Shown: piece after piece, positions 1-62,174 of the stretch
Layout: each line of letters begins with the position of its first letter
Numbering within the stretch: position 1 is the first letter of the stretch
Source of the DNA: Pseudalkalibacillus berkeleyi
Lineage (GTDB): Bacteria > Bacillota > Bacilli > Bacillales > Fictibacillaceae
Reading direction: 5' to 3'
Assembly: GCF_021608225.1 (NCBI RefSeq)
Contig: NZ_JAKIJS010000004.1
Span: forward strand, 1 to 62,174
Length of the DNA: 62,174 nt
Position numbers and translations under genes: made by a program
Notes under the pieces: generated by a model
What the model saw: the letters and a program-made list of their open reading frames with translations, nothing else
Database searches by the model: none
What the model was told of the DNA's origin: nothing

Positions 1-159
1 GACTTGCTCATAATTTTAAATCGAAATTGATTCAGGGTTCTTTATAAAAAGACCCGTGTTTCACGCTTGGCTTTTGTTCAGTTTTCAAAGAGCTGATTTT
101 CCGATTTCGACTGGTGTCGTTCATCGGTGTTTTTCTTTGTCGTTTTTGGCGACTTAAAT
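1..159 (-). other. 16S rRNA 5' leader with boxA
   Basis: Minus-strand transcribed leader of an rRNA operon whose 16S gene would begin to the left of base 1. The boxA-like antitermination element (reverse complement of 80–93, CTCTTTGAAAACT type) is the sequence typical of Bacillus rRNA leaders. No mature 16S sequence is inside the window. The call rests on the leader motif plus the tandem promoters behind it. Confidence 0.8.
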
Positions 160-276
160 AATGTATCATTTCCGCAATTACGATGTCAACAACTTTTTAA
201 AATTAGTTTTAATTAGCTGTTGGCTTGTTTTTGCGGCAACAGAAAATATAATATCAAGATTTCTGTTTACTGTCAA
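160..276 (-). promoter_or_regulatory. tandem rRNA operon promoters P1 and P2
   Basis: Two strong sigma-A promoters point left. The distal one has TTGACA at 271–276, a 17-base spacer and TATTAT at 248–253. The proximal one has TTGACA at 184–189, an 18-base spacer and TACATT at 160–165. Tandem promoters about 90 bases apart before a boxA leader are the usual Bacillus rrn arrangement. Confidence 0.85.
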
Positions 277-438
277 ACACTTTTTTATTTCATTTGTCCC
301 CTAAAAGTCGGTGCTCATTTTGCTGAAAGGAGATTGATAATACCTTTAGCGGTGGTATGTGCAAGGCTCCTTTAATAATAGCAGTAAAACGAGCCTCAAG
401 AGAAGAGAAAAGTAAAGCATTCATTACGAAAGTAGCAT

Positions 439-663
439 TTATTTTTGATTCGATATTCTATGCCTCATGTATTTCACACAATCTGCTGGATTCGAAAAGC
501 GCTGAAAGATCTTGAAAACCAATTGATATCTCTCCTCCATTGCGCGCTTGATAATACCTTCTATTCTTTTGTCTTCCATATCGTGAAGTAGTTCTTCTAG
601 TTCCTTTTTCAAAAGGTATTCCATTTCCTTAACTTCTTTATCATTCAAAACAAATCCAAGCAT
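439..663 (-). CDS. small conserved protein of unknown function
   Basis: A 74-residue, highly charged, mostly helical protein beginning Met-Leu-Gly-Phe-Val-Leu and ending in a Pro-Ala-Asp-Cys-Val-Lys-Tyr-Met segment. I recall similar short proteins next to pdaB in other bacilli but know no function. The start at 663 is chosen because AAGGATGG lies five bases upstream; an in-frame ATG at 711 would add 16 residues but has no good ribosome binding site. No membrane segment or signal peptide is visible. It is the last gene before the left rRNA promoters and is divergent from pdaB. Confidence 0.6.
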   Translation of the reverse strand: MLGFVLNDKEVKEMEYLLKKELEELLHDMEDKRIEGIIKRAMEERYQLVFKIFQRFSNPADCVKYMRHRISNQK

Positions 664-764
664 GGAATCCATCCTTCGTGTTTTTTTAATCATTATCCCT
701 ACTTTTTCCATTTTCTATTCCATGACAAGATTTCATCACGAATAAGTTGGGCCAAGGTCTATCT

Positions 765-804
765 TGTCCATATAGACATATACATGTACTAGGTAATATG
801 GACA
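765..804 (+). promoter_or_regulatory. inverted repeat abutting the pdaB ribosome binding site
   Basis: Perfect 9-base arms TGTCCATAT (765–773) and ATATGGACA (796–804) end directly against the GGAGG ribosome binding site of pdaB (805–809). It could be an operator or an mRNA hairpin that affects ribosome access. No sigma-G promoter with correct spacing could be assigned here. Confidence 0.45.
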
Positions 805-816
805 GGAGGAATCGCG

Positions 817-1581
817 ATGAACTTCTTTTGGATCATTAACGGAAAACGAATGAAGCAGTACCTAATCATCTTAATTGCTTCATTCTTTGCGGCACTAATA
901 GCATTTGTAGAATCAAAGAACTTAGAAGTGTTCAAAACAAAGGATGGTGAGCCAAGAGCCATTTATCAAGGCGAAGAGAAAGGGAAAAAGATTGCGCTCA
1001 CTTTCGATGTCAGCTGGGGGGAAAAACGTATACATGAAATTCTCGATTTATTAGAAAGAGAGAACATAAACGATACAACATTCTTCATTTCAGGTGAATG
1101 GGCAGAGCGTCATCCTGATATTGTAGAAAAAATTGTGAAAAACGGGCATGAAATTGGAAGCCTAGGATATCGATACAAAAGTTATACGGAGCTTGAAGAT
1201 GCTCAAATTAGGAAGGATATCACGAGAGCACAACAAGTCATTGAGGCTTTGACAGGAAAACCCACTCGACTGTTACGTCCACCTAATGGGGCATTCAACA
1301 AAACCGTGTTAGAAATTGCGGAGAAATTAAATCATACGATCGTCCAATGGAGCATTGATCCGAATGATTGGAAAAACCCTGGTGCAGATCAAATCACCGA
1401 GACCGTCATTTCTGAAGCTAATGGCGGAGATATTGTACTCCTTCACGCTTCCGATTCAGTAAAACAAACGAAGGATGCATTAAAAGATATCCTTGATCAA
1501 TTAAGAAGTGATCATTATACATTTTCGACTGTAGGAGAATTAATCGCCAACACGGATACGAAGAGAAAAGAAATCAAATAA
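817..1581 (+). CDS. pdaB: polysaccharide deacetylase-family sporulation protein PdaB
   Basis: 254 residues, the same length as B. subtilis PdaB (YbaN), which is needed to keep spores intact. A cytoplasmic tail and a membrane segment (about 14–33) precede a NodB-type domain. Motif 1 reads Thr-Phe-Asp-Val-Ser-Trp-Gly (about 62–68), so the second metal-binding Asp of the usual TFDDG is missing, and the H-x3-H motif keeps only its first His (Asn-Gly-His-Glu-Ile-Gly-Ser). The RPPNG motif and the late Leu-Leu-His motif are present. This mirrors other PdaB proteins, so ordinary deacetylase activity is doubtful. Start supported by GACAGGAGG. It is one of only two plus-strand genes; expression in the forespore is expected from the family. 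Confidence 0.93.
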   Translation: MNFFWIINGKRMKQYLIILIASFFAALIAFVESKNLEVFKTKDGEPRAIYQGEEKGKKIALTFDVSWGEKRIHEILDLLERENINDTTFFISGEWAERHPDIVEKIVKNGHEIGSLGYRYKSYTELEDAQIRKDITRAQQVIEALTGKPTRLLRPPNGAFNKTVLEIAEKLNHTIVQWSIDPNDWKNPGADQITETVISEANGGDIVLLHASDSVKQTKDALKDILDQLRSDHYTFSTVGELIANTDTKRKEIK

Positions 1582-1612
1582 AAAAAGTTGAGCGGTATGC
1601 TCAACTTTTTTT
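1580..1612. terminator. bidirectional terminator between pdaB and kbaA
   Basis: Stem AGTTGAGC / GCTCAACT (586–593 and 599–606 in the 1 kb count, i.e. 1586–1606) with loop GGTAT, flanked by an A-run and a T-run, so it can serve both convergent genes. The kbaA stop codon (1601–1603) lies inside the stem. Confidence 0.9.
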
Positions 1613-2179
1613 GTGGATTAATCTGTGTAGGATGAGAACTTGCCATGCGTTACATGCTAATAATGGAACAATCGATAGCCAAAGCCATAAACTATCTCCT
1701 TGCTTCAATACTGGTATCCATTCAATCGTCGTTACTGCAACCATGAAGAATAAGGTTGGTATGAATGCTCCTTTATTCGTCTCTTTCATTTTGATATATG
1801 CGACAACCGCTCCAAAGGCAAGTAGCGCAAACGGAACGAATAATAAATTAAACATAGATAATTCTTCAAATGCGACAAAACGCAAATAGAACAAGTCAAA
1901 AACGACAAACGCGAGCACTAGTATTTGTACCCAGCTCCAAAGTTGAACCGATTTGAATATCCCAAGACCAAATCGATGAATCGTTAAATAAGCAAAGTAA
2001 CCCATTTGGCTAATGATACTGAAAATGAATCCGAATCCCATAAGCCAAGCAATCATGACGAACAGACTAGCCCCACTCTCGATATCCTGCCAACGTAGAA
2101 GCATTCCTACAATTACGGAACTAGCTCCTCCAATGATTAATGTTGTAAAAAATAAATAAATCCATTTCTTTATATTCAC
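1601..2179 (-). CDS. kbaA: KinB-signalling pathway activation protein KbaA
   Basis: 192 residues, very hydrophobic, with about six predicted membrane helices; B. subtilis KbaA (YbaM) is of similar size and helps activate the sporulation kinase KinB. The start codon is GTG at 2177–2179, with AAAGGGG about ten bases upstream. The position between gerD and pdaB matches B. subtilis. The stop codon is buried in the shared terminator stem. No catalytic motif is visible; the assignment rests on topology, size and gene order. Confidence 0.85.
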   Translation of the reverse strand: MNIKKWIYLFFTTLIIGGASSVIVGMLLRWQDIESGASLFVMIAWLMGFGFIFSIISQMGYFAYLTIHRFGLGIFKSVQLWSWVQILVLAFVVFDLFYLRFVAFEELSMFNLLFVPFALLAFGAVVAYIKMKETNKGAFIPTLFFMVAVTTIEWIPVLKQGDSLWLWLSIVPLLACNAWQVLILHRLIHKKS

Positions 2180-2259
2180 GTATGATATTCCCCTTTAATT
2201 TTGCTCGTCTCGATTGTACCAATCCACTTCAAAAAAAGCTAGTTTCCTTTATTTAGTCC

Positions 2260-2289
2260 GCATATTTGTCACAACTTTCTCGAACGCTA
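2260..2289 (+). promoter_or_regulatory. possible sigma-G promoter of gerD
   Basis: GCATA at 2260–2264 fits a sigma-G -35 element; after 18 bases comes AACGCTA (2283–2289), a partial match to the -10 consensus CATnnTA. Known forespore expression of gerD supports it, but the -10 is imperfect. Confidence 0.3.
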
Positions 2290-2325
2290 AAGGTAAGATT
2301 TTAATTTTTGAAAGGGGCACTCTAG

Positions 2326-2946
2326 ATGAAAAACTGGATGTTCGTCCTTGTGATTGCCTTCGGACTTATATATATGCAGGGTTGTACACCTGCTGCTGCT
2401 GAAGAAAAAGGCAATTATGAAGAAACGAAAAAAATGCTTGTCGATATTTTAAAGACGGATGATGGTAAGAAAGCCATTAAAGAAGTATTAACTGATGAAA
2501 AGATCAAGTCAGAACTCGTAATGGACCAACCATTCGTTAAGAAAACCATTGAAGATATATTAACCTCGAAAAAGGGACAAGATTTTTGGAAAGAGCTGAT
2601 GAAAGACCCGAAAACAGCTGAAGCTCTAGCCAAAAGCATGAAAAAACAAAACGAAGAGTTAATGAAAAAGATGATGGACGATCCAGAATACCGTAAGAAA
2701 ATGATTGAACTGATGAAAGACCCTGAGCTTGAGAAGGAAGTCATGGATCTGCTAACATCTCAAAAATACAGAGAACAACAGAAGAAAGTCCTGATGGAAA
2801 CGTTCGAAAGTCCATTAATGAAAGCTCAAATCGCCGATATGATTAAGAAAACCGTACAAGAAGAAATCAAAAGTGGTGACTCCTTGAAGAAAGATTCAAA
2901 ATCACAAGAAGATTCCGGCGGTGGCGGTCAAGAAGAAGGACAATAA
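2326..2946 (+). CDS. gerD: spore germination lipoprotein GerD
   Basis: 206 residues. An N-terminal hydrophobic signal ends in the lipobox Met-Gln-Gly-Cys with the lipidated Cys at residue 20. The rest is Lys/Glu-rich and helical with repeated Met-x-Asp-Pro-Glu segments, and the tail is Gly/Gln/Glu-rich. GerD is an inner-spore-membrane lipoprotein that organises nutrient germinant receptors into the germinosome in B. subtilis. Start supported by GAAAGGGG. It is convergent with salA and divergent from kbaA, as in B. subtilis. Confidence 0.93.
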   Translation: MKNWMFVLVIAFGLIYMQGCTPAAAEEKGNYEETKKMLVDILKTDDGKKAIKEVLTDEKIKSELVMDQPFVKKTIEDILTSKKGQDFWKELMKDPKTAEALAKSMKKQNEELMKKMMDDPEYRKKMIELMKDPELEKEVMDLLTSQKYREQQKKVLMETFESPLMKAQIADMIKKTVQEEIKSGDSLKKDSKSQEDSGGGGQEEGQ

Positions 2947-2960
2947 TGAAGTGACAATAG

Positions 2961-2995
2961 AAAAAAGAGGGCGACAAAATTGCCGTCCTCTTTTC
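2961..2995. terminator. bidirectional terminator between gerD and salA
   Basis: An 11-base stem with two G·U pairs (GAGGGCGACAA / TTGCCGTCCTC), flanked by A-run and T-run, positioned between the convergent gerD and salA stop codons. Confidence 0.8.
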
Positions 2996-3001
2996 TTGTG
3001 T

Positions 3002-4033
3002 TTATTTCTCTACTTTTTCAATCACTTTCTTAGCGATGTCTTGATAAATCTTTCCGATCTTCGAATCAGCAGTATACACAGATGGCGCAAAATCATCATC
3101 GCGCATTTCTGGCTGACCTAAAGGAATACGTCCAATCACTTCTGTTTGGAGCTCCTCTGTTAACTTATCCGCTCCACCTTGACCAAAGACGTACTCTTTC
3201 TCTCCCGTCTTTTTGCTTTCGAAATAAGCCATGTTTTCAATGACACCTAGAACATCATGATCTGTTTTCAACGCCATTGCCCCTGCACGAGCTGCGACGA
3301 ACGCAGCGGTTGGATGAGGTGTTGTAACAATGAGCTCTTTACTTTGAGGAAGCATTTTGTGAACATCAAGCGCTACGTCTCCCGTTCCTGGTGGTAGGTC
3401 GAGAATCATGTAGTCGATATCGCCCCATTCAATATCGTTGAAGAAGTTGTTTAACATTTTACCGAGCATTGGGCCACGCCATATAACAGGAGCGTTATCT
3501 TCTACGAAAAAGGCCATTGAGATGACCTTAACGCCAAATCGTTCTACTGGGAAGATTTGTTCACCTGCGACTTTAGGTCTCTCAGCTATTCCCATCATAT
3601 CAGGTACACTGAATCCATAAATATCTGCGTCAATAAGTCCAACCTTTTTCCCTTCACGAGCCAAGCTTGTCGCTAGGTTTACAGAGACCGTTGACTTTCC
3701 TACGCCACCTTTACCACTCGCAACGGCTATGAAAGTCGTCTTTTTGTCGGATGACTTCGTTTCATCACTTGTTGATTGAGTTTGACCTTCTTCTTGTCGC
3801 TGTTCGAATCTTAAGCCAACCGATTCAACTCCTGCACCTTTCAGCGTATTGACGATTTCTTGTTGAAGTTGCATTTGTTCCGGTGAGTTCGCTTGAGTAA
3901 TTGCGATTTTCAAACTCACATAATTTTCTTTCACTCGAATTTCCTTCACACTGTTCGCTTCAACAATGCTTTTATGTAAAAAAGGTTCTTGTATGGGCTT
4001 TAGAATATCTATTACTTGTTCTTCTGTCATCAT
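3002..4033 (-). CDS. salA: Mrp-family P-loop ATPase SalA
   Basis: About 343 residues. An N-terminal DUF59-like domain is followed by an Mrp/MinD-type ATPase with the deviant Walker A Gly-Lys-Gly-Gly-Val-Gly-Lys-Ser-Thr, a Walker B-like Ile-Leu-Asp-Leu-Pro-Pro-Gly-Thr-Gly-Asp, and Gly-Phe-Ser-Val-Pro-Asp. The protein contains no cysteine, so the Fe-S ligands of ApbC/Ind1 relatives are absent; this fits SalA, an ATP-dependent regulator acting on scoC in B. subtilis. ATG 4033 aligns with relatives; a GTG at 4045 is also in frame but sits two bases from AAGGA. Transcribed after cwlD but from its own promoter. Confidence 0.9.
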   Translation of the reverse strand: MMTEEQVIDILKPIQEPFLHKSIVEANSVKEIRVKENYVSLKIAITQANSPEQMQLQQEIVNTLKGAGVESVGLRFEQRQEEGQTQSTSDETKSSDKKTTFIAVASGKGGVGKSTVSVNLATSLAREGKKVGLIDADIYGFSVPDMMGIAERPKVAGEQIFPVERFGVKVISMAFFVEDNAPVIWRGPMLGKMLNNFFNDIEWGDIDYMILDLPPGTGDVALDVHKMLPQSKELIVTTPHPTAAFVAARAGAMALKTDHDVLGVIENMAYFESKKTGEKEYVFGQGGADKLTEELQTEVIGRIPLGQPEMRDDDFAPSVYTADSKIGKIYQDIAKKVIEKVEK

Positions 4034-4076
4034 AACTGCAAACACCGTCCTTTTTAATCGCTTTCATTCCAACCCT

Positions 4077-4101
4077 AGTATAACATACTGAATTCCAGTA
4101 T
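4077..4101 (-). promoter_or_regulatory. salA promoter -10 with overlapping palindrome
   Basis: TATACT (-10) at 4077–4082; the spacer region contains the near-perfect palindrome ATACTG-GAATT-CAGTAT at 4085–4101. No good -35 is visible. A palindrome inside the core promoter is where a repressor would bind; the identity of any regulator is unknown. Confidence 0.4.
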
Positions 4102-4138
4102 ATGAACGTAGCGACTCATATCTGTACTGTGTATAACC

Positions 4139-4173
4139 AAAAAAACCGCTCCTCTAATCATTAGGAGCTGGTT
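4139..4173 (-). terminator. cwlD terminator
   Basis: Stem AACC(A)GCTCCT / AGGAGCGGTT followed by seven T on the minus strand. The cwlD stop codon (4154–4156) lies in the loop, so the terminator overlaps the end of the coding sequence. Confidence 0.85.
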
Positions 4174-4879
4174 CATTTGTATAATATCGCATAATTCCTT
4201 GATAAATGGATGCCGCAATTTTGGTCTGATAAAGCTTTGTCTTCAACAATTCACGTTCGTTCGGATTGGATAGAAAACCAACCTCAACAAGTGCACCAGG
4301 CACTTCAGCTTTCCTAATCATGTAAACGTTATTGATCGGCTTCGCTTTACGTGTTGTATTTTCTAGATTAGACCGGATTTGATCTTGGATAAACTTCGCC
4401 ATTTTCTCGTTCTCATCAATGGAAGGATTGTAAAAAACCTGAGCCCCATACCATCGAGATGAAGGGATAGCATTTAGGTGTATGCTAATGAACATGTCGG
4501 CATTGGATGTGTTTACAATTTCTGTCCGTTTTAGGAGATCCTCTGTTTTTCGATGTCGAATCCTCTGAGTTCCTTCACCAGCAAGATCCTTATCTGTTTC
4601 ACGCGTCATGATTACTAAAGCACCCGCTTGTTGCAGGTAATCCCTTAGCTTCAATGAGATATCAAGCGCAATTTCTTTCTCTTGAATGTCTCCTTTACCA
4701 ACTGCACCACCGTCCACACCTCCGTGACCTGCATCAAGGACAATGATTTTCCCAGTTAAGGGTAGGCTCCATGTTGACCAAGAATTGTTCGTAAGAATTT
4801 GTTGATTGATGACATATAGTAAAAGTGCAGCACAAAATCCTATTAAGCCCCATAAAAGCCACCGTTTCCACTTCACCAT
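4154..4879 (-). CDS. cwlD: spore cortex N-acetylmuramoyl-L-alanine amidase CwlD
   Basis: 241 residues (B. subtilis 237). A membrane segment or uncleaved signal (about 8–26) precedes an Amidase_3 domain. Zinc and catalytic motifs are visible: Asp-Ala-Gly-His-Gly-Gly (about 49–54), Glu in Lys-Glu-Ile-Ala-Leu-Asp (about 69), Ser-Ile-His-Leu-Asn-Ala, and Glu in Val-Glu-Val-Gly-Phe-Leu-Ser-Asn. CwlD removes the peptide from muramic acid as the first step of muramic-delta-lactam formation in the spore cortex. Ribosome binding site GGGAGGGG lies very close to the ATG. A sigma-E-type promoter lies upstream. Confidence 0.93.
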   Translation of the reverse strand: MVKWKRWLLWGLIGFCAALLLYVINQQILTNNSWSTWSLPLTGKIIVLDAGHGGVDGGAVGKGDIQEKEIALDISLKLRDYLQQAGALVIMTRETDKDLAGEGTQRIRHRKTEDLLKRTEIVNTSNADMFISIHLNAIPSSRWYGAQVFYNPSIDENEKMAKFIQDQIRSNLENTTRKAKPINNVYMIRKAEVPGALVEVGFLSNPNERELLKTKLYQTKIAASIYQGIMRYYTNEPAPND

Positions 4880-4908
4880 TTCCCCTCCCAGTACCCAATA
4901 CTGATATA

Positions 4909-4938
4909 TATGTATGGGACAAGTGGAGGAAATATGCC
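4909..4938 (-). promoter_or_regulatory. sigma-E-type promoter of cwlD
   Basis: On the minus strand GGCATATT (4931–4938) is followed by 14 bases and CATACATA (4909–4916), close to the sigma-E consensus (-35 KMATATT, -10 CATACA-T). B. subtilis cwlD is known to be transcribed by sigma-E and sigma-G. Confidence 0.65.
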
Positions 4939-4947
4939 TAACTGTAA

Positions 4948-5385
4948 TTAGTGAAGTCGCATACGGTACCGACGTTGACCTTTTTCAAAGCCTTCACGCC
5001 ACCACCGTTGTACGTAAGCATCACAACACATATGGAGTGACTCAAGTACTTGGTCTGGTGTATAACTCCAGAATTGCCAGTATTCGAATAACGTATCTGC
5101 TAGCCGCTTTTCTGTTGGTGCACTTCGATCTTTGATACTTTCTAGAGATTCCCCGTGATAAGCAAATTTGCTATGCTCTCCGCCGAGCAAAAAGGCTTCA
5201 ATCGCAATATCGATACACGTGTCTTGGATTTCATCTTGATACAGTAAACTATATTGAAAAAACGGAAAGAATAAACGTTGAAATTCCGTTTTAATTTCAT
5301 TAAGGGAAAGTTCTCGCAAAAGCTTTCGCTCATAGGTCACACGCTTTTTGTATTGTCTGTCTCTAAAAGTGGTGATTACATTCAT
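4948..5385 (-). CDS. ybaK: DUF2521 family protein YbaK
   Basis: 145 residues; matches the position and size of B. subtilis YbaK (147 residues), between rpsI and cwlD. It is basic at the N-terminus, aromatic-rich (Trp-Gln-Phe-Trp, Arg-Trp-Trp) and has no membrane segment. The start at 5385 is chosen because AAAGGAGG lies eight bases upstream; an earlier in-frame codon at 5406 lacks a site. Function is unknown. Confidence 0.82.
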   Translation of the reverse strand: MNVITTFRDRQYKKRVTYERKLLRELSLNEIKTEFQRLFFPFFQYSLLYQDEIQDTCIDIAIEAFLLGGEHSKFAYHGESLESIKDRSAPTEKRLADTLFEYWQFWSYTPDQVLESLHMCCDAYVQRWWREGFEKGQRRYRMRLH

Positions 5386-5508
5386 TTGTTTCGCCTCCTT
5401 TACCATAGTGTTTGACCGTTAAAACGAAACATACCATGGCAACTTTGGTAAAAGACAGTATGTATATGGAGGAGAATTGGAGTAAAGCTAAATGTGAAGA
5501 TTAAGCAA

Positions 5509-5546
5509 CAAAAAAAGACCCCCAACCAAAAATGGTTGAGAGTCTT
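5509..5546 (-). terminator. rplM-rpsI terminator
   Basis: A 13-pair stem with G·U pairs (AAGACTCTCAACC / GGTTGGGGGTCTT), loop ATTTTT, then seven T on the minus strand. It ends the rplM-rpsI transcript before ybaK. Confidence 0.88.
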
Positions 5547-5565
5547 GAGTGCGTATAATGAAAAA

Positions 5566-5958
5566 TTAACGCTTTGAGAATTGTGGTGCACGACGAGCGC
5601 CTTTAAGTCCGTACTTCTTACGCTCTTTCATACGTGCGTCACGAGTAAGGAATCCAGCACGCTTAAGTGTAGAACGCAATTCTGGATCTACTTCTAGAAG
5701 TGCACGAGCAACACCGTGACGGATTGCACCAGCTTGTCCAGTGTATCCACCGCCATCAACGTTAACAAGTACATCGTACTTTCCTTCAGTTTCCGTTTCA
5801 ACTAACGGTTGTTTTGCGATAACTTTTAAAGTTTCAAGTCCGAAAAATTCTTCTAGGTCACGACCGTTTACGATAAAGCGTCCATCACCAGGTACTAGAC
5901 GTACACGAGCAACAGAAGACTTACGACGACCAGTTCCGTAATATTGTACTTGAGCCAA
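5566..5958 (-). CDS. rpsI: 30S ribosomal protein S9
   Basis: 130 residues with the S9 signatures [13 protein letters not shown] at the start, [10 protein letters not shown] in the middle and the C-terminal Gln-Phe-Ser-Lys-Arg tail that reaches the P-site tRNA. Second gene of the rplM-rpsI operon, 19 bases after rplM. Confidence 0.98.
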
Positions 5959-5977
5959 GTTAAACCCTCCTTATTAT

Positions 5978-6412
5978 TTATCCGCGTAGTTCGTATTGTT
6001 CAGGATTTTGTGCTTGATGTGGATGTTCGTTTCCAGCATACACATGAAGCTTCTTAATCATCTTACGACCAAGGCTGTTCTTTGGAAGCATTCCTTTAAC
6101 AGCTAGTTCTAGCATTTTTTCAGGACGCGTGTCACGCATTTCCTGTGCAGTTCTCGTTCTAAGTCCACCTGGGTGTCCAGTGTGACGGTGGTATAGCTTG
6201 TCAGACATTTTCTTCCCAGTCAATTCGATCTTGCTAGCGTTCAAAATAATTACGTTATCACCAGTGTCAACATGTGGTGTGAATGTTGGCTTGTGTTTAC
6301 CGCGTAGGATAGATGCTACTTCAGTTGAAAGACGACCAAGTGTTTTACCTGCAGCGTCTACCACATACCATTTACGTTCTACTTCTTTAGGCTTTGCCAT
6401 ATAAGTACGCAA
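5978..6412 (-). CDS. rplM: 50S ribosomal protein L13
   Basis: 144 residues from a TTG start (6410–6412) with AGGAGGG seven bases upstream; the resulting N-terminus aligns with B. subtilis L13. An upstream ATG in frame would add about 54 residues lying in the leader and promoter, so it is rejected. Signature [13 protein letters not shown] and the Asn-Ser-Leu-Gly-Arg segment are intact. L13 is an early 50S assembly protein. Confidence 0.97.
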
Positions 6413-6525
6413 TTTATTTCCCTCCTGTTTCATTCTTTTACAAATCAATCTATTTTGATTTACGATTCGTGTTTTCAGTTCGACGATTCCTTCAATCCGG
6501 GGCTTGTGGATTTCAGAAATACCAA
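6413..6525 (-). promoter_or_regulatory. rplM leader (L13 leader position)
   Basis: About 110 nt of untranslated leader between the promoter and the TTG start of rplM. B. subtilis carries the autoregulatory L13 leader RNA here; I infer the same by position and did not fold it, so structural identity is not shown. Confidence 0.5.
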
Positions 6526-6530
6526 AGAAT

Positions 6531-6559
6531 ATCTTATAATAAATAGACAACGATGTCAA
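6531..6559 (-). promoter_or_regulatory. sigma-A promoter of rplM-rpsI
   Basis: TTGACA at 6554–6559, 17-base spacer, TAAGAT at 6531–6536, in the gap between truA and rplM. This makes rplM-rpsI independent of truA. Confidence 0.8.
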
Positions 6560-6585
6560 GTGTGTCCATTTCAATTTCTTTGAGT

Positions 6586-7335
6586 TTATTCTTCTTTTTC
6601 ATAACTAACTTCCCATAGATATAATCCGTGTCCAGGTGCAGTTTTTCCAGTGACATCTCTGTCTTTAGCCAGAAGCATGTCTGGTATGTCTTCAGGACTT
6701 CGTCGTCCATTACCAATCTCAAGTAAAGTACCAACAATAATCCTTACCATATTGTAAAGAAAGCCGGTCCCTTTAATGGAAAAAATCAGCTCTTCTCCCG
6801 ATTCTGATATATCCAACTTGTAAATCGTTCTCGTCTTATCTACTACTTCCGTTCTTGCTGAACAAAAAGAAGTGAAATCATGTTCTCCGATTAAATAGTT
6901 TGCCGCTCGTCTCATCTGATCGATATCGAGTGCAAAAGGGTAATGAAAGGTGAAATTTCTTCTGAACACATCCTCTTCATCAGCTCTCAACACTCTATAT
7001 TGATATTCTTTGGCAGAAACATCATAGCGAGCATGGAAACTAGAAGCGACTTCATCGATAGAGAGCAGGCGAATATCATCTGGTAATAAGGTATTCAAAG
7101 CTCGTTTCCAGCCATCGGGTGCAATTGAAAGAGGGGTATCAAAATGAAAGACCTGTCCTACCGCATGAACGCCAGTATCCGTCCTTCCAGAAGCAATTAC
7201 TTTTACAAATTCACCCTTATGCATGCGCTGCAGTACCTTTTCCAAATTTCCTTGAACAGTACGTTGATCCGGTTGAACTTGATACCCAGAAAAGTTCGTA
7301 CCATCGTAACTGATGATTCCGCTCATCCGTTTCAA
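6586..7335 (-). CDS. truA: tRNA pseudouridine(38-40) synthase TruA
   Basis: About 249 residues. The catalytic Asp lies in [10 protein letters not shown]; the substrate-binding Tyr-Gln-Tyr-Arg-Val and [10 protein letters not shown] segments are present. It makes pseudouridine in the tRNA anticodon stem-loop. The TTG at 7335 is preferred because AAAGG lies nine bases upstream; a GTG at 7344 overlaps the ribosome binding site. Last gene of the ecf-truA group, 12 bases after ecfT. Confidence 0.95.
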
Positions 7336-7347
7336 TACACTCACCCT

Positions 7348-8145
7348 TTAAGATCTTAATAGAAACAAAACAACAATCAATAGACCGACACTTACGAGGC
7401 AAAGTGTATCAATTCCTCGCCATTGAAGTAAACGAAGTTTGGTTCGTCCTTCTCCACCACGATAACCTCTCGCTTCCATTGCAAATGCAAGATCTTCAGC
7501 TCGTTTGAATGCGCTGACGAACAGTGGGACCAGGAGTGGGATAAAGGCCTTTACTCTTTCTTTAATCGGGCCGCTTGAGAACTCAGCCCCTCTTGCGGAT
7601 TGTGCCTTCATAATCTTCTCTGTTTCTTGCAAAAGTGTTGGAATGAAACGTAAGGAGATCGACATCATTAAAGCGAATTCGTGAACAGGAAACTTTACCT
7701 TCTTTAAAGGCGCTAGAACACTTTCAATTCCATCGGTAATATCTATCGGTGTAGTCGTCAAGGTTAATAATGAAGTTAATATAATGAGAAATAAGAGCCT
7801 TAAAGCGATGAAAACTCCTTGAATAACGCCACCTTCGTGAATTTTCGTAAATCCGAGATCAAACAGTACCGGCCCTTCTTTCGTCATGAACAAGTGTAAA
7901 ATCATCGTAAATAGGATAATCCAGAGAATCGGTTTCAAACCTTTAATCATAAACGATACAGGCACTCGAGAAAGTAATGCTGTTCCTATTGTGAAAATAC
8001 CTAGTACACCGTAACTGACCCAATTGTTAGCCAGGAAAACGATAATCACGTAGATAAAGACCGCAATCAATTTGGCACGAGGATCCATCCTATGAATAGG
8101 GGACTGTCCTGGAACATACTGCCCAATAATAATATTATCCATCAT
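7348..8145 (-). CDS. ecfT: ECF transporter transmembrane protein EcfT
   Basis: 265 residues with several membrane helices. The two short Ala-Arg-Gly motifs that couple to the ATPases are visible (Ser-Ala-Arg-Gly-Ala-Glu and Glu-Ala-Arg-Gly-Tyr-Arg-Gly). EcfT joins EcfA1/EcfA2 to interchangeable substrate-binding S components for vitamin uptake. Its ATG overlaps the ecfA2 stop by four bases (ATGA), so translation is probably coupled. No S component is encoded nearby, as usual for the shared-module type. Confidence 0.96.
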
Positions 8146-9008
8146 TTCGATGACCCCACTTTCATTATGCGGTCAACGAGGTCTACCGCTTCCTCAATTG
8201 TGTATCCAGCTTCAAGTGTAGTACCGAATTGATCTTGAACCGCCTGAATGAATTTTGTTGATTCTGGAATATCCAAGCCGGCTTCACGAATCTTGTCCTC
8301 TTGCTCGAATATCTCCTTCGGACTTCCTTCCATAAATAAGGTGCCATTTGCCATAACGAAGATCTTGTCAGCATATCGAGCAGCGTCTTCCATACTGTGT
8401 GTAACAAGAATAATGGTAATGTTCTTTTCCTTCTGCAAAGAAATAAATAGTTCCATCATCTCGCGTTGACCACTAGGATCTAAACCAGCTGTTGGCTCAT
8501 CTAAAATTAATACTTCAGGATTCATCGCTAACACACCTGCGATTGCAACTCGACGCATTTGACCTCCGCTCAGCTCAAAAGGTGAGCGTTCCAAATACTC
8601 GTCGTTTAAACCTACAAGCCGAAGCGTTTCCTTTGCTCTATTCTTTGCTGTTTTCTCATCCACACCAAAGTTAAGTGGTCCGAAGCAAATATCCTTTTCA
8701 ATCGTTTCTTCAAAGAGTTGATGCTCTGGATATTGGAACACCATACCAACACGTTTACGAACTTCTTTTAGTTGTTTTGCTTTCTCATTCGCCCTAATCG
8801 TCTTACTCCCTATATGAACAGCCCCTGAGGTCGGTTTCAATAAACCGTTCAAATGTTGAATGAGAGTTGATTTTCCTGAGCCAGTGTGTCCGATAATTGC
8901 ATAGAAACTTCCCGCTGGTACATTTATGGAGACATCATAAAGAGCTCGATGTTCTTTCGGTGTGCCTTCGCTATATATATGTGCTACTTGTTCTGTTGAT
9001 AGTTCCAT
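8142..9008 (-). CDS. ecfA2: ECF transporter ATPase EcfA2
   Basis: 288 residues. ABC ATPase with Walker A Gly-His-Thr-Gly-Ser-Gly-Lys-Ser-Thr, signature Leu-Ser-Gly-Gly-Gln-Met-Arg-Arg, Walker B Leu-Ile-Leu-Asp-Glu-Pro and the switch His in Val-Thr-His-Ser. Pairs with EcfA1 to drive the ECF transporter. Ribosome binding site GGTGG; the start overlaps the end of ecfA1 by 25 bases. Confidence 0.96.
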
Positions 9009-9823
9009 AACGCATCCACCAATTCTGTTTTTGTTAACGTCGGGTTCGAAAGTTGAATCCCTTTCTCGGTTAACATTTCTTGTACTTTCATCGAGAACGG
9101 TAGCTCAAGTCCAGCCTCTAATAACAAAGCTGTATTTTGAAAGACCTTTCGCGGTTCACCTTCAGCAACCATTTCACCTTGGTTCATCACAATCATTCGA
9201 TCAGATTGAATCGCCTCTTCTAAGTCATGTGTAATCGAAAGAACTGTAATGCCGTCTTTCTCATTTAGCTCACGAATCGTATTGTGTACTTCTTTTCGAC
9301 CTATTGGATCGAGCATACTTGTTGCCTCGTCAAGGATGATGACAGATGGTTTCTGTGCAAGTACGCCAGCGATTGCAACTCGTTGCTTTTGACCACCCGA
9401 TAGTTGATGAGGTTCTTTGTCTTCAAATCCTGTCATTTGTACCTTCACAAGCGCTTCTTCTATTCTTCTGATCATTTCTTCTCGTGGAACACCATTGTTT
9501 TCGAGACCGAATGCAACATCATCCCGGACGGTTGTCCCGACAAACTGGTTATCGGGATTCTGAAATACCATACCGACTTGCTGTCTAATTTCCCAAAGAT
9601 GTTCTTCTTGATCTGTTCTTCTTTCTCCTACGGTTATCGTTCCTTCATCAGGAACGAGCAGACCGTTTAGAAGTTTAGCTAATGTGGATTTACCAGATCC
9701 ATTATGGCCCACAATAGATAGCCACTCCCCGCTTGGTATCGTGATATTCACATTTTTTACTCGGTATGGACCGTCTGTTTCATAACGAAAAGAAACATCC
9801 CGGACGGTGATCAAATCTTTCAT
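8984..9823 (-). CDS. ecfA1: ECF transporter ATPase EcfA1
   Basis: 279 residues (B. subtilis 281). ABC ATPase with Walker A Gly-His-Asn-Gly-Ser-Gly-Lys-Ser-Thr, signature Leu-Ser-Gly-Gly-Gln-Lys-Gln-Arg and Walker B Ile-Ile-Leu-Asp-Glu-Ala. The start at 9823 follows AGAGGAGG by eight bases; a longer in-frame start at 9862 lacks a site. First gene of the ecfA1-ecfA2-ecfT-truA group, separated from rplQ by an unusual 805-base gap. Confidence 0.95.
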   Translation of the reverse strand: MKDLITVRDVSFRYETDGPYRVKNVNITIPSGEWLSIVGHNGSGKSTLAKLLNGLLVPDEGTITVGERRTDQEEHLWEIRQQVGMVFQNPDNQFVGTTVRDDVAFGLENNGVPREEMIRRIEEALVKVQMTGFEDKEPHQLSGGQKQRVAIAGVLAQKPSVIILDEATSMLDPIGRKEVHNTIRELNEKDGITVLSITHDLEEAIQSDRMIVMNQGEMVAEGEPRKVFQNTALLLEAGLELPFSMKVQEMLTEKGIQLSNPTLTKTELVDALWNYQQNK

Positions 9824-9925
9824 TTCTGAATCCTCCTCTAAGCCCGTCACGAACACGCGCACTCAACTCGACTCTTGCTGAAATTCTCATAACACTTTGT
9901 TGCTACCTGCATTGAAATACACTTC

Positions 9926-9970
9926 GCTCTCCACAGACTAGCACAGGACGTGGTGGCTCTAAATCCAAGA
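9926..9970 (-). repeat. decayed 5' half of a Bacillaceae-1-like RNA element
   Basis: The minus strand carries AGAGCCACCACGTCCTGTG, the first hairpin half found in the complete element near 61.77 kb, then diverges. Probably a truncated or recombined copy. Confidence 0.4.
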
Positions 9971-10114
9971 TCATTTATGCAGCTCAATTTGGCCACTGTT
10001 CCCGTAGGAGTCTTGGTGTATTTCAGTAAGGTTTAAAAAGCATTCATCACTTAAAACATCCTATCGACATCCAGTTTTTAATCAAACCCCTTGATTTTAA
10101 ACGAAATTCACGAC

Positions 10115-10197
10115 ACTCCTCGAAAATGAAATTCGCATTTTCTTCGTGCGATGTAACGCTGCCGAAGCTTTCCTTGTCCTGCGGGAATAGCGAGCCA
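10115..10197 (+). repeat. 83-base dispersed repeat, copy 1
   Basis: Identical base for base to the reverse complement of 43949–44031. It contains GAAAATG…CATTTTC arms (hairpin) and a GTCCTGCGGGAATAGCGAGCC segment. It is intergenic with no open frame of its own. Related sequence extends outward at lower identity. Confidence 0.92.
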
Positions 10198-10213
10198 GGC
10201 CCATTAATGGATC

Positions 10214-10273
10214 TTCGACTAATTTCCACCACGTCCTGTGGTGAACGTCGAAGTCAGCACATCCTGTGCAAGT
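10214..10273 (+). ncRNA. Bacillaceae-1-like RNA element, complete copy
   Basis: Outer stem TTCGAC (214–219) / GTCGAA (247–252) encloses hairpin CACCAC-GTCCT-GTGGTG (227–243); a second hairpin GCAC-ATCCT-GTGC follows (257–269); numbers are offsets from 10000. Both loops match RUCCU, the hallmark described for the Bacillaceae-1 motif. The copy near 61.77 kb has the same geometry with a covarying stem pair. No promoter of its own was identified. Confidence 0.72.
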
Positions 10274-10547
10274 GCGGAAAGGGAGTGAATTTCGAAGAAA
10301 TCAAAGGTGCATCAGTTGGCCACATAGATGTGATGTCTAGCTACAGCTCCCAGTCACTTGGATCACTTCAGACTTCCTGCGGCGGCCACAGCCTCCTCGT
10401 CAGTCTTCCAGTGACCTTCGTGACTAACGGGTCGCTTCCGCTTTTCTAAAAGAAAATAAGGCATTCACCATGCCTCTGCAAGGGAATGCCGACCGGAATG
10501 GAACCTTTGTCGCTTTTAACGTTTGTCTGGCTCTATTTCTAGGTACG

Positions 10548-10598
10548 AAAAAAAGGGCATAGAAGCAGTATCTTTAAACGATTCTGTCCCGCCCTTTT
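10548..10598 (-). terminator. rplQ terminator
   Basis: Outer stem AAAAGGGC / GCCC-TTTT with a partly paired interior, then a T-run on the minus strand. It ends the long ribosomal protein transcript after rplQ. Confidence 0.7.
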
Positions 10599-10628
10599 CG
10601 TCGATGTTATTGCACATGAAATTGTTAA

Positions 10629-10991
10629 TTAAACAAGTTCAATAATGACCATTGGTGCACCATCGCCGCGGCGAGGACCAATCTTTTGAATACGAGTATA
10701 ACCACCTTGGCGTTCTTCATAACGAGAAGCGATGTCTGTAAACAGCTTCTGAATAGCGCTTTCTCCAGACTCTTCGTTAGCTACCTCATTACGTACGAAT
10801 GTAGCAGCTTGACGGCGAGCATGAAGGTCACCACGTTTGCCAAGTGTAATCATCTTTTCAACGACAGAACGAAGCTCTTTTGCTTTCGCTTCAGTAGTTT
10901 CGATGCGCTCGTTGATGATGAGATCTGTTGCTAGATCACGGAGTAAAGCTTTTCGTGCTGATGATACACGACCTAACTTTTGATAAGCCAT
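10629..10991 (-). CDS. rplQ: 50S ribosomal protein L17
   Basis: 120 residues, starting Met-Ala-Tyr-Gln-Lys-Leu-Gly-Arg and containing [10 protein letters not shown] and [13 protein letters not shown], all typical of L17. Last gene of the alpha operon, 42 bases after rpoA, with a strong ribosome binding site (AAGGAGGGACC). Confidence 0.98.
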
Positions 10992-11033
10992 GAGAGGTCC
11001 CTCCTTCTTTTCTTATTCTATATCTCTACGTTC

Positions 11034-11978
11034 TTATTCTTCGTTACGTAAACCAAGTCCAAGTTCTTCTAACTTCTCCTGGACTTCTTCTAATGACTTC
11101 TTACCAAGGTTCCGAACTTTCATCATGTCTTCTTCAGACTTTTGAGTAAGCTCTTGAACCGTGTTGATGCCAGCGCGTTTCAGACAGTTGTAAGAACGTA
11201 CGGAAAGATCGAGTTCTTCGATCGTCATTTCGAGTACTTTCTCTTTCTGGTCTTCTTCTTTTTCAACCATGATTTCTGCCTTTTGTGCTTGATCTGTCAA
11301 TCCTACGAATATATTTAAATGTTCCGTAACGATCTTAGCTCCAAGCGAAACAGCTTCTTCAGGTCGAATGCTACCATCTGTCCAAACATCGAGGGTTAGT
11401 TTGTCATAGTTTGTAACTTGGCCGATACGTGTGTTTTCAACCTGATAGTTCACACGGGAAACAGGTGTAAAGATCGAGTCAATCGGAATAACACCAATTG
11501 CTTGCTCTTCGGATTTGTTTCCTTCTGCAGGAACATAACCTCTACCGCGTACAGCAGTGATCTTCATTTGAAGATGTGCATCTTTCGACAATGTAGCGAT
11601 ATGAAGATCTGGATTTAACACTTCTACGTCACTGTCGTGTGTTATATCTGCAGCAGTTACAACACCCGGTCCTTGAACATCAATTTCAAGCGTCTTTTCT
11701 TCTTCAGAGTAAATTTTCAACGCTAACTTCTTAAGGCTAAGAATGACAGTCGTTACATCTTCTACGACACCATCAATCGTTGAAAATTCATGTAGCACAC
11801 CGTTAATTTGAACGGATGTTGCTGCAGCTCCTGGAAGGGAAGACAACAGTATACGACGTAAGGAGTTACCTAATGTAATCCCGTATCCACGCTCAAGAGG
11901 TTCAACAACAAATTTCCCATACGTTGCATCGTCACTGAGCTCAACCGTTTCAATTCTTGGCTTTTCGATTTCAATCAT
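11034..11978 (-). CDS. rpoA: DNA-directed RNA polymerase alpha subunit
   Basis: 314 residues, the B. subtilis length. The N-terminal dimerisation domain has the conserved [13 protein letters not shown] segment; a Glu/Lys-rich linker (about 225–240) leads to the C-terminal domain ([10 protein letters not shown]) that binds UP elements and activators. It lies between rpsK and rplQ; a 180-base leader with two hairpins precedes it. Confidence 0.98.
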
Positions 11979-12009
11979 TCAACAAACCCTCCTTCAAAAC
12001 GTCGAACCT

Positions 12010-12072
12010 CGGCTAGACCCCGTCGTCTAACCGAAAGTCCCTTAATAGGTAGTTCCCGATTAGTAACCTATT
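12010..12072 (-). promoter_or_regulatory. two hairpins in the rpoA leader
   Basis: Hairpin A: CGGTTAGAC / GTCTAGCCG at 12010–12033 with a six-base loop. Hairpin B: AATAGGT / ACCTATT at 12044–12072. A -10-like TATAAT lies at 12108–12113 without a clear -35, so an internal promoter is possible. No T-run follows either stem. Confidence 0.5.
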
Positions 12073-12158
12073 AGTATGCAATGATCAATTATTGTTCATA
12101 CATAACCATTATAGACAGGTTTCCAAATTGTAATACTTAAGGAATGTAACCTTAACGA

Positions 12159-12554
12159 TTATACGCGACGACGTTTTGGTGGACGGCATCCATTATGAGG
12201 AACAGGTGTTGTGTCACGGATCGCTGTTACTTCAAGACCTACTGCTTGAAGTGCACGAATAGCCGCTTCACGTCCAGCACCAGGACCTTTAACTGTAACT
12301 TCGAGGGTTTTCATACCGTGTTCTTGTGCAGTTTTTCCTGCTGTTTCGGCTGCCATTTGCGCAGCAAATGGAGTGGATTTACGAGATCCTCTAAATCCAA
12401 GGTTGCCGGAAGAAGCCCAAGAAACTGCATTCCCGTGAGTATCAGTGATCGTAACGATCGTGTTGTTAAAAGTGGAACGGATATGAGCGATTCCACTCTC
12501 TATATTCTTTTTCACTTTTTTCTTACGAGTATTCGTTTTACGTGGTTTAGCCAT
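12159..12554 (-). CDS. rpsK: 30S ribosomal protein S11
   Basis: 131 residues. Contains [16 protein letters not shown] and the C-terminal [12 protein letters not shown], both diagnostic for S11. Located on the 30S platform near the mRNA exit. 18 bases after rpsM. Confidence 0.98.
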
Positions 12555-12572
12555 GTGAGTATACCTCCTTTA

Positions 12573-12938
12573 CTATTTCTTCTTATTCGCTACTGTACGA
12601 CGTGGGCCTTTACGTGTACGTGAGTTGTTTTTCGTGTGTTGTCCGCGAACTGGAAGACCACGACGGTGACGGATACCACGGTAGCTTCCGATCTCGATTA
12701 GACGCTTGATGTTAAGGGAAACTTCACGACGAAGATCTCCTTCAACTTTAAAGCGGTCAACGATATCACGGATTTTTGTCAATTCTTCTTCTGTAAGATC
12801 TCTTACTCGTGTCTCTTCAGAAACACCAGCTTCAGCAAGAATATCTTGAGCAGTAGACTTTCCGATTCCAAATACATACGTTAGTGAAATCACAACTCGC
12901 TTGTCACGAGGGATATCGATTCCTGCAATACGTGCCAT
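12573..12938 (-). CDS. rpsM: 30S ribosomal protein S13
   Basis: 121 residues, beginning [14 protein letters not shown], with the helix-two-turn-helix Tyr-Val-Phe-Gly-Ile-Gly-Lys-Ser region and the basic tail Thr-Arg-Lys-Gly-Pro-Arg-Arg that contacts P-site tRNA. Ribosome binding site AGGAGG. First of the rpsM-rpsK-rpoA-rplQ group after rpmJ. Confidence 0.98.
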
Positions 12939-12959
12939 TTAAGAATGCACCTCCTGTTC

Positions 12960-13181
<222 letters not shown>

Positions 13182-13245
13182 TCACTTCAGTTTAGGCTAA
13201 TTCATACACCTTCAAACAAGCGCTAGGCATAGACTATAAATTATC

Positions 13246-13464
13246 TTACTTGTAACGATACGTGATTCTACCACGTGAGAGATCGTACGGAGATAATTCT
13301 ACAGTTACTTTATCACCTGGCAGAATGCGAATATAATGCATACGAATCTTACCAGAAACGTGAGCTAAGATTTTGTGACCATTTTCAAGCTCCACTCTAA
13401 ACATAGCGTTTGGAAGGGGCTCAATTACGGTACCTTCAACCTCGATTACATCTTCTTTAGCCAT
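13246..13464 (-). CDS. infA: translation initiation factor IF-1
   Basis: 72 residues, an OB-fold protein starting [11 protein letters not shown] and ending Gly-Arg-Ile-Thr-Tyr-Arg-Tyr-Lys, the family's usual ends. It binds the 30S A site during initiation. ATG 13464 follows AAGGGAG; a longer in-frame start at 13485 is not supported. Its first eight bases overlap the KOW-domain gene. Confidence 0.98.
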
Positions 13465-13780
13465 CGATTTGTTCTCCCTTCTCAAGCGTTATTGCTTGAT
13501 CATTCAAGAATTTCGACACGGCGAAACGCAATTTACCGTTTGTTACACGTCCTGTTTCATCGATGCTTCGCTTAACTTCGGGCGAAATATATTGAAACAG
13601 CTCAAGATGATTGATGTTCTTCTTTTTAGCTCGGTCATATTTTCGTTTATCACCGTCAGCAATGAGGACAAATTTCTCGTCCACGATTCCCACAATTACA
13701 TTGATTTGACCAGCGTCCCGCCCCCGCAAAATATGAACGTATTGTCCAATTTGCGGTGCCGGCTCGGATTCACTCACCAT
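13457..13780 (-). CDS. KOW domain RNA-binding protein (YbzG type)
   Basis: 107 residues with an N-terminal KOW/L14e-like fold ([13 protein letters not shown]) and a basic middle ([10 protein letters not shown]). It matches the position of the B. subtilis ybzG product between map and infA. Probably ribosome-associated, by analogy with archaeal/eukaryotic L14e-type proteins; this is inference. It overlaps infA by eight bases. Confidence 0.85.
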
Positions 13781-13794
13781 TTATCACCTTCACC

Positions 13795-14540
13795 TTAGGC
13801 TTTTGTTAAGATTTCGTAACCATCTTCAAGTATGGCAATGGTATGCTCGAAATGTGCACAGGTCTTACCATCTTGCGTAACGACAGTCCAATTATCTGCT
13901 AATGTACGAACATATCGTGATCCTGCATTTACCATTGGTTCAATAGCAAGAACCATGCCTGGCTTCAACCTCGGTCCTTTTCCTGGCGGTCCAAAATGCG
14001 GGATTTGCGGATCCTCGTGTAAATTTTGTCCGACACCGTGGCCGACGTATTCACGTACTACCGAAAAGCTCTCTGCTTCAACATACGATTGAATTGCATG
14101 GGAGATATTCGTGAGTCTTTCCCCAGGCTTTGCTTCTGCAAGACCTTTATACAACGATTGTTCGGTTACCTCTAAAAGATGTTGGTTCTCATCGGAGATT
14201 TCTCCGACACCGTAAGTCCAAGCTGAATCCCCATGATACCCGTTATATTTCGCACCGATATCTATGGAAATGATGTCTCCATCTTTCAGCACTTTCTTAC
14301 CAGGAATACCGTGTACAAGTTCTTCGTTAACCGATGCACATATGCTTCCTGTAAAACCATTATAGCCTTTAAAAGAAGGAATTGCATTGTGGCTACGAAT
14401 AAACTCTTCTGCAATTGCATCAAGTTCTTTTGTTGTCACGCCTGGTTTAATGTGCTTCTGGAGTTCCTTATGAGTCAGAGCAACAATTCTTCCAGCTTCA
14501 CGCATGATTTCAATCTCACGCGGTGTTTTAGAAATAATCA

Positions 14541-14541
<1 letters not shown>
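13795..14541 (-). CDS. map: methionine aminopeptidase type I
   Basis: 248 residues. Pita-bread fold with the metal ligands in Ser-Ile-Asp-Ile-Gly, Gly-Asp-Ser-Ala, Gly-His-Gly-Val-Gly, Ala-Ile-Glu-Pro and Phe-Glu-His-Thr. Removes N-terminal Met from nascent proteins. The start overlaps the adk stop by one base (TAATG), with GGAGGG inside the adk end. Confidence 0.97.
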
Positions 14542-15191
<650 letters not shown>

Positions 15192-15226
15192 CTAATCCCT
15201 CCATACGGTCACAAACGTACATTTTC

Positions 15227-15261
15227 AAGAGAAGGGAATACGTTTGATTCCCAGTTCTCTT
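15227..15261 (-). promoter_or_regulatory. intercistronic hairpin between secY and adk
   Basis: Thirteen pairs: AAGAGAA + GGGAAT / ATTCCC + TTCTCTT with a two-base bulge and seven-base loop, starting at the secY stop codon. No T-run follows, so it is not a standard terminator; an RNA processing or stability element is likely. Confidence 0.6.
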
Positions 15262-16550
15262 TACTTAATGAAGCCTTTATAATGACGTTTAATTAATTGG
15301 CTTTCAATTTGTTTCATAGAATCAAGTGCTACACCAACCACAATCAGTAGGCTTGTTCCGCCAATTTGAAGCGACTGTGGTAGTCCTGCGAACTTGATAA
15401 AGAATATTGGCAGGATTGAAACAAGTGCCAAGAAGATTGCGCCAACGAATGTCAAGCGATAAAGGATTCGCACGATATACGTTTCCGTATTCTTACCTGG
15501 ACGGATCCCTGGAATGTATCCACCTTGTTTCTTCAAGTTCTCTGCCATTTGCTCAGGGTTAACCTGAACGAATGTATAGAAATACGTGAATCCGATGATT
15601 AAGGCCGAGTAAACGATCATACCCACCGGCGTTGTATAATCAAAAGTTTCTGTGATAAATCGAGTCACTGCATTCTCACTGAAGAATCCCGCTATAGTTG
15701 GCGGTGCAATAATCAAAGAGATTGCAAAGATGACTGGAATTACCCCTGCAGCGTTTACCTTAATTGGAAGATGAGTTTGTTGTCCTCCAACAGGCTTGTT
15801 GTTTACAACACGCTTTGCATATTGAATAGGTATCTTGCGTAAACCTTGTTGGATGAAGATAACAAACACAGTGACAACAATGACTGCCAACACGATCAGT
15901 AGGCTTTTCACGATACCAATGAACATTGTCTGTTCTGCACCCTCAAATTGAGTAGCGTAGAATTGGTTCACTGCTCCCGGAACGGCAGCAACGATACCAG
16001 CAAAGATCAAAATAGAAATACCGTTTCCTACACCATGTGCTGTGATTTGTTCTCCTAACCACATCAAGAACGCAGTACCTGCAGTTAGAATCAAAGCAAT
16101 TAATAGGTACGTCCCGATATTCGGGTTTGGAATAAGTCCTGGAAACAAGTTATTGAATCCGATTGACATACCGATTGCTTGGATAAATCCTAGCACAATC
16201 GTACCATATCGTGTGAATTGAGCAAGCTTACGCCGCCCTACTTCACCTTGCTTAGACCACTCGGTAAATTTCGGCACAACATCCATCTGTAACAACTGTA
16301 CAATGATTGATGCTGTGATATATGGCATGATCCCCATTGCAAAAATGGAATAGTTTTGCAAGGCTCCGCCACCAAACGTATTCAGAAATCCAAATACGTT
16401 CATTTGATTTTGAAAATCAAGTACTGTTTTGTCTACATTCGGGACTGGAATAAACGTTCCAAGTCGAAAGATGACAAGCATTGCTAGTGTAAATAACACT
16501 TTATTTCTTATATCACTCACGCGCATAATGTTGGAGATTGTACGGAACAT
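15261..16550 (-). CDS. secY: preprotein translocase subunit SecY
   Basis: 429 residues with about ten membrane helices. Conserved Asp-Ile-Arg-Asn-Lys at the N-terminus, the plug region (Gly-Gly-Gly-Ala-Leu-Gln-Asn-Tyr-Ser) and Gly-Ile-Arg-Pro-Gly in the cytosolic loop before helix 9. Forms the protein-conducting channel with SecE (encoded at 43.2 kb) and SecG. The start overlaps the rplO stop by one base. Confidence 0.98.
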   Translation of the reverse strand: MFRTISNIMRVSDIRNKVLFTLAMLVIFRLGTFIPVPNVDKTVLDFQNQMNVFGFLNTFGGGALQNYSIFAMGIMPYITASIIVQLLQMDVVPKFTEWSKQGEVGRRKLAQFTRYGTIVLGFIQAIGMSIGFNNLFPGLIPNPNIGTYLLIALILTAGTAFLMWLGEQITAHGVGNGISILIFAGIVAAVPGAVNQFYATQFEGAEQTMFIGIVKSLLIVLAVIVVTVFVIFIQQGLRKIPIQYAKRVVNNKPVGGQQTHLPIKVNAAGVIPVIFAISLIIAPPTIAGFFSENAVTRFITETFDYTTPVGMIVYSALIIGFTYFYTFVQVNPEQMAENLKKQGGYIPGIRPGKNTETYIVRILYRLTFVGAIFLALVSILPIFFIKFAGLPQSLQIGGTSLLIVVGVALDSMKQIESQLIKRHYKGFIK

Positions 16551-16990
16551 TACAACACCTCAGTATTTCCGCCAGCAGCTTCAATTGCTTCCTTAGCAGA
16601 AGCAGAGAATTTATGAGCTTTGACAGTCAACTTCGTTTCTATCTTACCGTTTCCTAGGATCTTAACTCCGTTTCTCAACTTGCTAATTACGCCAGTTTCA
16701 AGAAGAAGTTCAGGAGTAACTTCTGTTCCTTCTTCAAAACGGTTTAACGTTTCTAGGTTCACAACCGCGTACTCAACGCGAGTAGGGTTTGTGAATCCAC
16801 GTTTCGGTAAACGACGTGCTAGTGGGTTTTGTCCACCTTCGAACCCTGGTCTTACTCCACCGCCTGAGCGTGAGTTTTGACCTTTAGTTCCACGTCCACT
16901 TGTTTTACCGTTTCCAGAACCAATTCCACGTCCAACGCGGTTGCGTTCACGACGAGAACCTTCAGATGGTTTTAGTTCATGAAGTTTCAT
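16550..16990 (-). CDS. rplO: 50S ribosomal protein L15
   Basis: 146 residues from ATG 16990, which has GAGGAGG about eight bases upstream; the ATG three codons earlier is less well placed. Gly-rich N-terminal extension ([11 protein letters not shown]) and Pro-Lys-Arg-Gly-Phe are typical. Ends overlapping secY by one base. Confidence 0.97.
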
Positions 16991-17023
16991 TATCGGCACC
17001 TCCTCATGATTTGTATCGTCTTA

Positions 17024-17212
17024 TTAAGCATTAGTTTCTTTAACTGTTACAAGGTGAGACACTTTGTTCACCATACCACGAATTGCTTCGTTGTCTTCGT
17101 GTACGACTGTTTGGTGCATCTTGCGCAACCCAAGTGTCTTAACTGTAACACGTTGCTTTTCCGGACGACCAATTAAACTACGAGTGAGGGTGACTTCTAA
17201 TTTCTTAGCCAT
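17024..17212 (-). CDS. rpmD: 50S ribosomal protein L30
   Basis: 62 residues, [13 protein letters not shown] at the N-terminus and Leu-Gly-Leu-Arg-Lys-Met in the middle, the L30 signature. Lies between rpsE and rplO. Confidence 0.97.
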
Positions 17213-17225
17213 TCAAAATCCCTCC

Positions 17226-17726
17226 TTAACCTAATAGATCTTCAACTGATTTGCCGCGTAATTTCGCAACATCTTCAGCTTTTTTAAGATTTTTTAGTCC
17301 ATTGATAGTTGCACGGACCATGTTAATTGGGTTGTTAGATCCTAGTGATTTAGATAGGATGTCACCAACTCCAGCCAACTCTAGTACCGCACGTACAGGT
17401 CCTCCAGCGATGACTCCTGTACCTTCAGATGCAGGCTTCAACAATACGTTACCTGCTCCGAATCGGCCATTGATTTGGTGAGGAAGCGTTGTACCAACGA
17501 TAGGTACTGTTACTAAGTTCTTCTTAGCGTCCTCAATTGCCTTACGGATTGCTTCTGGTACTTCTTGTGCTTTACCAGTACCGAAACCAACATGCCCGTT
17601 CTTATCTCCTACTACGACAACCGCAGCAAAGCGAAAGCGACGTCCACCTTTAACAACCTTTGCAACGCGGTTAACGGTAACAACACGTTCTTCAAGTTCT
17701 AGTTTGTTTGGATCGATTCCACGCAT
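17226..17726 (-). CDS. rpsE: 30S ribosomal protein S5
   Basis: 166 residues. Double-stranded-RNA-binding-like N-terminal half ([10 protein letters not shown]), then [13 protein letters not shown]. S5 helps decoding fidelity and mRNA entry; the usual spectinomycin-site loop residues look normal. 21 bases after rplR. Confidence 0.98.
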
Positions 17727-17747
17727 GATTGAGATTCCCTCCTTCTA

Positions 17748-18110
17748 TTAAAATTGTAATCCTGCTTCACGAGCTGCGTCAGCTAATGCTTGAACGCGTC
17801 CGTGATAGATATATCCTCCACGGTCGAATACAACTTCTTTGTGCCCAGCTTCTACTGCGCGCTTAGCAATTGCTTCGCCGACTTTTTTAGCAGCTTCAAC
17901 ATTTCCGCCGTTACCAACTTCTACATCTTTATCAAGTGTAGAGGCAGACGCTAACGTTACTCCGTTTTCATCGTCAATCAACTGAGCATAGATGTGCTTT
18001 GATGAACGGAATACGTTCAAGCGAGGACGTTCTGCTGTTCCGAAGATTGTACGACGTACGCGAGCATGTCGCTTCTTACGCGAAACATTTTTGTCTTGCT
18101 TTGTAATCAT
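17748..18110 (-). CDS. rplR: 50S ribosomal protein L18
   Basis: 120 residues, basic N-terminus ([10 protein letters not shown]) and the C-terminal [12 protein letters not shown] motif. It binds 5S rRNA with L5. Normal spacing to rplF and rpsE. Confidence 0.98.
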
Positions 18111-18142
18111 CCTACGCCACTCCTTTCCGTAATCTTACGTTA

Positions 18143-18682
18143 CTATTTACCAGTCTTACCTTCCTTACGACGAACATATTCTCCTTCGTAACGAATACCT
18201 TTCCCTTTATACGGTTCAGGAAGACGAACAGAGCGAATATTCGCTGCAACAGCACCAACACGTTCTTTATCGATACCTTTTACGATTACTTTCGTATTCG
18301 CAGGTACTTCGATTTCAATTCCTTCTTCAGGAACGATTTCTACAGGGTGAGAGTAACCAACATTCAAGACAAGCTTGTTACCCGTTTTGTTAGCACGGTA
18401 ACCAACCCCAACAAGTTCAAGGGATTTCTCATACCCGTTTGAAACACCGTGGATCATGTTGTCGATTAGACTTACTGTAGTACCGTGTAGAGATTTGTGC
18501 TCTTTGTGATCGCTAGGGCGCTCAACAGTGATTTCATTCTCTACAATATTGATTTTCATATCAGGACTGAAAGAGCGAGTTAGTTCACCTTTAGATCCTT
18601 TAACAGTTACGACGTTCTTGTCATTCTTTTCGACTGTTACGCCGCTTGGAATTTGTAAACGTCTGTTACCTATACGAGACAT
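18143..18682 (-). CDS. rplF: 50S ribosomal protein L6
   Basis: 179 residues, two repeated L6 domains; signature [11 protein letters not shown] near the C-terminus. Located near the factor-binding site of the 50S. Ribosome binding site GGAGGTGCAACTG before ATG. Confidence 0.98.
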
Positions 18683-18713
18683 TCAGTTGCACCTCCATTC
18701 TTTCTATCTTAAA

Positions 18714-19112
18714 TTACCAAACGTATGCTAAGACTTCTCCGCCAACCTGTTGGTTACGAGCGTCTTTGTCTGTCATAATTCCTTTAGATGTTGATACTAG
18801 AGCGATTCCTAGCCCACCAAGTACTCGTGGTACTTCATATGCTTTCGCGTAGACACGTAAACCAGGTTTACTGATTCTCTTAAGGCCAGTAATAACACGC
18901 TCGTTGCTTGACCCGTACTTCAAGAAAATACGAATAACACCTTGCTTACTATCTTCGATATATTCAACGTCACGGATGAAACCTTCACTCTTCAGGATTT
19001 CTGCAATTTGCTTCTTTAGCTTGGATGCAGGAACCTCCAATTTATCGTGACCTACTGTGTTCGCATTACGAATGCGAGTTAACATATCTGCAATTGGATC
19101 TGTCATGACCAT
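18714..19112 (-). CDS. rpsH: 30S ribosomal protein S8
   Basis: 132 residues, identical in length to B. subtilis S8, starting [14 protein letters not shown] and ending Gly-Gly-Glu-Val-Leu-Ala-Tyr-Val-Trp. Central 16S rRNA binder in 30S assembly. Confidence 0.98.
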
Positions 19113-19141
19113 TACTAATTACCTCCTTCCCATCAATGGGT

Positions 19142-19348
<207 letters not shown>

Positions 19349-19888
19349 TTATTTTTGAAACGGCATACCTACTTGAAGAAGTAGTTCGCGAGCCTCTTCG
19401 TCTGAGTTAGCAGTAGTTACGATAACGATATCCATACCGCGCACTTTATTGACCTTATCATAATCGATTTCTGGGAAAATAAGCTGTTCTTTCACGCCAA
19501 GTGTGTAGTTTCCACGTCCGTCAAATGATTTCTTAGAAACACCGCGGAAGTCACGTACACGTGGTAGAGAAACACTGATTAGCTTGTCAAGGAATTCGAA
19601 CATACGCACACCGCGTAATGTAACCTTTGCACCGATCGGCATTCCTTCACGAAGTTTGAATCCAGCGATGGATTTCTTCGCTTTAGTAATTACCGGCTTT
19701 TGACCTGCTAGTTGAGTCAATTCTTCAACTGCTACATCAAGAGCCTTAGCGTTTGAAACTGCATCTCCGATTCCCATGTTAATAACGATTTTCTCGATTT
19801 TTGGAACTTGCATTACAGATGTATAATCGAACTTCTCTTGTAGAGAAGGAACAATCTCTTGTTTGTATCTTTCTTGTAGACGATTCAT
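19349..19888 (-). CDS. rplE: 50S ribosomal protein L5
   Basis: 179 residues with [14 protein letters not shown] and [11 protein letters not shown]. Binds 5S rRNA and contacts P-site tRNA. Ribosome binding site AAAGGAGG. Confidence 0.98.
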
Positions 19889-19914
19889 TCTAGGTAACCT
19901 CCTTTCACCAATGC

Positions 19915-20235
19915 TTATTTATCAAGAGCTTCTCCTGACTTTTTAGCAACACGAACTTTCTTTCCGTTCTCTTCTTTATAACCTACTCGGGTAGGCTCTC
20001 CAGACTTAGGGTCAATCGGCATAACGTTAGAAGCATGTACTGATGCTTCAACATTAAGGATTCCGCCTTGTGGATTATCTTGAGAAGGCTTAGCGTGCTT
20101 CTTAACAACGTTAATCCCTTCAACGATTACACGGTTTTGCTTCGGTAATGCTTGAAGGACAACACCTTGCTTCCCTTTATCTTTACCAGATATAACTTGA
20201 ACCTTATCGCCTTTTTTCACGTGCATATTAGGCAT
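19915..20235 (-). CDS. rplX: 50S ribosomal protein L24
   Basis: 106 residues with a KOW motif ([17 protein letters not shown]). The first ATG is chosen since AAGGAGG lies 12 bases upstream; an internal ATG three codons later would be about 21 bases away. Assembly-initiator protein of the 50S. Confidence 0.97.
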
Positions 20236-20280
20236 AGCGACTTGCGCACCTCCTTACAAGACAAAGCTTGAATTCAATTT

Positions 20281-20649
20281 TTAAAGTACTTCTGGCGCTA
20301 ATGAAACGATTTTCATGAATTGGTTGTCACGTAGTTCACGTGCAACTGGTCCGAAAATACGTGTTCCTCTTGGGCTCTTGTCATCTTTTACGATAACAGC
20401 TGCATTCTCATCGAAACGGATGTATGATCCGTCAGGACGACGCATTCCGCTCTTTGAACGTACAACAACTGCACGTACAACTTCACCCTTCTTAACAACG
20501 CCGCCTGGTGTTGCGGATTTAACAGAACACACAATCATATCACCGATGTTTGCATACTTGCGTCCAGATCCACCGAGGACCTTGATTGTTAGCAATTCAC
20601 GAGCTCCAGAGTTGTCAGCAACTTTTAATCGAGACTCTTGTTGAATCAT
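20281..20649 (-). CDS. rplN: 50S ribosomal protein L14
   Basis: 122 residues, starting [16 protein letters not shown] and containing [13 protein letters not shown]. Family-standard length. Forms an intersubunit bridge. Confidence 0.98.
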
Positions 20650-20697
20650 TTACGAGTACCTCCTTTCGGACTGAAGATATCGATCCGAAACTTTATA

Positions 20698-20961
20698 TTA
20701 GATAATGATTGATTCTTCTACCACTTCTACTAAACGGAAACGCTTGTCCTTAGATAATGGACGAGTTTCCATGATTCGAACTACGTCACCCATCTTAGCA
20801 GTGTTGTTCTCGTCATGCGCTTTTAACTTCTTAGAGTATTTAACGCGTTTTCCGTACAATTGGTCATTCTTATAAGTTTCAACTAGTACTGTGATCGTCT
20901 TATCCATTTTGTCGGATACTACACGACCTACATATACTTTACGTTGGTTGCGTTCGCTCAT
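20698..20961 (-). CDS. rpsQ: 30S ribosomal protein S17
   Basis: 87 residues, OB fold, with [12 protein letters not shown] and Ile-Met-Glu-Thr-Arg-Pro-Leu-Ser-Lys. Primary 16S rRNA binder. 21 bases after rpmC. Confidence 0.98.
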
Positions 20962-20982
20962 TTTTTAAGTCCTCCCTTCAAT

Positions 20983-22271
<1,289 letters not shown>

Positions 22272-22274
22272 GAT

Positions 22275-22616
22275 TTATCCCTCCTTCTTTTCTGATACCA
22301 CGATTGTAATGTGGCTTGTACGCTTATTGATGCGGCTAGCACGACCCATAGCACGTGGGCGGAATCGCTTCATAGTTACGCCTTCATCGACATAAGCTGA
22401 CTTGATTACTAAGTTATTCGGTTCCATTTCGTAGTTGTGTTCTGCATTTGCGATCGCAGAGTTTAACACTTTTTCTACAATTGGAGATGCACCTTTATGC
22501 GTATGACGCAATATAGCAACTGCCTCTCCAACTTCCTTTCCTCGAATGAGATCGACGACTAGGCGAGCTTTACGAGGAGCAATTCGAACCTGTTTTGCAA
22601 CAGCTTTAGCTTCCAT
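22275..22616 (-). CDS. rplV: 50S ribosomal protein L22
   Basis: 113 residues, [14 protein letters not shown] and the tunnel-lining beta hairpin [11 protein letters not shown]. Its loop lines the peptide exit tunnel beside L4; no macrolide-resistance-like insertion is seen. Confidence 0.98.
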
Positions 22617-22636
22617 TCGGAGTACCTCCTCTCTTG

Positions 22637-22915
22637 TTAACGTCTTGTTTTCTTATCATCAGCAGCGTGGCCTTTATACGTACGTGTTGGAGCAAATTCG
22701 CCCAACTTATGTCCGACCATGTCTTCTGAAACGTATACTGGCACATGCTTGCGTCCGTCATAAACTGCAATTGTGTGTCCTATGAACTCTGGAAAAATAG
22801 TAGATCGACGAGACCAGGTCTTAATAACCTTCTTGTCGCTGCTTTCGTTTAGAGTTTCAACCTTTTTCATTAAGTGATCATCTACGAAAGGTCCCTTTTT
22901 CAAACTACGACCCAT
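22637..22915 (-). CDS. rpsS: 30S ribosomal protein S19
   Basis: 92 residues, [10 protein letters not shown] start and [13 protein letters not shown]. Sits in the 30S head with S13. Its ribosome binding site follows directly after a strong hairpin. Confidence 0.98.
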
Positions 22916-22933
22916 TCTAGTACCTCCCTTCGC

Positions 22934-22969
22934 GATTGCGCTACGGTTCGTTTGAACCGTAGTTCAATC
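22934..22969 (-). promoter_or_regulatory. intercistronic hairpin between rplB and rpsS
   Basis: Nine perfect pairs CTACGGTTC / GAACCGTAG (941–949 and 954–962 past 22000) extended by GATTG / CAATC across a 2x2 internal loop, with a four-base loop. It lies three bases after the rplB stop and just before the rpsS ribosome binding site. No T-run. Confidence 0.6.
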
Positions 22970-22972
22970 CCG

Positions 22973-23803
22973 TTATTTTTTGCGACGACGTACGATGTAC
23001 TTGTCACTTGGCTTGTTCTTCTGACGAGTCTTGTAACCAAGAGTAGGTTTGCCCCAAGGTGACATAGGTGATTTGCGTCCGATTGGCGCGCGTCCTTCAC
23101 CACCACCGTGTGGGTGATCATTAGGGTTCATAACAGATCCTCGAACAGTTGGACGTTTGCCCATCCAACGAGAGCGTCCTGCTTTACCAATGTTGATCAG
23201 TTCGTGCTCAAGGTTTCCTACTTGACCGATTGTTGCGCGGCAAGTTAATAGGATACGACGAGTTTCTCCAGAACGAAGACGAACCAATGCGTAACGTTCT
23301 TCTTTACCAAGAAGTTGTGCTTCAGCACCTGCAGAACGTACAAGTTGTCCTCCACGACCAGGCTTCATTTCGATATTGTGGATTGTAGTACCCACTGGAA
23401 TATCTTTAAGTTCCTTCGCGTTTCCAGACTTGATGTCTGCGTCAGGGCCTGACATGATTTCTTGATCAACTTTCATACCTTTAGTTGCAAGGATATAACG
23501 TTTTTCTCCATCAGCATAGTGGATTAGCGCGATGTTTGCAGAACGGTTCGGATCGTATTCGATCGTAGCAACGCGTCCTGGTATACCATCTTTATTACGT
23601 TTGAAATCGATGATACGATACTTACGCTTATGGCCTCCACCTTGGTGACGAGTAGTAATACGCCCGTGGTTGTTACGTCCAGCTTTTTTGCTAAGCGGAG
23701 CTAACAACGACTTTTCAGGCTGGTCTGTTGTAATTTCGCTAAAATCAGATGACGTCATGTGACGACGGCCATTTGTGGTTGGTTTATACTTTTTGATAGC
23801 CAT
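22973..23803 (-). CDS. rplB: 50S ribosomal protein L2
   Basis: 276 residues. Conserved [12 protein letters not shown] (active-region His included) and [13 protein letters not shown]. L2 is essential for peptidyl transferase assembly and subunit joining. Confidence 0.98.
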
Positions 23804-23830
23804 TTTACGGTCCCTCCTTTACGAGTAAGC

Positions 23831-24121
23831 TTATACTCCTTCGAAGAAATCGAGTTCTTTACTTTCGGAAGTCAACTGTACAATCGCTTTTTTGCGCTTT
23901 GAAGTATATCCGAAGTAACGACCTACACGTTTCTTCTTTCCTTTGTAATTTTGTGTGTTAACATTTTCGACTTTAACACCGAAAATTTCTTCAATTGCGT
24001 TTTTAATTTGGGTTTTGTTCGCACGAGGATCAACCTCGAACGTGTACTTTCTGTCACCCATGATTTCTGTAGTACGTTCAGTGATAACGGGGCGCTTGAT
24101 AATTTCACGTGCGTCTGCCAT
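23831..24121 (-). CDS. rplW: 50S ribosomal protein L23
   Basis: 96 residues with [10 protein letters not shown] at the N-terminus and [13 protein letters not shown]. Exit-tunnel protein that docks trigger factor. Its start overlaps the rplD stop by one base. Confidence 0.98.
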
Positions 24122-24744
24122 TATGCGAGCACCTCCTCTACCTTTTCTACAGCATCTTTCGTCATAAATAGCTTATCGTGGTTAAGCACATCTAAGACGT
24201 TTACACCGTCAGCAGTGATCAGTGTTACTCCAGGGATGTTACGAGCAGATAAAGCTGCGAATTCGTTAACATCAGCTGTTACGAATAGTGCTTTAGTTGC
24301 TGTAGAGAAGTTTGCTAATACACTAGCCATTTCTTTCGTCTTTGGAGCATCAAATTTAAGATCTTCCAAGACTACCATGTTGTTTTCTTGTACTTTAGAT
24401 GAAAGTGCAGATCTAACTGCTAAACGACGTACTTTCTTAGGAAGCTTGTAGCTATAGCTTCTTGGTGTCGGTCCAAATACCGTTCCACCGCCTACCCATT
24501 GTGGCGCGCGAATAGTACCTTGACGAGCACGTCCTGTACCTTTTTGACGCCAAGGCTTACGTCCTCCGCCTCGAACCGCAGAACGGTTTTTCACAGCGTG
24601 AGTTCCTTGTCGCTTTGCAGATTGTTGCATAACTACTGCATCAAAAAGTACGTTTTCGTTTGGCTCAATACCAAACACGTTGTCATTTAATTCAATATCT
24701 CCGATTTCAGATCCGGATTGATTATAAAGCGTTACTTTTGGCAC
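24121..24744 (-). CDS. rplD: 50S ribosomal protein L4
   Basis: 207 residues. Extended tunnel loop [18 protein letters not shown] is intact. In E. coli L4 autoregulates the S10 operon; that is not established for Bacillus. Overlaps rplW by one base. Confidence 0.98.
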
Positions 24745-24761
24745 CGGTGTATCCTCCTTTC

Positions 24762-25400
24762 TTACTTAGCTTCTTTTGCTTTAATTGCAGATTCTACAGT
24801 TACGTAGCTCTTCTTCGAACCTGGTACATTACCTTTGATTAGAAGTAAGTTGCGTTCTGTATCGATCTTAACGATTTCTAGGTTTTGAACCGTTACTTTC
24901 TTACCGCCCATGCGTCCAGGTAACTTCTTACCTTTGAATACGCGCATTGGGTCAGTTGCACCCATTGAACCAGGGCGTCTGTGGTAACGTGAACCGTGAG
25001 TCATTGGTCCGCGTGATTGTCCGTGGCGCTTAATTACACCTTGGAAACCTTTACCTTTTGATGTTCCAGTGACGTCTACACTATCGCCTTCCTGGAAAAT
25101 ATCTACTTTGACTTCCTGACCAACTTCATAACTTCCGATTTCAACGTCGCGAAGTTCTTTAACGTAGCGCTTAGGGTTTGTGTTTGCTTTTTCAGCATGG
25201 CCCTTTGCAGGTTTGTTTGTGCGAGATTCCTTCTTGTCAGCGTAACCGATTTGAATTGCCTCGTATCCGTCATTTTCAACTGTCTTCTTCTGTAGTACTA
25301 CGTTAGAAGCAGCTTCAACAACAGTTACTGGAATTACTTCACCGTTTTCTGCAAAGATTTGTGTCATCCCGATCTTCTTACCTAAGATTCCTTTGGTCAT
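24762..25400 (-). CDS. rplC: 50S ribosomal protein L3
   Basis: 212 residues, [16 protein letters not shown] start and Phe-Gln-Gly-Val-Ile-Lys-Arg-His-Gly central motif. Early 50S assembly protein near the peptidyl transferase centre. Ribosome binding site AGGAGG. Confidence 0.98.
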
Positions 25401-25440
25401 TCGTCACACCTCCTATTATATGAATAAATAATTTGTTTTT

Positions 25441-25854
<414 letters not shown>

Positions 25855-25880
25855 TCATCGCTAGATGGCCAACATTACTG

Positions 25881-25909
25881 ATTATACTAGAGTTGCAACG
25901 GTTTTGCAA
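25881..25909 (-). promoter_or_regulatory. sigma-A promoter of the S10-spc-alpha cluster
   Basis: TTGCAA at 25904–25909, 17-base spacer, perfect TATAAT at 25881–25886, about 130 bases before rpsJ. Likely the main promoter for the 15-kb ribosomal protein cluster down to rplQ. Confidence 0.82.
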
Positions 25910-26360
25910 TACCCCCGAGTAACAATCATGTCTCAGCCACACTTGAACAATTATAAAGGTTTTGCCTATGTTTTGCAAGGGTATTTTTGTAAAGAATTAA
26001 TCTTGGCTTTGTCGACACTATTGTTATGATTTTTCAGGTGGGAATTGAGCTTTATATAAGAGTAATAATGTGTATGTGGCTATGTTGCAATTTGATGAAA
26101 GTATCCTTTCAGCTAAATTGAGCACGAATATGAATAAAATGAGTTAATTTTTACTGAAATCCGTGTTTATTCTTCTATTTTTCACTAGTGACAGCTATAT
26201 TGGCACTCAACAATCAACTAGAAGGCCACACATTGAACAAAATTAAGTCATGATCTACAAAAATTGAGGATTATCTAGAAAAATGAGTATTTATCTAGAA
26301 AAAATCACGTTTTATCTAGAAAAGCGCTATTTACAATTGCAACTTCACCAATCAATAACG
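25910..26360. other. AT-rich tuf–rpsJ gap
   Basis: About 450 AT-rich bases between the tuf terminator and the S10 promoter with no credible gene. It holds degenerate A/T-rich repeats, clearest at 26250–26331. Confidence 0.6.
26250..26331. repeat. degenerate tandem repeat, 20–21 base period
   Basis: The unit (T)TATCTAGAAAAA recurs at 26271, 26291 and 26312, with a weaker copy TGATCTACAAAAA near 26251. Spacing is 20, 20 and 21 bases, about two turns of B-DNA. Confidence 0.7.
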
Positions 26361-26390
26361 AAAAAAAAAGCACTCCTCGAAAGGAGTGCT
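26361..26390 (-). terminator. tuf terminator
   Basis: Perfect stem AGCACTCCT / AGGAGTGCT (26369–26390), loop TTCG, then nine T on the minus strand. Ends the str operon. Confidence 0.95.
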
Positions 26391-26410
26391 TTTCTTGAAA
26401 AGTCTAATGA

Positions 26411-27601
26411 CTATTCAACGATTGTTGAAACGACACCTGCACCTACAGTACGTCCACCCTCACGGATAGAGAACTTAGTGCCATCTTCAATTGCGATTGG
26501 CGCGATTAGTTCAACAGTCATTTCGATGTTGTCGCCAGGCATTACCATTTCAGTTCCTTCTGGAAGTGCAATTGTTCCAGTTACGTCCGTTGTACGGAAG
26601 TAGAACTGAGGACGGTAGTTTGCGAAGAATGGAGTGTGACGTCCACCTTCTTCTTTAGATAGTACATAAACTTCTGCTTTAAACTTCGTGTGTTGCTTAA
26701 CAGTTCCTGGTTGAACAAGAACTTGTCCACGCTCGATGTCGTCACGTGAAACACCACGAAGAAGTGCGCCGATGTTGTCTCCAGCTTCAGCATAGTCAAG
26801 AAGCTTACGGAACATTTCTACACCAGTTACAGTTGTTTTCTTAGGTTGCTCTGTAAGACCTAGGATTTCGATTTCGTCTCCAACTTTGATCTTACCACGC
26901 TCAACACGTCCTGTAGCAACTGTTCCACGTCCAGTGATTGAGAATACGTCCTCAACTGGCATCATGAATGGCTTGTCGTGGTCACGTTCTGGAGTTGGGA
27001 TGTACTCATCAACCGCGTCCATAAGTTCAAAGATTTTAGCTTCCCAATCAGCGTCTCCTTCAAGAGCTTTAAGAGCTGAACCTTTGATTACTGGTACGTC
27101 GTCACCAGGGAAGTCGTACTCAGAAAGAAGGTCACGTACTTCCATTTCTACTAGCTCAAGTAGTTCTTCGTCGTCTACCATGTCACACTTGTTCATGAAT
27201 ACAACAAGGAAAGGTACACCTACTTGACGAGAAAGTAGAATGTGCTCACGAGTTTGTGGCATTGGGCCATCAGCAGCAGAAACAACTAGGATTCCGCCGT
27301 CCATTTGTGCAGCACCTGTGATCATGTTCTTAACGTAGTCAGCGTGTCCTGGGCAGTCAACGTGAGCGTAGTGACGAGTGTCAGTTTCGTACTCAACGTG
27401 TGCTGTAGCGATTGTGATTCCACGCTCGCGTTCTTCTGGTGCACCGTCGATTTGGTCGTATGCACGAGCTTCACCTTTACCAGACTTCTTGTGAAGTACT
27501 GTAGTGATCGCAGCTGTTAGTGTAGTTTTACCATGGTCAACGTGTCCAATAGTACCAATGTTAACGTGGTCTTTGGAACGATCAAATTTTTCTTTTCCCA
27601 T
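26411..27601 (-). CDS. tuf: elongation factor Tu
   Basis: 396 residues. G1 Gly-His-Val-Asp-His-Gly-Lys-Thr, G3 Asp-Cys-Pro-Gly-His-Ala-Asp-Tyr, G4 Asn-Lys-Cys-Asp, then the two beta-barrel domains. Delivers aminoacyl-tRNA to the ribosome. Last gene of the str operon, behind two hairpins after fusA; only one tuf copy is seen here. Confidence 0.99.
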
Positions 27602-27646
27602 GAGTATGTTCCTCCTTTAAATATAAGTAGTAGTATTTTTTATTTG

Positions 27647-27705
27647 TAAGATAGGTGAAAGGTTAGTCTCACCTATCTTAGCTTACAATAAATGAAGTTT
27701 ATTGT
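27647..27705 (-). promoter_or_regulatory. paired hairpins in the fusA–tuf spacer
   Basis: Hairpin 1: TAAGATAGGTGA / TCACCTATCTTA, 12 perfect pairs (27647–27680). Hairpin 2: ACAATAAA / TTTATTGT, eight pairs (27685–27705). Neither is followed by a T-run on the minus strand, so they probably mark mRNA processing or protect the tuf message. Confidence 0.6.
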
Positions 27706-27720
27706 ACAAGTCGTAAACGA

Positions 27721-29802
27721 TTAGCCGTTTACTTTTTTAATAATTTCTTCTGAAATGGACTTTGGTACTTCTTCGTACTTTTCAAAGTGCATTGTATACG
27801 TTCCACGACCTTGTGTTCTTGAACGTAGAGTCGTAGCGTAACCAAACATTTCAGATAGAGGTACCATCGCTCGGATAACTTGTGCGTTACCGCGTGCTTC
27901 CATACCTTCAACTCGTCCACGGCGAGATGTAACATCTCCCATGATGTCTCCCATGTACTCTTCAGGAACAACAACTTCAACTTTCATCATTGGTTCAAGA
28001 AGTACCGGGCTACAATATTGCTTAGCGTTCTTAAGTGCCATTGATCCGGCAATCTTAAACGCCATTTCGTTTGAGTCAACATCGTGGTAAGAGCCATCGA
28101 AGATTGTCGCTTTAACGTCGATTACTTGGTAACCAGCAATCATACCGTTTTGCAATGCTTCTTCAACACCGTTTTGTACCGCTGGAATATATTCACGTGG
28201 TACAACTCCACCAACAATCTTGTTTACGAATTCAAATCCTGCGCCCTCTTCGTTTGGTTCGAACTCGATCCAAACGTGTCCGTATTGTCCACGTCCACCG
28301 GATTGACGTACGAATTTACCTTCAACCTTCGCACCTTTGCGAATTGTTTCACGGTAAGCAACTTGAGGAGCACCAACATTTGCTTCTACTTTAAACTCAC
28401 GCTTTAGACGGTCAACAATGATGTCTAGGTGAAGTTCACCCATACCAGAAATAATTGTTTGTCCAGTCTCTTGGTTCGTTTCAGTTTTGAATGTTGGATC
28501 TTCTTCAGCCAATTTCGCAAGCGCGATACCCATCTTGTCTTGGTCAGCCTTTGACTTAGGCTCAACAGACAAGGAGATAACTGGCTCAGGGAAGTCCATA
28601 GATTCAAGAATAACCATGTCACCTTCGTCACAAAGTGTGTCTCCAGTGGAAGTATCCTTCAATCCTACAGCTGCAGCAATGTCTCCTGCATATACTGTTG
28701 AGATCTCTTCACGAGAGTTTGCATGCATTTGTAGGATACGACCTACACGCTCACGCTTGTTCTTCGTAGAGTTCTTGATGTATGAACCTGAATCTAGTGT
28801 TCCAGAGTACACACGGAAGAATGTCAGTTTACCAACGTATGGGTCTGTCATTACCTTAAATGCTAAGGCAGCGAAAGGACCATTATCATCAGCTTCACGA
28901 GTTACTTCCTTTTCTTCCTCATCTCCAGCGATGAAACCTTTAATTGCAGGTACATCTAGGGGAGAAGGTAAGTAGTCGATTGCAGCATCAAGTACAAGCT
29001 GAACACCTTTGTTTTTGAATGCTGAACCACAAAGTACAGGGTAGAATTCAACGTCTACTGTTCCTTGTCTGATTCCAGCTTTCAATTCTTCAGTTGTTAG
29101 CTCTTCACCTTCAAGATACTTCATCATTAGATCTTCATTTAATTCAGCAACTGCTTCTACAAGCTTTCCGTGGTATTCGTCAGCAAGTTCTTTGTATTCA
29201 TCAGGAATATCTCTTGCAGTCGTACGAGTACCAAGGTCATCTTCATAGAAGTATGCCTTCATTTCAACTAGATCGATGATTCCTTCGAAGTCATCTTCAG
29301 CACCAATTGGAAGTTGGATCGCGTGTGCGTTTGCACCTAAGCGCTCGCGTAGTGTTCCAAGAGAATAGATGAAGTCTGCTCCGATTTTGTCCATCTTGTT
29401 AATGAATACAACACGTGGAACGTGGTAAGTCGTCGCTTGACGCCATACTGTTTCTGTTTGAGGCTCAACACCAGATTGAGCATCAAGTACCGCTACCGCA
29501 CCATCTAGTACACGAAGTGAACGTTCAACCTCAACAGTGAAGTCTACGTGTCCAGGTGTGTCGATGATGTTAATACGGTGGTCGTTCCATTGAGCAGTCG
29601 TAGCAGCGGAAGTAATTGTAATTCCGCGCTCCTGTTCCTGCTCCATCCAGTCCATTTGTGAAGCTCCTTCGTGAGTTTCACCAATTTTGTGGATACGTCC
29701 TGAATAGAACAAGATACGCTCAGTAGTAGTTGTCTTACCGGCATCAATGTGAGCCATGATCCCGATATTACGCGTGTCTTTCAAGGAGAACTCTCTTGCC
29801 AT
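27721..29802 (-). CDS. fusA: elongation factor G
   Basis: 693 residues. G1 Ala-His-Ile-Asp-Ala-Gly-Lys-Thr, Asp-Thr-Pro-Gly-His, Asn-Lys-Met-Asp, followed by EF-G domains II–V (Gly-Met-Gly-Glu-Leu-His-Leu-Asp-Ile in III). Ribosomal translocase. No unusual change was noticed in the regions I compared by memory. Between rpsG and tuf. Confidence 0.99.
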
Positions 29803-29854
29803 TTGGGTCTTTCTCCTTCCTAAAGTGGGATTGATTATTTGTAAAGATAAGTTC

Positions 29855-30325
29855 TTACCAACGATAGTGAGCGAATGCTTTGTTCGCTTCTGCCATCTTG
29901 TGCATGTCTTCGCGCTTCTTCACAGATGCACCAGTGTTGTTTGCTGCGTCCATGATTTCATATGCCAAACGTTCTTCCATAGTCTTTTCACCACGAAGAC
30001 GTGAGTAGTTTACTAACCAACGAAGTCCAAGTGTTGAACGACGCTCAGGGCGTACTTCAACTGGTACTTGATAGTTTGCACCACCAACACGACGAGCTCT
30101 TACTTCAAGAACTGGCATGATGTTCTTAAGTGCTTGGTCAAGTACTTCCATAGGATCTTGGTTTGTTTTCTCTTGAACGATGTTGAATGCATTATATAGT
30201 AGCGTTTGTGCAACACCTCTTTTTCCATCAACCATAATTTTGTTGATTAGGCGTGTCACAAGCTTAGATTTATAAATCGGATCTGGTAATACATCACGAC
30301 GTTCTACAGGTCCTTTACGAGGCAT
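29855..30325 (-). CDS. rpsG: 30S ribosomal protein S7
   Basis: 156 residues from ATG 30325; GGAGGGG lies upstream, which rules out the in-frame start at 30343. Met-Pro-Arg-Lys-Gly-Pro-Val start, Tyr-Gln-Val-Pro-Val-Glu-Val, C-terminal Phe-Ala-His-Tyr-Arg-Trp. Nucleates the 30S head; autoregulator of the str operon in E. coli. Confidence 0.98.
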
Positions 30326-30387
30326 GTGGTCCCCTCCTTCCATTTGTTGTTCATATTTAGTATAAGATTAAGTATTAACTACTTATC

Positions 30388-30810
30388 TTATTTCTTTTCG
30401 TCTTTAGGCTTCTTCGTTCCATACTTAGAGCGACCTTGACGACGGTCATTAACTCCAGCAGTATCAAGTGCACCACGAACGATGTGGTAGCGTACTCCTG
30501 GTAAGTCCTTAACTCGTCCTCCACGGATTAGTACTACGCTGTGCTCTTGAAGGTTGTGACCAATTCCAGGAATGTAAGCTGTAACTTCAATCTGGTTAGT
30601 CAAACGTACACGCGCGTACTTACGTAGTGCAGAGTTCGGTTTCTTAGGTGTCATTGTACCAACACGAGTACATACCCCACGCTTTTGAGGAGATGAAAGA
30701 TCAGTGTTAGCTTTCTTGAAGCTATTGTAACCTTTGTTCAATGCTGGTGAATCAGACTTTTTACCTTTTGAATGACGTCCTTTACGTACTAATTGATTAA
30801 TAGTAGGCAT
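30388..30810 (-). CDS. rpsL: 30S ribosomal protein S12
   Basis: 140 residues from ATG 30810. [10 protein letters not shown] start; the streptomycin-site segment Thr-Pro-Lys-Lys-Pro-Asn-Ser-Ala has the wild-type Lys. Decoding-centre protein. Upstream frame extension into the leader has no ribosome binding site. Confidence 0.98.
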
Positions 30811-30884
30811 TCTATGTTTCCTCCCTTCTGTTCTAATAATTCCTAGCCCACACATCCAGGTGGTTCATTTTTGGACAAAATAAA

Positions 30885-30922
30885 GTTTTTGCTCAGGACG
30901 AACCAGTCGCCCTGGCAAAAAC
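30885..30922 (-). promoter_or_regulatory. hairpin in the rpsL leader
   Basis: GTTTTTGC + CAGG / CCTG + GCAAAAAC, 12 pairs with one bulged base, three bases after the rplGB stop codon. A broken T-rich tract (AAAAACTTTATTTTG) follows on the minus strand, so weak attenuation is possible. Confidence 0.55.
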
Positions 30923-30925
30923 ATT

Positions 30926-31174
30926 TTATCCTATTATCGCAACCGTTGCAGCCCCAACGTCAATTCCACAAGCTTTTCCAAGCTTTTTCATAGATTCAAC
31001 ATTTGAGACAGGAACGCTTTTATCTCTTGCGATGTGAACGACTTTATTCGTTACTCGCTGATCTGCATCATCCGCAACGATTAGCTCTTTCACTTCCCCA
31101 TTCTGAAGGGCTTTTATTGTTTGCTTCGTGCCAACAATAACGTTTGTTGCCTGCATTACTTTTTCATAAGACAT
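30926..31174 (-). CDS. rplGB: L7Ae-family K-turn-binding protein RplGB (YbxF)
   Basis: 82 residues, L7Ae/L30e fold, with Gly-Thr-Lys-Gln-Thr-Ile-Lys-Ala-Leu and a Val-Ala-Asp-Asp-Ala-Asp motif. B. subtilis YbxF binds kink-turn RNA. It precedes rpsL, exactly as in B. subtilis, and follows the str promoter. Confidence 0.92.
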
Positions 31175-31224
31175 TTATTTCGATATCCTCCAAAGTTACA
31201 GGTTTTAGATGGAAGCACTACGTA

Positions 31225-31253
31225 ATATTATCAAAATCGAAATATGTTGTCAA
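31225..31253 (-). promoter_or_regulatory. sigma-A promoter of the str operon
   Basis: TTGACA at 31248–31253, 17-base spacer, TAATAT at 31225–31230, just after the rpoC stop and before rplGB. Confidence 0.88.
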
Positions 31254-31262
31254 CAACTCATT

Positions 31263-34200
31263 TTAATCTTGTGTAACGAGTTCTTCTGTAACAACTGCTT
31301 CCTCGTTGGATTCTGCTTCTGACTCATCACCGTGTGCAACGATATTTCGATAACGTGACATACCGGTTCCTGCAGGTACAAGCTTACCGATAATAACGTT
31401 CTCTTTCAAGCCGAGTAACTCGTCACGCTTCCCTTTAATTGCTGCATCCGTAAGGACACGCGTTGTTTCTTGGAAGGAAGCAGCAGATAAGAATGACTCA
31501 GTTTCAAGTGATGCTTTCGTAATACCGAGTAAGATTGGACGTCCTGTTGCCGGTTGACCAGCTTTAAGGAGTACGCCTGTATTCACGTCTGTGAAGTTGT
31601 TGATATCAACAAGTGATCCAGGTAGTACATTCGTGTCTCCAGCTTCGATCACTCGGATCTTACGCATCATTTGACGAACCATTACTTCGACGTGCTTATC
31701 TCCGATTTCTACCCCTTGCATTCGGTATACTTTCTGCACTTCACGTAACAAGTAGTTTTGTACCGCGTCGACACCAGATACTTTCATCAGTTCTTTCGGA
31801 TCGATTGAACCTTCTGTAAGCTCTTGGCCGGCAACGATTTGATCGTCAACTTTTACTTTAATACGTGCGCCATAAGGAATCGTATAGTTTCGCGCTTCTG
31901 CTTCACCTTGAACAGTGATTTCGCGCTTTTCTTTCACTTCGTTAATGCCTGTAACCGTACCGTCAATTTCAGAAATAACAGCCTGACCTTTCGGGTTACG
32001 TGCTTCAAACAATTCTTGGATACGCGGTAGACCTTGTGTAATATCATCTCCGGCAACTCCACCAGTATGGAATGTACGCATCGTAAGCTGTGTACCCGGC
32101 TCACCAATTGACTGAGCAGCGATGATTCCAACAGCTTCTCCAACTTCCACTTCTGTACCAGTAGCAAGGTTACGTCCATAACATAATTTACATACACCGT
32201 GACGTGTATTACATGTAAACGCTGAACGGATTACAACCTCTTCAATGCCTAAGTCAATAATTTCTTTTGCGATATCCTCTGTAATCAATTCGTTTCGCTT
32301 GATGACGACATCTCCATTTTCAGGATGTTGGATTGTCTTAAATGCAACACGTCCAATGAGGCGTTCTTCAAGCGGTTCAATGATTTCATTACCTTCTTTA
32401 ATCGATTTAACTGTAAGACCTCGGTCAGTTCCGCAATCGCGTTCACGGACGATTACATCTTGTGCAACGTCTACGAGACGACGAGTCAAGTAACCTGAGT
32501 CAGCAGTCTTAAGTGCAGTATCGGCAAGACCTTTACGCGCACCATGCGTCGAAATAAAGTATTCAAGAACCGTTAGTCCTTCACGGAAACTTGATTTGAT
32601 CGGAAGTTCGATGATTCGACCAGCCGGGTTAGCCATTAGTCCACGCATTCCAGCAAGCTGAGTGAAGTTTGATGCGTTACCACGGGCACCTGAATCACTC
32701 ATCATGTAAATCGGGTTATGCACGTCTAAGGATCCCATCAGTTTTTCTTGAATAACATCTTTCGCATTACTCCAAATTGCGATGATGCGATCATAACGTT
32801 CTTCTTCAGTAATTAAACCACGGCGGAATTGTTGCATAACCTTCGTTACTTTAACTTCCGCTTCTTCAATGATTTCTTTCTTCTCAGCTAGTACGACGAT
32901 ATCAGAGACACCAACAGTGATACCAGCTTTTGTTGCATATTTAAATCCTAGGTCCTTCATACGGTCAAGCATCTTAGAAGTTTCAGTGATCTTAAATCGC
33001 TTGAATACTTCCGCAATGATATTCCCTAAAATTCCTTTTTTGAATGGTGTAATCGGCTCGCGTTTCTTGAGTTCCTCTTTTAAATCAACAGTTGGGTCGA
33101 TGAAATATTTCTCAGGAGTCGCAACTTCTAAGTTATATTGAGTCGGCTCGTTAATATAAGGGAATGACGGAGGTAAGATTTCATTGAAAATCAATTTACC
33201 AACCGTTGTTACCAATAATTTGCGATTTTGCTCCTCAGTAAATGATCCTTTACCGAGTGCTTTTGCCGGTATTGCAATTCGCGTATGCAAATGTACATAT
33301 CCGTTATGGTATGCAGTGATTGCTTCGTTCGAATCGTTAACAATCATTCCTTCACCGATTGCGTTTTCACGCTCAAGTGTCAGGTAATAGTTACCTAGTA
33401 CCATATCTTGTGATGGTGTAACAACTGGCTTACCATCCTTCGGGTTTAGAATGTTCTGTGCTGCTAACATAAGCAGGCGTGCTTCAGCTTGTGCTTCAGC
33501 AGATAGTGGTACGTGGACCGCCATTTGGTCACCGTCAAAGTCAGCGTTATACGCAGTACATACGAGTGGGTGAAGACGAATAGCGCGTCCTTCTACCAAT
33601 GTAGGTTCAAATGCTTGAATACCTAGTCGGTGAAGAGTAGGAGCTCGGTTTAATAGGACTGGATGTTCTCGAATGACTTCTTCAAGTACGTCCCAAACCT
33701 CTGGTTGAACACGTTCAACTTTGCGTTTAGCACTCTTAATGTTATGCGCTAAACCTTTACTCACTAGCTCCTTCATGACGAATGGTTTAAACAACTCAAG
33801 CGCCATTTCTTTCGGTAAACCACATTGGTACATTTTCAAGTTTGGACCTACAACGATAACAGAACGTCCTGAATAGTCGACACGTTTACCGAGTAAGTTT
33901 TGACGGAAACGTCCTTGTTTACCTTTCAACATGTGAGAAAGGGACTTCAATGGGCGATTTCCTGGTCCAGTAACTGGTCGTCCACGACGGCCATTGTCAA
34001 TCAAAGCATCTACTGCTTCTTGTAGCATACGCTTTTCGTTCTGAACGATAATATTCGGTGCACCAAGGTCTAATAAACGCTTAAGGCGATTATTACGGTT
34101 GATTACACGACGATACAAGTCGTTCAAGTCGGAAGTAGCGAAACGCCCTCCATCCAATTGAACCATCGGACGTAACTCTGGTGGTATAACCGGAAGTACT

Positions 34201-34886
34201 TCAAGGATCATCCAAGAAGTAAGGTTTCCAGAATGGCGAAATGCTTCTAAGACTTCAAGACGCTTGATTGCTCGTGTACGTCTTTGTCCTTGAGCAGTCT
34301 TTAGCTCTTCTTTAAGCGCTGCAACTTCTTTATCAAGGTCGATATCTTGTAAAAGCTTCTTAATGGATTCTGCACCCATAGATGCACTGAATCCTTGCCC
34401 GTATTTTTCACGATAGGAACGGAATTCCTTCTCGGATAATAATTGTTTTCTCTCAAGCGGAGTCTCACCAGGATCTGTCACGACCCAAGAAGCAAAATAA
34501 ATGACTTCTTCTAGTGCTCTCGGTGACATATCCAGTACAAGACCCATTCTGCTTGGGATTCCCTTGAAGTACCAGATGTGAGAAACAGGAGCAGCAAGCT
34601 CGATGTGACCCATGCGTTCACGTCGAACTTTCGCTCTCGTTACTTCAACACCACAGCGGTCACAAACAACGCCCTTATAACGGACGCGTTTGTATTTACC
34701 ACAGTGACATTCCCAGTCTTTTTGGGGACCAAATATTCTTTCGCAGAAAAGCCCGTCTTTCTCTGGCTTTAACGTACGATAATTAATTGTTTCGGGTTTC
34801 TTGACTTCACCACGTGACCAAGAACGGATCTTATCTGGTGAAGCAAGACCTATTTTCATATACTCAAAATTATTTACATCGATCAA
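31263..34886 (-). CDS. rpoC: DNA-directed RNA polymerase beta' subunit
   Basis: 1207 residues from a TTG start (34884–34886) with GGGAGGT upstream. Zinc-ribbon Cys-x-Cys…Cys-x2-Cys near residues 60–80, the catalytic Asn-Ala-Asp-Phe-Asp-Gly-Asp motif, and the second zinc cluster (Cys-Gly-Thr-Asp…Cys-Lys-Leu-Cys). About eight residues longer than B. subtilis, mostly at the acidic C-terminus. 35 bases after rpoB. Confidence 0.99.
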
Positions 34887-34921
34887 GGGGTCTACCTCCC
34901 TTATGATATGCTGCTATACCC

Positions 34922-37900
34922 TTATTCACCGACGGATTGGGTCTCTACGTTCAAGTTCAGTTTGTCGTTCGTGTTTTCCTCGTCTTCATCAATCTCACGC
35001 ATTTCGATTTCTTCTTCGTCTTTTGTGAGCATCTTGACATCCATTCCGAGACTTTGAAGCTCTTTAATCAAGACTTTGAATGACTCCGGAACACCTGGTT
35101 CTGGAACGTTTTCGCCTTTAACAATCGCTTCGTAAGTTTTCACACGGCCAACAACATCGTCAGATTTGACAGTGAGAATTTCTTGGAGTGTATAAGCTGC
35201 ACCATAGGCTTCAAGTGCCCAAACCTCCATCTCACCGAAACGTTGTCCTCCGAATTGCGCTTTACCACCGAGTGGTTGTTGCGTTACAAGTGAGTAAGGT
35301 CCGGTAGAACGAGCGTGAAGCTTATCGTCTACCATGTGAGCAAGCTTGATCATATACATAACACCGACAGAGATTCGGTTATCAAACGGTTCACCTGTAC
35401 GACCATCGTATAGAACAGTTTTTCCATCTCGTGATAGGCCTGCTTCGTCTAATGTTGCCCAAACATCTTCTTCACGTGCACCATCAAATACTGGTGTAGC
35501 CATATGAAGGTTCAGTTCTCTAGCTGCCATTCCAAGGTGTAGCTCTAACACCTGTCCGATATTCATACGTGATGGTACCCCTAGAGGGTTCAACATGATA
35601 TCGATTGGTGTGCCATCAGGTAGGTAAGGCATGTCTTCCTCAGGAAGAATCCTAGAAATTACACCTTTGTTACCGTGACGACCGGCCATTTTATCGCCTT
35701 CATGAATCTTACGCTTCTGAACGATATAAGCGCGTACTAATTGGTTAACACCAGGAGGTAATTCATCTCCATCTTCACGGTTAAACACTTTCACGTCATG
35801 GACGATTCCATCTCCACCGTGAGGCACTCGTAATGATGTATCTCTTACTTCACGTGCCTTTTCACCGAAGATCGCATGAAGTAGACGTTCTTCTGCAGTC
35901 AATTCTGTTACACCTTTTGGCGTAACTTTACCGACAAGGATATCTCCGTCTTTTACTTCAGCACCTACTCGAATAATTCCACGTTCGTCAAGATTTTTAA
36001 GTGCATCTTCACCAACATTCGGAATATCACGAGTGATTTCTTCTGGTCCAAGCTTAGTATCTCGGGCTTCTGATTCATACTCTTCAATGTGAATTGAAGT
36101 GTAAACATCATCTTTCACGAGACGCTCACTCATGATTACTGCATCCTCGTAGTTATAACCATCCCAGGTCATAAATCCTACAACGACGTTTCTACCAAGT
36201 GCTAGCTCGCCTTTTTCCATTGAAGGTCCGTCTGCAAGGATTTCACCTTTTGTTACACGATCACCTTCACTAACGATAGGGCGTTGGTTATAACACGTTC
36301 CTTGGTTGGAACGAATAAATTTCATCATATTGTATCGGTCAAGATCGCCTTTCACTTCTTTACCGTCAACCATTTCTATACGACGGACATATACGCGAGC
36401 AGCAGATACTTTCTCGACAATACCTTCATACTTATTAATTACGGCAGCTCCTGAGTCTTTAGCAGATACGTGCTCCATACCTGTTCCAATTACTGGAGAC
36501 TCCGGTACCATCAATGGTACTGCCTGACGTTGCATGTTCGCTCCCATCAATGCTCGGTTAGAGTCATCGTTTTCAAGGAAAGGAATACATGCTGTTGCAG
36601 CAGATACAACTTGCTTTGGTGAAACGTCCATGTAATCGATTTTGTCACGCTTGGCAATCGTGTTTTGATCACGATAACGCGCGATGACTTCATCATCTAT
36701 GAATGAACCATCATCAGCAAGCTTTGCGTTTGCTTGTGCAACGACATAGTTGTCTTGCTCATCTGCGGTCAAGTAATCAATTTGCTCCGTTACTTTACCT
36801 GTTTCAGGATCCACACGTCGATATGGTGTCTCAATGAACCCATATTCGTTCACTTTCGCGTAACTTGAAAGTGAGTTAATCAGTCCAATGTTTGGACCTT
36901 CCGGTGTTTCAATCGGACACATACGACCATAGTGAGAATAATGGACGTCACGTACTTCGAAACCAGCACGTTCACGCGTTAAACCACCTGGTCCTAGTGC
37001 AGATAAACGTCTTTTATGAGTTAGCTCTGCCAACGGATTCGTCTGATCCATAAATTGAGAGAGCTGCGAACTTCCGAAGAACTCTTTAATGGAAGCAATA
37101 ACCGGTCGAATATTGATGAGAGCCTGTGGCGTAATCGAATTCGTATCTTGAATTGACATACGTTCACGTACTACACGCTCCATACGAGATAATCCGATAC
37201 GGAATTGGTTTTGTAATAGTTCTCCAACTGAACGAAGACGACGGTTCCCTAAATGATCAATGTCATCTGTGAGACCGACTCCGTGTAGAAGGTTAAAGAA
37301 ATAGTTAATGGAAGCGATGATATCGGCCGGTGTGATATTCTTCACTTTACGGTCGATCTGTCCATTTCCAATAACATTGATTACCTGATCTGTTTCACCT
37401 TCAACTGGAGAATATATTTTAATAGACTGAAGACGAATTGTTTCATCTTCAATAACCCCACCAGCTGGCGTTACTTCTTTATAAGCATCTTGATTTTCAA
37501 GCATTGGTAAAATACGCTCTAATAATCGACGATCAAGTACCGTTCCTTCTTCTGCGATAATTTCACCCGTTTCAGGGTCAGCAATCGTTTCAGCTAAACG
37601 CTGATTGAAAAGACGGTTCTTAATATGAAGCTTTTTGTTAATCTTATAGCGCCCAACATTTGCTAAATCATAGCGCTTCGGATCAAAGAAGCGAGAATCT
37701 AATAGACTTTTAGCGTTATCAACTGTAGGGGGTTCTCCTGGACGTAAACGCTCATAAATTTCAAGAAGCGCTTTTTCAGTACCTTCAGTGTTATCTTTTT
37801 CAAGAGAATTGCGAAGATACTCATCTTCACCTAGCAAATCGATGATTTCTTGATCAGAACCGAATCCTAATGCACGCAACAAGACCGTTACTGGTATCTT

Positions 37901-38464
37901 ACGAGTACGGTCGATTCGAACATGCACGACATCTTTCGCATCCGTTTCAAGTTCTAACCATGCTCCTCGGTTTGGTATAACCGTAGCTGTGAAACCTCTC
38001 TTGCCGTTTTTGTCCAATTTTTTGTTATAATATACGCTCGGTGATCGGACGAGCTGCGAAACAATTACGCGTTCTGCTCCATTGATCACGAATGTACCTG
38101 TGTCTGTCATAAGAGGGAAATCCCCCATGAAGACCTCTTGTTCTTTCACTTCGCCCGTTTCTTTGTTAATCAGACGAACTTTAACGCGAAGCGGCGCCGC
38201 ATATGTGACGTCTCTTTCTTTGGACTCCTCGAAGGAATACTTAGGCTCTCCTAAACTATAATCGATAAATTCAAGCACCAAGTTACCCGTGAAATCCTCA
38301 ATCGGAGAAATGTCGTGAAACATCTCTCTCAAACCCTCATCAAGAAACCATTGATAGGAGGAAGTTTGGATTTCAATGAGATTTGGAAGTTCCAAAACTT
38401 CATTAATTCTTGCATAGCTTCTCCGTTGGCGGTGGCGTCCAAACTGAATGAGTTGACCTGTCAA
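34922..38464 (-). CDS. rpoB: DNA-directed RNA polymerase beta subunit
   Basis: About 1180 residues. The TTG at 38464 is chosen since GAGGGG lies eight bases upstream and the start then matches B. subtilis; a GTG at 38473 overlaps that site. The rifampicin-binding region ([10 protein letters not shown]…His-Lys-Arg-Arg-Leu-Ser-Ala-Leu) has sensitive-type residues. The C-terminus is acidic, as in firmicutes. Preceded by a long structured leader. Confidence 0.98.
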
Positions 38465-38900
38465 CTGATTCACCCCTCAAATCCAGCATAGTATCGTCAT
38501 GCAACTAGTTATTTAGAAATAACTAGAATAAAAACATAGCATACACCATTGCTTGTGGTGCATACTTATATCTTACATCTCCAATCATACGATTGATCCT
38601 AGTTGTTTAAATTCTACTAGAACCTCGATATGTATTAGAGAAAAAGAAAAACTTGGCTAATGCCAAGCTAAAAAAGCGGCAATAGCCTAAACTCCTAAAG
38701 GCTGATCCTAAAGGCTCTTGCACTAAATCTTTGAAAGTAGTTCATTTACAACTTTCATAAGGTGCAAAAAGAAAAAAGGGTCATTCAACCTCATTTTTCC
38801 CAAATAAACAAATGATTATACTATTTTTCCCTCATTGTTTAATTTTTATCCGCTTTTAACGTAAAAATCAAACAAATGAAAATACACGTATCTTTGGCAT
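38465..38900 (-). promoter_or_regulatory. rpoB 5' leader, about 435 nt, structured
   Basis: Between the promoter and the rpoB start. In transcription order it contains a nested hairpin (TTGCAC / GTGCAA enclosing GAAAGT / ACTTTC, 38718–38767), an 11-base direct repeat (38693–38703 and 38706–38716), a segment 38678–38687 that can pair with the terminator's 38655–38664, and the terminator at 38641–38667. It looks like an attenuator; no ligand or protein can be assigned. Confidence 0.5.
38641..38667 (-). terminator. intrinsic terminator inside the rpoB leader
   Basis: CTTGGC / GCCAAG with loop ATTA (38652–38667), followed on the minus strand by TTTTTCTTTTT. It lies roughly 230 nt after the predicted transcription start and about 180 nt before the rpoB start codon. 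Confidence 0.75.
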
Positions 38901-38906
38901 TTTATA

Positions 38907-38935
38907 ATAATACCATAGACCCAAATTTGAGTCAA
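38907..38935 (-). promoter_or_regulatory. sigma-A promoter of rpoB-rpoC
   Basis: TTGACT at 38930–38935, 17-base spacer, TATTAT at 38907–38912 with an extended -10 TG. The -35 overlaps the rsmC stop codon. Confidence 0.82.
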
Positions 38936-39534
38936 CTTTTTTTCGAACGGATGATAAAGTAACCTTTTTTGCGCTCCACCACATCAACTTCATCAAAAAT
39001 AGATTCCAGTTTCTCTATTGCCGAAGGAGCACCTTGTTTCTTTTGAATGACGATCCAAAGCTCTCCGCCCGGTAATAAGTGTGTATGGGCTTGTTCGAAA
39101 ATAGCGTGTACAACATCCTTCCCCGCACGAATGGGTGGGTTTGTAAGAATAGCATGATAATTCGACTTCGTAACATTTTCAAATAAGTTACTCTGAAAAA
39201 TATCTACATTAGCAATTTGGTTTCTACGTGCATTGTCTTTTGAAAGTTGTATGGCTCGTTCATTCACATCTACCATCGTAATTTCAGCTTTCGGATAACT
39301 AGCAGCAAGGGCTAACCCAATCGGACCATACCCACAGCCCATATCCAAAATATTCACATCAACGTCCGTAGCTTCAAACGATTCGATTAATAATCTACTA
39401 CCAAAGTCGACTTCATTTTTAGAAAAAACGCCTGAGTCAGAGTAAAAACGAAACGTTTTCCCTTTTAACTCGAAAGCCCAGTCTTTCCGGTTGCTTTCTA
39501 CTGATGGTTTATTTGAGTAATAATGACTTCCCAT
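38932..39534 (-). CDS. ybxB: class I SAM methyltransferase, RsmC-like (YbxB)
   Basis: 200 residues (B. subtilis YbxB 201). SAM-binding Asp-Met-Gly-Cys-Gly-Tyr-Gly-Pro-Ile-Gly, Val-Asp-Val-Asn-Glu-Arg and catalytic Thr-Asn-Pro-Pro-Ile-Arg-Ala-Gly. RsmC relatives methylate guanine N2 in 16S rRNA; exact target here is inferred. ATG 39534 has GAGGAGAT upstream; a start at 39579 lacks a site. Between rplL and rpoB as in B. subtilis. Confidence 0.93.
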   Translation of the reverse strand: MGSHYYSNKPSVESNRKDWAFELKGKTFRFYSDSGVFSKNEVDFGSRLLIESFEATDVDVNILDMGCGYGPIGLALAASYPKAEITMVDVNERAIQLSKDNARRNQIANVDIFQSNLFENVTKSNYHAILTNPPIRAGKDVVHAIFEQAHTHLLPGGELWIVIQKKQGAPSAIEKLESIFDEVDVVERKKGYFIIRSKKS

Positions 39535-39647
39535 ATCGCCATCTCCTCGGATCACATTCATTATAGGAATATACATCATTCTTTATTGCACTTCTGCAAG
39601 TCGAATATACATCCGCTGATGAATAAGTGCAACAAATTAAAAGCCAA

Positions 39648-39744
39648 ATCGCCTTTTTCAGGTGCGTCAAGCGCTGGAGATTCCACAAAACAACACGACT
39701 TTGGTGTTATAAGGAATCGAAGCGACCTCGAGCATCTAGGCGAT
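39648..39744. repeat. hairpin-forming intergenic element between rplL and ybxB
   Basis: Nested arms: ATCGCCT / AGGCGAT (39648–39654, 39738–39744), GATTCC / GGAATC (39679–39684, 39713–39718) and AACAC / GTGTT (39692–39696, 39704–39708). Segments such as TAGCTCC, CTCGAGG and CCAGCGCTTG resemble a repeat I recall from many Bacillaceae spacers. Likely a decayed repeat copy. Confidence 0.55.
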
Positions 39745-39800
39745 GGAGCTAGAAATCTCTTCCGCACGCATCTAACTTCAAACTTTTTTAGTTATGCAAG

Positions 39801-39828
39801 AAAAAAAGCCCGCGTTTCACGCGAGCTT
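39801..39828 (-). terminator. rplJ-rplL terminator
   Basis: AAGCTCGCGT / ACGCGGGCTT with a three-base loop, one G·U pair, then a T-run on the minus strand. Separates rplJL from ybxB. Confidence 0.9.
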
Positions 39829-39887
39829 CTTTTGTTAGTTCATAATATCGGGGTTCAAAAGATCTAACTCTTTTGAAACAGCCTCTA

Positions 39888-40250
39888 TTACTTAAGTTCG
39901 ATTGACGCTCCAACTTCTTCAAGCTTAGATTTCATTTCTTCAGCTTCGTCTTTAGATACGCCTTCTTTAATTGGCTTAGGAGCTCCGTCTACTAATTCCT
40001 TAGCATCTTTAAGTCCAAGTCCAGTGATTTCACGTACTACCTTGATGACTTTGATCTTAGAAGATCCAGCACTTTCAAGGATTACGTCAAATTCAGATTT
40101 CTCTTCAGCAGCACCTTCACCAGCGCCTCCGCCTACAGCTACAGGAGCTGCAGCAGTTACTCCAAATTCTTCTTCGATTGCTTTTACTAGATCGTTAAGT
40201 TCTAGTACTGACATTTCTTTGATTGCTTCAATGATTTGTTCGTTACTCAT
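39888..40250 (-). CDS. rplL: 50S ribosomal protein L7/L12
   Basis: 120 residues: N-terminal dimer domain ([10 protein letters not shown]), Ala/Gly-rich hinge (about 34–50) and C-terminal domain with Lys-Ile-x-Val-Ile-Lys-Val-Val-Arg. Stalk protein that recruits translation factors. 71 bases after rplJ. Confidence 0.98.
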
Positions 40251-40321
40251 TGTGTAAAGCCTCCCTATTATTGTTTTAATTTTATTATATAAACGATTCG
40301 TTCAATCTGAAATTCAGATTC

Positions 40322-40819
40322 TTAAGCACCTTGCTCTTCTTTTTGATCAGCAACAGCCTTCGTAGCCAATGCGAAGTTGCGCATTGGTGCTTGAAGCACG
40401 CTAAGCAACATAGAAAGAAGTCCATCGCGTGATGGTAGTTCTGCAAGTGCTTTGATGTTTTCAACAGATGTGATTTGACCTTCAACCACACCAGCTTTGA
40501 TGACAAGTGCTTCATGTTCCTTAGAGAAATTGTTCAAAATCTTCGCCGGAGCTACAACTTCATCTTCACTGAAAGCGATCGCTGTAGGACCAACTAGAGT
40601 TTCGTTCAATTCGCTAAGTCCAGCTTCTTCAGCTGCACGACGAGTCATCGTGTTCTTGTATACCTTGAAAGTGACTCCTGCTTCACGAAGTTGCTTACGC
40701 AATTCAGTTACTTCAGAAACGTCAAGACCGCGGTAATCAACAAGAATTGTTGTTTTGCTGTTCTTCAACTGATCAGCAATGGTAGAAACAATTTGCTTCT
40801 TTTGTTCAAGTACGCTCAT
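40322..40819 (-). CDS. rplJ: 50S ribosomal protein L10
   Basis: 165 residues. Ile-Leu-Val-Asp-Tyr-Arg-Gly-Leu and Tyr-Lys-Asn-Thr-Met-Thr-Arg-Arg-Ala segments; helical C-terminus anchors L7/L12 dimers. L10(L12)n represses its own operon through the upstream leader in bacteria. Ribosome binding site AGGAGGTG. Confidence 0.98.
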
Positions 40820-40849
40820 TCTTACACCTCCTGTTATTTCATACCGTAG

Positions 40850-41000
40850 TGATTTTCATCATGTAAAAAGCCTTCATGTCTGTAGACATGAAGGCGTAGT
40901 GTTAAAATCATAGCAATGTATGAAATCCCAACACACCTCGGCAGGTTATTAAGCGATTTCTCGCACCTACTGTCTACGGTATGACCTATTCAATTTCCGA
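40850..41000 (-). promoter_or_regulatory. L10 leader RNA with terminator
   Basis: Leader of about 150 nt between the promoter and rplJ. A perfect hairpin GCCTTCATGTC / GACATGAAGGC followed by five T (40865–40895) forms a terminator-like element; upstream sequence with AATAACCTGCC and GGTGTGTTGGG segments is in the position of the Bacillus L10 leader (autoregulation by L10). Confidence 0.75.
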
Positions 41001-41005
41001 TAGCA

Positions 41006-41035
41006 ATTATACCTCGGGAATCCTTAGAATGTCAA
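41006..41035 (-). promoter_or_regulatory. sigma-A promoter of rplJ-rplL
   Basis: TTGACA at 41030–41035, 18-base spacer, TATAAT at 41006–41011; it begins five bases after the rplA stop codon. Confidence 0.88.
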
Positions 41036-41039
41036 CAGC

Positions 41040-41738
41040 TTATTTTACGTTGAAGCTGTTTGGTGTAACTTTGATTCCAGGTCCCATTGTAGAAGCGATT
41101 GCGATGTTCTTGATATAAGTCCCTTTAGCTGCAGCTGGCTTAACTTTAATCAACGTGTCGATGATTGTAGTTAAGTTCTCAACAAGCTTTTCTTGATCGA
41201 AAGAAACTTTCCCGATTGGGCAGTGAACATTGCTTTGCTTGTCTACACGGTATTCTACTTTACCTGCTTTAATTTCTTGAACAGCTTTTTCTACTTCGAA
41301 AGTAACTGTTCCAGTTTTAGGGTTTGGCATCAAGCCTTTAGGTCCAAGAACACGACCAAGCTTACCAACTTCACCCATCATGTCAGGTGTTGCAACGATT
41401 ACGTCAAAGTCGAACCAACCTTGGTTGATTTTGTTGATGTAATCAGAATCTCCAACGAAGTCTGCTCCAGCAGCTTCCGCTTCTTTAGCTTTTTCGCCTT
41501 TAGCGAAAACGAGAACACGTTGTGTTTTACCAGTTCCATTAGGAAGTACAACTGCTCCACGTACTTGTTGGTCTGCTTTCTTAGGGTCAACCCCTAGACG
41601 TACTGCCACTTCAACTGTTTCATCAAAACTAGCTGGAGCCGCATTCTTTACAAGCTCGATTGCTTGAGTTGCATCATATTGAACGGAACGATCAACAAGC
41701 TTAGCAGCTTCTTGATACTTCTTTCCTTTATTAGCCAA
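41040..41738 (-). CDS. rplA: 50S ribosomal protein L1
   Basis: 232 residues, as in B. subtilis, from a TTG start (41736–41738) with AAGGAGG eight bases upstream. Upstream in-frame ATG at 41828 would add 30 residues from the spacer and is rejected. [11 protein letters not shown] and Gly-Lys-Val-Glu-Tyr-Arg-Val-Asp-Lys are diagnostic. Forms the L1 stalk. Confidence 0.97.
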
Positions 41739-41847
41739 TTTAATTTCCTCCTTAAGTGTGGTTTTTACGGAATATCCTCCCACTTTTGCGCTAATACAGC
41801 GCCATAAGAAAGGTTGCGAAGCTCGCAACCTTATGTGCTATGCATGA

Positions 41848-42273
41848 TTAGTCTTCGATTACAATACCCATGCTACGTGCAGTTCCTTCTACCATTCTCA
41901 TAGCAGAATCGACGCTTGCAGCATTTAGGTCAGGCATTTTCGTCTCAGCGATTTCTTTTACCTTATCACGCTTAACCGTCGCAACTTTATTGCGGTTCGG
42001 TTCTCCAGAACCTGACTCGATTCCTGCTGCTTTCTTCAACAATACAGCAGCTGGTGGAGTTTTTGTAATGAATGTAAATGAACGGTCTTCAAATACCGTA
42101 ATTTCAACCGGAATAATCATACCAGCTTGATCTGATGTACGAGCGTTAAACTCTTTACAGAATCCCATGATATTAACACCTGCTTGACCTAGTGCTGGTC
42201 CAACTGGTGGTGCTGGGTTAGCTTTCCCTGCTGGGATTTGCAACTTAACTACCTTAATTACCTTTTTAGCCAC
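41848..42273 (-). CDS. rplK: 50S ribosomal protein L11
   Basis: 141 residues from a GTG start (42273) with AAGGAGGT upstream. [17 protein letters not shown] with the thiostrepton-region prolines intact. L11 is needed for RelA activation and release-factor function. First gene of rplK-rplA. Confidence 0.98.
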
Positions 42274-42308
42274 GTGACACACCTCCTTAGTCCGTGATGT
42301 GGTCTATT

Positions 42309-42366
42309 GGGCTCTTTGGCCCTCCCACTCATAAAAACGAGCTTTCAATAGTGAAAGCTCCCCGTT
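42309..42366 (-). promoter_or_regulatory. rplK leader with early terminator-like hairpin
   Basis: AGCTTTCA / TGAAAGCT with AACG / CGTT extension and a five-T run (42333–42366) sits only about 20 nt after the predicted start site; a second hairpin GGGC / GCCC (42309–42322) follows. An attenuator is possible; alternatively it ends nusG transcripts. Confidence 0.55.
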
Positions 42367-42395
42367 TTGTTTATCGGGTTATTTCAAACATTAAA

Positions 42396-42424
42396 ATTCT
42401 ATCATTTCCAGCGGCATTTTACAA
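42396..42424 (-). promoter_or_regulatory. sigma-A promoter of rplK-rplA
   Basis: TTGTAA at 42419–42424, 17-base spacer, TAGAAT at 42396–42401. Confidence 0.75.
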
Positions 42425-42484
42425 GGTTTCTTTAAAATTTAACTGAAACGCATGAAAAAACAACGGGGGAATAGGAACAAATAC

Positions 42485-42536
42485 ATGAAGTTCAACCAAT
42501 CATGTCACACCCTGTGACACCGTCGAACTCATTCAT
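42485..42536 (-). promoter_or_regulatory. large hairpin after nusG
   Basis: Inner stem TGTCACA / TGTGACA with a GGG loop, outer stem ATGAA + GTTC / GAAC + TTCAT with a three-base bulge. It begins 19 bases after the nusG stop and has no T-run. Confidence 0.55.
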
Positions 42537-42555
42537 GATCTGTGACCCCGTCGCA

Positions 42556-43107
42556 TTAAATGAGCTTATCTACCTGTGTAAAGCCTACTTCAACAGGCGT
42601 CTCTCTACCAAACATATTGACATGTACTTTAAGCTTCTGCTTATCAACATCAATATCTTCGACAGAACCAACGAAGTTAGCAAATGGACCTTCTTTGATC
42701 TTAACGCTCTCTTTGATCTCGAAGTCAACATCCGCTTTCGGCTTTTCAAGTCCCATACTGTTTAGAATGCGATCTACTTCCTCTGGCAAGAGTGCTGTCG
42801 GCTTAGAGCCTGAACCTGTTGAACCAACAAACCCAGTTACTCCAGGTGTATTCCGGACAACATACCAAGAATCGTCAGTCATGACCATTTCGGTTAAGAC
42901 GTATCCAGGGAATACTTTCTTCATAGCTGTTTTCTTCTTGCCATTCTTAATTTCTGTTTCTTCTTCTTGCGGGACGAGCACGCGGAAGATCTTGTCCTCC
43001 ATACCCATTGACTCTACGCGCTTTTCTAGATTCGCTTTTACTTTGTTTTCGTATCCAGAATACGTGTGTACTACATACCATCTTTTTTCCATAACTTGTG
43101 AGGACAT
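42556..43107 (-). CDS. nusG: transcription termination/antitermination factor NusG
   Basis: 183 residues: NGN domain (Trp-Tyr-Val-Val-His-Thr-Tyr-Ser-Gly-Tyr-Glu-Asn-Lys-Val) and C-terminal KOW domain (Gly-Pro-Phe-Ala-Asn-Phe…Val-Asn-Met-Phe-Gly-Arg). The ATG with a ribosome binding site (AAAGGA, five bases away) adds five residues, Met-Ser-Ser-Gln-Val, before the usual Met-Glu-Lys start, which has none. Sequence-specific pausing factor in Bacillus. Confidence 0.97.
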   Translation of the reverse strand: MSSQVMEKRWYVVHTYSGYENKVKANLEKRVESMGMEDKIFRVLVPQEEETEIKNGKKKTAMKKVFPGYVLTEMVMTDDSWYVVRNTPGVTGFVGSTGSGSKPTALLPEEVDRILNSMGLEKPKADVDFEIKESVKIKEGPFANFVGSVEDIDVDKQKLKVHVNMFGRETPVEVGFTQVDKLI

Positions 43108-43189
43108 GGTCGTCCTTTCCCTCCCAAACGGATTTACTTTACCATTGTAGCCATTTGTATTTCAGCTTAATCAGCAAGAAAATTTTATT

Positions 43190-43390
43190 TTAGTTTTCTA
43201 GGAATGTTTCAATTATCCAACTTATTCCTAGATCAATTACTGTAAAGAATAAAACTACGAACAACACAGTTGATATAACAGTGATTGTATATTTTGTCAG
43301 TTCCTTACGGTTCGGCCAAGAAACACGCTTTAGCTCCTTAACAACATTTGAGAAAAATCTACCTGTCTTTTGTACAATTCCAGCCATCAT
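43190..43390 (-). CDS. secE: preprotein translocase subunit SecE
   Basis: 66 residues: amphipathic helix with Val-Val-Lys-Glu-Leu-Lys-Arg-Val-Ser-Trp-Pro-Asn-Arg and one membrane helix (about 35–58). Partner of SecY. Two ATG codons in tandem; either could start. Between rpmG and nusG. Confidence 0.97.
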   Translation of the reverse strand: MMAGIVQKTGRFFSNVVKELKRVSWPNRKELTKYTITVISTVLFVVLFFTVIDLGISWIIETFLEN

Positions 43391-43542
43391 TCTACCCCCA
43401 GAATAAATTGGTTATGATAAAAACTCATTAAAACATTCCGCTTTGCCTCGTGTAAAAAATGAATAACAAGTTCAGATCGAAATCTTCATTGATTGCTGAA
43501 TACAGGCAATACGGTTCTATTTATCTTCAAAATTGATCGGAT

Positions 43543-43692
43543 TTACTTTGTTTCGCGGTGCACAGTTGACGCTTGGCAGTGTTTGCAAAACTTCTTCATT
43601 TCAATACGACCTTGGTCACTTTGTTTGTTCTTGGTTGTCGTATAGTTTCGCTGCTTGCATTGTTCACAAGCAAGAGTAATTTTTGTGCGCAT
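43543..43692 (-). CDS. rpmG: 50S ribosomal protein L33 (zinc form)
   Basis: 49 residues read directly from the sequence: starts Met-Arg-Thr-Lys-Ile-Thr-Leu-Ala-Cys and ends Thr-Val-His-Arg-Glu-Thr-Lys. Zinc ligands Cys9, Cys12, Cys36, Cys39. GGAGAGGATC precedes ATG 43692. First gene of rpmG-secE-nusG. Confidence 0.95.
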
Positions 43693-43772
43693 CTGTGATC
43701 CTCTCCAGAAAATACCGTTAGACCCGAATCAAGTCCGAGTTTTATCCATACTATGTCCATTTTATGCTATTC

Positions 43773-43801
43773 ACTTTATCACAGGGGTATAGTCCTGTCA
43801 A
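43773..43801 (-). promoter_or_regulatory. sigma-A promoter of rpmG-secE-nusG
   Basis: TTGACA at 43796–43801, 17-base spacer, TAAAGT at 43773–43778. Confidence 0.82.
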
Positions 43802-43878
43802 CGCGTCCCAGATCGTATAAGGCCTGATGTATCAGGTCTTTATCCTGTGTTGATTTCTTCGAAACTCACTCGCTTTCC

Positions 43879-44050
43879 GCGGGCGAACCGCGAGCCTCCT
43901 CGCTCACCGATGAGATCCGATAGCCAATGTTCGCTGAGGAGTCTCTCTTGGCTCGCTATTCCCGCAGGACAAGGAAAGCTTCGGCAGCGTTACATCGCAC
44001 GAAGAAAATGCGAATTTCATTTTCGAGGAGTCTCGCAGTTTTCGTTTGAA
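43879..44050. repeat. composite dispersed repeat, copy 2
   Basis: Left part: a long imperfect hairpin with GCGGG / CCCGC (43879–43883, 43961–43965) and GCGAGCC / GGCTCGC (43890–43896, 43950–43956). Right part: 43949–44031 is the exact reverse complement of 10115–10197. The Ser/Arg-coding frames on it are not genes. This element fills most of the 469-base gap between rpmG and sigH. Confidence 0.88.
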
Positions 44051-44085
44051 ATCAACAATAAAGATCATTCAGAACTTTACCCCAA

Positions 44086-44110
44086 GAAAAAAACAGGGAT
44101 TACTCCCTGT
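44086..44110 (-). terminator. sigH terminator
   Basis: Perfect ACAGGGA / TCCCTGT stem, loop GTAA, followed by seven T on the minus strand, about 50 bases after sigH. Confidence 0.92.
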
Positions 44111-44161
44111 CGAAGTATTCTTACTTTTTTGATTACACTTACACAACCTAAATTCGACGAC

Positions 44162-44812
44162 TTAAAGTCCAACTTCCCTAAGCTCAAGATACCTTTCCAG
44201 CTTACGTTTGACCCTTTGCAGGGCATTGTCGATTGATTTAACATGACGGTCCAAATCTACTGATATCTCTTGATAAGACCGTCCATCCAAGTAAAGCATC
44301 AATACCTTACGTTCCAAATCACTCAAAAGCTCTCCCATTTTCAACTCAATATCATCAAACTCTTCCTGATTGATAATAAGCTCTTCTGGATCTGTTACTC
44401 TTGAACCACAAATGACATCTAAAAGCGTGCGGTCTGATTCTTCATCGTAAATTGGCTTGTCCAATGATACATATGAATTAAGTGGAATATGCTTTTGTCT
44501 AGTTGCCGTTTTAATGGCGGTAATCATCTGGCGGGTGATACAGAGTTCAGCGAAAGCTTTGAAAGAGGAAAGCTTGTCCTCTTTAAAATCACGGATAGCC
44601 TTATAAAGACCAATCATACCTTCTTGGATAATGTCTTCGCGATCAGCACCGATTAAAAAATATGACCGTGCTTTAGCGCGGACGAAATTCTTATACTTGT
44701 TGATTAAGTATTCAAGAGCGGCGCTTTGTCCTTCGTGAACCTGCTCCACAATCGACTCATCTTCAAGCTCTCCAAATTCCGGGTGTACAATCTCTTTGAG
44801 TTCTGTGCTCAC
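44162..44812 (-). CDS. sigH: RNA polymerase sigma-H factor
   Basis: 216 residues from a GTG start (44812) with GGAGGG six bases upstream; a longer frame start at 44875 lies over the promoter. Region 2 (Arg-Ala-Lys-Ala-Arg-Ser-Tyr-Phe-Leu-Ile-Gly-Ala-Asp-Arg-Glu-Asp) and region 4 helix-turn-helix (Arg-Ser-Tyr-Gln-Glu-Ile-Ser…His-Val-Lys-Ser-Ile-Asp-Asn-Ala) are intact. Directs early sporulation and transition-state genes. Confidence 0.97.
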   Translation of the reverse strand: MSTELKEIVHPEFGELEDESIVEQVHEGQSAALEYLINKYKNFVRAKARSYFLIGADREDIIQEGMIGLYKAIRDFKEDKLSSFKAFAELCITRQMITAIKTATRQKHIPLNSYVSLDKPIYDEESDRTLLDVICGSRVTDPEELIINQEEFDDIELKMGELLSDLERKVLMLYLDGRSYQEISVDLDRHVKSIDNALQRVKRKLERYLELREVGL

Positions 44813-44852
44813 GAGAATCCCTCCGACCATGGCGACCTGTATATATAGAAAT

Positions 44853-44882
44853 ATTATACAGTACGGATTCGACAAGCGTCAA
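44853..44882 (-). promoter_or_regulatory. sigma-A promoter of sigH
   Basis: TTGACG at 44877–44882, 18-base spacer, perfect TATAAT at 44853–44858. In B. subtilis this promoter is repressed by AbrB; binding cannot be judged here. Confidence 0.78.
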
Positions 44883-44886
44883 CCGG

Positions 44887-45402
44887 TCAACGGTCTCCTC
44901 TCCGCCATTTTTCAAAAATTTCAGCAACTTCTTCAGAGAGTAATAAGCTCGACGAACGTCGCTCATTCTGCATATCATCTACTTTTTGGCTTATCCTTTT
45001 TTCGATCTGATTTACCTCTATAGCAAGCTCTCGAGCCGATTTCCTTAAAGCGCCAAGTCCGAAAGTAACCCACTGTTCTAGAAAGTCTGAAGTGGCCACA
45101 TGAACCTTCGTCCGAATATTTTTTAATTCTTTTGCTAATTTTTCAATTCGTTCATCTGCCGATTCATTTTCTTTCGTAAAGATGACCTCAATCCGGTAAT
45201 TCTTGAATTTCGTTTCTGTACCCGGTACATAGTGAGCATCAAAAACGATGATCACTCTCATACCGGTATACGCTTGATATTCAGCCATTTTATCGACTAA
45301 TAAATCCCGAGCAGCCGCAAGATCTTTGTCTCTTAAAATCCTCAGGTCCGGCCAGTCCCCGATCATGTTGTAACCGTCTACTAAGAGGATTTCCATTTTC
45401 AT
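44887..45402 (-). CDS. rae1: ribosome-associated endoribonuclease Rae1 (YacP)
   Basis: 171 residues, NYN/PIN domain: Leu-Leu-Val-Asp-Gly-Tyr-Asn-Met-Ile (catalytic Asp), Val-Phe-Asp-Ala-His, and Thr-Ser-Asp. B. subtilis Rae1 cleaves mRNA in the ribosomal A site. Its start overlaps the rlmB stop by four bases (ATGA). Confidence 0.93.
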   Translation of the reverse strand: MKMEILLVDGYNMIGDWPDLRILRDKDLAAARDLLVDKMAEYQAYTGMRVIIVFDAHYVPGTETKFKNYRIEVIFTKENESADERIEKLAKELKNIRTKVHVATSDFLEQWVTFGLGALRKSARELAIEVNQIEKRISQKVDDMQNERRSSSLLLSEEVAEIFEKWRRGDR

Positions 45403-46145
45403 TCACCAACTGTCATTCGCTGACGATAGACCTCATACATAAGTAACCCTGCAGCTACAGAAGCATTTAAGGAAGTGACATTCCCTTTCATCGGTAATGA
45501 AACCAGAAAGTCACACTTTTCTTTCACTAACCTTCCGATTCCTTTACCTTCACTTCCAATCACTAAGCCTATCGGCATGTCATACCGCGCTTGTGTATAA
45601 TCCTGATCTCCCTTAGCATCTGTCGCGACAAACCATACGCCTTGAGATTTTAAATCTTCAATAGTTCGAGCGATATTTGTTACACGAACGACAGGGATAT
45701 ATTCAATCGCACCTGTAGATGATTTTGCAACAGCTGTAGTCAATCCTACCGCTCTACGCTTAGGAATGATGACTCCATGTGCACCTGTTGCATCAGCAGT
45801 CCGTAGGATGGAACCAAGGTTATGTGGATCTTCAATCTCGTCTAATACGAGAAAGAACGGGTCCTCGTTTCGTTCTGCTGCTAACTTGAAAATGTCATCC
45901 ATTTCGGCATACTCATAGGCCGCAACGTAAGCTAATACACCTTGATGGTTTGTACCTTCAGCTAGTGTATCTAATTTCTTTTTAGGAACATGTTGGACTT
46001 GAATCCGCTCCTGTTTAGCCTTGCTGATGACTTGTCCGATCGAGCCTTTCTGCGCACCTTCGGCTACCATGATCTTATTAATATCTCTCCCAGATCGAAT
46101 GGCTTCAAGAACTGGATTCCTTCCAATTACAATATCGTTATTCAA
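45399..46145 (-). CDS. rlmB: 23S rRNA (guanosine-2'-O)-methyltransferase RlmB
   Basis: 248 residues, SpoU/TrmH family: N-terminal substrate domain, then knot motifs Glu-Asp-Pro-His-Asn-Leu-Gly-Ser, Ile-Gly-Ser-Glu-Gly-Lys-Gly and Leu-Asn-Ala-Ser-Val-Ala. TTG 46145 chosen: GGAGGG lies seven bases upstream, within the end of mrnC. Methylates 23S G2251 in relatives (YacO). Confidence 0.94.
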   Translation of the reverse strand: MNNDIVIGRNPVLEAIRSGRDINKIMVAEGAQKGSIGQVISKAKQERIQVQHVPKKKLDTLAEGTNHQGVLAYVAAYEYAEMDDIFKLAAERNEDPFFLVLDEIEDPHNLGSILRTADATGAHGVIIPKRRAVGLTTAVAKSSTGAIEYIPVVRVTNIARTIEDLKSQGVWFVATDAKGDQDYTQARYDMPIGLVIGSEGKGIGRLVKEKCDFLVSLPMKGNVTSLNASVAAGLLMYEVYRQRMTVGE

Positions 46146-46146
46146 C

Positions 46147-46572
46147 TCATTTCCCTCCTTCAATTTGTTCTATAATCTCGATGGATTTCTCAATAAGTAC
46201 GTCTAACCGATCATGCTGTTTGGATAGATAAAGGAATCCTAATAATGCTTCAAAGGCTGTCCCATATCGATACGTTTGGATGTCAGTATTCTTTGGTACT
46301 GTGCCCATCTTGCTGTTTCTTCCACGTCTCACTACACCCTGTTCTTCTTCAGAAAGCTCCTGAGACTCAAGCAACGAATGGATCGCATTTGCTTGAGCCT
46401 TAGCAGAAACATAGCGAGTCGCCTGTTTGTGGAGCTGATGAGGTTTCACTTCGCCTCTTCCTAATAAATAAGAACGGATATAGACTTCGTATACTGCATC
46501 GCCGATATATGCGAGCGCTGTTGATTTCAATAGCTTTGGGTTGCTTACATTTTGTATATACGGATCATTCAT
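46147..46572 (-). CDS. mrnC: Mini-ribonuclease 3
   Basis: 141 residues, RNase III catalytic domain without a double-stranded-RNA-binding domain: [11 protein letters not shown] and Ala-Phe-Glu-Ala-Leu-Leu-Gly. Matures 23S rRNA in B. subtilis. ATG 46572 follows AAAGGA; it overlaps cysS by four bases. Confidence 0.94.
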
Positions 46573-47972
46573 GATTTCCTTTTCCACCTAACCCCTTGAG
46601 GTGTATCTTCTAGGATAATGCCTTGATCAGCAAGGTCATCTCGAATACCGTCGGCTAGTTGAAAGTCCTTATCTTTTCGAGCCTGGTTTCGCTTTTCAAT
46701 TAAAGATTCTATTTCTTCATCCAACAATTCTTTAACCTTTCGAAGTTCAAGACCAAGCACACTACCTATTTCCTCAAATAAGGATACAAATCGTTCCAAA
46801 ACTTCAACCGTTGTATTCTCTTCTTGGAGATAAACATTCGCTTCCTTAGACAGATCAAATAACGTAGCGATTGCATTTGAAGTATTGAAGTCGTCGTCCA
46901 TCTCTTCAATGAATTTTTCTTTGTAGCCTTCAACTTTCTTTAACCACATTCCATTATTTAAACCGAGGTCTGCACTATGTGCGATACGATGTTCAAGATT
47001 CTCAACCGTTGTTCGAATACGCTCAAGACTAGTGATCGCACTTTCCAACAGTTCATCTGTAAAGTTAATAGGATGCCTATAATGCACATTCAGCATAAAG
47101 AATCGGAATGCCTGTGGGTCGTATTTCTGAATCAAATCGTGAAGTAAAATGAAGTTCCCTAATGACTTAGACATCTTCTCGTTGTTAATGTTGATATACC
47201 CATTGTGCATCCAATAGTTCGCCATCTCTTTCTCATTAAGCGCTTCTGATTGGGCAATTTCATTCTCATGATGAGGGAATGATAAATCCTGTCCACCTGC
47301 ATGAATGTCGATCGTGTCACCTAGGTATTTCTTTACCATAGCAGAGCACTCGATATGCCAACCTGGTCTACCTTTCCCCCAAGGACTTTCCCAATAGATT
47401 TCTCCTTCTTTCGCTGCTTTCCAAAGTACAAAATCTAACGGGTCAGCCTTTTTTTCACCTACTTGAATTCTTGATCCAAGTCTTAATTCGTCAATGGATT
47501 GATGAGATAGCTTGCCGTAATCTTTAAATTTCTTCGTGCGGAAGTATACATCCCCTTCCGCCTCGTATGCATAACCTTTATCGATCAGCTTTTCAATAAA
47601 TGCAATGATGTCACTCATTGTTTCTGTAACTGTTGGATGAAGGTTTGCTTTCTGAACATTTACCGCGGAAGTATCAGCGTGATAGGCTTCGATGAACCGC
47701 TTCGAAAGCGTCGGAACCTCTTCTCCCAGTTCATTTGCAGCCTTAATAATTTTATCGTCTACATCTGTAAAGTTAGAAACGAAATGGACATCGTAACCTC
47801 GGTATTCAAGGTAACGTCGTACAGTATCAAAGACAATTGGTGGTCGCGCATTACCGATATGAATATAGTTATATACGGTAGGTCCACATACATACATCTT
47901 TACTTTTCCTTCTTCTATCGTGTTAAACGGTTCTTTCTGCCGAGTAACCGTATTATAAATTTGAATACTCAA
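46569..47972 (-). CDS. cysS: cysteinyl-tRNA synthetase
   Basis: 467 residues, class I: zinc Cys29 in Tyr-Val-Cys-Gly-Pro-Thr, HIGH-like His-Ile-Gly-Asn (about 38–41), Cys-Ser-Ala-Met, and Lys-Met-Ser-Lys-Ser. TTG start (47970–47972) preceded by AAAGGAG; overlaps the cysE stop by four bases. Downstream of the cysteine T-box together with cysE. Confidence 0.98.
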
Positions 47973-48616
47973 TTGTGCCCACTCCTTTTCAAACTGTCGA
48001 TTTCTGATTTCAAGCGCTCTAGCTCATTTTCCATATGTTTGAATTTATCTGAAACAGGGTCGGGTAAGTTTTGGTGATCAAGATTCCCCTTCACTTTAAC
48101 CCCATCCTGAATGACGACTTTACCAGGAATACCAACTACTGTGGAATTCTGTGGTACATCTTGCAAAACAACTGAACCTGCTCCGACTTTTGAATTTCGT
48201 CCTATCGTAATCGAACCTAATACTTTGGCTCCGGTTGCTACTAAGGCATAATCCTCAAGAGTAGGGTGACGTTTCCCTTTCTCCTTACCTGTACCTCCTA
48301 AGGTTACCCCTTGGAATAAGGTCACATTATCTCCAATTTCGCACGTTTCACCAATCACTACTCCCATGCCATGATCAATGAAACAACGTCGTCCCACCTT
48401 TGCACCAGGGTGAATTTCAATACCGGTTAGAAAACGGCTAATTTGAGAAATGACACGAGCTAAGAAGAATAGCTTCTTCCGCCAGAATAAATGCGCAAAC
48501 CGATGTGCCCATATCGCGTGTAGACCTGAATAAGTTAAAATGACTTCAAAATAGCTTCGTGCAGCTGGATCTTGGTCAAACACAACATCAATATCTTCTT
48601 TCAAAGTTTTAAACAT
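47969..48616 (-). CDS. cysE: serine O-acetyltransferase
   Basis: 215 residues: N-terminal helical domain, left-handed beta helix (Ile-His-Pro-Gly-Ala…His-Gly-Met-Gly-Val-Val-Ile-Gly-Glu) and Gly-Val-Thr-Leu-Gly-Gly-Thr-Gly. First committed step of cysteine synthesis, making O-acetylserine. ATG 48616 has GAGGAGG upstream. Regulated with cysS by the upstream T-box. Confidence 0.97.
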
Positions 48617-48764
48617 AAACGTCACGCCTCCTCTCAATTCCTTTAAATTAAATACTCAAATTACCTCTAATAATGCTACTGGGTACTCGCTCACCCTTTA
48701 CGCTACAATTCATATCGTAAAAAATTAGCGGGCGGGATATTAGAGAGCGAATATAGAAAACACA

Positions 48765-48798
48765 AAAAGCGCCCCTGTGAATACTCACAGAGACGCTA
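48765..48798 (-). terminator. T-box terminator
   Basis: AGCGTCTCTGTGA / TCACAGGGGCGCT with loop GTAT followed by T-rich sequence; competes with the antiterminator that uses the T-box core. Confidence 0.9.
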
Positions 48799-49000
48799 TT
48801 GGCGCGGTCCCACTCTGTTTAGAAGAAATAAAAAACTCTCTTCTCTCTCAGCTTCCGTTAACGGTGGAAGACCCGCTCTTATCTACTCACTTTCAATAAG
48901 AGTCTCAGAGGTGCAATTCAGGATCCGATCTTTAAACCACTCTCAGCCTAGGTGGTTCTCTCTGAACAAAGATCAATTCTTCCCTACTTATCCTCTTCAA
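48765..49000 (-). promoter_or_regulatory. T-box leader, cysteine-responsive, for cysE-cysS
   Basis: The minus strand has stem I with GATCTTT / AAAGATC and an AGAGAGAACCACC side, a specifier TGC (Cys codon) at 48913–48915 in the context GAAT-TGC-ACC, the T-box core AGAGTGGGACCGCG (48803–48816) and the terminator below. Uncharged tRNA-Cys should stabilise the antiterminator and turn on cysE-cysS. Confidence 0.92.
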
Positions 49001-49057
49001 CGATTTAACGTACATGTTTTCTTTACTATATTATATTTTACTCAAAATGTGTATGAT

Positions 49058-50527
49058 TTACTTTCCGAATTGCTCAACTGCTTCACTAAGTCTAGAAAGA
49101 ACAACATCTTTACCTAGTAGAGATAATGAATCAGGGAGCTCAGGTCCGTGACTTTGCCCTGTAGCGGCAACTCGAATTGGCATAAACAATTTCTTGCCTT
49201 TATGACCTGTCTCTTTCTGAGTTGCTTTTATCGCTGCCTTGATTTCTGCTGGCTCAAAAGTTTCCATCGCACGTATTTGATCCATCAGTCCATTCAAGAC
49301 CTCTGGCACTTGCTCTTCACTTAAAATTTCCCCAGCCGCTTCGTCGTATGCAACTGACTTGTTAAAGAATAGATCAGTCAGTGGAACGATTTCAGCACCG
49401 TGTGACAGTTGCTCCTGATATAAGGATACAAGCTTCTTCACCCATTCATCGTCTTCCTTAGAACGATCTTCAAAAACACGTCCTGCTTTTTCCAAGTGAG
49501 GCACTGTCAGCTCAAGCACACGCTCAAAATCTGCCTCTTTAATATATTGGTTGTTCATCCATTCTAATTTCTTTGTATCAAATACAGCAGGCGCTTTCGA
49601 TAGACGATCCGCGTCAAAGATTTCAATAAACTGTTCTTTAGAGAACAATTCTTCTTCCCCTTTTGGAGACCAACCGAGTAAGCCAATAAAGTTAAAGAGT
49701 GCCTCAGGCAAGTAACCAAGCGCTTCATATTGTTCGATGAATTGGATTGTATCTTCATCTCTCTTACTAAGTTTTTTACGATTTTCATTGACGATCAAAG
49801 TCATATGTCCAAACTTTGGCGCATCCCACCCGAATGCTTCGTAAATCATTAGCTGCTTAGGTGTGTTGGAAATGTGATCGTCCCCACGTAATACGTGACT
49901 GATTTTCATAAGATAGTCATCGATGACAACTGCAAAATTATAAGTAGGAATGCCATCCTTCTTTACGATCACCCAGTCGCCGATACCGTCTGATTCAAAC
50001 GATACACGATCCTTAACGATATCCATGAAAGAATATTCTTTTCCTTTTGGCACAGCAAAACGAATACTAGGCTTTCGACCTTCACTTGCCAATCTTTCTT
50101 GTTCTTCTTCTGTTAAGTGACGGCACTTTCCAGAATACCTAGGCATTTCACTTCGTGCTTGTTGTGCTTCTCTCTCCTGCTCAAGCTCCTCTTCCGTGCA
50201 ATAACACTTATACGCAAGCCCGCGATTGAGCAGTTCTTGATAATATTCATTGTATATTTCAAGACGTTCCATTTGTCGGTAAGGTCCATAGTCCCCTCCA
50301 ACATCAACGCTTTCGTCCCAATCAATTCCTAGCCACTTTAAATAGTTCAGCTGGCTGTATTCTCCACCTTCAACATTTCTCTTTTGGTCTGTATCTTCAA
50401 TTCGAATGACGAACGTACCATTTTGACTACGAGCAAATAGGTAATTAAATAGTGCTGCTCGTGCATTACCGATATGTAAATGACCCGTTGGACTTGGGGC
50501 ATAGCGTACTCTTACTTGATCTGACAT
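49058..50527 (-). CDS. gltX: glutamyl-tRNA synthetase
   Basis: 489 residues, class I: HIGH-like His-Leu-His-Ile-Gly-Asn (16–21) and KMSKS variant Lys-Leu-Ser-Lys-Arg (about 250). In bacilli it also charges tRNA-Gln for amidation (nondiscriminating type). Cys-x-Cys…Cys zinc residues near 110–130 are present. AAAGGTGA upstream. First gene before the T-box. Confidence 0.98.
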
Positions 50528-50608
50528 GAGTTCATCTCACCTTTCACGTTTTCTTTGTTGTTTATTTTACCATAGTGGAAATAATTAAACCGAGCCTAAT
50601 GGCAAGGT

Positions 50609-51082
50609 TTATTTTTCCATTAATACAACTGCTTGAGCGGCGATTCCTTCTCCACGACCTGTGAATCCAAGTTTTTCTGTGGTTGTTGCTTTTACATTCA
50701 CTTGTTCCAAATCTGCGTCTAACAATTCTGCGATGACTTTTCGCATCTCATGAATGTGTGGGGCCATCTTAGGCTGCTGAGCGATAATTGTGGCATCAAC
50801 ATTTCCTAATGAAAATCCTTTTTCGCTCGCTATCTCAAAAGACTTTTGCAACAGAATTTTGGAATCAATATCCTTAAAGTCCGCACTTGTGTCGGGAAAG
50901 TGCTTTCCAAGATCCCCTTCTCCGATTGCACCTAATATAGCATCCGTTATGACATGTAGAAGTACATCTGCATCTGAATGTCCGAGAAGACCTTTCTCAT
51001 AAGGGATGGTCACGCCCCCTATAATAAGCGGTCTACCTTCCACGAGTTGATGTACATCAACGCCTTGTCCGATTCTAAACAT
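50609..51082 (-). CDS. ispF: 2-C-methyl-D-erythritol 2,4-cyclodiphosphate synthase
   Basis: 157 residues. Metal ligands in Gly-Val-Asp-Val-His and Gly-His-Ser-Asp-Ala-Asp; C-terminal [10 protein letters not shown]. Fifth step of the MEP isoprenoid pathway. ATG 51082 follows AAGGAG by ten bases; overlaps ispD by eight bases. Confidence 0.97.
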
Positions 51083-51782
51083 TGTTATGGTGCTCCTTCC
51101 TCTCACGTAGGATTGCTTTTGCGAACAATAGATCCTCTTTAGTTGTCAGTTTAATATTTAAATAATCCCCTTCAACGATCGTTACTTCACTCCCAGCATG
51201 CTCAATAAGGCTTGCATCATCGGTTCCGAGGTACCCTTGTTCAGCAGCTTTTAAATGGGCGGACAAAATGAGAGACAGATGAAAAGCTTGTGGGGTTTGA
51301 ACCGCCCACAAGCTGTTTCGGTCTACGGTCTTAACAACCTTCTTTTGTTCAATGTGTTTCACTGTATCCTTAATAGGTACACCAAGAACAGCCGCACCGC
51401 TATCATGTGCTGCAATGACTAGTTTGTGTATCGAATCAATAGAAACAAAGGGTCTTGCGCCGTCATGGATCAGAACACGTGATGATTGATCTACAACTTT
51501 CAACCCTTCATAGACACTATGTTGTCGCTCCTCGCCTCCAGGTACGACCTTTAGTACTTTTTCTATTTGATAGTCATTCACTGCTTCTTTAAGATCAGAA
51601 AGTTCGTTCTTGTTTCCAACAAGGATGATACCACTACACCATTCATCCATTTCAAACACGCGTAATGTGTGTATGATTAATGGTGCGCCTTCCAACATCA
51701 GAAACTGTTTATTCTTACCTGCATTCATACGCTTCCCTTGACCAGCTGCAGGTATAATTACAACGTAATCCACTCGACTCAT
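51075..51782 (-). CDS. ispD: 2-C-methyl-D-erythritol 4-phosphate cytidylyltransferase
   Basis: 235 residues. Nucleotidyltransferase loop Pro-Ala-Ala-Gly-Gln-Gly-Lys-Arg-Met and Ile-His-Asp-Gly-Ala-Arg-Pro-Phe. Third step of the MEP pathway; adjacent to ispF. The ribosome binding site is weak, 16 bases after yacL. Confidence 0.97.
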
Positions 51783-51798
51783 CTACTTTCTAGAAGAA

Positions 51799-52908
51799 TT
51801 ACAATGCCTTCTCTAACAGCTTAGGCTTTGCAAAAATCATTCGACCAGCAGATGTTTGCAATACACTTGTGACAATGACTTCAATGGTTTTGCCAATGTA
51901 ATCACGTCCACCTTCAACGACGATCATCGTGCCGTCATCCAAGTATCCGACGCCTTGGTTTTGTTCCTTCCCGTCTTTAATGACTTGAACATTTAACTCT
52001 TCACCAGGTAAAACGACTGGCTTTACCGCGTTTGCTAGATCATTAATGTTCAATACGGGTACGCCTTGGAACTCACAAACTTTATTTAAGTTATAATCAT
52101 TTGTGACGACAATACCAGATACAAGCTTCCCTAGTTTTACAAGCTTACTATCGACTTCATGAACGTCTTCGAAATCACCCTCGTAAATTTCAACCTTTAC
52201 AGAGAGATCCTTTTGAATACGATTGAGGATATCTAGTCCTCGACGACCTCGATTTCTCTTCAATACGTCAGAAGAATCTGCAATATGTTGAAGCTCTTCT
52301 AATACAAATTGTGGGATGACAATCGGACCTTCAAGAAATCCTGTTTGGCAAACATCTGCAATTCTACCGTCAATTATGACACTCGTATCAAGTATTTTCA
52401 ATATAGCGCTACTTTCTTCAGCAGTCTCAGCTTCTGCTTCTTTCTTCTTATTTGCAAAGCGCGCAGAACTGAATACATTCATGAGCTCTTCACGTTTATT
52501 AAATCCAAAACGGAAACCGATATACCCGAGTAAGGCTGTGCCGAAAAAGCCTATTACATTAAATACAACACTCAGTTCCATACTGTTTAAGGCGAACATG
52601 GCTAAATACGCGGCAACTAAACCGAATATAAGACCAAAAGAGCCAAATAAAACATCCGCAACAGGGGCTCTGTTCAACGATTCTTCTATCCACTGAATGA
52701 ACCCGACAATATAATCGGCTAACCAAAATGTACTTACGAAGAATAATAGCGCACCTATTACTGTTCCGATATATGGTGAGGTTATGAATCCAGGTAAATC
52801 TCCTAAGTTAATTAATTCATTTAATATAAGAATAAGTTCAGGTACATATAAATAACCTAAAGTTCCACCAACAATTATGAAAAATAACTGAACAATTCGC
52901 TTTAACAC
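51799..52908 (-). CDS. yacL: membrane PIN/TRAM domain protein YacL
   Basis: 369 residues (B. subtilis YacL 366). Four membrane helices in the first 145 residues, then a PIN nuclease domain ([10 protein letters not shown]…Val-Thr-Asn-Asp) and a C-terminal TRAM domain. GTG start with AAGGAGGT. Function unknown; RNA-directed role inferred from domains. Confidence 0.92.
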
Positions 52909-53028
52909 AATTGTTCACCTCCTTCTCTTCATTATAGACATTTCATCTCATTTGAAACCTATTTATCTGTAATTTTACATAATATAACATGTAAAACACA
53001 ATTAATAAACAAAGGGTACTCGGACTTC

Positions 53029-54102
53029 CTAAATATGGCGATCTAGAAAGAGTTGTTCTTGAATTCTTTTCAAACCATCTTTTATTTTACGGGCACGTAT
53101 TTCTCCAATACCATCAACCTCATCTAACTCTTCTATTGAAGCTTTTAAGGTTTTTTGTAAATGCTTGAAGTGTTCAACTAAATTCTCAATGATCAGTGAT
53201 GGTAGTCGTGGAATTTTATGCAGAATGCGATATCCTCTTGGTTTTACTGGTTCTTCATAAATATTCGAAGAAGGCATGTAGCCTAATAAACGTACAATTG
53301 CATTTTCTTCCAACAATTCTTCGCTTTTGAGCTTATTCAGTTCGTTCAATATATAAAATGGATCAACCGTTGGATCTTTAGAGTAATCTTTAATGATGAG
53401 TGCCGCTTCTGATTCTATATTTGAGACGAGCTCTTCCATTTGCATGCTAATTAGTCGTCCCTCAGAGCCTAGTTCATTTACATACTTGATGATTTCGTTT
53501 CGAATTCGCAGTACCATTTCTATTCTATGAATAACTTGAGAAACCTCTTGGAATGTAACGAGCTCTTCAAACTCCAAAGCACCTAAGTCAGTCATGCTTT
53601 GATCGAGTACAGACTTATATTTCTCAAGCGTTTGCAATGCTTGATTGGCTTTCGTCAAAATAACTCCAATATCTTGCAATGAATAACGAATATGGCCTTG
53701 GTATAGTGTAATGACACGTCTTCTTTGCGAAATGGAAATGACAAGGTTTCCCGTTTGTTTAGCTACCCGTTCTGCGGTTCTATGTCTAATCCCTGTTTCC
53801 TTAGATGGGATTGAAGTATCCGGAATCAATTGTGTATTCGCATATAATATCTTATGTCCATCGTCATTTAGAATAATTGCGCCGTCCATTTTAGCGAGTT
53901 CATACAAATAAGCGGGGGAAAACCGGCAATTAATCGTGAAGCCACCATCTACAAGCCTCTGTACTTTCTCATTATGACCGACGACGATCAAGCCACCAGT
54001 TTCTGCGCGTAGGACATTATCGATACCGTCACGTAAGGGTGTTCCGGGTGCAACATATTGAAGCATCTTACTTACGATTAACTCTCTCATTGCAACATCC
54101 AT
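53029..54102 (-). CDS. disA: DNA integrity scanning diadenylate cyclase DisA
   Basis: 357 residues. DAC domain with Asp-Gly-Ala and Arg-His-Arg-Thr-Ala motifs, a helical linker and C-terminal helix-hairpin-helix domain (Val-Asp-Gly-Ile-Gly-Glu-Ile-Arg-Ala). Makes c-di-AMP and senses branched DNA. ACAGGAGGGTAACGT precedes ATG; three bases after radA. Confidence 0.97.
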
Positions 54103-54105
54103 ACG

Positions 54106-55476
54106 TTACCCTCCTGTCGTTTGACGTAGTGCTTCTTGTACAGACGAAACACCGACAAGTTCAATGCCTTTCGGTACGGTCCAACCACCGATGTTCTTCT
54201 CTGGTAGGATGACCCGTTTAAAGCCAAGCTTTGCAACTTCATTTACTCGTTGCTCAACTCTGGATACTCTTCTTACTTCGCCAGTAAGTCCTATTTCTCC
54301 TATATACACATCCGTAGGATTTGTAGGTTGATCTCTAAAGCTTGAAGCGATACTAATAGCAATCCCTAAGTCTATAGCAGGTTCATCTAACCTGACCCCT
54401 CCTGCGACATTGACATAAGCATCTTGATTTTGCATCAAGAGACCTACTCTCTTCTCAAGAACCGCCATTAACAGTGATACCCGATTATGGTCAATCCCAT
54501 TCCCCATTCGGCGTGGATTACCAAAGCTCGTTGGAGAAACCAATGCTTGAATTTCAACTAGGACCGGTCTAGTCCCTTCCATGGAGGCTACGATTGAGGA
54601 TCCCGCTGCGCCATTTGAGCGTTCTTCCAAAAAGACTTCAGATGGGTTTTCCACTTCATCGAGGCCTTTTTCTTTCATTTCAAATACACCTATTTCATTC
54701 GTTGAACCAAATCGGTTTTTCACCGCTCTTAAAATCCGATACGTGTGATGACGTTCACCTTCGAAGTAAAGAACTGCATCAACCATATGTTCTAGTAACC
54801 TTGGACCTGCAATCGATCCTTCCTTAGTTACGTGTCCTACGATGAAGGTAGCTATTCCATTTGATTTCGAAATTCTCATAAATTGCGACGTACATTCTCT
54901 TACCTGAGAGACACTACCAGGGGCGGAAGTGACTTCGGATCGGAAGACAGTTTGAATGGAATCTATGATGAGAAGTGTCGGTTTAACGTCTTGTATCGCT
55001 TTTTCAATTAAATCCATATCCGTTTCTGCATGTACATACAAACGATCATGATTAATTCCAAGACGTTGAGCCCTCAGTTTCGTTTGCTTGATTGATTCTT
55101 CTCCTGAAATATAGAGAACGGTTTGATCTGATTCAGCTAATGTAGAGGATGCTTGAAGTAATAGCGTAGATTTTCCGATACCGGGGTCTCCACCAACGAG
55201 AACAAGAGACCCTGGCACGACGCCTCCACCGAGCACTCGGTTTAGCTCATTAATTTTCGTGTCAATCCTCGGCTCTTTTTCACTCTTAATCTTTGTAATT
55301 GGTTCTGGCTTTTGGCTTGTTGCTCCTGTCTGAAAAGAGCGTCTCTGCCCTTTTTCTGGCTGAATAATTTCCTCTACCATCGTATTCCATTTATTACAAC
55401 CTGGACATTTCCCCATCCACTTAGGAGAATCATATCCGCAGTCTTGACATAGGAATGCCGTTTTTTTCTTAGCCAT
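54106..55476 (-). CDS. radA: DNA repair protein RadA (Sms)
   Basis: 456 residues: N-terminal four-Cys zinc finger, RecA-like ATPase with [10 protein letters not shown] and the Lys-Asn-Arg-Phe-Gly motif, C-terminal Lon-protease-like domain. Branch-migration helicase in recombination. Separated from clpC by a terminator. Confidence 0.97.
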
Positions 55477-55599
55477 CCGTACTATTCCCCATTTCCCTGA
55501 CAGTTTCCGTACTGTATTCTATGATACTGCAATCATATCACAAACCAATCAGGGAGCACCTCTTATAACTATTGTATTCTTAATTACTACACATATGGT

Positions 55600-55646
55600 A
55601 AAAAAAGAGCCAGACAACTCCTCAACCATTAGGAGTGCCTGACTCT
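55600..55646 (-). terminator. clpC operon terminator
   Basis: Long stem (AGAGTCAG…CACTCCT / AGGAGTTG…CTGGCTCT) with an eight-base loop and seven T on the minus strand, in the clpC–radA gap. Confidence 0.9.
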
Positions 55647-55679
55647 AGTTATCATCTTATATTAGTGATTGGCGTTTTT

Positions 55680-58112
55680 TTATGCTCCTGCACCAACCGT
55701 CTCTACTGTAAAGTCGTTGTTATCCACATCGATCTTTACCGTTTGTCCTTTAGAGATGTTACCTCTTAACAACTCCTCAGAGAGTCGATCCTCAATTTGA
55801 CGTTGTAATGCACGACGTAAAGGTCTAGCACCATAGTCTGGATCGTAGCCTTCCTCAGCAATTTTATTAAGAGCCGCATCAGTCAACTCTATATCTACCC
55901 CTTGTTCAGACAACCGCTTCTGGAGCTGGTTCGACATCAGAGTGATAATATGCTTCAAGTGTTCTTTCTCTAGTGTATGGAACACAATCGTTTCGTCAAT
56001 ACGGTTTAAGAACTCTGGTCTAAATGCTTTCTTCAATTCATCCATCACTTTGGATTTCATGTTATCATACTCTTGGTTCTCGGAAGCCGCTGTGAAGCCC
56101 ATGCTCTTGTTTCGTTTCAATGTGCTTGCACCTACGTTGGAAGTCATAATGACAACTGTGTTTCGGAAGTCAACAGAACGTCCTTTAGAGTCAGTCAAGC
56201 GTCCATCTTCTAGTACTTGAAGTAAAATGTTGAACACTTCAGGGTGGGCCTTTTCAATTTCATCCAAAAGGATGACCGAGTAAGGATTTCGACGGACCTT
56301 TTCAGTCAGCTGGCCACCTTCTTCATGCCCTACATATCCAGGAGGAGAACCAACTAGACGACTTGTCGTATGTTTCTCCATATATTCTGACATATCAATT
56401 CGAATAATCGAGTCTTCTTCTCCAAACAACGCTTCTGCAAGTGCTCTAGCTAATTCTGTTTTACCTACACCTGTTGGGCCTAGGAAGATGAAAGAACCAA
56501 TTGGTCGTTTCGGATCCTTTAAACCAGCACGAGCTCTGCGAATAGCTTTTGAAATAGCTTTAACTGCTTCATCCTGACCGATGACACGATCATGAAGGAT
56601 GGATTCCATGTTTAAGAGTCTTTCTGTTTCTTCTTGCTTCAATTTCGATACTGGAATTCCCGTCCAGTTCGCTACTACAAGGGCAATATCTTCAGGAGTA
56701 ACTTCCGTGTTTTCTTGACCTTGCTTCTCTTTCCAGCTATTCTTCGTCGTCTCAAGCTCTTCTCTTAATTTCTGTTCAGAGTCTCTTAGTGACGCAGCTT
56801 TTTCAAACTCTTGGCTTTGTACAGCTGCATCCTTCTCTTTTCGTACACTGTCGAGACGTTGTTCTAACTCCTTAAGGTTCGGTGGAGCTGTGTAAGATCT
56901 AAGGCGAACTTTGGAAGCTGCCTCATCAATTAAATCAATCGCTTTATCTGGGAGGAATCGATCTGGAATGTATCGATCCGACAATTTAACGGCTGCGTCA
57001 ATCGAGTCGTCAGTAATTGTCACACGATGATGTGCTTCATATCTGTCGCGTAATCCCTTTAAGATTTGAGTAGATTCTTCATTATTCGGTTCTTCCACAC
57101 GGATTGGTTGGAAACGGCGTTCTAAAGCTGCATCTTTCTCAATATATTTTCGGTATTCGTCTAATGTTGTTGCACCAATACATTGAAGTTCACCTCGTGC
57201 TAGGGCTGGCTTCAGAATGTTCGAAGCATCGATCGCACCTTCAGCACCACCTGCTCCGATTAAGGTGTGTAACTCATCAATGAACAAGATGATATTACCC
57301 GCTTGTCGAATTTCATCCATTACTTTCTTCAGACGGTCTTCAAACTCACCACGGTATTTCGTTCCAGCTACCACAGTTCCCATATCGAGTGTCATAACTC
57401 GCTTATCTCGTAATGTCTCAGGTACTTCATTGTTTATAATCTGTTGGGCTAATCCTTCGGCAATCGCAGTCTTACCAACACCAGGTTCTCCAATGAGAAC
57501 AGGATTGTTCTTCGTTCGTCTACTCAATACTTCAATTACCCGCTCAATCTCTTTACTTCTACCGATTACAGGGTCTAGACTACCATCGCGAGCAACAGCT
57601 GTTAGATCGCGAGCTAAGCTATCTAACGTTGGTGTGTTTGCATTGACGGAAGAACCTCCAGCTGATGAAGAAGATTCGTTACTACCGAGTAGCTGTAAAA
57701 CTTGTTGACGTGCTTTATTTAAGCTGACACCGAGGTTGTTTAGGACGCGTGCTGCAACTCCTTCACCTTCTCGAATCAATCCTAGTAAAATATGTTCTGT
57801 ACCTACATACGAATGTCCCAATTTACGAGCTTCGTCCATTGATAATTCAATGACTTTTTTCGCTCGAGGCGTGTAGTGAATCGTTTGTACTGATTCCTGC
57901 CCTTTACCTATGAGGGTTTCAACTTCCTTTTGGATCTTTTCAGGACTCAAACCAAGAACAGAAAGTGCCTTTGCAGCAATCCCTTCGCCTTCACGAACTA
58001 GACCGAGTAAGATATGCTCTGTACCTACATTATTATGACCTAATCGAATCGCTTCTTCTTGCGCAAGTGCGAGAACCTTTTGAGCTCGTTCTGTAAATCG
58101 TCCAAACATCAT
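55680..58112 (-). CDS. clpC: Clp protease ATP-binding subunit ClpC
   Basis: 810 residues: double Clp-N repeat, AAA1 (Gly-Glu-Pro-Gly-Val-Gly-Lys-Thr), coiled M/UVR region, AAA2 (Gly-Pro-Thr-Gly-Val-Gly-Lys-Thr). Unfoldase for ClpP, targets McsB-phosphorylated proteins. ATG 58112 follows AGGAAGGT by seven bases; a GTG at 58121 is too close. Last gene of the CtsR operon. Confidence 0.97.
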
Positions 58113-58125
58113 CGTGATCACCTTC

Positions 58126-59199
58126 CTATTCGTTGTTCTTTTCTAACTTCAAACGTTCACGAATCAATGTAGCACGGCGGATATCCCGATCATCTGGAGA
58201 TAATGTTTCGCCAGCATACTGTTGTAAGAAACCTGGTTGAGTCAGTATCATTAGTTCATTCAATATTTTTCTTGAAATCCCTTCTATCATTTCTAAATCT
58301 ATTCCAAGTCTTACATCAGATAAACATTTCGTCGCCTCTTTAGATTGTATGATTCTACTGTTGGCTAGGGTACCTAATGAACGGTATACCCGATCCTCTA
58401 GTTGTATCTTTGACGTTTCCAATAATGTATTTCGAGCAGATCGCTCTTCTTCTATAAGCTGTAAAACAACTCCCCTTAAATCCTCAACTATATCTATTTC
58501 TGATTTTCCAAGGGTCATTTGATTCGAGATTTGAAAGACATTTCCTTGTGCCTCACTGCCTTCTCCGTATATCCCTCTTACAACGAGGCCTAATTGATTA
58601 ATCGCTGGGACAATTCGGTGAATTTTTTGAGTCATCACTAATGCTGGTAGATGCATCATCACTGATGCTCTCATTCCTGTACCTACATTTGTAGGACAGC
58701 TTGTTAAGTACCCATGCTTTTCATCAAAAGCATAATTAACCTTCTCTTCAAACCAATCATCAATGCCACTTGCTAAAGTCAAAGCCTCTGACAACTGAAA
58801 TCCTGGAAATAGACATTGAATTCGTATGTGATCTTCTTCATTAATCATGATGCTAATCGATTCATCCTCACTCATTAAAACAGCTGAGTGTTTCGGTTCT
58901 TCGGCAAGATTCGGGCTGATCAAGTGCTTTTCGACTAACACACGACGTTCAATGACTTTTAATTGATCGACATTGATGTAAGAAAGGTTACCTACACTAC
59001 CATATGCCTGATTCTCATAATGTTTTCGGATTTGTTCGTTAACCTCTTCAGATTGCTGTTCATCAGCGACCAATGGGAAAACATGATTCTCAAGATTCCG
59101 TGCTAACCGAATTCGACTGCTTAGAACGATATCGGAATCTGGACCTTCGTTTTTCATCCAAGGACTGATCGCTTCACTCATGAATCTTTTGAGAGACAT
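58126..59199 (-). CDS. mcsB: protein arginine kinase McsB
   Basis: 357 residues, phosphagen-kinase fold: [10 protein letters not shown] and [11 protein letters not shown] (catalytic Cys context). Tags damaged proteins and CtsR with phosphoarginine. ATG 59199 preferred over a TTG at 59205. Directly follows mcsA. Confidence 0.96.
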
Positions 59200-59201
59200 C
59201 G

Positions 59202-59732
59202 TCAATCACTCCCCCCAAGCCGCTTTTCCATTGATTTAATTTGATCTCGAACTTGAGCTGCTTCTTCAAATTCTTCTTGATGGATGAGTTGTTGTAAATG
59301 CTGTCTAAGCTGGTTGATTTTCTTTCGTTCTAACAAATCATTACCGATTCTTTTTGGAATTTTACCAGAATGGTCTGTGTTCCCCCCGTGAATCCGTTTC
59401 AAAACTGGATCCAATTTGGATGCAAATGTCTTATAACAGTTCGAGCATCCGAATCGACCGATTTTAGCAAACTCTGAGTAGGTCATGCCACACTTAGAAC
59501 ATTGCATCACTTGTTGGCTACGGGCTTTGGAGGTAGATTCACTTAATGGGTGTTGCTCAAAGTTTAGTAAACCTGACAGCAAGTTGTGGATCGAAAATGA
59601 ATTAGACCCTGGAATGAAATCTCCCTTTTCCTTTGCACACTGTTCACAAATATGAATTTCGTTTTTTTCTCCATTGATGATCTTCGTGAAGTGCAAAGTG
59701 GCTGGTCGTTGTTGACATTCTTGACAATACAA
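59202..59732 (-). CDS. mcsA: McsA, activator of McsB
   Basis: 176 residues: four Cys-x2-Cys zinc motifs (Cys3/6, about 29/32, 78/81, 96/99) and a C-terminal UVR motif. Activates McsB and helps CtsR removal. TTG start; AAGGGGAG upstream. Between ctsR and mcsB. Confidence 0.95.
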
Positions 59733-59747
59733 GCCTTACACTCCCCT

Positions 59748-60212
59748 TTAGTCTTTATACTTTAAGCTGTAGATCATTGACTTTAATAGATTTGCTCTTA
59801 GTTCATCTCTATATGGCAATACAATGTTAATCGTAGAACGATCAATGACACTTTTCATTAATCTAGCTTCTCGTATGTTTATGATTTCTTCTTCCATTAG
59901 CCTATAAATAATATTTTCGGCTGCAGATTGACTGATTCTATTTTTGATAAGCTTGAGGATTTGATCTAGTAAGATCGAAGCGCTATCCGTTTCAATTTTA
60001 ATGATCCGAATATAACCTCCTCCCCCTCTTTTACTTTCCACAATAAAGCCTTTCTCAATCGTAAACCGAGTATTAATTACGTAATTTATTTGCGAGGGGA
60101 CACATTGAAACTGCTCGGCAATTTCACTCCTTTTAATTTCTATCGCTTTCTTGTTGCTACCTTTTATAATTTCTTTAAGGTGTTCTTCAATGATGTCAGA
60201 TATATTTTTCAT
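59748..60212 (-). CDS. ctsR: class III heat-shock repressor CtsR
   Basis: 154 residues. Winged helix-turn-helix with the Arg-Gly-Gly-Gly-Gly-Tyr-Ile wing (thermosensor glycine loop) and a C-terminal dimerisation domain. Represses its own operon through the box at 60241–60257. First gene of ctsR-mcsA-mcsB-clpC. Ribosome binding site GGAGGGG. Confidence 0.97.
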   Translation of the reverse strand: MKNISDIIEEHLKEIIKGSNKKAIEIKRSEIAEQFQCVPSQINYVINTRFTIEKGFIVESKRGGGGYIRIIKIETDSASILLDQILKLIKNRISQSAAENIIYRLMEEEIINIREARLMKSVIDRSTINIVLPYRDELRANLLKSMIYSLKYKD

Positions 60213-60240
60213 CCCATCATAGCCCCTCCTTAACTCTGAC

Positions 60241-60288
60241 TTTGACTTTCTTTGACTATAATTATAAACATTTGCCTGTGAGTTGCAA
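60241..60288 (-). promoter_or_regulatory. ctsR promoter and CtsR operator
   Basis: TTGCAA (60283–60288), 16-base spacer, TATAAT (60261–60266). The operator AGTCAAAGAAAGTCAAA (60241–60257), just downstream of the -10, matches the consensus RGTCAAANANRGTCAAA perfectly, with a further partial half-site (GTCAGAG) following. Confidence 0.93.
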
Positions 60289-60340
60289 ATGTTTTGATGT
60301 TTACATTATAGACAGAGTAGGTTCGGAGTAAACCGAAAAG

Positions 60341-61057
60341 TTATTCCGTTGCAAATACTTTATGAACATTTTCAATGGATTGTATCTTGTCATATACTTC
60401 TGGAAGCTTTTTTGTGTTAGAAACATGGATTTTGAATGAGTATTTAATTAAAGAAGTTGAAGCATCATTGGGATGGTCATCAATTGAGACATTTAAGATA
60501 GGCACTTTACATGCCTCTAATTCGTTGACGATACTCGATAACGAAACTTCTTTATTTTCTACAATCACTGTCACATGATGAAAACGTTGCTTTCGAAGGT
60601 ATAAGTCTTCAAATTTGTTCAGAAATAAGAGACTAGCAATCATAACGAACGTTGTAAAAATGGCTTCATAATACATCCCAATCCCAACAACCAGACCAAT
60701 TCCTGCTACTACCCAAATAGAGGCTGCAGTCGTCAATCCTCGAACCGTGACACCGTGCACTAGTATTGTTCCAGCCCCAAGGAATCCAATTCCACTCACT
60801 ACATAAGCCGGTAAACGTGATGGATCAAATCCTTGAATTTGCTCATGAGAATTTAGAAAATCTTCAAAACCGAATATTGATAAAAGCATCATCAAACACG
60901 AACCTACCCCAACTAAAAGATGAGTTCGAAAACCTGCAGGATGGCGCTTAAATTCTCGCTCAATCCCAACCAAACCACAAAGAATTGCTGCGATTAATAA
61001 ACGGACCGTAATCGTCACCGTTTTATCAGAAAACCAATCATACGTTAAAATATCCAT
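60341..61057 (-). CDS. MgtC/SapB family membrane protein
   Basis: 238 residues: five or so membrane helices, with Gly-Leu-Val-Gly-Ile-Glu-Arg-Glu and Gly-Ile-Gly-Phe-Leu-Gly-Ala-Gly-Thr-Ile, and a soluble ACT-like C-terminus (about 155–238). MgtC relatives affect magnesium stress and ATP synthase, exact role here unknown. ATG 61057 has AGGGGAG six bases upstream. Not part of the B. subtilis order at this place; separate from ctsR. Confidence 0.88.
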   Translation of the reverse strand: MDILTYDWFSDKTVTITVRLLIAAILCGLVGIEREFKRHPAGFRTHLLVGVGSCLMMLLSIFGFEDFLNSHEQIQGFDPSRLPAYVVSGIGFLGAGTILVHGVTVRGLTTAASIWVVAGIGLVVGIGMYYEAIFTTFVMIASLLFLNKFEDLYLRKQRFHHVTVIVENKEVSLSSIVNELEACKVPILNVSIDDHPNDASTSLIKYSFKIHVSNTKKLPEVYDKIQSIENVHKVFATE

Positions 61058-61078
61058 AGACATCTCCCCTATAATTAA

Positions 61079-61113
61079 ACGATACTACATAAACTTATCT
61101 TATGGTATATCGT
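61079..61113 (-). promoter_or_regulatory. hairpin before the mgtC-like gene
   Basis: ACGATA / TATCGT arms (61079–61084, 61108–61113) with an inner CATAA / TTATG stem, just upstream of the ribosome binding site. Operator or mRNA structure; too small for an M-box riboswitch. Confidence 0.45.
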
Positions 61114-61268
61114 AATCAATTATAGGCAAACAAAGAAAAAAGGTAAATGTAAAACCATTCCTATAATGACGAACTATAGAGGAATCATTTAATGGGGGAA
61201 AGTAACTTTTTATGAGCAGGCACATGGACTTAATGTAAACTTTGAATGCTCAGTATTTCGTTTGTGCT

Positions 61269-61450
61269 GGTACCAAGCACTCATTGCAACTCTTTGGGTG
61301 CTTCGTAGAGCGGTTTTCCTGCTACCGAGCACTCATTCCACCTCTTTGAGTGCTCCGTAGAGCAATTTCTCTGCTACCGAGCACTCATTACGCCTCTTTG
61401 GGTGCTTCGTAGAACAAATTCACTTCTACCGAGCACTCATTACGCAACCT
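61269..61450. repeat. 52-base tandem repeat, about 3.5 copies
   Basis: Units phase at 61271, 61323, 61375 and 61427 (TACCGAGCACTCATT core). In each full unit CTACCGAGCACTC can pair with the later GAGTGCTCCGTAG, 12 of 13 positions in copy 2. A row of hairpins with no spacers, upstream of the mgtC-like gene. Confidence 0.88.
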
Positions 61451-61521
61451 ATTTCATATATAGATGATTTTTGTGCCAAAAATCTTTCCTTATACAAGTG
61501 TTTCATACAACTTCGTCCATA

Positions 61522-61622
61522 CTTGTGGAACTATTGCTCTCACTTGTGGAACTTGCGCTCTCATTCGTGGAACTTTCGGGATGGCTTGTGGAACTTTTGC
61601 TCTCGCTTAGGGAATTCAGTAA
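61522..61622. repeat. 21-base tandem repeat, five degenerate copies
   Basis: CTTGTGGAACT begins at 61522, 61543, 61564 (TTCGTGGAACT), 61585 and 61606 (CTTAGGGAATT), an exact 21-base period. The open frame across it is a by-product of the seven-codon period. Confidence 0.88.
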
Positions 61623-61633
61623 CTTCTTACTAC

Positions 61634-61740
61634 ATTGTTCTTCTCAACCCTCACATGCTTTGTTGTTTTTAGTCCTTTCGGACTTTAAATCTTTCAGACA
61701 CAAAAAAGAGCAGTCTCTCGACTACTCCTTTGAATTTGCC
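61634..61740 (-). repeat. second copy of the rRNA operon terminator and flank
   Basis: Matches 61971–62080 closely: hairpin GAGTAGTC / GACTGCTC with T-run (61702–61727), a GTCC…GGAC hairpin, and the flank with TCAACCCTCACATGC. Offset between copies is 337 bases. Confidence 0.88.
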
Positions 61741-61743
61741 CGG

Positions 61744-61803
61744 ACTTGCACAGGATGTGCTGACTTCGATGTTCACCACAGGACGTGGTGGCTCTTAATC
61801 GAA
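61744..61803 (-). ncRNA. Bacillaceae-1-like RNA element beside the rRNA operon
   Basis: Outer stem TTCGAT / ATCGAA, hairpin CACCAC-GTCCT-GTGGTG and hairpin GCAC-ATCCT-GTGC, loops matching RUCCU. Geometry equals the copy at 10214–10273, with a T-A pair replacing its C-G pair at the end of the outer stem. It lies inside the 3' end of a decayed 5S copy, on the same strand as the rRNA. The known motif is often next to rRNA operons. Confidence 0.8.
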
Positions 61804-61809
61804 GTTCCT

Positions 61810-61913
61810 TTTTCACAGGGGGAAGCCCCCAATTACCATTGACGCGCGAGCTTAACTTCCGTGTTCGCTTTCGGCTTGCGATGAACGGCGGATCTCTTTG
61901 TCATCTACAGTCG
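61810..61913 (-). pseudogene. decayed 5S rRNA copy
   Basis: 61814–61868 matches the intact 5S (62098–62154) with few changes; toward the 5' side similarity fades (CGGCTTGCGATGAACGG in place of the intact CGGCATGGGAACGGG). The 3' end GAGTAGAACGTCGC is replaced by the RNA element. Confidence 0.8.
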
Positions 61914-62041
61914 TGCCGTCCTCGCGTATATCATACGCTCCGGTCGTCACTCCTTTGTTTCCTCGACCTCCTTGTTCCTCTCAACCCTCACATGCTTTGC
62001 TGTTTTAAGTCCTTGCGGACTTTAAAATTCTTTTCAAACAC

Positions 62042-62067
62042 AAAAAAGAGCAGTCTCTCGACTACTC
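62042..62067 (-). terminator. rRNA operon terminator
   Basis: GAGTAGTC / GACTGCTC stem with loop GAGA and six T on the minus strand, 11 bases after the 5S 3' end. Confidence 0.93.
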
Positions 62068-62077
62068 CTTTGAATTT

Positions 62078-62174
<97 letters not shown>

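Follow-up and report, generated by a model that had tools for sequence, protein, structure and literature searches.

Bacillaceae-1, a structured motif filed in Rfam as a small RNA, is probably a non-autonomous mobile element of the REP/MITE kind that is found in Bacillales and consists of about 67 nt of palindrome-rich DNA. This reading is based on the discrete edges of the unit, its high copy number, its patchy spread, its presence or absence at given places between species, and its nesting in other repeats. The starting point was the window, the whole 62,174-nt stretch of contig NZ_JAKIJS010000004.1 of Pseudalkalibacillus berkeleyi that was analyzed, in which the preliminary description had recognized a Bacillaceae-1-type RNA inside a dead 5S gene copy.

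A search with the Rfam covariance model of the family (RF01690; gathering score, 35 bits) retrieved two matches in the window, one at 61.7 kb (61747-61814, minus strand; 69.9 bits) and one at 10.2 kb (10203-10270, plus strand; 68.1 bits), each spanning model positions 1 to 67 of 67, and the genome as a whole holds 32 copies. Both scores lie well above the gathering score, so that membership of the family, as originally proposed, is confirmed. The element had been placed at 61744 to 61803; it is indeed present there, but in minus-strand orientation, and its Rfam match extends 11 nt further, to 61814. The shared architecture is as first described, with an outer stem and two hairpins and a compensatory change in the stem between the two copies (CTTCGAT/ATCGAAG at 61.7 kb versus CTTCGAC/GTCGAAG at 10.2 kb), while the hairpins CCACCACGTCCTGTGGTG and GCACATCCTGTGC are identical in both. 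On folding, both strands of both copies score better than dinucleotide shuffles (z between -2.67 and -3.68). A model of our own, built from 21 of the 32 copies of this genome, further recovered three decayed relatives in the window, at 9.9, 13.1, and 42.4 kb (Table 1).

Table 1. Bacillaceae-1 units and neighboring features; coordinates are those of the window unless a locus is given
Feature	Position	Strand	Basis
Bacillaceae-1 unit, about 67 nt (AAGGA...CAAGT), discrete	61744..61810	-	Rfam match 61747-61814; edges from copy alignment
Outer stem, CTTCGAT (61804-61798)/ATCGAAG (61770-61764), hairpin 1 inside	61764..61804	-	Sequence, covariation, folding
Hairpin 1, loop GTCCT; reverse strand CAGGACG	61774..61790	-	Sequence and folding
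Hairpin 2, loop ATCCT; reverse strand CAGGATG	61748..61760	-	Sequence and folding
5S rRNA remnant, 5' side of unit	61811..61868	-	Comparison with relatives
5S 3' end remnant (CCGGGC) and second rrn terminator copy	61704..61743 (5S end and terminator read at 61704-61731)	-	Sequence
Intact 5S rRNA, cut at window end	62078..62174	-	Rfam search
Second full unit, gap between L17 gene and ABC-transporter (ecfA1-like) gene	10207..10273	+	Rfam match 10203-10270
Palindromic carrier repeat around second unit; arms 10102-10119 and 10281-10294	10102..10294	+	Read from sequence; relatives compared
Decayed unit fragment	9937..9982	-	19.3 bits, E 0.036
Decayed unit, hairpin 1 mostly gone, ribosomal-protein gene region	13098..13152	-	27.2 bits, E 0.00077
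Degenerate unit	42477..42549	+	30.2 bits, E 0.00018
Unit upstream of rpoA, inside ribosomal-protein operon (G029)	L260 3021-3091		Gap comparison
Unit upstream of rpoA, inside ribosomal-protein operon (G030)	L261 275-346		Gap comparison

The edges of the unit were established by alignment of 17 copies picked because they were of equal length and matched well, 13 of the 32 from P. berkeleyi and one each from its congeners G027, G028, G029, and G030. Similarity extends from AAGGA to CAAGT and is lost within a few bases at either end, beyond which the flanks are unrelated; information content rises from at most 0.5 bits outside to 1.7 to 2.0 bits over AAGGA and is down to 0.1 bits again five bases past CAAGT. 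Units with these edges are nested in several families of palindromic repeats, in the 23S-5S spacer, and in the 5S remnant. The unit does not always cap a larger palindrome: the flanking arms beat shuffles (z below -2) only in a minority, namely, 8 of 32 copies of this genome, 14 of 130 from named species, and 8 of 45 others, and the medians of flanking-arm pairing z lie near zero across the copy groups. Long palindromic carriers (GACTCC-GCGGGAAAAGC ... CCGCGGAAAGCG) occur in intergenic gaps with or without a unit at the tip (L189, L190, L195, L209, and L257).

All eight genomes of the genus carry the unit, at 20 to 101 copies per genome. Among the 34 genomes of the family, in each of which up to 107 candidates were scored, the other three genera have it in 0 of 18, 1 of 1 (4 copies), and 0 of 7 genomes. 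Across the order, a match was found in 147 of 299 genomes and none in 152, in a scan with stricter filters and about 16 candidates scored per genome, in which weak matches may be missed. Named hosts among the matches listed (at least 119 stretches) include Lentibacillus, Halobacillus, Lysinibacillus, Cytobacillus, and Sporosarcina; an intact first loop was required there, and this set hence permits no judgement of first-loop conservation. Outside Bacillales, one stretch labeled as an alphaproteobacterial metagenome-assembled genome (L088) appears among the matches listed, without a match to our own model. B. subtilis alone matched among 14 named control genomes, and eight Bacillaceae-1 structures are given for that species in PMC8208703. 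Eleven Bacillaceae-1 places in one genome, G121, all score exactly 44.6 bits, a possible sign of a recent burst.

Presence and absence between species was assessed at two gaps of one ribosomal-protein operon across all eight genomes of the genus, with L17, RpoA, and the ABC transporter identified by Pfam and with the further bordering genes presumably being ecfA1 and rpsK. Downstream of L17, units are present in P. berkeleyi and G028, at different sites, and in none of the other six genomes. In P. berkeleyi, the gap (808 nt up to the probable start of ecfA1) holds a unit in a palindromic carrier together with a decayed second unit; that of G028 (583 nt) holds a unit in another carrier at another place; that of G031 (441 nt) retains the carrier arms without a unit; and the remaining gaps, all free of the unit, measure 476 (G033), 371 (G027), 364 (G032), 290 (G029), and 288 nt (G030). 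The rpsK-rpoA gap contains a unit inside a longer insertion in G029 and G030 and none in the other six. In these polymorphic cases, the unit is accompanied by carrier sequence, and the loci compared yielded no cleanly empty site lacking only the unit; the pair L200/L205, a candidate for such a site, lacks the unit but resembles a deletion between CTGAAG repeats and was rejected. In G028, 13 of the 18 copies examined (of 37 found) share no flank with the P. berkeleyi copies searched. Two of the five that do share a flank match the P. berkeleyi copy in the 23S-5S spacer, and the other three (in the L17 gap, at a T-box locus, and downstream of 5S) are different insertions in the same region. The sharp edges of the 17 aligned copies and the insertion polymorphism at the two operon gaps both bear out the earlier guess that the element can insert.

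The 61.7-kb unit does lie within a dead 5S copy, since 5S remnants are found on both sides of it and an intact 5S gene stands at the end of the window. As read from comparison with relatives, about 13 nt of 5S have been replaced at the unit junction. Upstream of mgtC-ctsR, G027 and G032 likewise have a unit, truncated in G032, joined to this 5S fragment and the repeat upstream of it, and G030 has a similar piece at a contig start, where a link to ctsR is not visible. With this state common to G027, G032, and probably G030, a fresh insertion into 5S is ruled out, and the unit in the 5S remnant is old. In G027, the unit occupies the place of the apical hairpin of the 5S arm. In P. berkeleyi, the 5S sequence on either side matches the genome's own intact 5S and terminator, which we read as gene conversion; the 61.7-kb copy would then represent an old insertion into a 5S remnant that was partly overwritten from the adjoining operon. 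At this place, within the stretches compared, no unit lies in a 5S in G028, whose unit downstream of 5S sits in a different carrier, and the 5S-like scrap of G031 holds none.

Other repeats were observed around these 5S genes. Between an mgtC-like gene and the dead 5S lies a 52-bp tandem repeat (3.4 copies; window 61267-61443), and a 21-bp tandem repeat, ACTTGTGGAACTTTCGCTCTC, is present in 4.2 copies at window positions 61521-61608. Downstream of an rRNA operon of G028 (L264 3719-3833), there is a different array of about 20 bp, TTTTCGTAGATAATTCGTCA, in 5.7 copies. A dispersed repeat, GAGGTCGAGGAAACAAAGGAGTGACGACCGGAGCG..., is found near 5S genes (window, about 61880-61980; L004, about 270-380; L266, about 1670-1770) and has no Rfam match at the gathering score.

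These observations suggest that the unit may insert singly or with larger carriers into intergenic DNA, rRNA-operon spacers, dispersed repeats, and, in this instance, a 5S pseudogene. Its hairpins would be recognized at the DNA level, probably in one strand while this is single-stranded, like those of REP or IS200/IS605-type elements. Like these, Bacillaceae-1 is short, intergenic, palindromic, and present in many copies with ends that differ from each other, and no target-site duplication was seen at the copies examined; unlike them, it is longer and has three stems. No transposase for the unit was found. The single Y1/RAYT-like transposase gene of the genome (L032 1078-1869) is flanked by GGGTCRAGGGACCTGT-type palindromes and not by Bacillaceae-1, and was on that ground rejected as the mobilizer; it has no relatives (E up to 1e-3) in the loci searched. 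Bacterial MITEs, among which bcr1 of Bacillus cereus is named in an account of REP and MITE elements (PMC3733652), resemble the unit in being small, noncoding, intergenic, and polymorphic in insertion; the unit differs in having no long terminal inverted repeats, although some of its carriers are palindromic.

The compensatory stem change had been taken as support for a selected RNA structure, and covariation is indeed strong: in an alignment of 21 of the 32 P. berkeleyi copies, 12 of 17 pairs show a double change and 96.8% of cells are paired, and none of 500 shuffles reaches the double-change count or the pairing fraction; the count of further pair types, one of five measures, is reached by 471 of 500. 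As proof of a selected RNA, it does not stand, since G-U pairs are nearly absent and orientation is even, and a DNA palindrome fits at least equally well. The 15 core pairs of 220 distinct copies comprise 2,921 Watson-Crick, 23 G-T, 39 A-C, and 53 other cells. By way of comparison, 74 tRNAs from the same loci have 94 G-T among 1,580 stem pairs, a rough figure, as ARAGORN counts standard pairs only. With respect to genes, co-directional contexts place the AGGA strand in sense in 46 cases versus 49 for the UCCU strand (10 to 12 in P. berkeleyi and 36 to 37 elsewhere), as judged from simple open reading frame calls of at least 90 aa, by which 228 copies were placed, 133 of them in other contexts and set aside. 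Over all co-directional copies, the AGGA strand is thus not preferred as sense; subclass S leans toward it, 13 to 4. Near-perfect pairing without G-U, together with even orientation, fits a palindrome kept as DNA. The pair counts tilt to the AGGA strand, weakly so in the core (39 A-C to 23 G-T cells). Counted as organism-level events, A-C exceeds G-T by 33 to 16 in the core (P = 0.02) and by 76 to 19 over all pairs, with the bulk of the imbalance in the two outermost pairs (66 to 3 cells), and P. berkeleyi alone goes in the opposite direction (5 to 7 core cells). If one strand matters, this excess points to the AGGA strand, an outcome that a single-stranded DNA intermediate and an RNA would both produce. 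The near-perfect pairing without G-U, the even gene orientation, and the weak strand asymmetry would all follow if the hairpins are read as single-stranded DNA.

An RNA from that strand could be a two-hairpin CsrA-binding module spread as a repeat, sequestering CsrA or tagging transcripts, an explanation that we consider unlikely. Its reverse-strand loops, CAGGACG and CAGGAUG in hairpins, are of the kind found in CsrA-sequestering RNAs of the CsrB type, and E. coli CsrB carries the same loop motif; unlike those RNAs, Bacillaceae-1 has two hairpins per unit, is scattered in even orientation, and has degenerate loops in a csrA-bearing genome. The excess of A-C over G-T events also fits an RNA from the reverse strand, and csrA adjoins fliW in P. 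berkeleyi. In the order, the unit is present in 144 of 283 csrA-bearing versus 3 of 16 csrA-less genomes (Fisher P = 0.018, with kinship ignored and two scans taken as the same draw); seven of the csrA-less zeros were confirmed by a repeat scan, and six come from the order scan alone. One family (f23) lends weak support, with the unit in none of 15 csrA-less versus two of four csrA-bearing genomes, and in the csrA-less genome G084, GGA is gone from 13 of 14 loops while the stems are kept (7 of 10 copies found). However, gene orientation is even, GGA is likewise gone from 11 of 14 loops in the csrA-bearing G121 (7 of 28 copies found), 29 of 141 copies from named species have ATCGT or GTCGT as their second loop, the csrA-less G085 and G067 keep the first-loop GGA (5 of 5 and 2 of 2), and G325 and G299 have csrA and lack the unit. 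First-loop GGA is found in 10 of 10 f23 copies, 8 of 8 copies of G149, and 1 of 7 in G121. Matches to the CsrA motif on the reverse complement of Bacillaceae-1 were reported in 2014, and CsrA binding was proposed (RMfam; PMC4333381). A combined scheme, in which a transposable palindrome spread putative CsrA-binding hairpin pairs by the tens across Bacillales genomes, with mobile repeats instead of dedicated Csr small RNAs titrating the CsrA pool, and in which lineages losing csrA would mostly shed either the repeat itself or its loops with GGA, appears decidedly doubtful.

A frequent location near rRNA operons had also been claimed, and this fits the genus, where units sit about 12 nt upstream of 16S (L272 and L273), before 5S (L265), or, in L267, about 19 nt past 16S and 6 nt ahead of 5S, and where a copy in the 23S-5S spacer is common to P. 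berkeleyi and G028; in the P. berkeleyi assembly, from which rRNA operons may be absent, only 2 of 30 loci scanned (L003 and L004) have rRNA within 1.5 kb. The positions in the genus would suit a processing or protective hairpin of rRNA precursors with the dispersed copies as by-products, but we regard this as improbable, given the few rRNA-linked loci in P. berkeleyi, the variation of such sites among species, and the order genomes without a match. A true stand-alone small RNA gene family multiplied by duplication, as the Rfam label (Gene; sRNA) and the strong covariation would have it, is very improbable in view of the sharp edges, unshared flanks, even orientation, nesting in repeats, and near absence of G-U, and of a promoter scan of 61600-62174 that gave one weak site directed away from the unit.

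A 2022 study is reportedly devoted to two classes of the Bacillaceae-1 motif and lay outside the reach of our literature search; in the sources searched, as far as their accessible parts go, we did not find the motif described as mobile. The motif itself is already known, being entered in a table in PMC2864571. The copies described here match RF01690 end to end, with its outer stem enclosing a hairpin and its second hairpin; they differ from that entry, classed as a small RNA for which the UCCU strand is taken as sense, in forming a dispersed DNA repeat whose pair statistics tilt to the other strand. If the reading as a mobile DNA unit is right, the 2014 proposal of CsrA binding becomes directly testable in B. 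subtilis. A well-supported Rfam small RNA would then turn out to be a DNA palindrome that moves, and covariation, however strong, would by itself be no proof of a selected RNA; the scarcity of G-U pairs and an even gene orientation would be simple checks applicable to other repeat-like RNA motifs.
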